In this document: piece after piece, positions 1-36,395 of the stretch
How the letters are laid out: the number at the start of each line of letters is the position of its first letter
Position numbering within the stretch: position 1 is the stretch's first letter
Source of the DNA: Clostridiales bacterium
GTDB lineage: Bacteria > Bacillota > Clostridia > Oscillospirales > Oscillospiraceae
Assembly (NCBI GenBank): GCA_021205695.1
Contig: JAJPXB010000034.1
Span: 31,627-68,021, forward strand
Direction of reading: 5' to 3'
Length of the DNA stretch: 36,395 bases
Notes under the pieces: model-generated
What the model was told of the DNA's origin: nothing
Database searches by the model: none
The model's input: the letters and a program-made list of their open reading frames with translations, nothing else
Program-made: the position numbers and the translations under genes

Positions 1-1286
1 TAGCCGGGCTTGCCGAGCAATGCGAACATATTCTTTTTATAAGCTTCCACGCCCGGCTGATTGAACGGATTGACCCCCAGCACATAGCCGGAGATGCCGC
101 AGGACAGCTCGAAGAAGTAGATCAGCGCACCGGTGTTGTAGGCATCGATGGTATCCACGTTGACCAGAATGTTGGGCACGCCGCCGTCCACATGGGCCAG
201 GCGGGTGCCCCGCATGGCCTGCTCGCAGACAAATTTCAGCTCCTTCCCCGCCAGGAAGTTCAGCCCGTCCACGTTTTCCTTGTCCTCTCCGATGACCACG
301 GAGCCGTGGGGACGATCATAGCGGACGATCGTCTCGAACATGATGCGCTCGCCCTGCTGAATGTACTGGCCCATGGAGTGGAGGTCAGCGGTAAATTCCA
401 CGCTGGCGGGATAGATGCCCTTGCCGTCCTTGCCCTCACTCTCGCCGTAGAGCTGCTTCCACCACTCGCCGAAGAACCGGAAGCTGGGCTCATAAGCGCC
501 GAGAATCTCCACCTTCTTGCCCTGGTCATAGAGGACGTTCCGGGCGGCCACATACTGCCAGACGGGATTTTCCATGCTCTTGTCCGCTCCAAAGGTGTTC
601 ATGGCGTCGGCAGCGCCCTGCATCAGGGCCTCGATGTCGATGCCCGCCACGGCGATGGGCAGCAGGCCCACAGCGGTGAGGACGGAATAGCGGCCGCCCA
701 CGTCGTCGGGCACCACAAACTCCTCGTAGCCCTCAGCGTCGGCCAAACCCTTGAGCGCGCCCCGGGCCTTGTCGGTGGTGGCATAGATCCGCTTTGCGGC
801 CTCCTCCTTGCCGTACTTGTCCTCCAGCGCGGCCTTGAAGATACGGAAGGCCACAGCGGGTTCGGTGGTGGTGCCGGACTTGGAGATAATATTGATGGAG
901 AAGTCCCGATTGCCGATCAGCTCCAGTGTCTCCAGCACGGCGTCGGTGGACAGGGTGTTTCCGGCAAAGAAGATATCCGGGGTGTCCTTCTTCTTCAGGT
1001 TGTAGTTGGGGCTCTGGATCAGCTCCACCACGGCTCTGGCTCCCAGATAGGAGCCGCCGATTCCGATGACCACCAGCACCTGGGAGTCGGACTGGATCTT
1101 CTTAGCAGCCTTCTGGATGCGGGCAAATTCCTCCTTATCATAGTCCACTGGGAGACGGACCCAGCCGAGGAAATCGTTGCCTGCGCCCTTCCGGGAGTCC
1201 AGCACCTGATGGGCGGCGGCCACCCGGGGGGCGATAGCCTCCAGTTCAGCCTTGGTGACGGCAGAGGAGACGTCAACTTGAATCAT
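1..1286 (-). CDS. pgi: Glucose-6-phosphate isomerase, 3' end cut by window edge
   Basis: Interconverts glucose-6-phosphate and fructose-6-phosphate in glycolysis/gluconeogenesis, in the cytoplasm. The reverse strand reads [15 protein letters not shown] and continues open for 428 codons to the left edge. Visible family signatures are the sugar-phosphate (SIS) loop [17 protein letters not shown] near residues 72-88, the stretch [16 protein letters not shown], the motif [16 protein letters not shown] and the conserved segment [19 protein letters not shown]. Bacterial enzymes of this type are about 450 residues, so only the last 20 or so codons are missing. The ATG at 1284-1286 is preceded by AGGAGG 7 nt upstream. 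It is transcribed away from the Ca2+ ATPase gene, probably from the promoter at 1346-1374. Identification is secure from motifs over the full length. Confidence 0.95.
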
Positions 1287-1345
1287 GGAAAAAACCTCCT
1301 GTATCATAAAAATGTATCTATGTGCGTTTCCGGGATGACAGGTTC

Positions 1346-1374
1346 AGTTTACCACATATTTCCGCAAATTACAA
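1346..1374 (-). promoter_or_regulatory. Putative sigma-A promoter of pgi
   Basis: On the minus strand, -35 TTGTAA (1369-1374), 17-bp spacer, -10 TAAACT (1346-1351), 60 bp before the pgi start codon. Both hexamers match 4 of 6 consensus positions. No terminator hairpin is evident between the ATPase stop (1396) and this point, so some read-through from the ATPase gene is possible. Confidence 0.5.
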
Positions 1375-1395
1375 CCGAAGAGTAAGCTTTCAGCG

Positions 1396-4047
1396 CTATT
1401 TCTCTGCACCCACCTCTTTTGGCGTCCTCTCCGCCTTCCGCCGCCGTTGTATCTGCTTCACTCCCTCGCAGACAGGCAGGGGCAGCAGAGACAGGGCCAG
1501 CACCGCCGCCCACTCGGCGGGAGAGAGGGGGACCACAGAGAACACCGACTGGAGAGGCGGCAGCAGCAGGACGGAGAGCTGGAGCAGCAGCCCAATGAGA
1601 AACGCCCGGTTCATGGCGGGGTTGGACAGCGCGCCGATCTCCAGGAGCGAGGCCCGGTCACTGCGGACATCGAAGGCGTGAAACAGCTGACACAGAGTCA
1701 GGGTGGCGAAGGCCATGGTGTTCGCCGCCTGATAGGCCTCTCCCGGGTCAGAGAGGATATACTCCCCCAGGAAATAGGCTGCCAGGGTCAGCAGGCCCAC
1801 CATCAGTCCCTGCCAGATGAGCTGAAAGGCGAAGGAGCCGGTAAAAAGCGGCTCCTTTCCGGAGCGGGGCGGCTGATCCATCACCCCCGCCTCTACCGGT
1901 TCCACCCCCAGTGCCAGGGCGGGGAGCGAATCTGTGACCAGGTTGAGCCACAGTAGCTGCACGGGGACCAGAGGCGTCTGGTGGAAGTTCAGTACCGTGG
2001 CGATGAAAATAGTGAAAATTTCCCCGATATTGCAGGACAGCAGATAGTGGATGGCCTTTCGGATATTGGCATAGATGCCCCTCCCCTGCTCCACGGCAGA
2101 GACGATGGTGGAGAAGTTGTCGTCGGTGAGCACCATATCCGCCGCCCCCTTGGCCACGTCTGTCCCGGTGATGCCCATGGCGCAGCCGATGTCCGCCGCC
2201 TTCAGTGCGGGGGCATCGTTGACCCCGTCCCCGGTCATGGCCACGATCTCCCCCCGCTTCTGAAGCGCCTGGACGATGCGCAGCTTATGCTCCGGAGTGA
2301 CCCGGGCGTAGACGGCGCAGCGGCCCACCTGCTCCTCCAGCATTTCCTGGGGCATAAAGTCCAGCTCAGCGCCGGTGAGGGCGATGGAGCCCTCCCGATA
2401 GATGTCCAGCTCCCTGGCCACGGCCACGGCGGTAAGCCTGTGGTCGCCGGTGATCATCACCGGGCGGATGCCCGCATGGCGGCAGACGGCCACCGCCTCC
2501 CGCACCTCCGGGCGGGGCGGGTCCATCATCCCGATCAGGCCCACAAAAATCAGCTCCCGCTCCACCGTCTCCGGGGTGAGCTGACCGGGGATGCGATCCA
2601 GCTCCCGGTAGGCCACCCCGATGACCCGGAGGGCCTGGCTCGCCATCAGCCGGTTGGCAGTCTCCGCCGTCACCCTGGCCCCCTCGTCCAGGGGCCGGAC
2701 GCCTCGGTCTAAGTAGGAGGTGCAGCGGCGCAGCAACAGGTCGGGCGCCCCCTTGACCATCACCCGGTAGCCCCCGGCGGGGCTGGGGTGGACGGTGGAC
2801 ATGAGCTTTCGATCCGCGTCAAAGGGCAGCTCCGCCCGCCGTGGAAACTCCTCCTCCAGCTCCCGCTTTCGGATGCCCCTGCTCTGGGCGGCGGCGACGA
2901 TGGCGTTCTCCGTGGGGTCGCCGGAGAAGGTCCCGTCCGGCCGGGGAACGGTGTCGCTGCACAGCGCGCCGATGGAGAGCGCCAGCTGTTCTCCCCTGCC
3001 GCTGGCCGTCCAGATCTGGGTGACGGTCATCTGGTTCTTCGTCAGCGTCCCCGTCTTGTCCGAGCAGACGACGCTGGCGCAGCCCAGGGTCTCCACGGCG
3101 GGGAGCTTTTTCACAATGGCGTGCTGCCCCGCCATCCGCTGAACCCCCAGGGCCAGGACGATGGTGACGATGGCGGGCAGCCCCTCCGGAATGGCAGCCA
3201 CCGCCAAAGAGACGGCGATGAGGAACATGGATAGCAGCTCCTTCCCCTGGAGCAGTCCCACCCCGAACATGACGGCGCAGGTGGCCACACAGAGGAAGGA
3301 CAGGGTCCTGGAGATCTCCCCCATCTTCCGCTGGAGGGGCGTCTCTCCCTGATCCTGGTTCTGAAGCAGAGCGGCAATGCGTCCCACCTCGGTGCGCATC
3401 CCCGTCTCCACCACCAGGGCGGTGCCACGGCCCCCGGTGACAACTGTGGAGCCGATGAGCAGGTTGACCCGGTCGCCCAGGGGGGTGTCCCCGGCCAGGA
3501 CGGCATCCGCCCGCTTCTCCACCGGCACCGATTCTCCGGTGATGGCAGACTCGTCCGCCCGAAGGCCCGCCGCCTCCACCAGACGGACGTCCGCCGGGAC
3601 CAGGTCGCCCGCCTCCAGACGGATGAGGTCGCCCGGTACCAGCAGGGCGGCGTCCATCCGGCAGAGCCTGCCGCTCCGGAGGACGCTGGCCTGGGGAGCG
3701 GCCATTTCCCGAAGCGCCTCCAGCGCTTTTTCCGCGTTGCTCTCCTGGACGATGGAGATCGCCCCATTTACCAGGACGATGACCAGGATGATGAGGGCAT
3801 CCAGCAGATCCTCCCCGCCGCTGGCCAGCCAGGAGAGGACAGCGGCCGCCAGCAGGACGAGGATCATGGGGTCTTTCAGCTGCTCCCACAGACGAAGGAG
3901 CAGGGAGCGTTTCCCGCTCTGCTCCAGACGATTTGGGCCGTATTCCTCCAGCCTGGCCCGGGCCTCGCCGGAAGAAAGCCCCCGGACGGGGTCGGTCTTT
4001 AGCTGCGCCGCGACCTCCTTTGGGGACATGGTGTGCCATTGCTGCAT
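1396..4047 (-). CDS. Ca2+-translocating P-type ATPase (SERCA/PMCA-like)
   Basis: An 883-residue P2-type cation pump that would export Ca2+ across the plasma membrane using ATP. In order it shows the N-terminal cation-ATPase domain (LSSGEARARLEEYGPNRL), TM1-2, the actuator motif TGES (in ADESAITGESVPVEK), the TM4 ion-site motif AIPEGLPA, the phosphorylation motif CSDKTGTLTKN with Asp330, the nucleotide-binding KGAPD motif, the hinge MTGDGVNDAPALKAADIG, and C-terminal TMs with NLVTDSLPALALG. PEGLP in TM4 points to Ca2+ rather than heavy metals. The open frame extends further upstream, but the start chosen (ATG 4045-4047) has AGGAGG 7 nt upstream and matches the family N-terminus. A -10-like TATAAT lies at 4108-4113 on the minus strand with no good -35. 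A paralogue of similar length is at 17284-19902. Confidence 0.93.
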   Translation of the reverse strand: MQQWHTMSPKEVAAQLKTDPVRGLSSGEARARLEEYGPNRLEQSGKRSLLLRLWEQLKDPMILVLLAAAVLSWLASGGEDLLDALIILVIVLVNGAISIVQESNAEKALEALREMAAPQASVLRSGRLCRMDAALLVPGDLIRLEAGDLVPADVRLVEAAGLRADESAITGESVPVEKRADAVLAGDTPLGDRVNLLIGSTVVTGGRGTALVVETGMRTEVGRIAALLQNQDQGETPLQRKMGEISRTLSFLCVATCAVMFGVGLLQGKELLSMFLIAVSLAVAAIPEGLPAIVTIVLALGVQRMAGQHAIVKKLPAVETLGCASVVCSDKTGTLTKNQMTVTQIWTASGRGEQLALSIGALCSDTVPRPDGTFSGDPTENAIVAAAQSRGIRKRELEEEFPRRAELPFDADRKLMSTVHPSPAGGYRVMVKGAPDLLLRRCTSYLDRGVRPLDEGARVTAETANRLMASQALRVIGVAYRELDRIPGQLTPETVERELIFVGLIGMMDPPRPEVREAVAVCRHAGIRPVMITGDHRLTAVAVARELDIYREGSIALTGAELDFMPQEMLEEQVGRCAVYARVTPEHKLRIVQALQKRGEIVAMTGDGVNDAPALKAADIGCAMGITGTDVAKGAADMVLTDDNFSTIVSAVEQGRGIYANIRKAIHYLLSCNIGEIFTIFIATVLNFHQTPLVPVQLLWLNLVTDSLPALALGVEPVEAGVMDQPPRSGKEPLFTGSFAFQLIWQGLMVGLLTLAAYFLGEYILSDPGEAYQAANTMAFATLTLCQLFHAFDVRSDRASLLEIGALSNPAMNRAFLIGLLLQLSVLLLPPLQSVFSVVPLSPAEWAAVLALSLLPLPVCEGVKQIQRRRKAERTPKEVGAEK

Positions 4048-4246
4048 ATTGCATCCTCCTCTGTATCCGCCCCCGGCACGACGGGGACGGCTGATCTGTA
4101 CCCCACCATTATAGAAGAGGACGGGTGGGAAAAAGAGGGAATCAGGGAGCACGGCGGAGGAGAAGTGCCGCTCCGTTCCCGCTGCCGGGAAGGTGGACGG
4201 CCATTCTCCTGAAAAGTTGTCTTTTGTAACCAATTTTGCCGCCGCA

Positions 4247-4274
4247 TTGACAAATTTCCACATTTCCGTATAAT
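4247..4274 (+). promoter_or_regulatory. Consensus sigma-A promoter of the orphan LytTR regulator
   Basis: Plus strand TTGACA (4247-4252), 16-bp spacer, TATAAT (4269-4274); both hexamers are perfect consensus. It lies 62 bp before the response-regulator start and diverges from the Ca2+ ATPase gene. Confidence 0.8.
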
Positions 4275-4336
4275 GAAATAAGTGGGATTTCCGCTCTCTG
4301 CTGCGGGCGGAAATGCGCCGGAGAGGGGGCACAGAT

Positions 4337-5050
4337 ATGCAGCATATCATTATCTGCGACGACGACCGGCAGATCTGTGCCGCGCTGGCTACCATGATCG
4401 ATCAGGTTTATGAAATCCCCCATCGAATCAGGCAGGTCCACTCCTGGGACGCGCTCCGGGACGAGCTGCTGGCCATCTCCCCCGGGGAAGCAGACATTGT
4501 TTTCATGGATATCCAGCTGGGGGCGGACAATGGTATCCTCATCTCACGGCAGCTCCGGGAGCTCTACCCCCACATCCGTTTTATCTATATCACCGGCTAT
4601 ATCCAGTTTTCCGAGGCTATCTTCCACGGCTGCCCCACCGCCTTCCTGGTCAAGCCCATCAAGCCCGCCTCTCTTCTGTATGCCCTGGAGAAGGCTACCC
4701 TCGAGTTGGACAGCATGGACGACGCCGTGCTCTCTCTGAAGGACAGGAGCGGAGCGCTGCACTCGATTCCACTGCGGCAGATTCATTATATCGAGTCCAT
4801 GGGCCGTCTGGCGCTCCTCCACACCGACGGTGGCCCGGTAGAGTGCTACCGGCGGCTAGGAGAGCTGGAGGAACAGCTGGCGGGCAGCTTTGTCCGCTGC
4901 CACCAGAGCTTTCTGGTCAATCTGGCCCTTGTAAAGCAGATCCAGGAGCTGCAGCTTCTTCTGTCGACCGGCGAGAGCGTTCCCATCAGCCGCATCCGTC
5001 TGAAGACGACAAAGGAGCGTCTGATGCAGTATGCCGGAGAGGATATTTGA
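4337..5050 (+). CDS. LytTR-family response regulator (orphan)
   Basis: A 237-residue two-component transcription factor. The receiver domain (about residues 1-120) has the acidic pocket CDDD at 7-10, phospho-acceptor Asp58 in FMDIQLG and Lys106 in FLVKPI. The C-terminal LytTR DNA-binding domain (about 135-235) shows IHYIESMGRLALLHT and the signature FVRCHQSFLVNLALV. The ATG at 4337 was chosen over an upstream in-frame start because GAGAGGGGG lies 7 nt before it. No histidine kinase is adjacent: the left neighbour is a divergent Ca2+ pump and the right neighbour a DUF2442/HTH protein, so the partner kinase is unknown. It is monocistronic, with a consensus promoter before it and a strong terminator right after it. 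Confidence 0.9.
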   Translation: MQHIIICDDDRQICAALATMIDQVYEIPHRIRQVHSWDALRDELLAISPGEADIVFMDIQLGADNGILISRQLRELYPHIRFIYITGYIQFSEAIFHGCPTAFLVKPIKPASLLYALEKATLELDSMDDAVLSLKDRSGALHSIPLRQIHYIESMGRLALLHTDGGPVECYRRLGELEEQLAGSFVRCHQSFLVNLALVKQIQELQLLLSTGESVPISRIRLKTTKERLMQYAGEDI

Positions 5051-5051
5051 G

Positions 5052-5100
5052 CCGTATTTCCGTAAGGTGAGTCGCCTTACGGAAATACGGTCTTTTTCTC
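5052..5100 (+). terminator. Rho-independent terminator after the orphan response regulator
   Basis: A perfect 16-bp stem, 5052-5067 pairing with 5075-5090, with a 7-nt loop and a T-rich tail TCTTTTTCTC. It begins 2 nt after the stop codon of the response regulator. Confidence 0.9.
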
Positions 5101-5169
5101 ACCTCATACCGCCTTGAAAGCTGTCAAGTGCCAATTTTTACAAAAAAACTACCGATTATGACAAATCGG

Positions 5170-5198
5170 TTGCAGCGGTTCCGCCCGCCTTTTACAAT
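5170..5198 (+). promoter_or_regulatory. Putative promoter of the DUF2442/HTH gene
   Basis: Plus strand TTGCAG (5170-5175), 17-bp spacer, TACAAT (5193-5198), 72 bp before the start codon. -10 matches 5/6 and -35 4/6. Confidence 0.55.
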
Positions 5199-5269
5199 TG
5201 GATCATGTGAAAATTTTTTCCGGCCGAAGGCAGCCGCCCCGGCCATCCATTTGAAAGAGTGTGATCTGA

Positions 5270-5794
5270 ATGCAACCCATCCGTCTCCTGTCTGTGACTC
5301 CTGTCAGCCATTATCGGCTGGTCATCCTCTGCGATGACGAAACGCTTCGTCTCTGGTCATTCCCCTTCCCGGGAAGGTCTCAGAAGACTCATCCTCTCCG
5401 GGATAGTACACTGTTCCGGCAGGTGGAAATCACCCCGGACGGCCTGTGGGTCACCTGGCCCAATGGCGAGTATCGCTGTGCATCGGAGCTCTGTCGCACC
5501 GGCAAGCTGCTGCCCCTGTCCATGCGCGATCTGTCAGCGCTGTGTGCCCGGAACATCCTGTCCACCAGCGAGGTGGCAGAGCTGCTGGGCTGTACCCGAC
5601 AAAACGTGGACAGTCTGGCCGCCCGGGGCAAGCTGCACCCTGTCAAATCCTACAGGCGGAACCGTCTTTTCCTTCGGGGAGACGCGATCCGCCGGCGCTG
5701 GTGGAGCAACGACGCGCTCCCATCCACCGGGGCCGGAGCTAAAGAGCAGTCGGCATCCACGCCCTGCCCGGAACAGTATCCGGAACACACCTGA
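5270..5794 (+). CDS. DUF2442-like domain fused to an excisionase-type HTH
   Basis: A 174-residue protein of unknown function. Residues about 5-85 resemble DUF2442 (NE0471 N-terminal-like) domains: YRLVILCDDETLRLWSF, later LFRQVEITPDGLWVTWPNG and a closing LCRTGKLLPL. Residues about 98-145 form a MerR/excisionase-type helix-turn-helix, LSTSEVAELLGCTRQNVDSL followed by LHPVKSYRRNRLFLRGDAI. The last 25 residues are low complexity. DUF2442 proteins are often encoded beside DUF4160 partners in toxin-antitoxin-like pairs; no such partner is visible here. The ATG at 5270 has only a weak purine-rich SD. The likely role is DNA binding, possibly with autoregulation; this is inference. Confidence 0.7.
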   Translation: MQPIRLLSVTPVSHYRLVILCDDETLRLWSFPFPGRSQKTHPLRDSTLFRQVEITPDGLWVTWPNGEYRCASELCRTGKLLPLSMRDLSALCARNILSTSEVAELLGCTRQNVDSLAARGKLHPVKSYRRNRLFLRGDAIRRRWWSNDALPSTGAGAKEQSASTPCPEQYPEHT

Positions 5795-5813
5795 ACGTCA
5801 GATACAGCAAAAT

Positions 5814-5841
5814 GTCCCCGCCGCAAATTTGCGGCGGGGAC
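5814..5841 (-). terminator. Terminator hairpin ending the GH3/GtrA transcription unit
   Basis: A perfect 28-nt palindrome (5814-5827 against 5828-5841), GC-rich. On the minus strand it is followed by ATTTTG, and it lies 34 bp beyond the stop of the GtrA-like gene. The plus-strand side has no T-run, so it mainly serves the minus strand but could also stop transcription from the DUF2442/HTH gene. Confidence 0.7.
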
Positions 5842-5875
5842 ACTGATTCAGAAGGTAAAACTTGCGATGTAATGC

Positions 5876-6478
5876 TTAATTCTTCTTGCCTTCGCCCCAG
5901 CCGGGTGCGAAGATGGTGTTGTCCACGGCGAAGATGATGATCATAGCCACGCCGCCGGTCACAACGGTGGTGACGATACTCTGGATAGTGTTGCGCAGGG
6001 CCTCGTTCTCGATCAGGGCGATGGTGATCGGGTTCCAGACGCAGGTGAACAGATTCATCACCAGGAACACAGCGATGGTGGCCAGAATGTGCAGGCCGAT
6101 CTGGGGTGCCAGAGGACCATGGCTCTTAAAGGTCACGTTGCGCTGGAGGGGGAAGTTGACGCACTCGCCCAGGAAGATGGTGCTCAGGTTGGCCAGCGTG
6201 TAGGCCAGGCCACCACTGGCCAGGGAGTTGCCAATGATAGCCAGGTTGAAGTCCACGCCAAACACGCTCACCGGGATGTTGGGCCACAGCCACTCGGCGT
6301 CGCCCACGATGCCCCGGAAGAAGGAGGGCAGGAACATCAACAGCAGCATCTTGATAAAGGTGACCACGTAGCTGAAAATGACGAACAGTCCGCCCTTCCG
6401 AAGCCACTCGGCGCCCTTGGGATGCTTCTCTGCAAATCCGTTCCAGATCTTCATCCACCAGTTTTTGATACCTTCCAT
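5876..6478 (-). CDS. GtrA-like four-helix membrane protein
   Basis: A 200-residue integral membrane protein. Hydrophobic segments lie at about 30-52, 77-105, 123-147 and 163-188, and the loop motif NFPLQRNVTFKS resembles the N-F-x-x-Q-R-x-x-T-F signature of GtrA-family proteins. Those proteins are implicated in moving lipid-linked sugars across the membrane or assisting polysaccharide decoration. The N-terminus (KNWWMKIWNGFAEKHPKG) is amphipathic. The start at 6478 is supported by AGGAGA 5 nt upstream. It is the last gene of the GH3 block, 92 bp behind the 812-residue GH3 gene and followed by a terminator, so it is probably cotranscribed. Its link to the glycosidases (glycan export, import or anchoring) is inference. 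Family assignment is good but the substrate is unknown. Confidence 0.75.
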   Translation of the reverse strand: MEGIKNWWMKIWNGFAEKHPKGAEWLRKGGLFVIFSYVVTFIKMLLLMFLPSFFRGIVGDAEWLWPNIPVSVFGVDFNLAIIGNSLASGGLAYTLANLSTIFLGECVNFPLQRNVTFKSHGPLAPQIGLHILATIAVFLVMNLFTCVWNPITIALIENEALRNTIQSIVTTVVTGGVAMIIIFAVDNTIFAPGWGEGKKN

Positions 6479-6570
6479 ACATTATCTCCTTTCTTCATCA
6501 GAGGTAGGATATTTCCCACCGGCACAGCGCAAGTGCACTACGCCGTGCCGGTTAGCAGGGACAAAGGAAA

Positions 6571-9009
6571 TCAGGTCATGGAGTTGGCCTTTTTGATGAT
6601 CTTCTGCTGACGAACAAATCCGGCAATGATCTTGCCCAGGCCCTTGAAGAAGGCGATGGCGTGACCGTTGCAGATGGTCAGGATGCCCTCGCACATCTCC
6701 TGAGAGCACATACCGCCCGCCATCTTGCCGATGGCCCGGAAGGGCATATTGTAGATAAAGGTGATATTCAGATCGGGGGTGCCCTTTTCGATGCTCTTGT
6801 TGAGCAGGTAGGTGAGAAGCTTGTAGACCAGCCGGGCCTTCAGGCTCTTGGCATAGTAGAGCTGGCAGATGGCGTCGTTCATCTCCAGGGTGCCGCTCCA
6901 GTGGCCGTCGGGGATGGGATGGCCCAGCAGCTCGGTGAACTCGGCATCGGAGACGTTCTTGATATCCGCCACGGCATAGCTGGGGAGCTTGGACATATCA
7001 TAGGGCAGCTCCGCGCCGGTACCCTTGACGGTCACGGTGCCGGAGAGCTTAATATCCTCCACATTGGCGCCAATGAGGATGTCGTACTCGCCACCCTCGA
7101 CCTCGAACTTATTGGTCTTGACGTTGAAGTACCGGAACGCCTTGTCGTCCAGGGGGATGGTGACGATCTTGCTCTCGCCGGCCTTGAGGAACACCTTTTG
7201 GAAGCCCTTCAGCTCCTTTGTCGGGCGATAGACGCCGTTGACCTTGGCACTGACATAGAGCTGCGCCACCTCTGCGCCGTCCACCTTGCCGGTGTTGGTC
7301 AGGGTGAAGGTGGCCTCCTTGTCGGAGACGGTCAGATCGCTGTAGGCGAAGGTGGTATAGCTCAGGCCGTAGCCGAAGGGGAACAGAACGGGAACCTTGG
7401 CAGTCTCAAAGTAACGATAGCCGATATACAGGCCCTCCCGGTACTCCACAGTCCGCTCCTTGGCGGGGAAATAGGGGGCAGAGGGTACATCGTCATAGCT
7501 GTAGGGATAAGTCTCGGACAGCTTGCCGGAGGGGTTCACGTCGCCCAGGATGGCCTTGAGCATGGCGGAGGCGCCGGCCTGGCCGCAGAGATAGCCGTGG
7601 ATCAGAGCCTTGCACTTGTCCAGCCAGGGCATCTCAACAGCGGAACCGGCAGACATGACCACGATGACATTCTCGTTGACGGCGCTGACGGCGTTGAGTA
7701 GCTCCACCTGGCTCTGGGGCAGACGCATATGGGAGCGGTCCAGGCCCTCGGACTCGGAGATTTCGTCCAGGCCCAGGTACAGGAGGACGTAGTCCACCTT
7801 CTTGGCCAGCTCCACCGCCTTGGCCTGCATCTCGGCGTCCGCAGGGCCGACCCGGGGATAGCCCTTCTCAAAGCCGATGACGTTCAGATTGAAGTTTCCG
7901 ATAACGCCCTTCTCTCCCACGGTGGAGTCCAGCTTGGTGGGGTTGACCACAGAGGAGCCTGCGCCCTGATAGCGGGGGATCTCGGCGAAGTCGCCAATGA
8001 TGGCCACCTTGGAGCCCTTGGCCAGAGGCAGGATGTTATCTTCGTTTTTCAGCAGGACGATGGACTGCTCGCTGGCCTTCTGGGCCATGGCGTGATGAGC
8101 CTCCACGTCGAACTTGCTGCCCTTGGCGGCGTCGCAGGCGGCCCGGGTGGGGAGAACCACATCCAGCAGCTCGTCCACACGGCGGTCCACCATCTCCTCG
8201 GAGATGCGGCCCTCCTGGACGGCCTTGACCAACTGGTTACCGGAGTCGCCGCCGGTGGTGGGCATCTCCAGGTGAGAACCGGCCCGGACGCCCTCCACAT
8301 AGTCGTTGCAGGCGCCCCAGTCGGAGACGACGAAGCCGTCGAAGCCCCACTCGTCCCGAAGGATCTCCTGGAGGAGATGCTCGTTCTCGTTGGCATAGAC
8401 CTCGTTGATCATGTTGTAGGAGGACATAATGCTCTTGGGATGCGCCTCCTTGACGGCGATCTCAAAGGCGGTGAGGTAAATCTCGCGGAGGGTACGCTCG
8501 TCCACGACAGAGTCGGACGCCTGACGGCGCAGCTCGGTATTGTTGGCGGCAAAGTGCTTCGGGCAGGCGGAGACGCCCTTGGACTGGATGCCCCGGACGT
8601 AACCGGCGGCCATCTTGCCCGCCAGATAGGGATCCTCGGAGAAGTACTCGAAGTTACGCCCGCACAGAGGGGAGCGCTTCATATTCATGCCGGGGCCCAG
8701 CAGGACGCAGACGTCCTGAACGGCGGCCTCCTCCCCCAGGTACTGGCCCATCTCCTCGCCCAGAGCCGGATCCCAGCTGTTGGCCATGGTGGCCGCCGTG
8801 GGGAAGCAGGTGGCGGGGACGGAGCCGTTGAGTCCCAGCTGGTCTCCTGCACCCTCCTGCTTCCGCAGGCCGTGAGGGCCGTCGGACAGGGTCATGCTGG
8901 GAACGCCAGCGTGCTCCACCGTCCGGGATGACCAGAAGTCTTTGCCGGAGAGGTAATAGCACTTCTCCTCCAGGGACATTTTTGCGATCATGTCTTGATG
9001 TTTCAGCAT
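6571..9009 (-). CDS. GH3 family beta-glycosidase (soluble)
   Basis: An 812-residue glycoside hydrolase family 3 enzyme, probably a beta-glucosidase or beta-xylosidase acting on imported oligosaccharides. No signal peptide is visible, so it is predicted cytoplasmic. Order: TIM-barrel domain (residues about 5-290) with LSDGPHG at 41-47, KHFAANN at 151-157 and the nucleophile Asp230 in FVVSDWG; alpha/beta sandwich (about 315-560) with SESEGLDR around 418-425, where the acid/base Glu is expected; fibronectin-III-like domain (about 570-660). It then has an extra, partly amphipathic C-terminal segment of about 100 residues containing FRAIGKMAGGMCSQEMCEG. The ATG at 9009 has GGAGG 6 nt upstream. No promoter is evident in the 208 bp before it, so it is likely read through from the upstream GH3 gene. 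Confidence 0.92.
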   Translation of the reverse strand: MLKHQDMIAKMSLEEKCYYLSGKDFWSSRTVEHAGVPSMTLSDGPHGLRKQEGAGDQLGLNGSVPATCFPTAATMANSWDPALGEEMGQYLGEEAAVQDVCVLLGPGMNMKRSPLCGRNFEYFSEDPYLAGKMAAGYVRGIQSKGVSACPKHFAANNTELRRQASDSVVDERTLREIYLTAFEIAVKEAHPKSIMSSYNMINEVYANENEHLLQEILRDEWGFDGFVVSDWGACNDYVEGVRAGSHLEMPTTGGDSGNQLVKAVQEGRISEEMVDRRVDELLDVVLPTRAACDAAKGSKFDVEAHHAMAQKASEQSIVLLKNEDNILPLAKGSKVAIIGDFAEIPRYQGAGSSVVNPTKLDSTVGEKGVIGNFNLNVIGFEKGYPRVGPADAEMQAKAVELAKKVDYVLLYLGLDEISESEGLDRSHMRLPQSQVELLNAVSAVNENVIVVMSAGSAVEMPWLDKCKALIHGYLCGQAGASAMLKAILGDVNPSGKLSETYPYSYDDVPSAPYFPAKERTVEYREGLYIGYRYFETAKVPVLFPFGYGLSYTTFAYSDLTVSDKEATFTLTNTGKVDGAEVAQLYVSAKVNGVYRPTKELKGFQKVFLKAGESKIVTIPLDDKAFRYFNVKTNKFEVEGGEYDILIGANVEDIKLSGTVTVKGTGAELPYDMSKLPSYAVADIKNVSDAEFTELLGHPIPDGHWSGTLEMNDAICQLYYAKSLKARLVYKLLTYLLNKSIEKGTPDLNITFIYNMPFRAIGKMAGGMCSQEMCEGILTICNGHAIAFFKGLGKIIAGFVRQQKIIKKANSMT

Positions 9010-9049
9010 AATTTCCTCCCTTTTGCGCTTGTTCGTGGATTGTCAACAG

Positions 9050-9166
9050 CTGAAATGGCTTTCAGTCTGTCGAAACTGTTCCTGTGTCATCACGCCAGGA
9101 ACCGCTTCGACAGGCTCCCAAAGGAGAACCCTTTGGGAACCCGCCCCCCGGCGAACCGGGGGGCGG
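9050..9166 (-). promoter_or_regulatory. Stack of four hairpins between the two GH3 genes
   Basis: The 208-bp gap holds four inverted repeats: 9050-9055/9060-9065 (6 bp, loop 4); a 47-nt imperfect palindrome at 9067-9113 (8 bp, 3x3 internal loop, 7 bp, 11-nt loop); 9117-9124/9130-9137 (8 bp, loop 5); and a very GC-rich 11-bp stem 9141-9151/9156-9166 with loop TTCG on the minus strand. None has a convincing T tail on the minus strand, and no promoter is seen before the downstream GH3 gene. They may be a partial terminator or attenuator, or RNA processing/stability elements within one operon. Confidence 0.55.
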
Positions 9167-9217
9167 GAGGGTCGGGAAAGCAACTTAGGTCATCGCTTAC
9201 AGGTCAAGACGGGGGAA

Positions 9218-12154
9218 TTACTCACCCTTCTTGGAACGCTTCACATAGTTGTAGATCAGCAGGCACTCCCAGAGGACCAGGACGACGCCCACGCCGATGT
9301 TGACACCGGTGAGGATGGTCTCCCACAGGTTATCCTGGGTGGCAAGGGCGATGCCCTCATCACTGTAGGTACGGCTGTTGACTACAACATACAGGATGCG
9401 GTGGACGGACTGCCGAAGGGCCTGCTGGGCGCCGGCAGTCTCGGTGAACTGCATCTCGCTGGTGGTGGTGGAGTAGTTGACCAGCATCAGGTCGGTGCCG
9501 TTCCGGACGGCCTGATCGGCGCTCATGTAGCCATAGACGCCGAAGTAGTCGGTCTCCACGAAGCCTTCGAAGCCCCACTCATCCCGGAGGACAGTCTGGC
9601 AGAGCTCATAGGTACCGCCAGCCCAGCGGTTGCCGATGTAGTTGAAGGAGGACATGCAGGCCAGAGAGTTGCCTTCCTTGACGGCAATCTCGAAGGGCCG
9701 CAGATAAATCTCACGCATGGCCTGCTCGGTGGTCCAGGTGCAGAGCATGGAGCAACGGTTGGCTTCCTGATCGTTCAGGGCGAAGTGCTTCATGTAGGCA
9801 TAGACGCCATGCTCCTGCGCACCGATAATGGCGTTGGCAGCGATGGAGCCGGACAGGACGCCGTCCTCGGAGTAATACTCGAAGTTACGGCCGGCGAAAG
9901 CGGTGCGGTGGGTGTTCATGGCGGGGCCATACCAGCCGGAGGTGTCCATCTCGTCGGCCATCTCGCCGATGGAGTCGCCGAAGGCATAGGCGATGTCATC
10001 GCTCCAGGAAGCGGCGATCATGACGGCGGCGGGGAAGCCCACGGAGCCCTGACCGGTGAAGTTGTTGTTGATGGAGGCGGGGCCGTCGCAGTCGTTGGTG
10101 CGATACTTGTCGATGGACTCGATGGCGGCGGTCTGATAACCGCCCAGAGCCACCAGGCTGACAGCCTCATCAATGGTCAGCTGATCCAGCAGGGAATCCC
10201 AGGTCTCGTCGTCATAGTCCAGGCCGCGGAGGTCGACCAGGGACAGGCCGTTGCTGGCGCCCCAGGTGGGATACTCGGCGTTGGCGTCCTCGTCGGCGGC
10301 AGTGGCCTCGGAGGTGAGGTAGTTGCTGACGTTGTAGAAGGTAGCCTTGGCCTCGTCGCTCATGCTGTAGTTGGTGGGAGCGGCAGTGGCCTCATCGTAG
10401 TTGGCAAAGCCGTCGGCACGGGACAGATAGGTCACATCGCCGCGGGCATAGTCGAACTGGTTGACGGCGGCGGTGTTGTCGCTGTCACGGGCGTTGTCCT
10501 CGTCATAGACGATGGTGGTGTCCTGGGTGTAGGTCACGGAGTCGATGACGGTGTTGGCGTCGGAGTTGATGGAGATGATGTAGTCACCCTCCTCCAGGAC
10601 GTAGCAGCCGTAACCGGTGTCGTCATAGGAGGCCATCTGCTCGATGGGGATGGAGAAGCTGATGGTCTGGGACTCGCCAGCGCCCAGGGTATCGGTCTTC
10701 TCGAAGTCCAGCAGATTGGCAGTGGCCTTCTCGATGCCGCCGTTATAATAGGGCGGGTTGAAGTAGACCTCTACCACGTCCTTGCCGGCCACAGAGCCGG
10801 TGTTGGTGACGGTGACATCGAAGGTGATGTTGGTGCCGTCGTTGGAGTAGTTGCTGATCTCCTGGGTGAAGGTGGTGTAGCTCAGGCCATAGCCGAAGGA
10901 GTACTGAACCATGTCGTCATAGTCGAACAGTCCCTCCGCTGCGGCGGTGGTGTAGAACTTATACCCCACATAGATGCTCTCCACGTAATTCACGAAGGTG
11001 ACGTTGGCATAAGAGCTGTAATAGTCGTTGGCCTCGGTAAACTCGTCCATGTTGTCATACTCGAAGTTGCCGGCGTTGTTCCAGGTGGGGGTGGCAGTCA
11101 GGTCGTACACATAGGTATCGACCATGCGGCCGGAGGGGTTGACGGTACCGGCCAGGATCTCGCCCAGAGCGTCGAAGCCGCTCTGGCCGGTGCCTGCGCA
11201 CCACAGCACGCCCTTGATGGACTCATAGTCCTCTACCCAGCCCAGCTCGAAGGCGTTGGCGCCGTTGTAGATGACGATGACGTTGTCGAAGTTGGAGCAG
11301 ACCAGCTCAACCATCTCCTCCTCGGGGTTGGACAGCTGGAGATAGTGGTCGCCCTCGTCCCAGTCGGAGCCGTTGTTCACGGTGTCGTCATAGGAGCCGG
11401 CGAAATAGGTGGAGCCGTTGTTCTGCTCTGCCCAGGTGCCATCGATGACAGCCTGCATATCGGTGGGCAGATCAGCGCCCTCGCCGCCGACGCGGGAGAT
11501 GAAGATGATGGCGGTGTCGGAGTAATCCTGCGCATTGGAGATCAGGCTATCGTCGTAATCAGCGGCATAGGGCTGGGGCAGCGTCCAGTCCTGGGCCCAC
11601 ATGCCCACGTTGGGCAGGGAGGCGTCGTGATACTCGGTGTAGAAATCGATCAGTTCGGTGTTGTACTCGATGCCTGCATCGGTCAGGCCCTGCAGGAAGG
11701 TAACGGTATCATACGCGTCATTCAGAGCGCCGGAACCGGTGCCGCCGTAGCAGGGATTGGTGGCAGACCAGCCAAAGACGTTGACCTTGGTGGTGCTCAG
11801 AGGCAGGATGTCGTCATCGTTCTCCAGAAGGGTAATGCCCTCCTCGCAGATCTCGGTGACCAGCTCCGTAGCCTCCTCAGTGGTCTCTTCACTGATTGTG
11901 CTGACGGGGACGCCAGCCACGGAGGTCAGCAGGGTGGACAGAGGCCCGGTGCACATCATGTTGGCGGCGATCAGGATCACCAGAACCACTGCGATGCAGG
12001 CCTCGCCCCGGATGAGGCGCTTGACCTTCTTGGCCAGGCCCTTGACGGCGACGATCACGACGATCGCAATGACCAGGGCCACGGCGATGGCGATCAAGTG
12101 TGTAGTAATCAGGCTTACGACACTTACGACGTCATCCCAGTTAATAGCTAGCAT
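9218..12154 (-). CDS. Membrane-anchored GH3 glycosidase with swapped domain order
   Basis: A 978-residue GH3 protein in which the usual C-terminal domain comes first. Order: two N-terminal hydrophobic helices (about 13-37 and 51-70); alpha/beta-sandwich domain (about 95-355) with RVGGEGADLPTD at 221-232, where the acid/base Glu225 is expected; fibronectin-III-like domain (about 420-535, SFGYGLSYTTF at its start); acidic linker; TIM-barrel domain (about 655-930) with AGRNFEYYSED, YMKHFALND and the putative nucleophile Asp869 in FVETDYFG; and a final TM helix (about 947-970) followed by KRSKKGE. The body is strongly acidic and would face outside if the flanking helices anchor it. The reversed order is known for some rumen/clostridial beta-glucosidases (Ruminococcus albus, Butyrivibrio type). 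The start at 12154 has AGGAGG upstream. First gene of the GH3 block. Confidence 0.9.
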   Translation of the reverse strand: MLAINWDDVVSVVSLITTHLIAIAVALVIAIVVIVAVKGLAKKVKRLIRGEACIAVVLVILIAANMMCTGPLSTLLTSVAGVPVSTISEETTEEATELVTEICEEGITLLENDDDILPLSTTKVNVFGWSATNPCYGGTGSGALNDAYDTVTFLQGLTDAGIEYNTELIDFYTEYHDASLPNVGMWAQDWTLPQPYAADYDDSLISNAQDYSDTAIIFISRVGGEGADLPTDMQAVIDGTWAEQNNGSTYFAGSYDDTVNNGSDWDEGDHYLQLSNPEEEMVELVCSNFDNVIVIYNGANAFELGWVEDYESIKGVLWCAGTGQSGFDALGEILAGTVNPSGRMVDTYVYDLTATPTWNNAGNFEYDNMDEFTEANDYYSSYANVTFVNYVESIYVGYKFYTTAAAEGLFDYDDMVQYSFGYGLSYTTFTQEISNYSNDGTNITFDVTVTNTGSVAGKDVVEVYFNPPYYNGGIEKATANLLDFEKTDTLGAGESQTISFSIPIEQMASYDDTGYGCYVLEEGDYIISINSDANTVIDSVTYTQDTTIVYDEDNARDSDNTAAVNQFDYARGDVTYLSRADGFANYDEATAAPTNYSMSDEAKATFYNVSNYLTSEATAADEDANAEYPTWGASNGLSLVDLRGLDYDDETWDSLLDQLTIDEAVSLVALGGYQTAAIESIDKYRTNDCDGPASINNNFTGQGSVGFPAAVMIAASWSDDIAYAFGDSIGEMADEMDTSGWYGPAMNTHRTAFAGRNFEYYSEDGVLSGSIAANAIIGAQEHGVYAYMKHFALNDQEANRCSMLCTWTTEQAMREIYLRPFEIAVKEGNSLACMSSFNYIGNRWAGGTYELCQTVLRDEWGFEGFVETDYFGVYGYMSADQAVRNGTDLMLVNYSTTTSEMQFTETAGAQQALRQSVHRILYVVVNSRTYSDEGIALATQDNLWETILTGVNIGVGVVLVLWECLLIYNYVKRSKKGE

Positions 12155-12203
12155 AGTTGATTTTCCTCCTTTTTGAATAAAGTTGCTTCCCTAAGCGGTT
12201 ACG

Positions 12204-12231
12204 ATTATATCATATGTGAGCCGATTTGCAA
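12204..12231 (-). promoter_or_regulatory. Sigma-A promoter of the membrane GH3 gene
   Basis: On the minus strand, -35 TTGCAA (12226-12231, 4/6), 16-bp spacer, -10 TATAAT (12204-12209, perfect), 50 bp before the start codon. The weak -35 and short spacer fit an activator-dependent promoter; paired LytTR-like sites sit directly upstream at 12243-12272. Confidence 0.75.
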
Positions 12232-12242
12232 AGTGTTTTTTC

Positions 12243-12272
12243 ACAAACTGACCGATTTTTTGCGTAAACTGC
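12243..12272 (-). promoter_or_regulatory. Paired LytTR-type binding sites (candidate)
   Basis: On the minus strand two direct repeats, GCAGTTTAC (12264-12272) and TCAGTTTGT (12243-12251), start exactly 21 bp apart (9-mer plus 12-bp spacer). The proximal copy fits the AgrA/LytTR consensus (T/A)(A/C)(C/A)GTTN(A/G)(T/G) at all nine positions, the distal at seven. The similarity extends to a shared A-run after each copy. The proximal copy ends 11 bp before the -35 of the GH3 promoter. The neighbouring kinase/LytTR pair is the obvious regulator. Confidence 0.6.
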
Positions 12273-12296
12273 AAGGTAGCCTCTCCAAATTGCACA

Positions 12297-12343
12297 AAAA
12301 TTCCCGGGTGAATTTGTGAAAAAGTCCACATCCCGGGAATTTT
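12297..12343 (-). terminator. Terminator after the histidine kinase/response regulator operon
   Basis: Perfect 12-bp inverted repeat, 12297-12308 against 12332-12343, around a 23-nt loop. On the minus strand it ends in AATTTTTG. It lies about 20 bp beyond the histidine kinase stop. Confidence 0.65.
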
Positions 12344-12363
12344 GATCTATTACGGCTTCCGAT

Positions 12364-13704
12364 TCACTTTTTGTTGGTATTTTTGGGAATCAAAACCTTC
12401 AGGTCGAACCAGTTCCGTTCCGTTGTGATGCTCACCGTTCCACCATAGCGCTGGGCGGAATAGCGGATGCTCTTGACGCCGAAGCCGTGGAACCGGTCGT
12501 CCCCCTTGGTGCTTCGGGGCAGCCCCTGCTCAAAGGTCAGCTCCCCTTCGTAGTAGTTTTCCACCCGGATGAGGACAAAGTCCCGCTCTCCGGAGACGGA
12601 CAGGTGGATGAGCCGCTTTTCCCTGTCCTGAATTTTCAGGACGGACTCCACCGCATTGTCCAGCGCGTTGCCGAAGATGGTGCAGATGTCCATGGCGTCC
12701 ATAAAGTTCAGCAGGGTGCCGTCCGCCACGGTGGTCAGGCTGATGCCATGCTTCTGACAGTAGAGGCTCTTGCTGGTCAGCACCGTGTCCAGGATGGAGT
12801 TACCCGTCTTGTTCTGGGCCTCATAAACCTTGATATCGCTCTCCATGGCGTCCAGCCATTCGTCCCGGCGCTGTGGGTTCGTCTCCGCCCGGAGGGCGGC
12901 GATCTGGTGCTTCAGGTCGTGGTATTTCCGGTTGATCAAGTCGATGCTCTCCCGGGGCTGTCGGTACTGGACGTACTGGGTCTCCAGGACGGTTTGGATG
13001 GCGTCCAGCTCGTACCGGGCGTGAAGCTCCTGCTGCTGGAAATACATGGCGAACAGCACCGCCAGGGCCCCAAGATCCACCAGGGTACGGATGTTGAAGA
13101 TCTCGGCAGCGTAATGGCTGGTAAAGGGGGTGTCCGGGAAGAGGAAGCTCAGGTTGCTGATGATGAAGAACAGCACCGCCACCACCGCCGCCGCCAGCAT
13201 CTCCCGACGCCCGACGACGATGCACCGGCCGTCCACGCAGCTCCGGCGGGACAGCACGCCATACACCCCGAACACCAGAGCATAGGTGAGCAGCACCGTC
13301 ACCAGGGCGGCGAGGGGCTGCTCCTCTCCGGCGAGATAGGCGGCGTAATAGTAATAGAGCTGCCAGCTCAGGGAGGCGGCGAACTCGGCCAGCATAAAGC
13401 CGCTGGTCAGGACGTAGCCCCCCTCCACCGGACGCAGATCCAGACAGGTCAGCAGCAGGGCCAGCATCAGGGCCGCCGACCCTGCCATGCCCACCGACCA
13501 GAGGGACACCGGCAGGCTGTCTGTCAGGATCAGCTCCAGCTCCAGCGCAGCCAGACCGGCTGCGCTGGCAGCGGCCATCCGCCAGCCGCGGAGCCGATGC
13601 TGATTGTAAAAGGTCGACACCAGGAGCATGCAGCTCAGCCACTCCGCCAGGGCGGTGTAGTACCGGGGAATGGTGGAAAAATCGCTGACCGTAAAGGCGC
13701 TCAT
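12364..13704 (-). CDS. AgrC-like sensor histidine kinase (GHKL)
   Basis: A 446-residue membrane sensor kinase of the peptide-sensing (HPK10-like) class. The N-terminal half (about 15-222) has roughly six hydrophobic segments and no recognised extracellular sensor domain. The cytoplasmic part has the histidine box KYHDLKHQ with His262 as the likely phosphorylation site, then the GHKL ATPase domain with N-box FGNALDNAVES (Asn346, Asn350) and the glycine-rich FHGFGVKSIRYSAQRYGG. The ATG at 13704 overlaps the stop of the response-regulator gene as ATGA, a translationally coupled operon; the longer open frame upstream is not used. The pair lies directly upstream of the GH3 block. No AgrD-like peptide or AgrB-like processing gene is visible nearby, so the signal is unknown. 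Confidence 0.9.
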   Translation of the reverse strand: MSAFTVSDFSTIPRYYTALAEWLSCMLLVSTFYNQHRLRGWRMAAASAAGLAALELELILTDSLPVSLWSVGMAGSAALMLALLLTCLDLRPVEGGYVLTSGFMLAEFAASLSWQLYYYYAAYLAGEEQPLAALVTVLLTYALVFGVYGVLSRRSCVDGRCIVVGRREMLAAAVVAVLFFIISNLSFLFPDTPFTSHYAAEIFNIRTLVDLGALAVLFAMYFQQQELHARYELDAIQTVLETQYVQYRQPRESIDLINRKYHDLKHQIAALRAETNPQRRDEWLDAMESDIKVYEAQNKTGNSILDTVLTSKSLYCQKHGISLTTVADGTLLNFMDAMDICTIFGNALDNAVESVLKIQDREKRLIHLSVSGERDFVLIRVENYYEGELTFEQGLPRSTKGDDRFHGFGVKSIRYSAQRYGGTVSITTERNWFDLKVLIPKNTNKK

Positions 13705-14411
13705 TTCGTCCGCCCGCCCATACGGTTGGCCAGTGCCTCCATGAAGGCATTCTTCCGGCCACGACTGATGATGAGGCGGTCCGCCCCCACCACGGCGCAG
13801 CCGTCCTGAACGCCGTCCACCTCGTCCAGGTTCAGCAGATAGCCCTTGTTGCACCGGGAGAAGCCGTACGGCTCCAGCTGGCCCTCCATCTCGGTCATAG
13901 TGCCGCTGGAGACGATCTCCCCCTGGCGCATATGAAACAGCAGGGTGTGTCCCCGACTCTCCACATAGCGGATCTGGGCCACGTCCACCTTCTGAGAGCC
14001 GCCCTTTACCGGCAGGACGATATAGTGCGTCCGGTTCCGGTCGATGCGGCTGAGCGCCCGATCCATCCGCTGGGAGAAGGCGAAATAGGACACCGGCTTG
14101 AGCACATAGTCCAGCGCCTCCACAGCATAGCCGCGGATGGCATATTGAGGCATATTGGTGATAAAGATGAGGATGACCTCCGGGTCCTGGCGGCGGATAA
14201 TCTCCGCCGCCGTCATGCCGTCCAGGCGCTCCATCTGCACGTCCATGAGGATAATGTCATACTCCGGGCGATAATTTCGGATGATCTCCTCCCCATCCTG
14301 AAATTCGGATATCCTCCACTCACAGCCCCGCTCGGCCTGGTACTGCTCCAGGAAACGGCGCAGCGTCTCCGCGCTTTCCTGATCGTCCTCTACGATTGCG
14401 ATCTGTAGCAA
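13701..14411 (-). CDS. LytTR-family response regulator, partner of the AgrC-like kinase
   Basis: A 236-residue AgrA/LytR-like response regulator. The receiver domain has VEDD at 7-10, phospho-acceptor Asp57 in LMDVQM and Lys105 in YVLKPVS. The LytTR DNA-binding domain (about 135-232) shows IRYVESRGHTLLF and FSRCNKGYLLNLDEV. The reading frame begins with TTG (14409-14411, MLQIAIVEDD), supported by GGAGG 9 nt upstream and by the receiver beginning immediately; no ATG alternative keeps the first strand. First gene of a two-gene operon with the kinase, driven by a perfect consensus promoter at 14460-14488. Candidate target sites are upstream of the membrane GH3 gene. Confidence 0.92.
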   Translation of the reverse strand: MLQIAIVEDDQESAETLRRFLEQYQAERGCEWRISEFQDGEEIIRNYRPEYDIILMDVQMERLDGMTAAEIIRRQDPEVILIFITNMPQYAIRGYAVEALDYVLKPVSYFAFSQRMDRALSRIDRNRTHYIVLPVKGGSQKVDVAQIRYVESRGHTLLFHMRQGEIVSSGTMTEMEGQLEPYGFSRCNKGYLLNLDEVDGVQDGCAVVGADRLIISRGRKNAFMEALANRMGGRTK

Positions 14412-14459
14412 GCTCTCTCTCCTCCCCTCTTGGCACAGGTGTTCGGTTTGGATAGTTTC

Positions 14460-14488
14460 ATTATAGACAGCGGATTTCCAAATGTCAA
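14460..14488 (-). promoter_or_regulatory. Perfect consensus promoter of the LytTR/kinase operon
   Basis: On the minus strand TTGACA (14483-14488), 17-bp spacer, TATAAT (14460-14465), 48 bp before the TTG start codon. Both hexamers and the spacing are consensus, implying strong constitutive expression of the sensor pair. No LytTR-type GTT repeats were seen upstream, so autoregulation is not evident. Confidence 0.85.
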
Positions 14489-14555
14489 AATGTTCTTGTC
14501 ATTTTTGAATCTTTTTTGCTTTTTTCCGTCTTGGGAATCCTGCGGAGAGACAGCG

Positions 14556-14593
14556 CCGCCCCCGACGGGCCGGTCAAGCCCCGTCGGAGGCGG
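14556..14593 (-). terminator. Hairpin downstream of proS, possible terminator
   Basis: 14556-14569 pairs with 14580-14593 (14 bp, one mismatch, 10-nt loop). It is GC-rich but lacks a clear T tail on the minus strand; on the plus strand it is followed by TTTG. It lies about 220 bp beyond the proS stop, so assignment as its terminator is tentative. Confidence 0.35.
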
Positions 14594-14812
14594 TTTGTCC
14601 CATCGTTATTCAGGCAGATCCTTCGCTCCCCTGTGGCGCATCAGGCACTCCCCTGCCGTCAGGCGGCTGACATGGGAGAATTGGAGGAGGTGGGGCTGGT
14701 ACCGTGTGGGCGGCTCTGTGCGGTGGGGCCGAAACCCCGGCTTCTCCTGCATCCTGCGGGAGCGCTCGTCGCCCTCATATCGGCGTTGCTCTCCTTCCCG
14801 CCGGAGGGACGC

Positions 14813-16252
14813 TCAGTAGGCCACGCCCCAGACCACCATCTTTTTGGCAGGTCTGCCGCAGACGGGGCAGACCTCCCCCAGGTTCTCCTGCTCGAAGGGG
14901 ATGCACCGGCTGGACACCCCGGCCCGCTCCTTCATGGCGACCTCGCAGGCCTCGTCTCCGCACCACATGGTCTTGGCAAAGCAGGTGTGCTGCTCCATGG
15001 CGGCCTTCACGTCCTCCACCGAGGTGAAGGCGAAGGTGTTGGCCTCCATCCGCTCTCTGGCGGACTCATAGAGGTTGTCATGCACCTCGGCCAGCAGGGA
15101 CTGCACCCGTTCCTCCAGTTGCCCCAGGGGGACGAAATACTTCTCCCCGGTATCCCGGCGGGCGATGACGCACTGGTTCTTCTCCATGTCCTTGGGCCCG
15201 ATCTCTACCCGGAGGGGGACGCCCTTCATCTCATATTCGGCGTACTTCCAGCCGTTGGACTGGTCAGAGTCGTCGGTTTTCACCCGCAAGCCCAGGGCCT
15301 TGATGCGCTTTTCCAGGGCATAGGCGGCATCCAGGACGCCCTCCTTATGCTGGGCAACGGGGATGACGATGACCTGAATGGGGGCGATGGCAGGGGGCAG
15401 CACCAGACCGTTGTCGTCGCCGTGCGTCATGATGACCGCGCCGATCAGTCGGGTGGACGCGCCCCAGGAGGTCTGGAAGGGGTACTGGAGGGTATTGTCC
15501 CGGCCGGCGAAGGTCACGTCATAGGCCCGGGAGAACTTGTCTCCGAAATAGTGGCTGGTGCCGGACTGGAGGGCCTTGCCGTCCTTCATCATGGCCTCGA
15601 TGGTGTAGGTGGCCTCCGCCCCGGCAAACTTCTCCTTGTCCGTCTTGCGGCCCTTGAGCACGGGCATGGCCAGGGCGTCCCGGCAGAAGTCGGCGTAGCA
15701 GTTTAGCTGCTGCTCCGTCTCCGCCTGGGCCTCCTCCGCCGTCTCGTGGATGGTGTGGCCCTCCTGCCACCAGAACTCCCGGGAGCGGAGGAAAGGCCGG
15801 GTACTCTTTTCCCAGCGCACCACGGAACACCACTGGTTATACTTCATGGGCAGCTCCCGCCAGGAGTGGAGGGTGTGGGCCCAGTGATCGCAGAACATAG
15901 TCTCGGAGGTGGGGCGGATGGCCATCCGCTCCTCCAGCTTGTCGCTGCCGCCCATGGTGACCCATGCGGCCTCCGGGGCGAAGCCCTCCACCAGCTCGCC
16001 CTCTTTTTTCAGCAGGCTCTCCGGGATGAGCACCGGCATGGCCACGTTCTCATGACCGGTCTCCTTGAACTTTCCGTCCAGGATGCGAGTGATGTTCTCC
16101 CAGATGGCATATCCATAGGGCCGCAGGATCATAAAGCCCTTGACGCTGGCGTAGTCCACCAACTCCGCCTTCAGGCAGATGTCGGTATACCACTGGGCAA
16201 AGTCCTCGCTCATGGAGGTGATCGCCTTCACCTGTTTTTGATTCTTAGCCAT
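14813..16252 (-). CDS. proS: Prolyl-tRNA synthetase, archaeal/eukaryotic-like type
   Basis: A 479-residue class II synthetase that charges tRNA-Pro. Class II motif 2 is seen at 152-168 (TRPFLRSREFWWQEGHT), with AIRPTSETMF at 111-120 and motif 3 at 262-280 (SWGASTRLIGAVIMTHGD). An anticodon-binding domain follows (IQVIVIPVAQHKEGVLDAA), then a C-terminal zinc-binding region with Cys pairs (CFAKTMWCGDEAC, CPVCGRP) ending in GVAY. The short length, the absence of the editing insertion found in E. coli-type ProRS and the C-terminal Tyr identify the archaeal-type form also found in many Clostridia. The start MAKNQ at 16252 was preferred over an upstream in-frame start because AGGAG precedes it. The leader is only about 55 nt, too short for a T-box. 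Confidence 0.95.
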   Translation of the reverse strand: MAKNQKQVKAITSMSEDFAQWYTDICLKAELVDYASVKGFMILRPYGYAIWENITRILDGKFKETGHENVAMPVLIPESLLKKEGELVEGFAPEAAWVTMGGSDKLEERMAIRPTSETMFCDHWAHTLHSWRELPMKYNQWCSVVRWEKSTRPFLRSREFWWQEGHTIHETAEEAQAETEQQLNCYADFCRDALAMPVLKGRKTDKEKFAGAEATYTIEAMMKDGKALQSGTSHYFGDKFSRAYDVTFAGRDNTLQYPFQTSWGASTRLIGAVIMTHGDDNGLVLPPAIAPIQVIVIPVAQHKEGVLDAAYALEKRIKALGLRVKTDDSDQSNGWKYAEYEMKGVPLRVEIGPKDMEKNQCVIARRDTGEKYFVPLGQLEERVQSLLAEVHDNLYESARERMEANTFAFTSVEDVKAAMEQHTCFAKTMWCGDEACEVAMKERAGVSSRCIPFEQENLGEVCPVCGRPAKKMVVWGVAY

Positions 16253-16312
16253 AGTCTCTTCTCCTCTGTATCCTACCTCCGGTCGGCAGGGAATTTCAAT
16301 TATTGGCAACTC

Positions 16313-16342
16313 ATTTTAATCCAAGGCCCCTGAGGCTGTCAA
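16313..16342 (-). promoter_or_regulatory. Promoter of proS
   Basis: Minus strand TTGACA (16337-16342, perfect), 18-bp spacer, TAAAAT (16313-16318), about 60 bp before the proS start. Confidence 0.7.
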
Positions 16343-16369
16343 GGGGTTTGAACGTCCCCGCCACAGGCG

Positions 16370-17104
16370 TCACTCCACCCGGATCTGCCGGAACACCTGG
16401 CCGATTTTCTCGTTGATGGTCAGATTGGCGTACCGGTCATAGGGGGTGGACTGGAGATTGATGAGCACCAGCCGCTTTCCCCGGTAGTAGTTGATGAGCC
16501 CCGCCGCCGGGTAGACCACCAGAGAGGTGCCGCCGACGATGAGCATATCCGCCTTACGGATGTGCTCGATGGCCCGGTACATCACCGTATCGTCCAGGGC
16601 CTCCTCATAGAGCACCACATCCGGCTTGATGATGCCGCCGCAGCTGCACCGGGGGACGCCCTGGCTCCGGGCGACGGCCTCCACGCCATAGAATTTGCCG
16701 CAGTTCTCGCAGTAGTTGCGCAGGACGGAGCCGTGAAGCTCCAGCACCTCCCGGCTCCCCGCCTTCTGGTGGAGGCCGTCGATGTTCTGGGTGACCACCG
16801 CCTTGAGCTTGCCTGCCTGCTCCAGCTCCGCCAGCTTTTTGTGAGCGTCGTTGGGCTGGGCCTCCAGGGGGAGCATTTTGTCCCGGTAGAAGCGGAAAAA
16901 GCCCTCCGGCTTTTGCCGGAAATAGGTGTGGCTCAAAATGGTCTCCGGCGGCTCGCTGTAGTGCTGATGATACAGTCCGTCCACGCTCCGGAAATCCGGC
17001 ACGCCGCTCTCGGTAGAGACCCCCGCTCCGCCAAAAAAAACCACATAGCGGCTCTCGTCCAGCCACTGCTGGAGCTGTTCAATCTGACTGTCCCACTGTC
17101 CCAT
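16370..17104 (-). CDS. Sirtuin, NAD-dependent protein deacylase
   Basis: A 244-residue Sir2 enzyme that removes acyl groups from protein lysines using NAD+. Family motifs in order: GGAGVSTESGVPDFRS (25-40, NAD binding), TQNIDGLHQKAG (105-116), catalytic His124 in LHGS, a zinc module with Cys132/Cys135 (YCENCG) and Cys153/Cys155 (CSC), and GGTSLVVYPAAGL near the C-terminus. The full length is typical of bacterial Sir2/CobB. The ATG at 17104 has GGAGG upstream. A -10-like TATAAT lies at 17180-17185 on the minus strand with only a weak -35. It is separated from proS by 117 bp, which contain the proS promoter, so the two are independently expressible. Confidence 0.93.
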   Translation of the reverse strand: MGQWDSQIEQLQQWLDESRYVVFFGGAGVSTESGVPDFRSVDGLYHQHYSEPPETILSHTYFRQKPEGFFRFYRDKMLPLEAQPNDAHKKLAELEQAGKLKAVVTQNIDGLHQKAGSREVLELHGSVLRNYCENCGKFYGVEAVARSQGVPRCSCGGIIKPDVVLYEEALDDTVMYRAIEHIRKADMLIVGGTSLVVYPAAGLINYYRGKRLVLINLQSTPYDRYANLTINEKIGQVFRQIRVE

Positions 17105-17226
17105 AAAAACGCCCTCCCTGCATGATAGTTTTTCAGTCCGACGGCGGCATTATCGCAATGCCCGTTATCCTGTAATTTGATTATACATCACGCAGGCGCT
17201 TTTGGGAAGTTTTTTTGACAGGAAAG

Positions 17227-17269
17227 CACACCGGAACCTGACGGCTCCGGTGTGTCCTGTTTCTTTTTT
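17227..17269. terminator. Hairpin between Ca2+ ATPase and sirtuin genes, likely terminator
   Basis: A 9-bp stem 17227-17235/17246-17254, extendable past a small bulge. On the plus strand it is followed by a T-rich run to 17269; on the minus strand it lies 30 bp beyond the ATPase stop with the weaker tail CTTTCCTGTC. The ATPase transcript is the only nearby transcript that needs stopping, although the better T-run is on the other strand. Confidence 0.5.
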
Positions 17270-17283
17270 GCCCGTGACGGCTC

Positions 17284-19902
17284 TTATTTTTTCCCGCCGA
17301 TCAGCCCGCAGGCCTTGCAGATCTCCATGACCACAGCGGGGGCCAGGCTGAGCCCCAACCCCGCCAGATATAAATACCAGGGGAGGGTCACAAGGCCAAA
17401 CACCGTGGTCAGCGGAGTAAACAGCACCACCGCCATCAGCGCCAGGGAGACCAGAGCGGCCTGGTTCATCCTTCCGTTGAAGAAGGGGCCGATGCGGAAC
17501 AGAGAGCGCTCCGAGCGCATATTGAACGCCTGCACCACTTGAGACAGGGCCAGCACCATAAAGGCCAGGGTCTGCCCGCCTTCGTCGCTTCCGGTGGCGG
17601 AGGCGCCCACCAGGAAGGCCGCCAGGGTCAGCAGGCCGAACATCAGTCCCTGGAGGACAATCTGCACCCCGAAGCCGTTGGCAAACAGCCCCTCGTCCCG
17701 GGGCTTGGGCCTGCGGCTCATGACGTCCGGCTCCACCGCCTCCATGCCCAGGGCGATTGCGGGGAGGCTGTCGGTGACCAGGTTGACCCACAGCAGCTGC
17801 ATGGACTGAAACAGGGACTTGTGCCACAGCACCATGGCCAGAAAGACGCAGATCACCTCGCCGATGTTGGTGCCCAGGAGGTAGCCCACCACCTTTTTGA
17901 TGTTGGCGTAGATGCCTCTCCCCTCCCGGACGGCGTCCACGATGGTGGTAAAGTTGTCGTCGGTGAGGGTCATGTCGGCGGCCCCCTTGGCCACGTCGGT
18001 GCCGGTGATGCCCATGGCGCAGCCGATATCCGCCGCCTTCAGGGCGGGGGCGTCGTTCACCCCGTCGCCGGTCATGGCCACCACCTGGCCCTTCCGCTGC
18101 CAGGCCTTGACGATGCGAATTTTGTTCTCCGGGGAGACCCGGGCATAGACGGCGGCGCGCTCCACCTGGCGGTCCAGCTGGGAGTCGGTCATAGCGTCCA
18201 GCTGCGCGCCGGTGATGGCCAGATCGCCCTCCTCCAGGATGCCCAGGTCTTTGGCGATGGCGGAGGCGGTGACCACATGGTCCCCGGTGATCATCACCGG
18301 CTTGATGCCCGCCCGGCGGCAGGTCTGAACCGCCTCCCGGACCTCGGGACGGGGCGGGTCGATCATACCCACCAGGCCCAGGAAGGTCAGGTCGTTTTCC
18401 AGCGCCTTCTCTGTGGGCTGAGCCGGGACCTGGTCCAGCTCCTTATAGGCCACCGCCAGCACCCGGAGGGCGGAGGCGCTCATCTCCTGGTTTACCCGGT
18501 GGGCGGTCGTCACGTCCCCGCAGACGCAGAGGGGGGCGATGCCGTCAAAGGCGCCCTTGACGATGGCGACGATTTTGCCGTCCACCCGGTTCACCGTGGT
18601 CATCCGCTTCCGGTCGGAGTCAAAGGGCAGCTCCGCCAGCCGGGGGCAGTCCCGGTTGAGCTGCTCTTTGGGCATGCCGTTGTTGTGGGCCGCCAGGACG
18701 ATGGCAGTCTCTGTGGGGTCGCCGACGTGCTGCACCTCTCCCCCGTCATGGAACACCACCGTTCCGTCGCTGCACAGGGTCCCGTATTGGAGCAGGCGGC
18801 ATACCTCCGGGGTGCAGCGGTCGGACACGTCCTCCGGGCCAGCCGCCCCGTCCAGATACGTCTTGACCAGGGTCATGCGGTTCTGGGTCAGGGTGCCTGT
18901 CTTGTCCGAGCAGATGACTGAGGCGCTGCCCAGGGTCTCCACGGCGGGGAGACGGCGGATGATGGCGTTTTTCTTCACCATCCGCTGGACGCCGATGGAC
19001 AGCACCACCGTCACGATGGCGGGCAGTCCCTCCGGGATGGCGGAGACCGCCAGGGAGACCGCCGTCATAAAGATGCTTAAAGGCTCCAGCCCGTTGGCCA
19101 GACCGATGACGAAGATAATGGCGCAGGCGGCGATCGCCACGATACCCAGATACTTGCCCAGCTGGCCCAGCTTCTGCTGGAGAGGGGTCTGCCCCTCCTC
19201 CTCCCCTTCCAGAAGGTTGGCGATCTTGCCCATCTCGGTGTCCATGCCGGTGGCGGTCACCAGAGCGGTGGCGGTGCCGTAGGTGATGCTGCACCCGGAA
19301 AACACCATATTGGTCCGGTCGCCCAGAGGGGCGTCCTCCGCCACCACCGCCTCCGCGTCCTTCTCCGAGGGCACCGACTCACCGGTGAGGGCGGACTCCT
19401 CGCTTTTCAGGCTGACGCTGTGGAGCAGGCGGCTGTCCGCCGGGACAAAGTCGCCCGCCTCCAGATGGATGATGTCACCGGGCACCAGCTGCGCCGCCTC
19501 GATCACCTGCTCCTCGCCGTCCCGAATGACCCGGGCGTGGGGAGCGGACATATTCTTCAGCGCATCCAGAGCCTTCTCCGCCTGGCTCTCCTGCATGACG
19601 CCGATGACGGCATTGACGATGACGATGAGCAGAATCAGCGCCGGCTCAAAGAACTCCTCCGGCTCGCCCTGGACGCAGGCGATGGCGAAGGACACCGCCG
19701 CCGCCGCCAGCAGGATGAGGATCATGGCGTCCTTGAACTGGTCGGCAAAACGCTGGAGGTTGGTCTTTTTCGGTTTCTCCCGGAGGCGGTTTTCTCCGTA
19801 CTGCGCCAGGCGCTCCGTCGCCTGCTGTCCGCTCAGACCGTCGGTCTGGTCAGAGTGGAGCCGGGCCAGGGCCTCCTCCCGGGTCGTGCTGTGGAATGTC
19901 AT
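17284..19902 (-). CDS. Second Ca2+-translocating P-type ATPase
   Basis: An 872-residue P2-type ATPase paralogous to the one at 1396-4047. It has the N-terminal motif GLSGQQATERLAQYGENRL, TM1-2, the actuator motif ALTGESVPSEKD, TM4 AIPEGLPAIVTVVLS, phosphorylation motif CSDKTGTLTQN with Asp333, nucleotide-binding KGAFD, hinge MTGDGVNDAPALKAADIG, and C-terminal TMs with NLVTDSLPAIALG. The predicted activity is Ca2+ export. The start at 19902 is supported by AAGGAGG upstream. No strong promoter was found; a TATGAT lies about 60 bp upstream. Having two such pumps suggests different affinity, ion preference or regulation, which the sequence alone cannot resolve. Confidence 0.93.
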   Translation of the reverse strand: MTFHSTTREEALARLHSDQTDGLSGQQATERLAQYGENRLREKPKKTNLQRFADQFKDAMILILLAAAAVSFAIACVQGEPEEFFEPALILLIVIVNAVIGVMQESQAEKALDALKNMSAPHARVIRDGEEQVIEAAQLVPGDIIHLEAGDFVPADSRLLHSVSLKSEESALTGESVPSEKDAEAVVAEDAPLGDRTNMVFSGCSITYGTATALVTATGMDTEMGKIANLLEGEEEGQTPLQQKLGQLGKYLGIVAIAACAIIFVIGLANGLEPLSIFMTAVSLAVSAIPEGLPAIVTVVLSIGVQRMVKKNAIIRRLPAVETLGSASVICSDKTGTLTQNRMTLVKTYLDGAAGPEDVSDRCTPEVCRLLQYGTLCSDGTVVFHDGGEVQHVGDPTETAIVLAAHNNGMPKEQLNRDCPRLAELPFDSDRKRMTTVNRVDGKIVAIVKGAFDGIAPLCVCGDVTTAHRVNQEMSASALRVLAVAYKELDQVPAQPTEKALENDLTFLGLVGMIDPPRPEVREAVQTCRRAGIKPVMITGDHVVTASAIAKDLGILEEGDLAITGAQLDAMTDSQLDRQVERAAVYARVSPENKIRIVKAWQRKGQVVAMTGDGVNDAPALKAADIGCAMGITGTDVAKGAADMTLTDDNFTTIVDAVREGRGIYANIKKVVGYLLGTNIGEVICVFLAMVLWHKSLFQSMQLLWVNLVTDSLPAIALGMEAVEPDVMSRRPKPRDEGLFANGFGVQIVLQGLMFGLLTLAAFLVGASATGSDEGGQTLAFMVLALSQVVQAFNMRSERSLFRIGPFFNGRMNQAALVSLALMAVVLFTPLTTVFGLVTLPWYLYLAGLGLSLAPAVVMEICKACGLIGGKK

Positions 19903-20076
19903 AAGGTTTGCCTCCTTCTGTCAGAAGGTCGATAGATACCTGCGGCGGGAGAGCGCCCCGCCTGTTGGAATAATCATACCAGACAGAACAGGGATTTGCA
20001 CAGGACAAAATTTCCTTCTGTCCCGTTTTTCCTCACCGGCGTTTTTTGTCCCAACAGACGGACGTATTTCCCGCCG

Positions 20077-20105
20077 TTGACGCGGGCCGTCCGCCATGTT
20101 AAAAT
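20077..20105 (+). promoter_or_regulatory. Promoter of the methionine sulfoxide reductase gene
   Basis: Plus strand TTGACG (20077-20082), 17-bp spacer, TAAAAT (20100-20105), 49 bp before the start codon; each hexamer matches 5/6. Confidence 0.7.
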
Positions 20106-20154
20106 ATAAAATAAGGTCAGAATCCTTTTATTTTACCGCAAGTGAGGTGCGCCT

Positions 20155-20649
20155 ATGTCCGCTTTCCCGTCCGGCTCTCCCCTTTTGGAGCCTCCCTATG
20201 ACGCTTTGGTACCGCAGCTCGCCGCCCTATTGGAGGGGGAGCGGGATACGGTGGCCAATCTGTCCAACGCCTCCGCCCTGCTGATGGACGCCCTGGAGGG
20301 GCTGAACTGGGCGGGCTTTTATCTGCTGCGGGAGGGCGTGCTGGTACTGGGGCCGTTCCAGGGGAAGCCCGCCTGCATCCGCATTCCTCTGAACAGGGGG
20401 GTCTGCGGCGCCGCGGTGGAGCGCGGAGAGACGCTGGTCGTCCCGGACGTCCACCAGTTTCCCACTCATATCGCCTGCGATGGGGCGTCCCGCTCGGAGA
20501 TCGTGGTGCCTCTCCGCCGCCCGGACGGCTGCCTGGTGGGCGTTCTGGATGTGGACAGCCCCCTTCCCGACCGGTTCTCCCCGGCAGACCGGGCTGGGCT
20601 GGAGCAGTGCGCCCGGCTGATCGAGGCCGCCTGCGACTGGCGCATCTGA
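20155..20649 (+). CDS. msrC: Free methionine-(R)-sulfoxide reductase (GAF domain)
   Basis: A 164-residue GAF-domain enzyme that reduces free Met-R-sulfoxide with thioredoxin-type electron donors. Family marks: NWAGFYLL (51-58), LGPFQGKPACIRIP with Cys74, GVCG with Cys84, and VPDVHQFPTHIACD with Cys108. The three cysteines correspond in spacing to the catalytic/resolving cysteines of E. coli fRMsr (84/94/118). SEIVVPL and LDVDSP complete the GAF fold. The length equals the E. coli enzyme. The ATG at 20155 is preceded by GAGGTG. It has its own promoter and lies ahead of a nitroreductase gene with a separate promoter, which suggests a small redox-stress neighbourhood. The symbol is by homology with fRMsr. 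Confidence 0.9.
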   Translation: MSAFPSGSPLLEPPYDALVPQLAALLEGERDTVANLSNASALLMDALEGLNWAGFYLLREGVLVLGPFQGKPACIRIPLNRGVCGAAVERGETLVVPDVHQFPTHIACDGASRSEIVVPLRRPDGCLVGVLDVDSPLPDRFSPADRAGLEQCARLIEAACDWRI

Positions 20650-20654
20650 CCGTC

Positions 20655-20683
20655 TTGCATTTCCAGAGGAACCGTCCTATAAT
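20655..20683 (+). promoter_or_regulatory. Promoter of the nitroreductase gene
   Basis: Plus strand TTGCAT (20655-20660), 17-bp spacer, TATAAT (20678-20683, perfect). It begins 6 bp after the stop of the preceding gene and 63 bp before the nitroreductase start at 20746. Confidence 0.7.
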
Positions 20684-20745
20684 AGAAGCACAGATAAGAA
20701 AAGCGGGGTGTCCCCCGCATTTTCCCACCAGAGGAGGTCGCTACA

Positions 20746-21273
20746 ATGAGCAATCAGGTATTGGAATCCATTCTCACCCGGCGGAGCGTCCGCAGCTATA
20801 AGTCCGATCCGGTCCCCAAGGAGCTGCTGGATCAGGTGCTGAAGGCGGGCACCTATGCCGCCACCGGCATGGGACGGCAGTCCCCAATCATCGTCGCCGT
20901 CACCGACAAGGCCGTCCGTGACAGGCTCTCCGCCATGAACGCCGCCGTCATGGGCAATCCGGGGATGGACCCCTTTTACGGCGCCCCCGTGGTGCTGGTG
21001 GTGCTGGCTGACAAGAGCATCCCCACCCACGTCTACGACGGCAGCCTGGTCATGGGCAATCTGATGCAGGCCGCCCACGCCGTGGGTCTCTCCAGCTGCT
21101 GGATCCACCGGGCCAAGGAGGAGTTCGAGACAGACGAGGGCAAGGAGCTGCTGGCCTCGCTGGGCATCCGGGGAGACTATGAGGGCATCGGCCACTGCAT
21201 CCTGGGCTATGCCGACGGCCCCGCTCCCCGGCCCAAGCCCCGGAAGGATGGCTACGTCTACCGGGTGGAATGA
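20746..21273 (+). CDS. Nitroreductase-family FMN oxidoreductase
   Basis: A 175-residue flavoprotein of the nitroreductase fold. The FMN-phosphate motif RRSVRSYKSDPVP lies at 12-24, TGMGRQSPIIVAV at 40-52, and the region DGSLVMGNLMQAAHAVGLSSCWIH forms the typical dimer/FMN helix. The C-terminus (ILGYADG, then PRPKPRK) is also characteristic. The natural substrate cannot be deduced; relatives reduce quinones, nitro compounds or act in stress responses. The ATG at 20746 has GAGGAGG upstream. It has its own promoter and is followed by a strong hairpin shared with the convergent xylulokinase gene. Confidence 0.88.
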   Translation: MSNQVLESILTRRSVRSYKSDPVPKELLDQVLKAGTYAATGMGRQSPIIVAVTDKAVRDRLSAMNAAVMGNPGMDPFYGAPVVLVVLADKSIPTHVYDGSLVMGNLMQAAHAVGLSSCWIHRAKEEFETDEGKELLASLGIRGDYEGIGHCILGYADGPAPRPKPRKDGYVYRVE

Positions 21274-21295
21274 GCTTTCCCGTCCTAATCACATC

Positions 21296-21330
21296 AGTGC
21301 CCGGAGACGGCTTCCCTGTCTCCGGGCACT
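21296..21330. terminator. Bidirectional terminator between nitroreductase and xylulokinase
   Basis: A perfect 13-bp stem, 21296-21308 with 21318-21330, and a 9-nt loop. On the plus strand it is followed by GCGCATTTTA. It sits in the 82-bp gap between two convergent genes. Confidence 0.75.
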
Positions 21331-21355
21331 GCGCATTTTATGGGAACGTCTGCCC

Positions 21356-22831
21356 TCACTGGATGAGGGGGAACACCGGCTTCAGGGCAGGGTAGATCTT
21401 CCGGTATTGCTGATACCGGGCCTCGTACCGGGCGGCGATCTCCGGGTCCGGTTCGACGGTGTCCACCACCTTCACCAGAGCGTCGCAGCAGGCCTCCACC
21501 GAGGGGTATTCCCCGCAGGCCACGGCGGCCAGCATGGCGCCGCCCATGCCCGGCCCCTGCTCGGACTCCAGAATGTCCAGCCTGACGTTGAGGACGTTGG
21601 CGAATATCTTCTTCCACAGGGGGCTTCTGGCCCCGCCGCCGCAGATCTTGCTCCGCCGGATGGAGATGCCCAGGCTTCTGGCCACCTCAAAGGAGTCCCG
21701 GATGGCAAAGGCGACCCCCTCCAGCATGGCCTGGGTCATGTCCGCCCTGGTGGTGTCCATGGTCATGCCCACAAAGGTGCCCCGGGCGTTGGTATCATTG
21801 ATGGGGCTGCGCTCCCCCATCAGGTAGGGGAGGAAATAGACGTGGTTGTTTCCCAGCTTATCATTGGTGATGGGGGCCTGGTTGGCGGCGTAATCGCCGG
21901 TACCGATAATGTCCTCCATCCACCACTTGTTGCAGCTGGCAGCGGACAGCATACAGCCCATCAGATGATAATGCCCGTCGGCGTGGGCGAAGGAGTGCAG
22001 GCTGTTGAACTGATCCACCCCGAACCGTTTTGAGGAGATAAAGATCGTGCCGGAGGTGCCCAGAGAGATGTTGCACTTCCCCTCCCCCACTGTGCCGGTG
22101 CCCACGGCGGCGGCGGCGTTGTCCCCGGCTCCGGCAGCCACGATCACATCGGGGGAGAGCCCCAGGATACCGGCCATCTCCGCCGTCAGGGTGCCCACCG
22201 GCTGGTAGCTCTCAAAAATCTGGGCCATCTGCTCCTCCCGGACGCCGCAGATGTCCAGCATCTCCCGGCTCCAGCACTTGTGCTCCACATCAAAGAGGAG
22301 CGTCCCGGAGGCGTCGGATACGTCGGTGCAGTGTACCCCGGTGAGGCGATAGGCCAGGTAGTCCTTGGGCAGCATGATTTTGGCGATGCGGGCAAACTTC
22401 TCCGGCTCATTGCGGCGCATCCAGAGCAGCTTGGGCGCGGTGAATCCGGCGAAAGCGATGTTTGCGGTCAGGGCGCTGAGCTTTTCCCTGCCGATGACGT
22501 TGTTGAGATAGTCCACCTCCCTGGCGGTACGGCCGTCGTTCCACAGAATGGCGGGGCGGATGACCTTGTCATTTCTGTCCAGCACCACCAGCCCATGCAT
22601 CTGTCCGCCGAAGCTGATACCCGCCACCTGGCTCCGGTCTACGTCCTGCACCAGGAGCTGGATTCCCGCAATCGTCTGGGCCATCCAGTCCTCGGGATTC
22701 TGCTCCGACCAGCCGGGGTGAGGAAAAGAAATGGGATACTCCCGAGAGACGATGTTGACGATCCTGCCGTCCCCCCGCATGAGCAGCAGCTTGACTGCGG
22801 AGGTCCCCAAATCGACGCCGATATAATACAT
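21356..22831 (-). CDS. xylB: Xylulokinase
   Basis: A 491-residue FGGY-family sugar kinase that phosphorylates D-xylulose for entry into the pentose phosphate pathway. Visible: N-terminal phosphate-loop GVDLGTSAVKLLL (5-17), the xylulokinase-type sugar motif GGQMHGLV (75-82), KDYLAYRLTG (156-165), putative catalytic base Asp237 in GAGDNAAAA, and the C-terminal FGGY ATP motif KICGGGARSPLWKKI. GQMHG together with SDASGTLLFD favours xylulokinase over glycerol or gluconate kinase. AAGGAG precedes the ATG at 22831. No xylose isomerase is adjacent, so xylose/xylulose supply must come from elsewhere. A putative promoter is at 22882-22910. Confidence 0.92.
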   Translation of the reverse strand: MYYIGVDLGTSAVKLLLMRGDGRIVNIVSREYPISFPHPGWSEQNPEDWMAQTIAGIQLLVQDVDRSQVAGISFGGQMHGLVVLDRNDKVIRPAILWNDGRTAREVDYLNNVIGREKLSALTANIAFAGFTAPKLLWMRRNEPEKFARIAKIMLPKDYLAYRLTGVHCTDVSDASGTLLFDVEHKCWSREMLDICGVREEQMAQIFESYQPVGTLTAEMAGILGLSPDVIVAAGAGDNAAAAVGTGTVGEGKCNISLGTSGTIFISSKRFGVDQFNSLHSFAHADGHYHLMGCMLSAASCNKWWMEDIIGTGDYAANQAPITNDKLGNNHVYFLPYLMGERSPINDTNARGTFVGMTMDTTRADMTQAMLEGVAFAIRDSFEVARSLGISIRRSKICGGGARSPLWKKIFANVLNVRLDILESEQGPGMGGAMLAAVACGEYPSVEACCDALVKVVDTVEPDPEIAARYEARYQQYRKIYPALKPVFPLIQ

Positions 22832-22881
22832 AAGACAGCACTCCTTTTACATGGCTTTTACATGGGCTCATCATGGCTACC

Positions 22882-22910
22882 AGTGTAGCGCAAACTGCGC
22901 AGAAGGGCAA
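22882..22910 (-). promoter_or_regulatory. Putative promoter of xylB, with a nearby 10-bp direct repeat
   Basis: Minus strand TTGCCC (22905-22910), 17-bp spacer, TACACT (22882-22887); both 4/6. Between it and the start codon, CATGTAAAAG occurs twice in tandem on the minus strand (about 22844-22864), overlapping the ribosome-binding region; its function is unknown. Confidence 0.4.
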
Positions 22911-22992
22911 CGACAATTTTTCGATTTTTGAGTGATTTTGACGAGGCCCGATGGGGTCGAAAAAGAAATCCGTTTCAAGCCCGAAAAAAGAG

Positions 22993-23021
22993 TTGACAAA
23001 ATAGGAATCTGCCGCTATAAT
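22993..23021 (+). promoter_or_regulatory. Perfect consensus promoter of the tRNA-Ala unit
   Basis: Plus strand TTGACA (22993-22998), 17-bp spacer, TATAAT (23016-23021), all consensus, as expected for stable RNA. Predicted transcription start is near 23028, leaving a leader of about 110 nt before the tRNA. Confidence 0.88.
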
Positions 23022-23059
23022 AACATTTGTTGTTCGGGTCGTCCGAACAGCGGTTTTAT

Positions 23060-23081
23060 GGGAGTGTCGCTCAGCTGGGAG
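23060..23081 (+). pseudogene. tRNA 5'-half-like fragment upstream of tRNA-Ala
   Basis: 22 nt here match the first 22 nt of the downstream tRNA-Ala at 19 positions, including an identical D-stem/loop GCTCAGCTGGGAG. The following sequence does not continue as a tRNA: there is no anticodon arm, T arm or 3' acceptor strand. It lies inside the tRNA leader transcript. It is most simply a tRNA remnant, possibly left by past recombination at this tRNA site. Confidence 0.5.
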
Positions 23082-23140
23082 TCCAGGCAGTGCGGTTACC
23101 CACCCCTGCAATTGAATCAGGTACATATCGCAACCCATCT

Positions 23141-23216
<76 letters not shown>

Positions 23217-23220
23217 GAAG

Positions 23221-23269
23221 GTTGCGGGACACAGTTTATTTGACTGTGTCCCGCAACTTTTTCTTTTTG
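23221..23269 (+). terminator. Strong rho-independent terminator after tRNA-Ala
   Basis: A perfect 15-bp stem, 23221-23235 with 23243-23257, 7-nt loop, then a T-rich tail (23258-23269). It starts 5 nt after the tRNA. If the attachment core is in the tRNA, this terminator may be supplied by the prophage rather than the host. Confidence 0.9.
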
Positions 23270-23325
23270 TATTTTTAGCTTTTATCGCTGCTCAAATTTT
23301 GCTATTGCCCATCTATTGCCCACGC

Positions 23326-24462
23326 TTAAATGGCGTCGGTGATGCGGCGGAGGCTCTCCAGATCTACGTCCTGATAGTACCGCAGCATCTCCGGTGAGGT
23401 GTGGCCGATGAGGCGGAGCTTGTCTTTGTCCGGGGCGTCCACAGCCTTCATCAGCGTGGCGAAGGTATGACGGCAGGAGTGGGGCGTGTACTTCCGGCGC
23501 TTCATCCCGTCTTTGACAGTGACGGGGTTGTCGATTCCCGCCGCCTCCAGCGCACGGTAGAAGGCCGCCCGGTACTGGTGGATCTGCATGGGGCCGCCGT
23601 CCTCTGCGCAGAACACCGGGCCGCTGATCCGGTCCTTCGTCAGCCGGTCGATGATGGGCTGGATCTTCGGAGACACTGGCACAGTGCGATTCCGCCCCGC
23701 CTCCGTCTTTGCCCCGCCGATGAACACGCACCGGACGGGGTCATAGTCCCGAGCATCCAGGGCCAGCAGCTCCGACGGGCGGAAGCCCAGGTAGCACTGG
23801 GCCACGATATAGTCCGCATAGGGCACAGAGCCGATGAGCGTCCGCAGCAGCTCCACCGCTTCCATGGGCAGGGCGTCCCGCTCGGCGGTCTCCCCTTCCC
23901 CTACGATGAGATACTGCCCCATGTTCAGGGCGGCCAGGTTACGGGGGATAGCGTACTTGTAGAGCAGGCCACAGAGGGCCTTCATGTTCTGCCGGGTCCG
24001 CTTCCCCTTCGGGCACTCGTCCATGCAGGCCTGGAGGTCGTCGATGTCGATGTCCGCCAGGTTGTACCACCAGACAGGCCGGAAGTAGTTCATGGCGGCG
24101 TGGTAGCAGTCCATGGTGGACTTCCCCGCCCGGTGAGTAGGCTCCCAGGCATCGTATACAGCCCGGAAGGTGACCGCCTTTTTCCGCTGTGGCTGGAGCA
24201 GCAGCTGGGGCAGGTAGGCCATGGCCTCACGCTTCGTCTTGAATCCGGCTTTGGACACTGTCTTTTTATGCTTCTGCCCGGCGGCGTCGATGGTATACCC
24301 CACCACCCGGCGGGCGATCCAGGTCTTGTTAGGCAGCTGGTACACCGTCCCCTGGCCGTTTCCCCGGGACTTTGGCCGCTGGCCTGTCCCCTGCTTTGCC
24401 CCGCAGCGGAGGCAATAGACGGCGTTCTCCGGGAGGTCGGCGTGGCATTTTTTACAGCGCAT
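23326..24462 (-). CDS. int: Phage tyrosine integrase with N-terminal zinc ribbon
   Basis: A 378-residue site-specific recombinase that integrates and excises the prophage. It begins with a zinc ribbon, MRCKKCHADLPENAVYCLRC (Cys3, 6, 17, 20), then an AP2-like arm-binding region (about 35-95), a core-binding SAM-like domain (about 97-185) and the catalytic domain. Catalytic residues: Arg228 (GFRPSELL), Lys252 (GGAKTEAGRNRTVPV), His328/Arg331 (HSCRHTF), His354 (GHTS) and nucleophile Tyr363 (RYYQDVD). The start at 24462 was chosen because AAGGAG lies 5 nt upstream; a GTG start 21 nt earlier has no comparable SD. It is oriented toward the tRNA-Ala. The gap upstream is filled by an opposing small RNA candidate. 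Confidence 0.95.
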   Translation of the reverse strand: MRCKKCHADLPENAVYCLRCGAKQGTGQRPKSRGNGQGTVYQLPNKTWIARRVVGYTIDAAGQKHKKTVSKAGFKTKREAMAYLPQLLLQPQRKKAVTFRAVYDAWEPTHRAGKSTMDCYHAAMNYFRPVWWYNLADIDIDDLQACMDECPKGKRTRQNMKALCGLLYKYAIPRNLAALNMGQYLIVGEGETAERDALPMEAVELLRTLIGSVPYADYIVAQCYLGFRPSELLALDARDYDPVRCVFIGGAKTEAGRNRTVPVSPKIQPIIDRLTKDRISGPVFCAEDGGPMQIHQYRAAFYRALEAAGIDNPVTVKDGMKRRKYTPHSCRHTFATLMKAVDAPDKDKLRLIGHTSPEMLRYYQDVDLESLRRITDAI

Positions 24463-24477
24463 TTTGGCTCCTTTCTC

Positions 24478-24506
24478 TTGCACCCCGCCGCCCTGTCTGG
24501 TACAAT
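24478..24506 (+). promoter_or_regulatory. Promoter of the integrase-adjacent small RNA
   Basis: Plus strand TTGCAC (24478-24483, 4/6), 17-bp spacer, TACAAT (24501-24506, 5/6). No plus-strand protein gene follows. It opposes the integrase gene; the -35 lies just upstream of the integrase SD. Confidence 0.6.
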
Positions 24507-24511
24507 AAAAG

Positions 24512-24630
24512 GGCGCAAGGGTGCCTTTGTGGTTATTGGTTCGCTTGCTTTTGGCCCTGTCCTGCTGGTAACAGGCGGGCCGCTCGCCTCTCTCGGTGTT
24601 GGTACCACCGGGAGGGGCTTTTTTTCTTTT
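24512..24630 (+). ncRNA. Putative structured small RNA opposite the integrase leader
   Basis: About 119 nt between a promoter-like sequence and a strong terminator. Predicted structure: small hairpin GGCGC-AAGG-GTGCC near the 5' end (24512-24525); middle stem GGCCC (24553-24557)/GGGCC (24577-24581) with inner CCTG/CAGG; and terminator stem 24586-24598 with 24606-24618 (13 bp, two G-U), then T7-C-T6. No ORF with an SD lies inside. It is antisense to the whole 169-bp gap between the membrane-protein gene and int, so it could base-pair with the int mRNA leader. I do not recognise a named RNA family. Confidence 0.6.
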
Positions 24631-24631
24631 T

Positions 24632-25036
24632 TCAGGGTGTGCGCATAAAACCGATGAAGGCCAGCAGCGCCTCCAGGATCACAAACATGAAATAGCCAGG
24701 ATATACCACCAGGGCCACAGTGTAGAGGATCGCCCCGGCCAGGGCCATCTTCCGGCTCTTCCGGGCGAAGGCAAAGCCGGTGAAGATTACGGCCAGGAGG
24801 GTCAGCACCATGTGGGGCCAGACAAGGAACTGGCTGACGATGTCCCCCACCAGGGCCAGCAGATCCGCCGAGATCTCTGCGCTGAGGGGACTATCCACAT
24901 AGGTGATAAACAGCAGGAATACCAGGTAAATAAAACCCAGCAGGAAGGCAAAGAACAGGCAGACGCTGTGCTTTGCCTTTTTTCGTTGCTGCTCCTTCTG
25001 ATACTCCATATATTGCTTTCTGTAGTCGGATGCCAT
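24632..25036 (-). CDS. Small prophage membrane protein, unknown function
   Basis: A 134-residue protein with a basic, amphipathic N-terminus (YRKQYMEYQKEQQRKKAKH) followed by about four hydrophobic helices (near 25-47, 58-72, 74-90 and 97-128). There are no catalytic motifs and I do not recognise the family. AAGGAG precedes the ATG at 25036. It lies between the repressor and integrase genes, all on the minus strand, a position where phages often carry lysogeny-expressed accessory genes (superinfection exclusion, abortive infection or host-interaction proteins). That role is positional inference only. Its stop codon abuts the T-run of the opposing small RNA. Confidence 0.7.
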   Translation of the reverse strand: MASDYRKQYMEYQKEQQRKKAKHSVCLFFAFLLGFIYLVFLLFITYVDSPLSAEISADLLALVGDIVSQFLVWPHMVLTLLAVIFTGFAFARKSRKMALAGAILYTVALVVYPGYFMFVILEALLAFIGFMRTP

Positions 25037-25083
25037 TTCTCTCTCCTTCTTTCTCTGTTTTTAATTTAGCGGCAGAGAGTTAT

Positions 25084-25686
25084 TTATAATGCCGCTCTGA
25101 ATTCTATCTTACTGCCCGGCTCATTCTTTTGACGTTCCATGCGATCAAGAAGAAAGCTAGCGTAGTCCAGCAGTTGGAGCAGCTCTGGATTGTCGAGCTG
25201 ACGGGCAATGCGGTTTAGTTCGTCCATTTGAGGGTCTGCGTCCCCATCGGAGTATAAAGAAATATGCTCCGCCTCTTCATCCCAGTTAAGACTGAAAAGC
25301 TCAGAAATTAAATTTTTGTCATATTTGGGAAGGCGATCTGCTGCTTCTCCCGCATTTGAAGCCGTGCGAAGTATCTGCCAGATATACCATGTCTCACGGA
25401 AGTCATTTCCAGTTACGCTATTTAGCTTTTCCCTCGTTTTAGGATATATCACATCTGCGCGGCCATCCGGGTCACTGTCATAGTTATACTTATCTAGCGC
25501 TAGCCCAAGCAAATAATCCACCGACACATTGAAGAACTGGGCGACTTTCGCAAGCTTATCTCCAGAGGGGAAAGCGTTGTCCCATTTCCGAATAGTGCCG
25601 TTTCCAAAATCAAGGCGGCGCTCCAGCGCTGCAACGGTAATATTCTTTTCTGCACACAGCGTTTTAATCTTTTCAACAAGCGACAT
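25084..25686 (-). CDS. CI-type prophage repressor (XRE-family HTH)
   Basis: A 200-residue lysogeny repressor candidate. Residues 4-62 form an XRE/Cro-C1 helix-turn-helix: IKTLCAEKNITVAALERRLD, recognition-helix region GNGTIRKWDN, and FNVSVDYLLGL. The C-terminal part ends in a predicted helix (PELLQLLDYASFLLDRMER) that may mediate oligomerisation. No S24/LexA-like Ser-Lys protease motif is visible and no ImmA-type metallopeptidase is adjacent, so classical RecA-driven self-cleavage is not supported. GGAGGTG precedes the ATG at 25686. It is transcribed leftward from the promoter at 25809-25837, convergent with the early promoter. Its HTH is about half identical to that of the Cro-like protein at 25878-26087. 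Confidence 0.85.
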   Translation of the reverse strand: MSLVEKIKTLCAEKNITVAALERRLDFGNGTIRKWDNAFPSGDKLAKVAQFFNVSVDYLLGLALDKYNYDSDPDGRADVIYPKTREKLNSVTGNDFRETWYIWQILRTASNAGEAADRLPKYDKNLISELFSLNWDEEAEHISLYSDGDADPQMDELNRIARQLDNPELLQLLDYASFLLDRMERQKNEPGSKIEFRAAL

Positions 25687-25706
25687 ACTACACCTCCAAA
25701 AATTAG

Positions 25707-25723
25707 TCTATAGGCTATTGACA
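25707..25723. promoter_or_regulatory. Candidate repressor operator over the early promoter
   Basis: A 17-bp pseudo-palindrome with half-sites GTCTATAG and CTATTGAC around a central G (7 of 8 positions symmetric). The right half contains the -35 of the rightward promoter. The same half-site occurs inverted as GTCAATAG at 25833-25840, overlapping the -35 of the leftward promoter, with a degenerate partner half. Confidence 0.55.
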
Positions 25724-25746
25724 AAAGCGAAGGCTGGAGTTAGAAT
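25718..25746 (+). promoter_or_regulatory. Rightward early promoter (PR-like)
   Basis: TTGACA (25718-25723, perfect), 17-bp spacer, TAGAAT (25741-25746, 5/6). Transcription would start near 25753 and run into the Cro-like gene and the replication operon. Its -35 overlaps the candidate operator. Confidence 0.8.
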
Positions 25747-25808
25747 AGTCCACAAGCTAAGACCTGTGGCCGAATTCAAGAGATCAGATGGCCCGCTTTG
25801 TGCTTCTA

Positions 25809-25837
25809 ATATTAGCACAGAATCTAAGCCCGGTCAA
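25809..25837 (-). promoter_or_regulatory. Leftward repressor promoter, facing the early promoter
   Basis: Minus strand TTGACC (25832-25837, 5/6), 17-bp spacer, TAATAT (25809-25814), transcribing the repressor gene with a start near 25802. The -10 sits inside the 10-bp palindrome CTAATATTAG. The two promoters point at each other, and their predicted transcripts overlap over the repressor leader. Confidence 0.7.
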
Positions 25838-25877
25838 TAGCTGATTTTCTAATGATAAATGATAGGAGGTGAAAGAA

Positions 25878-26087
25878 ATGCTTTACCGGCAGATCAAGAC
25901 CCTGTGCGCTGCCAAGGGAATCAGCATTGCAAAGCTGGAGCGAGAGTGCGACCTGGGTAATGCTACCGTAAGACGGTGGGAGAATGAAGACCGGTCTCCG
26001 TCGCTGGAAAGTGTCCGGAGGGTCGCAGATTATTTCGGCGTCTCCGTCGACTTTCTGCTCGGGAGGACGACCAACGCCGAACAGTAA
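25878..26087 (+). CDS. Cro-like regulator (XRE-family HTH)
   Basis: A 69-residue protein that is almost entirely a helix-turn-helix: IKTLCAAKGISIAKLERECD, GNATVRRWENE and VSVDFLLGR. It closely parallels the repressor HTH, with GNATVRRW against GNGTIRKW in the recognition region, so both probably read the same operators. The ATG at 25878 has AGGAGGT 7 nt upstream and was preferred over an in-frame GTG that would overlap the SD. It is the first gene of the rightward early operon. Expected role: shut off the repressor promoter and favour lytic growth. Confidence 0.85.
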   Translation: MLYRQIKTLCAAKGISIAKLERECDLGNATVRRWENEDRSPSLESVRRVADYFGVSVDFLLGRTTNAEQ

Positions 26088-26118
26088 CCCCGGAGGGGGG
26101 GATAAGGAGGTGAAGAAG

Positions 26119-26469
26119 ATGGAACTCCATATCATTGGCAGCCCGGAGGAGATCGCCGCTCTGCTGCTGGAGCTGCGCAGACAACCAGCGGAGCCCGACG
26201 CAGACACGATCGAATTTGTTGGCCCATATCACGCAGAAGCCCCCGCAGAAATCCCCGTAAGGATCTCAGGTAACAAAGATCTGATCGCCAACATCGAGGC
26301 CGAGCGGGCACGTGCTGGACTGTCACGGGCAGAGTTTGTCCGGAAGCTGGGGATAGCTCGGCAGACCCTCTACAACTGGTACGCTGGTGGTAGCATCCCA
26401 TGGGCAAGGCTGCAGCAGATAGCCGACCTGTTCCAGATCGATGTCCTAGCCCTTATGGGGATTAAGTAA
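26119..26469 (+). CDS. Phage regulator with C-terminal XRE HTH
   Basis: A 116-residue protein. The N-terminal half (about 1-58) has no recognised domain; the C-terminal half (about 60-116) is an XRE helix-turn-helix with IEAERARAGLSRAEFVRKLG, IARQTLYNWYAGGSIP and IADLFQIDVLALMGIK. The ATG at 26119 follows AAGGAGGT with ideal spacing; the open frame extends upstream over the Cro-like gene but no start there has an SD. Probably an early transcription regulator (CII-like or antirepressor-like role possible); its target is unknown. Confidence 0.8.
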   Translation: MELHIIGSPEEIAALLLELRRQPAEPDADTIEFVGPYHAEAPAEIPVRISGNKDLIANIEAERARAGLSRAEFVRKLGIARQTLYNWYAGGSIPWARLQQIADLFQIDVLALMGIK

Positions 26470-26487
26470 TGCACGCACAAACACACG

Positions 26488-26508
26488 CCGTGCGATCTGA
26501 ACGCACGG
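26488..26508 (+). promoter_or_regulatory. Small hairpin before the 77-residue early gene
   Basis: CCGTGCG (26488-26494) pairs with CGCACGG (26502-26508), 7-nt loop, ending 7 bp before the AGGAGGT ribosome binding site of the next gene. No T-run follows, so it is not a terminator; it might affect mRNA stability or translation. Confidence 0.4.
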
Positions 26509-26529
26509 ACGGCAGAGGAGGTGGAAGCG

Positions 26530-26763
26530 ATGGAAGATAAAGCCAGTTCTAGTGTCAGCCGGATGTTGAAGGAAATCAGCGCCCAAGCATCTATCGTTAC
26601 AATAGATGCCGCACTGAAACTGATTGACGATGCACCAGACGGCGACCTGGACTATGTGACCATTGGATTGCAGTACATGAAGCTCAAATGGTCAAAAGAG
26701 ATGGCAAAGCTACACCAGGATAGGAAGGAGGCGAACAACCATGGCAACTGCAAAGACCCTTGA
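26530..26763 (+). CDS. Small early phage protein, unknown function
   Basis: A 77-residue, mostly helical protein (MEDKASSSVSRMLKEISAQA...). No domain was recognised. The ATG at 26530 has AGGAGGT 7 nt upstream. Its 3' end overlaps the next gene by 23 nt in another frame, consistent with compact early phage operons. Confidence 0.65.
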   Translation: MEDKASSSVSRMLKEISAQASIVTIDAALKLIDDAPDGDLDYVTIGLQYMKLKWSKEMAKLHQDRKEANNHGNCKDP

Positions 26764-26977
26764 CGACCTGATCGCCAGCGACAAGGCATTTCTCACCGCC
26801 GACGATGTGGCCGGGGTGCTGGGCTCCTGTCCGCACACCATCCGGCTGACAGCGAAGCAGCGGCCGGAGCTGCTGGGCTTTCCGGTGGTCGTCCTGGGCA
26901 ATCCGCAGGATATCAACTACGCCCGTGTCAAGATCCCCCGCATCCCCTTCCTGCGGTTTATGGGAGTGCGTATCTGA
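26741..26977 (+). CDS. Small HTH protein, excisionase-like candidate
   Basis: A 78-residue protein with LTADDVAGVLGSCPHTIRLT, which fits a winged-helix/MerR-type helix-turn-helix as in excisionases, then a beta-wing-like end RVKIPRIPFLRFMG. AAGGAGG precedes the ATG at 26741. Phage proteins with this layout act as directionality factors or as early regulators. A Xis role is plausible because no other excisionase candidate is visible, but it is not next to int. Confidence 0.65.
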   Translation: MATAKTLDDLIASDKAFLTADDVAGVLGSCPHTIRLTAKQRPELLGFPVVVLGNPQDINYARVKIPRIPFLRFMGVRI

Positions 26978-26985
26978 TAGAAAGC

Positions 26986-27068
26986 GCCCCCATCGGAGGG
27001 GCAAACTCCGATGAGGGCAGAGGTTAGCGACAGACATAAAGAGCCGCTGTGGTCATTATACCACGGCG
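26986..27068. promoter_or_regulatory. Two hairpins and a possible leftward promoter in a 115-bp gap
   Basis: Hairpin one: 26986-26998 with 27006-27018 (13 bp, one mismatch, 7-nt loop). Hairpin two: 27045-27053 with 27060-27068 (9 bp with one G-U, 6-nt loop). The second contains a minus-strand TATAAT (27055-27060) with TTGTCC 18 bp upstream at 27079-27084. Either these structure the early mRNA ahead of the next gene, or a short leftward RNA starts near 27048 and ends at hairpin one. Confidence 0.4.
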
Positions 27069-27092
27069 AGGACAGAAAGGACAATAGAAAAT

Positions 27093-27491
27093 ATGATGAT
27101 TTTGAGTGCAGAAGATGAACAGATCCGCGAGGAGAACCTGGAGCTGAATGCCCTGGTCAACAACCCTGTGGCGGTTCGGCAGGCCGAGCGGGCGAAGGAT
27201 GAGGCCGCTCGGGAGGCTGCACAGCGGGAGCTGATGGAGACCCGGCAGCTGATTGCGGCCAAGAAAGAACGGGCCCGCCGGGACGCACGGAAGGCCGCAC
27301 AGCTGCGGCGGGTGCTGGTCCAGGCCCTCTATTTGGCAGTGCTGCTCGCACTGGCCTATGGCGTGGGAGTCCTCTACAGCAGCGGGGACATCTCTGCCCC
27401 CGTTTTCCAGGGGTCACGGCTGGGCCTGTGCGTTCTGGCCCTGTGGCACGGTGTCCAGCTGTCCAGGGCGATGTGGAGGTGGACGGCATGA
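27093..27491 (+). CDS. Coiled-coil membrane protein of the early phage operon
   Basis: A 132-residue protein. Residues about 5-70 are charged and alanine-rich, with strong heptad character (coiled coil); residues about 73-95 and 105-125 are hydrophobic and probably membrane-spanning. I do not recognise the family. The SD is weak (AAAGGA about 11 nt before ATG 27093), suggesting lower or regulated translation relative to its neighbours. Its stop overlaps the next gene as ATGA. Confidence 0.65.
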   Translation: MMILSAEDEQIREENLELNALVNNPVAVRQAERAKDEAAREAAQRELMETRQLIAAKKERARRDARKAAQLRRVLVQALYLAVLLALAYGVGVLYSSGDISAPVFQGSRLGLCVLALWHGVQLSRAMWRWTA

Positions 27492-27724
27492 GCTCCGAAG
27501 AGAGCACGGCCCGCCGCCAGAAGTTGGTGGACGAGCTGGAACGCCTGCAAGGCATGGCTAATTTGATCCGGTGCGCAAGCGCAGGGGCAGAGGCCGGAAT
27601 CCACGCAGATGATATTGCAGCTGCCCTGAGTTACTTGGGCAGCGAGATCGAACGGAGCTGCGAGCGGATCTATTGGGATTTGGTCGACAGCGAAGACGCA
27701 GCAGAGAACGAGGAGGCGGAATAA
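27488..27724 (+). CDS. Small helical phage protein, unknown function
   Basis: A 78-residue acidic, largely helical protein (ARRQKLVDELERLQGMANLI near the N-terminus). The start at 27488 overlaps the previous stop (ATGA) and has GGAGGTGG just upstream, so it was preferred over the longer frame. The following ATPase gene starts at the very next base after its TAA, implying translational coupling. Function unknown; possibly an accessory to the recombination module. Confidence 0.65.
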   Translation: MSSEESTARRQKLVDELERLQGMANLIRCASAGAEAGIHADDIAAALSYLGSEIERSCERIYWDLVDSEDAAENEEAE

Positions 27725-29008
27725 ATGAGCGTCACTATCACGCAGTTGGAGTTGGAAAACGTCAAGCGCATCAAGGCGGTCTCCCTCACCCCCGAGGCCG
27801 CCGGGCTGACCATCATCGGGGGACGCAATAACCAGGGCAAGACCTCCGTGCTGGACGCCATCGCCTACGCCCTGGGCGGCAACAAGCACCGGCCCAGCAA
27901 TCCCAGGCGGGAGGGCGCCCCCGACGACCCCCACCTGCGGGTGGTGCTGTCCAACGGCATCATCGTCGAGAGAAAGGGCAAGAATGGCGCCCTGAAGGTC
28001 ACCGACCCCTCTGGCCGCAAGGCTGGCCAGGCGTTGCTGGATTCCCTTTTATCGGAGTTGGCTCTGGACTTGCCCAGGTTTTTGGAGGCAAACGACCGGG
28101 AAAAGGCGGACACGCTGCTGCAGATCATCGGCGTCAAGGACCAGCTGGCCCAGATGGACGCTCTGGAATCGTCTCTGTACAGCCAGCGGTGGGCGGTCGG
28201 CCAGCAGGCCGATAAAAAGCGCAAGTACGCCGAGGAGCTGCCTGGACACCCGGAGGCCCCCATGGAGCCGGTGTCCGCCGCCGATCTGATCCGGCAGCAG
28301 CAGGACATCCTGGCCCGCAACGCCGACAACCAGCGCAAGCGGGCCAGGGCTGCCCAGTATGAGGCCCAGGTGTCGCAGCTCCAGGAGCGGATCGCACTGA
28401 TGCAGGACGAGCTGGCCGAGGCACAGCGCAACCTGGAGATCGCCCGCACCTCCGCCCAGGGGCTGGAGGATCAGTCCACAGCGGAGCTGGAGCGCCAGCT
28501 GAACAGCGTGGAGCAGATTAACCAAATGGTGAGAGACAACCAGGCAAAGGCCCAGGCCCAGGCGGACGCCCAGGCACTGGCCGCTCAGTATAGCGATCTC
28601 ACCGGCCAGATCGAGGACGTCCGCAGCCGCCGGCGGGGACTGCTGGACAAGGCCGATCTGCCCCTTCCTGGTTTGAGTGTGGAGCAGGGGAAGCTGTGCT
28701 ACAACGGCCAGCAGTGGGACTGTATGTCCGGCTCTGATCAGCTGCGGGTAGCCGTGGCCATCGTCCGGCGTCTGAACCCCGAGTGCGGCTTCGTGCTGCT
28801 GGATAAGCTGGAGCAGATGGACACCGACACCCTCCGGGAGTTTGGCGCCTGGCTGGAGAGCGAGGGCCTCCAGGCCATCGCTACCAGGGTCAGCACCGGG
28901 GACGAGTGCTCCATCATCATTGAGGACGGCATGGCCCAGGCTCAGGCAAAGCCGACCCCCGCCACCGCTCCGGCACCCACCATGCGCTGGACGCCGGGCA
29001 AGTTCTAA
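27725..29008 (+). CDS. SMC/RecF-like phage ATPase with WTPGKF tail
   Basis: A 427-residue ABC-type ATPase of the RecF/SbcC/RecN kind. It has an N-terminal strand-rich start ITQLELENVKRIKAV, Walker A GRNNQGKT at 33-40, a central coiled-coil region (about 190-300), a signature-like CMSGSDQLRVAVAI, and a Walker B FVLLDKLEQMD in which the usual Asp-Glu pair is Asp-Lys with Glu two residues further on. A Pro/Ala-rich linker (PTPATAPAPT) ends in WTPGKF. Probably involved in phage DNA recombination or end processing together with the Sak4-like and DUF669 proteins encoded next. The identical six-residue tail recurs on the DUF669 protein. Confidence 0.82.
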   Translation: MSVTITQLELENVKRIKAVSLTPEAAGLTIIGGRNNQGKTSVLDAIAYALGGNKHRPSNPRREGAPDDPHLRVVLSNGIIVERKGKNGALKVTDPSGRKAGQALLDSLLSELALDLPRFLEANDREKADTLLQIIGVKDQLAQMDALESSLYSQRWAVGQQADKKRKYAEELPGHPEAPMEPVSAADLIRQQQDILARNADNQRKRARAAQYEAQVSQLQERIALMQDELAEAQRNLEIARTSAQGLEDQSTAELERQLNSVEQINQMVRDNQAKAQAQADAQALAAQYSDLTGQIEDVRSRRRGLLDKADLPLPGLSVEQGKLCYNGQQWDCMSGSDQLRVAVAIVRRLNPECGFVLLDKLEQMDTDTLREFGAWLESEGLQAIATRVSTGDECSIIIEDGMAQAQAKPTPATAPAPTMRWTPGKF

Positions 29009-29029
29009 TCATTCAGGAGGCGCAAGAAA

Positions 29030-30046
29030 ATGGAAATTACAAGGGGTAAGATGAACGTTCCCCAGCGGGTGGTGATCTACGGCCCGGAGGGGATCGGTAA
29101 GACCAGTCTGGCGGCCTGTTGGCCGGGGGCGGTCTTTATCGACACCGAGGGCAGCACCCGTAATTTTGACGTTGCCCGCTATCCGGATCCCAACAGCTGG
29201 GAGATGCTGATCCGGACGGTACAGTATGCGATGCAGAACCCCGCCAATCAGCAGACGCTGGTGATCGACACCGCCGACTGGGCGGAAAAGATGTGCGTCC
29301 AGGCCGTGTGCGACCGGGGCGGGAAAACGGGCATTGAGGACTATGGCTATGGCAAGGGTTACACGTATGTGAAGGAAGAGTTCTCTAAGCTGCTGACCTA
29401 TCTGGACGGCGTGATCGATGCGGGGGTCAGCGTAGTGCTGACCGCCCACGCAGCCATGCGGAAGGTGGAGCAGCCGGACGAGATGGGGGCCTATGACCGG
29501 TGGGAGCTGAAGCTGTCGAAGCAGGTGGCACCCATGGTCAAGGAGTGGGCGGACGTTCTGTTCTTCTGCAACTACAAGACCATCGTGGTCCGGGACGAGA
29601 ACGGCAAGGGCAAGGCCCAGGGCGGCCAGCGGGTGCTGTATACGGCCCACCATCCCTGCTGGGATGCCAAGAACCGGCACAATCTGCCCCCCGAGCTGCC
29701 CATGCAGTACGACGCCTTTGCCGCCGCCCTGGGGCTGACGGGAGCCGCAGCGCCGCAGCCGGCACGGACGCCCGCTCCCGCAGCAACGCCTCCCGCTCCT
29801 GCGCCCATGCCTCAGCAGCCGACGCAGCAGGCCTCCCGTGGCATCCCCGCTGACCTGGCCCAGCTGATGGCGGCGGACGGCGTCACCGAGGAGGAGGTGC
29901 AGCTGGCAGTAAGCGGCGCAAACTATTTCCCCTGCGATATGCCGGTGGCGGACTATCCGCCGGACTTCATCAGCGGCGTCCTGGTGGCCTGCTGGCCCCA
30001 GGTATTTGCCATGATCCAAAAGGACCGGGACGAGCTCCCGTTCTGA
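29030..30046 (+). CDS. Sak4-like RecA-fold phage ATPase
   Basis: A 338-residue P-loop ATPase of the phage nucleotide-binding (AAA_24/Sak4) group, expected to act in single-strand annealing or strand exchange during phage replication. Walker A GPEGIGKTSLA lies at 18-28, and the Walker B-like strand is TLVIDTADWAEK. After the core (about 1-235) comes a Pro/Ala/Gln-rich linker (about 240-275), then a C-terminal helical module (DLAQLMAADGVTEEEVQLAV). The protein ends DRDELPF, reminiscent of the acidic-aromatic tip of SSB proteins (DDDIPF). AGGAGG precedes the ATG. It is adjacent to the DUF669 gene, a pairing common in siphophage recombination modules. Confidence 0.85.
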   Translation: MEITRGKMNVPQRVVIYGPEGIGKTSLAACWPGAVFIDTEGSTRNFDVARYPDPNSWEMLIRTVQYAMQNPANQQTLVIDTADWAEKMCVQAVCDRGGKTGIEDYGYGKGYTYVKEEFSKLLTYLDGVIDAGVSVVLTAHAAMRKVEQPDEMGAYDRWELKLSKQVAPMVKEWADVLFFCNYKTIVVRDENGKGKAQGGQRVLYTAHHPCWDAKNRHNLPPELPMQYDAFAAALGLTGAAAPQPARTPAPAATPPAPAPMPQQPTQQASRGIPADLAQLMAADGVTEEEVQLAVSGANYFPCDMPVADYPPDFISGVLVACWPQVFAMIQKDRDELPF

Positions 30047-30070
30047 GACAAAGAAAGGTAGGTTTTTGTA

Positions 30071-30643
30071 ATGGAATATCAATCTAATAACGGCTATCAG
30101 CAGCCCGCCAACGACGGGTGTCTCGGCTGGGACGACGAGATCCAGCGGGAGGACAGCTACACCCTGTTGGACGAGGGCGACTACGCCTTCACCGTCACCA
30201 AGGTGGAACGGGCCCGGTATAATCCCAAGCCGGGCGGCAAGATCCCCGCCTGTAATCAGGCCACCGTCTCTTTCCAGGTCGGCCCCACCGGCGAGGTGAT
30301 GACCGAGAACTTCCTGCTGCATACCCGCATGGAGTGGAAGATCAGTGCCCTCTATGCCGCCATCGGAATGAAGCAGCAGGGCGAGCGGGTGCGGATGAAC
30401 TGGCCCGCCGTCATCGGCCGCTCGGGCTACTGTCATGTCACTGTGAGGGAATACAAGAAGGACGACGGCAGCACGGGCAAGAGCAACAGCATTTCCAAGT
30501 ATTACGCCCCCTGGGATCCGGAGTATGCCAACCTCCAGGCGGCGCAGCAGCAGCCGACCCAGCAGTACATCCCCCAGCAGCAGCCCCAGCAGACGTCCAT
30601 GTACTCCACGGCCCCGAACCAGTGGACGCCGGGTAAGTTCTGA
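30071..30643 (+). CDS. DUF669 phage protein (SSB-like role), WTPGKF tail
   Basis: A 190-residue protein of the DUF669 type: TLLDEGDYAFTVTKVERARY, a central beta-rich core with VSFQV, TENFLLHTRMEWKISALYAAIG, and YCHVTVREYKKDDG near the end of the core. Proteins of this family sit beside Sak4-like ATPases and are thought to bind single-stranded DNA or the annealing machinery. A Gln/Pro-rich disordered linker (about 155-184) ends in the tail WTPGKF, identical to the end of the SMC-like ATPase two genes upstream. The stop overlaps the helicase start (TGATG), so translation is coupled. Confidence 0.8.
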   Translation: MEYQSNNGYQQPANDGCLGWDDEIQREDSYTLLDEGDYAFTVTKVERARYNPKPGGKIPACNQATVSFQVGPTGEVMTENFLLHTRMEWKISALYAAIGMKQQGERVRMNWPAVIGRSGYCHVTVREYKKDDGSTGKSNSISKYYAPWDPEYANLQAAQQQPTQQYIPQQQPQQTSMYSTAPNQWTPGKF

Positions 30644-32232
30644 TGGAACTGCGGCCATATCAGGAGGAGGCCCGCCAGGCAGTAGAGGCGGCCTGGGCCG
30701 AGGGCATTCTGCGGACGCTGACGGTACTTCCCACCGGGACGGGTAAGACGGTGGTATTTTCTAAAATCGCTGAGGATCAGGTGCGGCGTGGCGACCGGGT
30801 GCTGATCCTGGCCCACCGGGGAGAGCTGCTGGAACAGGCCGCCGACAAGCTCAAGTCTGTCACCGGGCTGGGCTGCTCCGTGGAAAAGGCGGAGCAGTCC
30901 TGTCTGGGCAGTTGGTACCGGGTGACGGTGGGCTCCGTGCAGACCATGACCCGCCCGAAGCGGCTGGAGCAGTTCGCCCCGGACTACTTCGGCACCATCA
31001 TCGTGGACGAGGCCCACCACATCCTCTCCGAGAGCTATCTCCGGGTGCTGGAGCACTTCGGCGAGGCCAGAGTGCTGGGGGTCACCGCCACCCCCGACCG
31101 GGGGGATATGCGCAACCTGGGGCAATTCTTCGGCTCGCTGGCCTATGAGTACACATTGCCCAAGGCAATCAAGGACGGCTATCTCTGCCCCATCCGGGCG
31201 CTGACCCTCCCGGTGCAGCTGGATTTGACCGGCGTCTCCGTCCAGGCGGGAGACTTCCAGGCGGCGGGGCTGGGCTCCGCCCTGGAGCCTTACCTGGAAC
31301 AGATCGCCACCCAGATGGAGGAGCACTGCGCCGGGCGCAAGACGGTGGTATTTCTCCCCCTGGTCAAGACCTCTCAGACCTTCCGGGACATCCTCAACGC
31401 CCACGGATTCCGGGCGGCGGAGGTGAACGGCAACAGCGAAGACCGGGCGGAGGTGCTCCGGGACTTCGACGAGGGAAAGTACGACGTGCTGTGCAACTCC
31501 ATGCTGCTGACCGAGGGGTGGGACTGCCCCACGGTGGACTGTATCGTGGTGCTGCGGCCCACCAAGGTACGCAGTTTGTATGCCCAGATGGTGGGCCGGG
31601 GTACCCGGCTCGCCCCGGGGAAGGATCATCTGCTCCTGCTGGACTTCCTATGGATGACCGAGCGGCACGAGCTGTGCCACCCGGCGAGCCTCATCTGCGA
31701 GAGCGAGGAGGTGGCCCGGCAAATGACCGCCGATCTGGAGAAGGCCGGCGGCCCCGTGGACATCGAGGAGGCGGAGCAGCGGGCCAGCGACGAGGTAGTC
31801 CAGCAGCGGGAGGAGGCCCTGGCCCAGCAGCTGCGGGAGATGCGGAACCGGAAGCGCAAGCTGGTGGATCCGCTGCAATTCGAGATGAGCATCTGCGACG
31901 CCGACCTCTCCGGCTACGTCCCCGCCTTCGGGTGGGAGGCGGCCCCCGCCAGCGAGAAGCAGCTGGCCGCCCTTGAGAAATACGGCATCTTCGCCGACGA
32001 GGCCACCTGCGCCGGGAAGGCGTCCAAGCTGCTGGATCGGCTGGAGAAGCGCCGCCGGGAGGGACTGACCACCCCGAAGCAGATCCGCTTTCTGGAGCGG
32101 CAGGGCTTTCGTCAGGTGGGCACCTGGCAGTTCGAGGACGCAAGCCGGATGATCAGCCGCATCAGCGCCAACGGCTGGCGGGTGCCTGTGAGCGTCAACC
32201 CCGGCACCTACCGACCGGATGAAGCGAGGTAA
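30643..32232 (+). CDS. Phage SF2 DEAH-box helicase
   Basis: A 529-residue superfamily 2 helicase. The Q-like start LRPYQEEARQAV leads to motif I LPTGTGKT (29-36), motif II VDEAHH (121-126) and motif III TATP (148-151); the second RecA domain has LTEGWDCPTVD and motif VI QMVGRGTR. The C-terminal region is helical and charged, with KRRREGLTTPKQIRFLERQG, probably DNA-binding. In phages of this type the helicase assists replication, branch migration or recombination alongside the Sak4/DUF669 pair. The ATG at 30643 overlaps the preceding stop. The primase-helicase gene follows 5 bp after its stop. Confidence 0.92.
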   Translation: MELRPYQEEARQAVEAAWAEGILRTLTVLPTGTGKTVVFSKIAEDQVRRGDRVLILAHRGELLEQAADKLKSVTGLGCSVEKAEQSCLGSWYRVTVGSVQTMTRPKRLEQFAPDYFGTIIVDEAHHILSESYLRVLEHFGEARVLGVTATPDRGDMRNLGQFFGSLAYEYTLPKAIKDGYLCPIRALTLPVQLDLTGVSVQAGDFQAAGLGSALEPYLEQIATQMEEHCAGRKTVVFLPLVKTSQTFRDILNAHGFRAAEVNGNSEDRAEVLRDFDEGKYDVLCNSMLLTEGWDCPTVDCIVVLRPTKVRSLYAQMVGRGTRLAPGKDHLLLLDFLWMTERHELCHPASLICESEEVARQMTADLEKAGGPVDIEEAEQRASDEVVQQREEALAQQLREMRNRKRKLVDPLQFEMSICDADLSGYVPAFGWEAAPASEKQLAALEKYGIFADEATCAGKASKLLDRLEKRRREGLTTPKQIRFLERQGFRQVGTWQFEDASRMISRISANGWRVPVSVNPGTYRPDEAR

Positions 32233-32237
32233 CAGCC

Positions 32238-34499
32238 ATGAGCGAGAACAACAATCAGAACCTGCTGGACGCCCTGAGCGTCCTCTCTCCCGCAGAGCTG
32301 AGTTATCAGGACTGGTGCTCCGTGGGGATGGCCCTGAAGGAGGAGGGCTATCCCCCGGAGGTGTGGGAGGAGTGGAGCCGGGCGGACAGCCGGTTCCATC
32401 CCGGCGAGTGCCGGAAGAAGTGGGAGAGCTTCCGGGGCAACTCCAACCCGGTGAAGGGTGGCACCATCGTCCAGATGGCGATGGAGCGGGGCTACCGCCC
32501 GCCCCGGCCCGAGGGCCGTGCCCTGGACTGGGATGAGGAGATCGGCGGGGAGGACATCCCCCAGCTGCTGGATCCGGACTGGATCGAGGGGCAGGAGCTC
32601 CAGGAGCCGGAGCAGTGGGACCCCGCCGCCCAGCTCATCGCCTACCTCTCCACCCTGTTCGAGAGCACGGAGAATGTGGGCTACGTCACCCAATGCTGGG
32701 AGAAGGACGGGAAGTTCATGCCCCAGAAGGGCTGCTGGGACCGGACGGCGGGGCAGCTCATCGAGGAGCTGTCCATCTGCGACGGTGACCTGGGGAGCGT
32801 GCTGGGGGACTACAACCCGGAGGTGGGGGCCTGGATCCGGTTCAACCCCCTGGACGGCCAGGGCTGCCGGAACGACAATGTCACCGAGTTCCGCTATGCC
32901 CTGGTGGAATCGGATTCCATGCCCATAGAGGCCCAGAACGAGGCCATCCGACGCCTGGAGCTGCCGGTGGCCTGTCTGGTCCACTCCGGGGGCAAGAGCC
33001 TCCACGCCATTGTCCGTATCGAGGCGGGGAGCTATGACGAGTACCGGAAGCGGGTGGACTATCTCTATAGCGTCTGCCAGAAGAACGGCCTGGAGCTCGA
33101 CCGCCAGAACCGGAACCCCTCCCGGCTCTCCCGGATGCCCGGCGTGCTGCGCAAGGGGCAGCGGCAGTGGCTGGTAGCTACCAACATCGGCAAGCGCTCC
33201 TGGGCGGAGTGGAAGGAGTGGATGGACGCCATCAACGACGACCTCCCCGACCTGGAAGATCTCTCCGTTCTGCTGCGCAATCCGCCCCCCAAGGCCCCGC
33301 CCCTCATCGACGGGGTGCTGCTCCAGGGCCACAAGATGCTGCTGGCAGGCCCCTCCAAGGCGGGCAAGTCCTTCGCACTGATCCAGCTCTGCATCTCCAT
33401 TGCCGAGGGGCTGCCCTGGATGGGCTTTCCCTGCGCCCGTGGCCGGGTGCTGTACGTCAACCTGGAGCTGGACCGGCCCAGCTGCATCGCCCGGTTTGGG
33501 GAGGTGTACGCCGCCCTGGGGCTGCAGCAGAACCACCCGGAGAACATCCAGCTCTGGAACCTCCGGGGCAAGGCCGCCCCCATGGATAAGCTGGCCCCCA
33601 AGCTCATCCGGCGGGCCCAGAAGGGCGGCTTCCTGGCGGTGATCATTGACCCCATTTACAAGGTGATCACCGGCGATGAGAACTCCGCCGACCAGATGGC
33701 GGCCTTCTGCAACCAGTTCGACAAGGTGTGCAACGAGCTGGGCTGCGCCGTGATCTACTGCCACCACCACTCCAAGGGCCCCCAAAGCAGCAAGCGATCC
33801 ATGGACCGGGCCAGCGGCTCCGGCGTGTTTGCCCGTGACCCGGACGCCCTGCTGGATATGATCGAGCTGCCGGTCACCGACGCCCTCCGCACCCAGCGGA
33901 AGGACGCCGCCGTCTGCGCCCTCTGCCTCCGGGTGCTGCGGGACTACCACCTGGAGGACAAGGTCAGCCAGGACGACCAGTTCAGCCGGAAGGCCATGGA
34001 GAGCCTGTGCGCCGACAAGCTGCCCACCGAGGCCTGGGAGTCTCTGAGCGCGGAGATCAGCCGCCAGGAGAAGCAGCAGGACACCTGCACTCCCTTCCGG
34101 CTGGAGGGGACGCTGCGGGAGTTTGCGCCCTTCCCGCCGGTCAACGTCTGGTTCGAGCATCCCGTCCACAAAATCGACCAGACGGGCGCCCTCTCCGACC
34201 TGGAGCCGGAGGACGAGACGCCGGGCTGGAAAAAAGCCATGAAGGGGCGGCAGACCAAGGAGGAAAAGGCCAAGAGCCGGATGGACAACCTGGACGCCGC
34301 CTATGATGCCAGCAACCTGGGCGACGATCAGCCGGTCACTATCAAGGACATCCTGGAGTATACCGGGGTCTCCCTCCAAACCCTCAAGAAATATGTAAAA
34401 GAAAGCGGTAAATATATCGTGTCCGGCTGGACGGACGGGAGCGAGATCGTCCGCAAAAAGAGAAAAAATGTTTCGGAACCGAAAGAAAATGATAGATAA
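32238..34499 (+). CDS. Phage primase-helicase (PriCT_2, AEP primase, RepA-like helicase)
   Basis: A 753-residue replication protein. N-terminal PriCT_2-like domain (about 12-85): YQDWCSVGMALKEEG, EVWEEWSRAD and KKWESF. Archaeo-eukaryotic primase core (about 130-320): metal motif E224-S-D226 in YALVESDS and SGGKSLHA with His256, then NRNPSRLSRMPGV. RepA/RecA-like helicase (about 345-560): Walker A GPSKAGKS at 371-378, Walker B AVIIDPIY with Asp471, and YCHHHSKG. A C-terminal helical segment (TIKDILEYTGVSLQTLKKYV) looks HTH-like. PriCT domains usually follow the polymerase core; here it appears first. GAGGT precedes the ATG. The repeat-rich segment directly behind it could be the origin it acts on. 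Confidence 0.88.
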   Translation: MSENNNQNLLDALSVLSPAELSYQDWCSVGMALKEEGYPPEVWEEWSRADSRFHPGECRKKWESFRGNSNPVKGGTIVQMAMERGYRPPRPEGRALDWDEEIGGEDIPQLLDPDWIEGQELQEPEQWDPAAQLIAYLSTLFESTENVGYVTQCWEKDGKFMPQKGCWDRTAGQLIEELSICDGDLGSVLGDYNPEVGAWIRFNPLDGQGCRNDNVTEFRYALVESDSMPIEAQNEAIRRLELPVACLVHSGGKSLHAIVRIEAGSYDEYRKRVDYLYSVCQKNGLELDRQNRNPSRLSRMPGVLRKGQRQWLVATNIGKRSWAEWKEWMDAINDDLPDLEDLSVLLRNPPPKAPPLIDGVLLQGHKMLLAGPSKAGKSFALIQLCISIAEGLPWMGFPCARGRVLYVNLELDRPSCIARFGEVYAALGLQQNHPENIQLWNLRGKAAPMDKLAPKLIRRAQKGGFLAVIIDPIYKVITGDENSADQMAAFCNQFDKVCNELGCAVIYCHHHSKGPQSSKRSMDRASGSGVFARDPDALLDMIELPVTDALRTQRKDAAVCALCLRVLRDYHLEDKVSQDDQFSRKAMESLCADKLPTEAWESLSAEISRQEKQQDTCTPFRLEGTLREFAPFPPVNVWFEHPVHKIDQTGALSDLEPEDETPGWKKAMKGRQTKEEKAKSRMDNLDAAYDASNLGDDQPVTIKDILEYTGVSLQTLKKYVKESGKYIVSGWTDGSEIVRKKRKNVSEPKENDR

Positions 34500-34516
34500 A
34501 AAACGGAAAAAGTAGC

Positions 34517-34582
34517 TATCAAAATTTGATAGCTAACGTGTTTTTTAGCATTATCAAAATTTGATAGCTAACGTGTTTTTTA
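34517..34582 (+). repeat. Two tandem 31-bp repeats carrying a 15-bp palindrome
   Basis: 34517-34547 and 34552-34582 are identical over 31 bp, with a 35-bp period. Each contains the perfect palindrome TATCAAA-A-TTTGATA followed by GCTAACGTG and a T6 run. The first copy's palindrome extends to 21 nt (34514-34534). A related shorter palindrome, GTATC-T-GATAC, follows at 34587-34597. The segment is very AT-rich against a GC-rich background. Possible roles: origin iterons next to the primase gene, operators, or tandem terminators. Confidence 0.8.
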
Positions 34583-34590
34583 TCTAGTAT
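34561..34590 (+). promoter_or_regulatory. Possible middle promoter embedded in the repeats
   Basis: TTGATA (34561-34566), 18-bp spacer, TAGTAT (34585-34590). The -35 is the right half of the second palindrome, so a protein bound there would block it. It would drive rusA and the small genes behind it. Confidence 0.4.
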
Positions 34591-34614
34591 CTGATACCCC
34601 CCATACCCCCCTAA

Positions 34615-34682
34615 GGTAAGGGTAACACATCACCCTTACCGCCCGGTAGGAGACCGGGCGGCGGGGATGGCTTACCCTTACC
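34615..34682 (+). promoter_or_regulatory. Leader with mutually exclusive hairpins before rusA
   Basis: GGTAAGGGTAA (34615-34625) can pair with ACCCTTACC (34632-34640, 9 bp, 8-nt loop) or with TTACCCTTACC (34672-34682, 11 bp, enclosing the region). A third stem, CCGCCCGGT (34639-34647) with ACCGGGCGG (34653-34661), overlaps the near stem by two bases. The rusA SD lies about 30 nt downstream. This could be an RNA switch, a binding site or part of an origin. Confidence 0.6.
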
Positions 34683-34727
34683 GGAAAAAGGGAAAATCCA
34701 AAAGCGAAAAAGGAGGCTTACAAAAAA

Positions 34728-35147
34728 GTGAAGGTTTCTGTTTTCTGGCCCATGGAGCCGCCCACCGTCACCCATCAGGAAAAGGCGGTGCGGGTGGTGC
34801 GTGGTAAGCCGGTATTCTACGAGCCGGACCGGCTCAAGGCCGCCCGGCAGCGGTTGACCGCCCTGGCTGCGGCAGCTGCGCCGGAGCGGCCCCTCCGGGG
34901 GCCGGTGCAGCTGCGGGTGAAGTGGTGCTTCGGCCTGGATAAGGGCCGCTGTCACCGGGACGGCGACTGGAAATGCACACGCCCGGACACGGACAATCTC
35001 CAGAAGCTGCTCAAGGACTGCCTCACCGCCGCCCACTGGTGGAAGGACGACGCCCAGGTCTGCCAGGAGATGGTGGAGAAGTTCTGGGCCGAGCTGCCGG
35101 GGATCTACCTCTCGGCGGAGGAGCTGGAGGTGAGCGACGATGGCTGA
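34728..35147 (+). CDS. rusA: RusA-family Holliday junction resolvase
   Basis: A 139-residue endonuclease that would resolve Holliday junctions in replicating phage DNA. The signature TRPDTDNLQKLLKDCLTAA is at 84-102, with Asp87, Asp89, Asp97 and Lys residues arranged as in E. coli RusA, followed by WWKDDAQV (104-111). The start is GTG at 34728 with AAGGAGG about 11 nt upstream; MKVSVFWPMEPPTV matches the usual RusA N-terminus. The stop overlaps the next gene by 8 nt. It completes the recombination set (SMC-like ATPase, Sak4-like, DUF669, helicase). Confidence 0.88.
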   Translation: MKVSVFWPMEPPTVTHQEKAVRVVRGKPVFYEPDRLKAARQRLTALAAAAAPERPLRGPVQLRVKWCFGLDKGRCHRDGDWKCTRPDTDNLQKLLKDCLTAAHWWKDDAQVCQEMVEKFWAELPGIYLSAEELEVSDDG

Positions 35148-35352
35148 TGTGGACACCTGTATCGTCTGCGGCGAGCCTGTCCCAGAAGGGCAGGCGCTGT
35201 GCTGGAACTGCCGGGAGCTGCTGCGGCACTCCTGCGCCGGCTGCCATTGGCACGATAAATTTACCGGGGCCTGCTGCAATCCCAAGAGCAAGCACTTCAC
35301 CAGTGCCACTGACTACGAGTGCTACTGCGATCAATGGGAGGGATATGTGTGA
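35140..35352 (+). CDS. Small Cys-rich zinc-ribbon-like phage protein
   Basis: A 70-residue protein with ten cysteines. An N-terminal CIVCGEPVPEGQALCWNC makes a classic two-knuckle zinc ribbon; a second group (CAGCHWHDKFTGACC and later CYC) could bind another metal. No catalytic motif is seen. The ATG at 35140 overlaps rusA by 8 nt and its stop overlaps the next start (TGATG). Function unknown; possibly a nucleic-acid or host-protein binding factor. Confidence 0.72.
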   Translation: MADVDTCIVCGEPVPEGQALCWNCRELLRHSCAGCHWHDKFTGACCNPKSKHFTSATDYECYCDQWEGYV

Positions 35353-35762
35353 TGGCTGCAAACTGTAATTTTGACTGCTTCCACTGCAAGTTCCCCGACT
35401 GCCGGAACAGCAAGGTGGACGGCGTCACCCTGGCCCGGGAGAAGAAGCTGCACGACTACCGGGACCCCGCCAGTAGACGGAAGGAGAAGCAGCGGAAGCG
35501 GAGCCTGCGGCGGAGCGAGCTGCGGGATGAGAAGGTCACCCGGTACGGCGAGGCATGCAAGCCCATCCGGGAGCGGCGGAAGGCGATGGGGTTGACCCAG
35601 GGTGATCTGGGCAAGCTGATCGGACGGTCCGACGGGGCTATCTGCGGCTGGGAGCGGGGCAGCACCCGCCCCAATCTCGCACTGCTGGAGACGGTCATGC
35701 CGGGCATCACGGCTGAGGTGGAGCCGCTGCTAGAGGCGGCGGGAAAGGAGAAAAAACGATGA
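35352..35762 (+). CDS. Cys-cluster plus XRE HTH phage regulator
   Basis: A 136-residue protein. The N-terminus has four closely spaced cysteines (CNFDCFHCKFPDC, residues 5-17) likely to bind zinc. A very basic middle (RRKEKQRKRSLRRSELRDEK) is followed by an XRE helix-turn-helix (about 72-125) with RRKAMGLTQGDLGKLIGRSD and GAICGWERGSTRPNLALLE. The ATG at 35352 overlaps the previous stop; the longer open frame upstream is not used. Probably a DNA-binding regulator of the middle or late phase. The stop overlaps the next gene as ATGA. Confidence 0.78.
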   Translation: MAANCNFDCFHCKFPDCRNSKVDGVTLAREKKLHDYRDPASRRKEKQRKRSLRRSELRDEKVTRYGEACKPIRERRKAMGLTQGDLGKLIGRSDGAICGWERGSTRPNLALLETVMPGITAEVEPLLEAAGKEKKR

Positions 35763-36064
35763 CGGACTACAACACGCTGGTCGCCCTGCTACAAAAAATG
35801 GCAGCAGACCAGCTCGGAAAATACCAATGCTATGGTTGCGGCCATGAGCACAACTGCGGGACGGAGGGCTGCGCCATCCTGCGGGATGCCGTCGCTACCA
35901 TGGAGCAGCTCTATAAAGATGTGACAGGGAGCTGCGAGGCGTGTGTCCACAGGGATGTGCCGTATGGCCAAGAGCCTTGTCTATCATGTCTTGCCGAGCC
36001 CGACACCGATTGCGGCAACTGGCAATGGAAGGGCGTGCAGATGGAGGAAAAGGGCAATGGCTGA
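35759..36064 (+). CDS. Small Cys-rich phage protein
   Basis: A 101-residue protein with about ten cysteines in three groups: CYGCGHEHNCGTEGC, CEACVHRDVPYGQEPC and CLSC...C. The spacing suggests two metal sites. No enzyme motif. The ATG at 35759 overlaps the preceding stop and GGAG lies upstream; its end overlaps the next start by 8 nt. Function unknown. Confidence 0.68.
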   Translation: MTDYNTLVALLQKMAADQLGKYQCYGCGHEHNCGTEGCAILRDAVATMEQLYKDVTGSCEACVHRDVPYGQEPCLSCLAEPDTDCGNWQWKGVQMEEKGNG

Positions 36065-36224
36065 GTACATCGAACGAGAAGCCCTTTACAACGCCCTGCA
36101 TGAGGCTGGCGGCTGCGACGCACCCCCGGACAGCTGGGCGGACGGCTGGGACAAGGCCATCGACGAGGCCATCGACCTGCTGGGGCAGATGCCCGCTGTG
36201 GAGCCGCTGCAGGAGGGGTGCTGA
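36057..36224 (+). CDS. Small phage protein, unknown function
   Basis: A 55-residue acidic helical protein (MAEYIEREALYNALHEAGG..., ending in PAVEPLQEGC). The pattern YIEREAL...GWDKAIDEAIDLL..MPAVE is a common layout among small proteins of Firmicute phages, but no function is known. The start at 36057 overlaps the preceding gene by 8 nt, and its TGA overlaps the next ATG. Confidence 0.62.
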   Translation: MAEYIEREALYNALHEAGGCDAPPDSWADGWDKAIDEAIDLLGQMPAVEPLQEGC

Positions 36225-36395
36225 TGGACTGGAAACGAGAGGCGGAGGACAAGCTGCGCAGCTATGGGGCACGGAAGGCCAGCGTGGGGCGGACGGCGGA
36301 GCAAATCCGGCTGCTGGAGATGCAGGCCCGCTCTATCCGCTCCTCCACGGCGGACGGCACCCCGGTACAGGGCGGGAGCAGCGGGCGGGAGGACG
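36224..36395 (+). CDS. Phage protein, N-terminal part only; possible late-gene regulator
   Basis: 57 codons before the right edge: MDWKREAEDKLRSYGARKAS at the start and ARSIRSSTADGTPVQGG further on. This resembles the N-terminus of phage sigma-like/ArpU-like regulators in Firmicute prophages, which are found after the replication module and before the packaging genes. The DNA-binding part would lie beyond the edge, so the assignment rests on pattern memory and position. AGGAGGGG precedes the start, and its ATG overlaps the previous TGA. Confidence 0.55.
   Translation, partial: MDWKREAEDKLRSYGARKASVGRTAEQIRLLEMQARSIRSSTADGTPVQGGSSGRED

Follow-up and report, generated by a model that had tools for sequence, protein, structure and literature searches.

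A prophage of an Oscillospiraceae bacterium carries, in the gap upstream of its integrase gene, a unit that we read as a cis-encoded antisense RNA damping the gene behind its promoter, like plasmid counter-transcribed RNAs (ctRNAs) or IS10 RNA-OUT; from sequence analysis, we put the probability of this reading at roughly 0.6. By sequence, the unit and its relatives have a promoter, a foldable RNA and a terminator; they are conserved, they covary on the RNA strand and their usual neighbor is a recombinase gene.

The window (the whole 36,395-nucleotide stretch of DNA that was analyzed) contains the following features, with arms P, A and B naming segments referred to throughout.

23141-23216 (+): tRNA-Ala (GGC), directly past the 3′ end of int
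23326-24462 (-): tyrosine integrase gene int (PF00589, N-terminal zinc ribbon), divergent from the RNA promoter
24478-24506 (+): RNA promoter, with TTGCAC at 24478-24483, a 17-base spacer, TACAAT at 24501-24506 and a TGG that makes an extended -10
24482-24523 (no strand): imperfect palindrome, arms P and A, centered on the -10 box, placed by applying family medians to the window
24512-24632 (+): predicted RNA of about 115-120 nt, its start placed from the -10 box
24515-24548 (+): stem 1, arms A and B, a hypervariable covarying hairpin, from the transcript fold and the family tests
24552-24582 (+): stem-loop SL2 with a CUGGUAA loop, present in the long (three-hairpin) class only
24586-24632 (+): SL3, an intrinsic terminator with a 13-bp stem at 24586-24618, a 7-base UUGGUAC loop and T7-C-T6 at 24619-24632
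24632-25036 (-): small membrane protein gene (phrog_31229), codirectional with int, "membrane" being the description given in the sequence-only reading
25084-25686 (-): Cro/CI-type helix-turn-helix (HTH) protein of the prophage, beyond the phrog_31229 gene
25984-26469 (rightward): HTH protein, the first of the rightward genes, with small ORFs after it
26974-27084 (-): second RNA unit, E2, with TTGTCC-18-TATAAT and a TG, a hairpin and a terminator at 27019-26985
27093-27491 (+): small gene behind E2, in the early rightward cluster, with the SbcC-like gene two genes further on
from 27725 (rightward): SbcC-like AAA gene, with a Sak4-like annealing protein, helicase and primase in the same cluster

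The unit belongs to a prophage, for which the tRNA-Ala (GGC) gene is the likely attachment site. The start of int was best placed at the ATG at 24462, with the Shine-Dalgarno sequence (SD) AAAGGAGCC (AAAGGAG/AAGGAGC around 24468-24474), while the GTG at 24483, the start in the ORF list, is an in-frame codon upstream of it. Because the ATG at 24462 is the start, the gap between int and the membrane protein gene is 169 bp, matching the value in the sequence-only reading. The T-run of the RNA touches the stop of the membrane protein ORF, its last T being the first base of the stop codon on the minus strand. Two long plus-strand frames, 23401-24648 and 24372-24695, cross the RNA site antisense to int, and no relatives of the membrane protein were found in viral contigs.

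The TTGCAC-17-TACAAT promoter, the three stem-loops and the 13-bp terminator with T7-C-T6, all noted from the letters alone, were borne out by sequence and fold. A strict sigma-70 scan of positions 24000-25100 lists no promoter, because the -35 box matches the consensus at only three of six positions; a terminator scan of the same region returned five sites versus 1.2 expected. The 115 nt from 24512 to 24626 fold into three hairpins at -54 kcal/mol, as compared with -40.9 (sd 3.6) for shuffled sequences (z -3.65, 0 of 200 as low), and a 163-nt stretch gave the same z of -3.65, with 1 of 200 shuffles as low. Stem 1 pairs 24515-24519 with 24544-24548, plus inner pairs, and is longer than the obvious short hairpin at 24509-24528; the transcript fold together with the family evidence supports this longer predicted form.

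The unit was widespread among related bacteria. A DNA search recovered it in 8 of 98 genomes, its own included. Units from same-genus relatives (L002, L003, L004, L005, L007 and L010) were 71-79% identical in DNA sequence along most of the unit, and the divergent integrases at L002 (a 180-aa ORF), L003, L005, L007, L010 and L011 were only 19-21% identical to that of the window, the L004 integrase being 68% identical. A covariance model (R1), built from an alignment (A1) of nine copies of the long class, matched 92 of 300 genomes of the family Oscillospiraceae at E 0.01 or better, the weakest of these matches being partial and possibly other terminators. The long class has three hairpins, as in the window unit, and the commoner short class, of approximately 90 nt, comprises stem 1 and the terminator. 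Model R3, for the short class (from alignment A5), gave a match at E 0.0001 in 68 of the 295 genomes sampled from the order, 48 being from other families, and model R2, for a second short group designated class II (from alignment A4), matched 5 of 348 genomes of the phylum, two of them outside the order. These three proportions form no clean gradient, because model, cut-off and sampling differ, and they suggest that the unit is a feature of this bacterial order with few matches outside it. The family member Oscillibacter valericigenes has the unit at its integrase (L015; 33.5 bits with R1, 52.5 bits with R3).

The promoter layout of the window recurred in 152 of the 165 family hits, with an extended -10 in 112 of these and a 17-base spacer in 128. 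A promoter score of at least 9 on the RNA strand was reached by 97% of 97 non-redundant units, which had been chosen for having a promoter, versus 8% of shuffles. Short ORFs inside these 97 elements were not in excess (26 of 97, versus 33% in shuffles), nor were short ORFs preceded by an SD matching at four or more of six positions (5 of 97, versus 4%); on these counts a translated small ORF in the RNA was rejected, in keeping with the earlier claim that the gap holds no ORF. The terminator loop was recognized in 34 of the 97 elements, and its closing position was U.G in 25, C.A in 8 and C-G in 1, which resembles a wobble alternation and hardly ever takes a Watson-Crick form. A similarity search of phage and plasmid DNA records gave no match to the unit, and IMG/VR, scanned for the patterns of two class I cores, yielded none; units in viral contigs were reached via integrase homology, at the integrase in L022, L023 and L025 and elsewhere in the contig in L024. 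The loop motif (U/C)UGGUA(G/A) recurred in both SL2 and SL3 of the long class. As a marker, the loop motif GTGYTGGTARCAC was too weak to be kept (11 matches in 8 of 30 genomes, versus 3 for the reversed control), and it was not found in the unit's own genome in that 30-genome scan. Contig C18 of this genome carries a further unit (L068, 1525-1724, plus strand), about 45 bases longer in the region of stem 1; the element may be decaying, because the integrase frame behind the unit holds a stop codon.

Genes behind the promoter were most often recombinases. A divergent gene was sought within about 150 bases for 107 distinct hits, giving 91 ORFs and 16 hits without one, and 68 of the 91 were recombinases by Pfam: 63 PF00589 (Phage_integrase) and 5 PF00239 (Resolvase, large serine). 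In a later search with 52 hits, two without an ORF, 27 of 50 ORFs were recombinases (23 PF00589 and 4 PF00239), this set being not wholly independent, in that L239 was in the training set of R3 and L199 and L207 are 98% identical. The divergent ORFs that were not recombinases by these two families (23 of 91 and 23 of 50) lay mostly at weaker hits and comprised phrog_2113 small proteins (three tested), SbcC-like AAA genes (2 of 50) and genes of no known family. Among hits of at least 40 bits (n = 54), 40 carried the signature of a tyrosine recombinase and 3 that of a serine recombinase, 8 had neither, several of these frames being short or truncated, and 3 had no ORF. Additionally, PHROGs identified L086, L087 and L092 as integrases, which may already count among the 63. 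This recurrence of promoter-hairpin-terminator units beside integrases supports what the sequence-only reading had put forward, an independent RNA, roughly 119 nt long and antisense to the leader of int.

The promoter of the unit touches or adjoins the ribosome-binding site of the divergent gene, at tyrosine and serine recombinases alike, with the SD located past the -35 box of the antisense promoter (the arrangement in the window), overlapping that box, or inside the promoter spacer. One locus, L218, has two tandem units on the minus strand, at 740-847 before a 140-aa gene and at 1272-1391 before a large serine recombinase. The unit as a universal int feature was rejected from integrases with PF14659: none of 29 readable best-per-genome loci carried it or had an antisense terminator within 230 bases, and among 39 further readable integrases, which came from 42 taken in listing order rather than at random (three unreadable, contig ends skipped, ten from the single genome G100), six had an antisense terminator, three a sense terminator and three a whole unit, all three of the latter being earlier R1 hits.

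The second unit of the window, E2, which like the promoter palindrome had gone unnoticed in the sequence-only reading, scored 34.7 bits with R3 (E 7e-9) and was confirmed by an independent promoter and terminator scan. It faces the first unit across the immunity region, between the ORF at 26741-26977 and the gene at 27093-27491, and by eye shows a palindrome over its own -10 box. Face-to-face pairs of units were present in other prophages as well (L102, L111, L072, L091, L105, L112 and L239), and the second units precede varied genes, for example that of a phrog_2113 protein (L091) or an SbcC-like gene (L219). No signal of pairing emerged, either between the two RNAs that a prophage carries or between the first RNA and the leader behind the second.

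We then considered which molecule the conserved structure belongs to. The complementarity tests took two-hairpin elements bearing both promoter and terminator, with near-duplicates removed (45 of 107 hits and 97 of 165 hits), so that the long class of the window unit lies mostly outside them and has as its own evidence the nine sequences of A1. The first such test was replaced by fixed-window tests, because its arms had been chosen by folding. With fixed windows, the arms of stem 1 in the 45 non-redundant short elements gave an energy z of -9.8 (0 of 10,000 permutations), and within-element complementarity across the 97 elements gave a z of 16.7 (0 of 5000 permutations). Stem 1 of class II had 24 cells changed on both sides, versus 9.0 in shuffles, and SL2 of the long class had 15, versus 4.5 (0 of 500 in both cases), the two structures having been derived from the same alignments, which favors them; with the partners slid by one to three columns, at most 11 and 7 both-side changes were seen, respectively. 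The sequence-only reading had staked its RNA on conservation in related loci; the units are conserved there, and SL2 and stem 1 covary.

Under symmetric scoring, wobble counts indicate which strand folds. In stem 1 of the 97 elements, the ratio of G.U to A.C was 192:61, versus 17096:8048 between elements (odds ratio 1.48, p 0.007), and in the first set of 45 it was 123:31 (odds ratio 1.55, p 0.036), while the positive control, terminator stems of 44 family members, had 103 G.U versus 11 A.C on the RNA strand. Because stem 1 wobbles favor the RNA strand, it is the RNA, and not the int mRNA, on which selection appears to act; the two sets agree, and with moderate strength they point to the RNA as the molecule that folds, in preference to the int leader. 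Complementarity to the message is automatic for any antisense RNA, and covariation cannot itself test for it. A hypervariable, covarying hairpin set between a constant promoter and a constant terminator is what would be expected of cis-antisense systems that do not cross-talk.

The same hypervariable stem 1 is unlike the shared seed of a trans-acting small RNA, the likeliest of the alternatives, under which the main target would be another host or phage message and the neighborhood of int would be where the RNA travels. The unit's own promoter and terminator, its recurring long-class loop motif and the greater conservation of the RNA than of the neighboring integrase are all compatible with action in trans, but in the loci read the start of the RNA falls on or next to the ribosome-binding site of the divergent gene, with both recombinase types, and we regard a trans-acting role as unlikely.

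For int itself, the evidence at hand makes an antisense mechanism probable. We propose that a vegetative-type promoter, its -35 box beside the SD of int, would fire away from int, and that its own terminator would end the resulting RNA of about 115-120 nt where the gene upstream of int has its stop codon. A message for int entering from beyond the unit, whether by read-through from the upstream gene or from a start at the far edge, would carry the full complement of the RNA. We infer that the RNA is transcribed, that it pairs with this leader through the variable stem-loop 1, and that pairing lowers int expression, by RNase III attack or loss of translation. The recombinase would thus be kept scarce in the lysogen, each element having a private hairpin within a generic promoter and terminator, and E2 would act likewise on the gene in the rightward early cluster.

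With respect to messages entering the unit, the int-strand frame was open through all 500 bases beyond it in 26 of 62 recombinase loci, versus 1 of 62 for the RNA strand. A likely int promoter just beyond the unit was seen in L007, L011 and L125, and among the 62 loci such promoters were strong only in these three (mean best score 4.0, versus 3.4 in shuffles). Promoter-like sites on the gene strand inside the unit (score of at least 9) were present in 7.2%, versus 2.6% of shuffles; because they exceed the shuffles, some int messages might start inside the unit and carry little of the complement, although none was seen inside the two window units.

Transcription opposed to int could also act by itself, if the active part were the opposing promoter, through collision with or occlusion of the polymerase reading into int, and the RNA a by-product. 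An extended -10 promoter that faces the incoming int transcript, and an int-strand frame that reaches the unit in 26 of the 62 loci, would suit such interference, but covariation of stem 1 and SL2 on the RNA strand would serve no purpose in a by-product, and we consider this explanation quite improbable.

The palindrome over the -10 box presents a separate question. Arm P, which spans the -35 box and the bases up to the -10, is complementary to arm A, the first bases past the -10, and the two covary (z -7.4 for the 45 elements and z 8.7 for the 97). No covariation was seen between P and B (z -0.3 and -1.2); for the 20 bases preceding the -35 box, set against A, the effect was weak (z -2.1). 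The center of the palindrome lay at a median of 1.5 bases from the start of the -10 box (interquartile range 0 to 3.6). Its wobbles had no strand preference (101:83, versus a background of 10558:9233), which sets it apart from an RNA hairpin formed by one strand or the other alone. The antisense explanation does not account for the palindrome. Were it the operator of a repressor, with the terminator as an insulator and the RNA incidental, its centering on the -10 box and lack of strand preference would follow; however, the RNA stems covary, and in nine same-prophage pairs the arms were no more alike than between prophages (14 pairs were listed, five failed the promoter or name match, and L111, L105 and L229 were left out), so that no shared phage repressor was seen. 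We accordingly rejected the palindrome as a shared phage-repressor operator and consider protein binding with an incidental RNA very improbable.

Least probable, in our estimation, is a switch within the int mRNA, in which the complement of A would pair with that of B or of P and so hide or free the SD: P:A covariation is in its favor, as are the greater SD exposure left by the native upstream part (0.47, versus 0.38 shuffled, p 0.0008, 38 leaders) and the exposures in the 12 leaders with the SD in the spacer, where A′ can hide the SD and B′ relieves this (0.38 for the whole leader, 0.21 on removal of B′, 0.55 on removal of both A′ and B′), but P:A lacks a wobble excess on the int strand, stem 1 wobbles favor the opposite strand, removal of B′ made no difference over all 38 leaders (p 0.26) and native A′ was no better than shuffled A′ at hiding the SD (p 0.67), and thus SD exposure in silico over the 38 leaders gave no support to it as a general mechanism.

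Returning to the cis-antisense reading, a broader form of it can be put forward tentatively, as a possibility in which we have distinctly less confidence. The unit would be a portable antisense cassette of the prophages and mobile elements of this order, plugging in where a key gene (a tyrosine or serine recombinase, or an early gene) has its ribosome-binding site, and bearing a private hairpin code against cross-regulation. Two opposed cassettes would often frame the immunity region, so that RNA would hold both the integration and the early lytic genes, and the palindrome would be a second control of the cassette.

Whether prophages and integrative elements remain in a genome or leave it depends on how site-specific recombinases are controlled. 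Antisense RNAs are well established as regulators of transposases and of plasmid replication, and the phages of bacteria related to Oscillibacter are, to our knowledge, little studied. Many unrelated integration genes of related bacteria have such a unit beside them, which probably keeps them in check. If true, lysogeny in Oscillibacter-related bacteria would include a layer of RNA control open to searching and testing, and the units would amount to natural sets of orthogonal antisense pairs.

Finally, we compared the unit with known RNAs. Rfam 15 at gathering score gave no match over the window unit, a tRNA being the sole match in the window, and only tRNA and tmRNA over 14 related loci; relaxed thresholds found no family for the unit either, which agrees with its not having been recognized from the letters. 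The best weak alignment, over SL2 and the terminator, was to ctRNA_pGA1 (RF00236; 19.3 bits, E 0.098), for which membership was rejected against a gathering score of 45 bits, leaving a resemblance only. Small phage RNAs that regulate lysogeny or early genes include c4 of P1/P7 (RF01695), sar of P22 and lambda OOP, with which the unit shares its small size and phage setting, but it has no Rfam match at gathering score. Candidate structured RNAs near integrases include int-alpA. Lacto-int, as a table entry, and c4 are both listed in one source (PMC2864571), and in another 28 candidate RNAs are described as mostly near integrase, sortase or phage domains, among them HMP2_7457 (67 bp, Firmicutes), often near integrases and expressed in fecal RNA-seq (PMC8040213). 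Lacto-int, int-alpA and these gut candidates, HMP2_7457 included, resemble the unit in their integrase neighborhood, as compared by description, and one of them could be part of its family. Site-specific recombinase COGs are reported as enriched among antisense-transcribed genes in gut bacteria (PMC4555090), which serves as background only, because the strain worked through there is a Bacteroides. The accessible part of PMC11109978 mentions integrases only for mobile repeat candidates. The open-licence literature searched contained no description of an RNA family that accompanies tyrosine as well as serine recombinases. As far as these searches show, the unit is an RNA family new to Rfam and to the searched literature, with Lacto-int, int-alpA and the gut candidates compared by description.

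Plasmid ctRNAs are short, have their own promoter and terminator and are encoded opposite the leader of the gene that they control. The unit is like ctRNA_pGA1 and its relatives in having its own promoter and terminator opposite a target leader, but it adjoins recombinases rather than replication genes. RNA-OUT of IS10/Tn10 is encoded opposite the start of the transposase gene and pairs with the ribosome-binding site itself. An RNA-OUT-like cover of the ribosome-binding site was rejected for the window, where the predicted start lies near 24512 and the SD around 24468-24474, so that the SD would be uncovered. RNA-OUT, which according to PMC4555090 lowers the level of transposase, resembles the proposed RNA in lying antisense to the beginning of a recombinase gene of a mobile element, whereas the unit would serve two classes of site-specific recombinases and not one transposase. 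With the cis-antisense class the unit has in common, by sequence, a promoter and terminator of its own opposite a target leader and a folded, conserved structure on the antisense strand.
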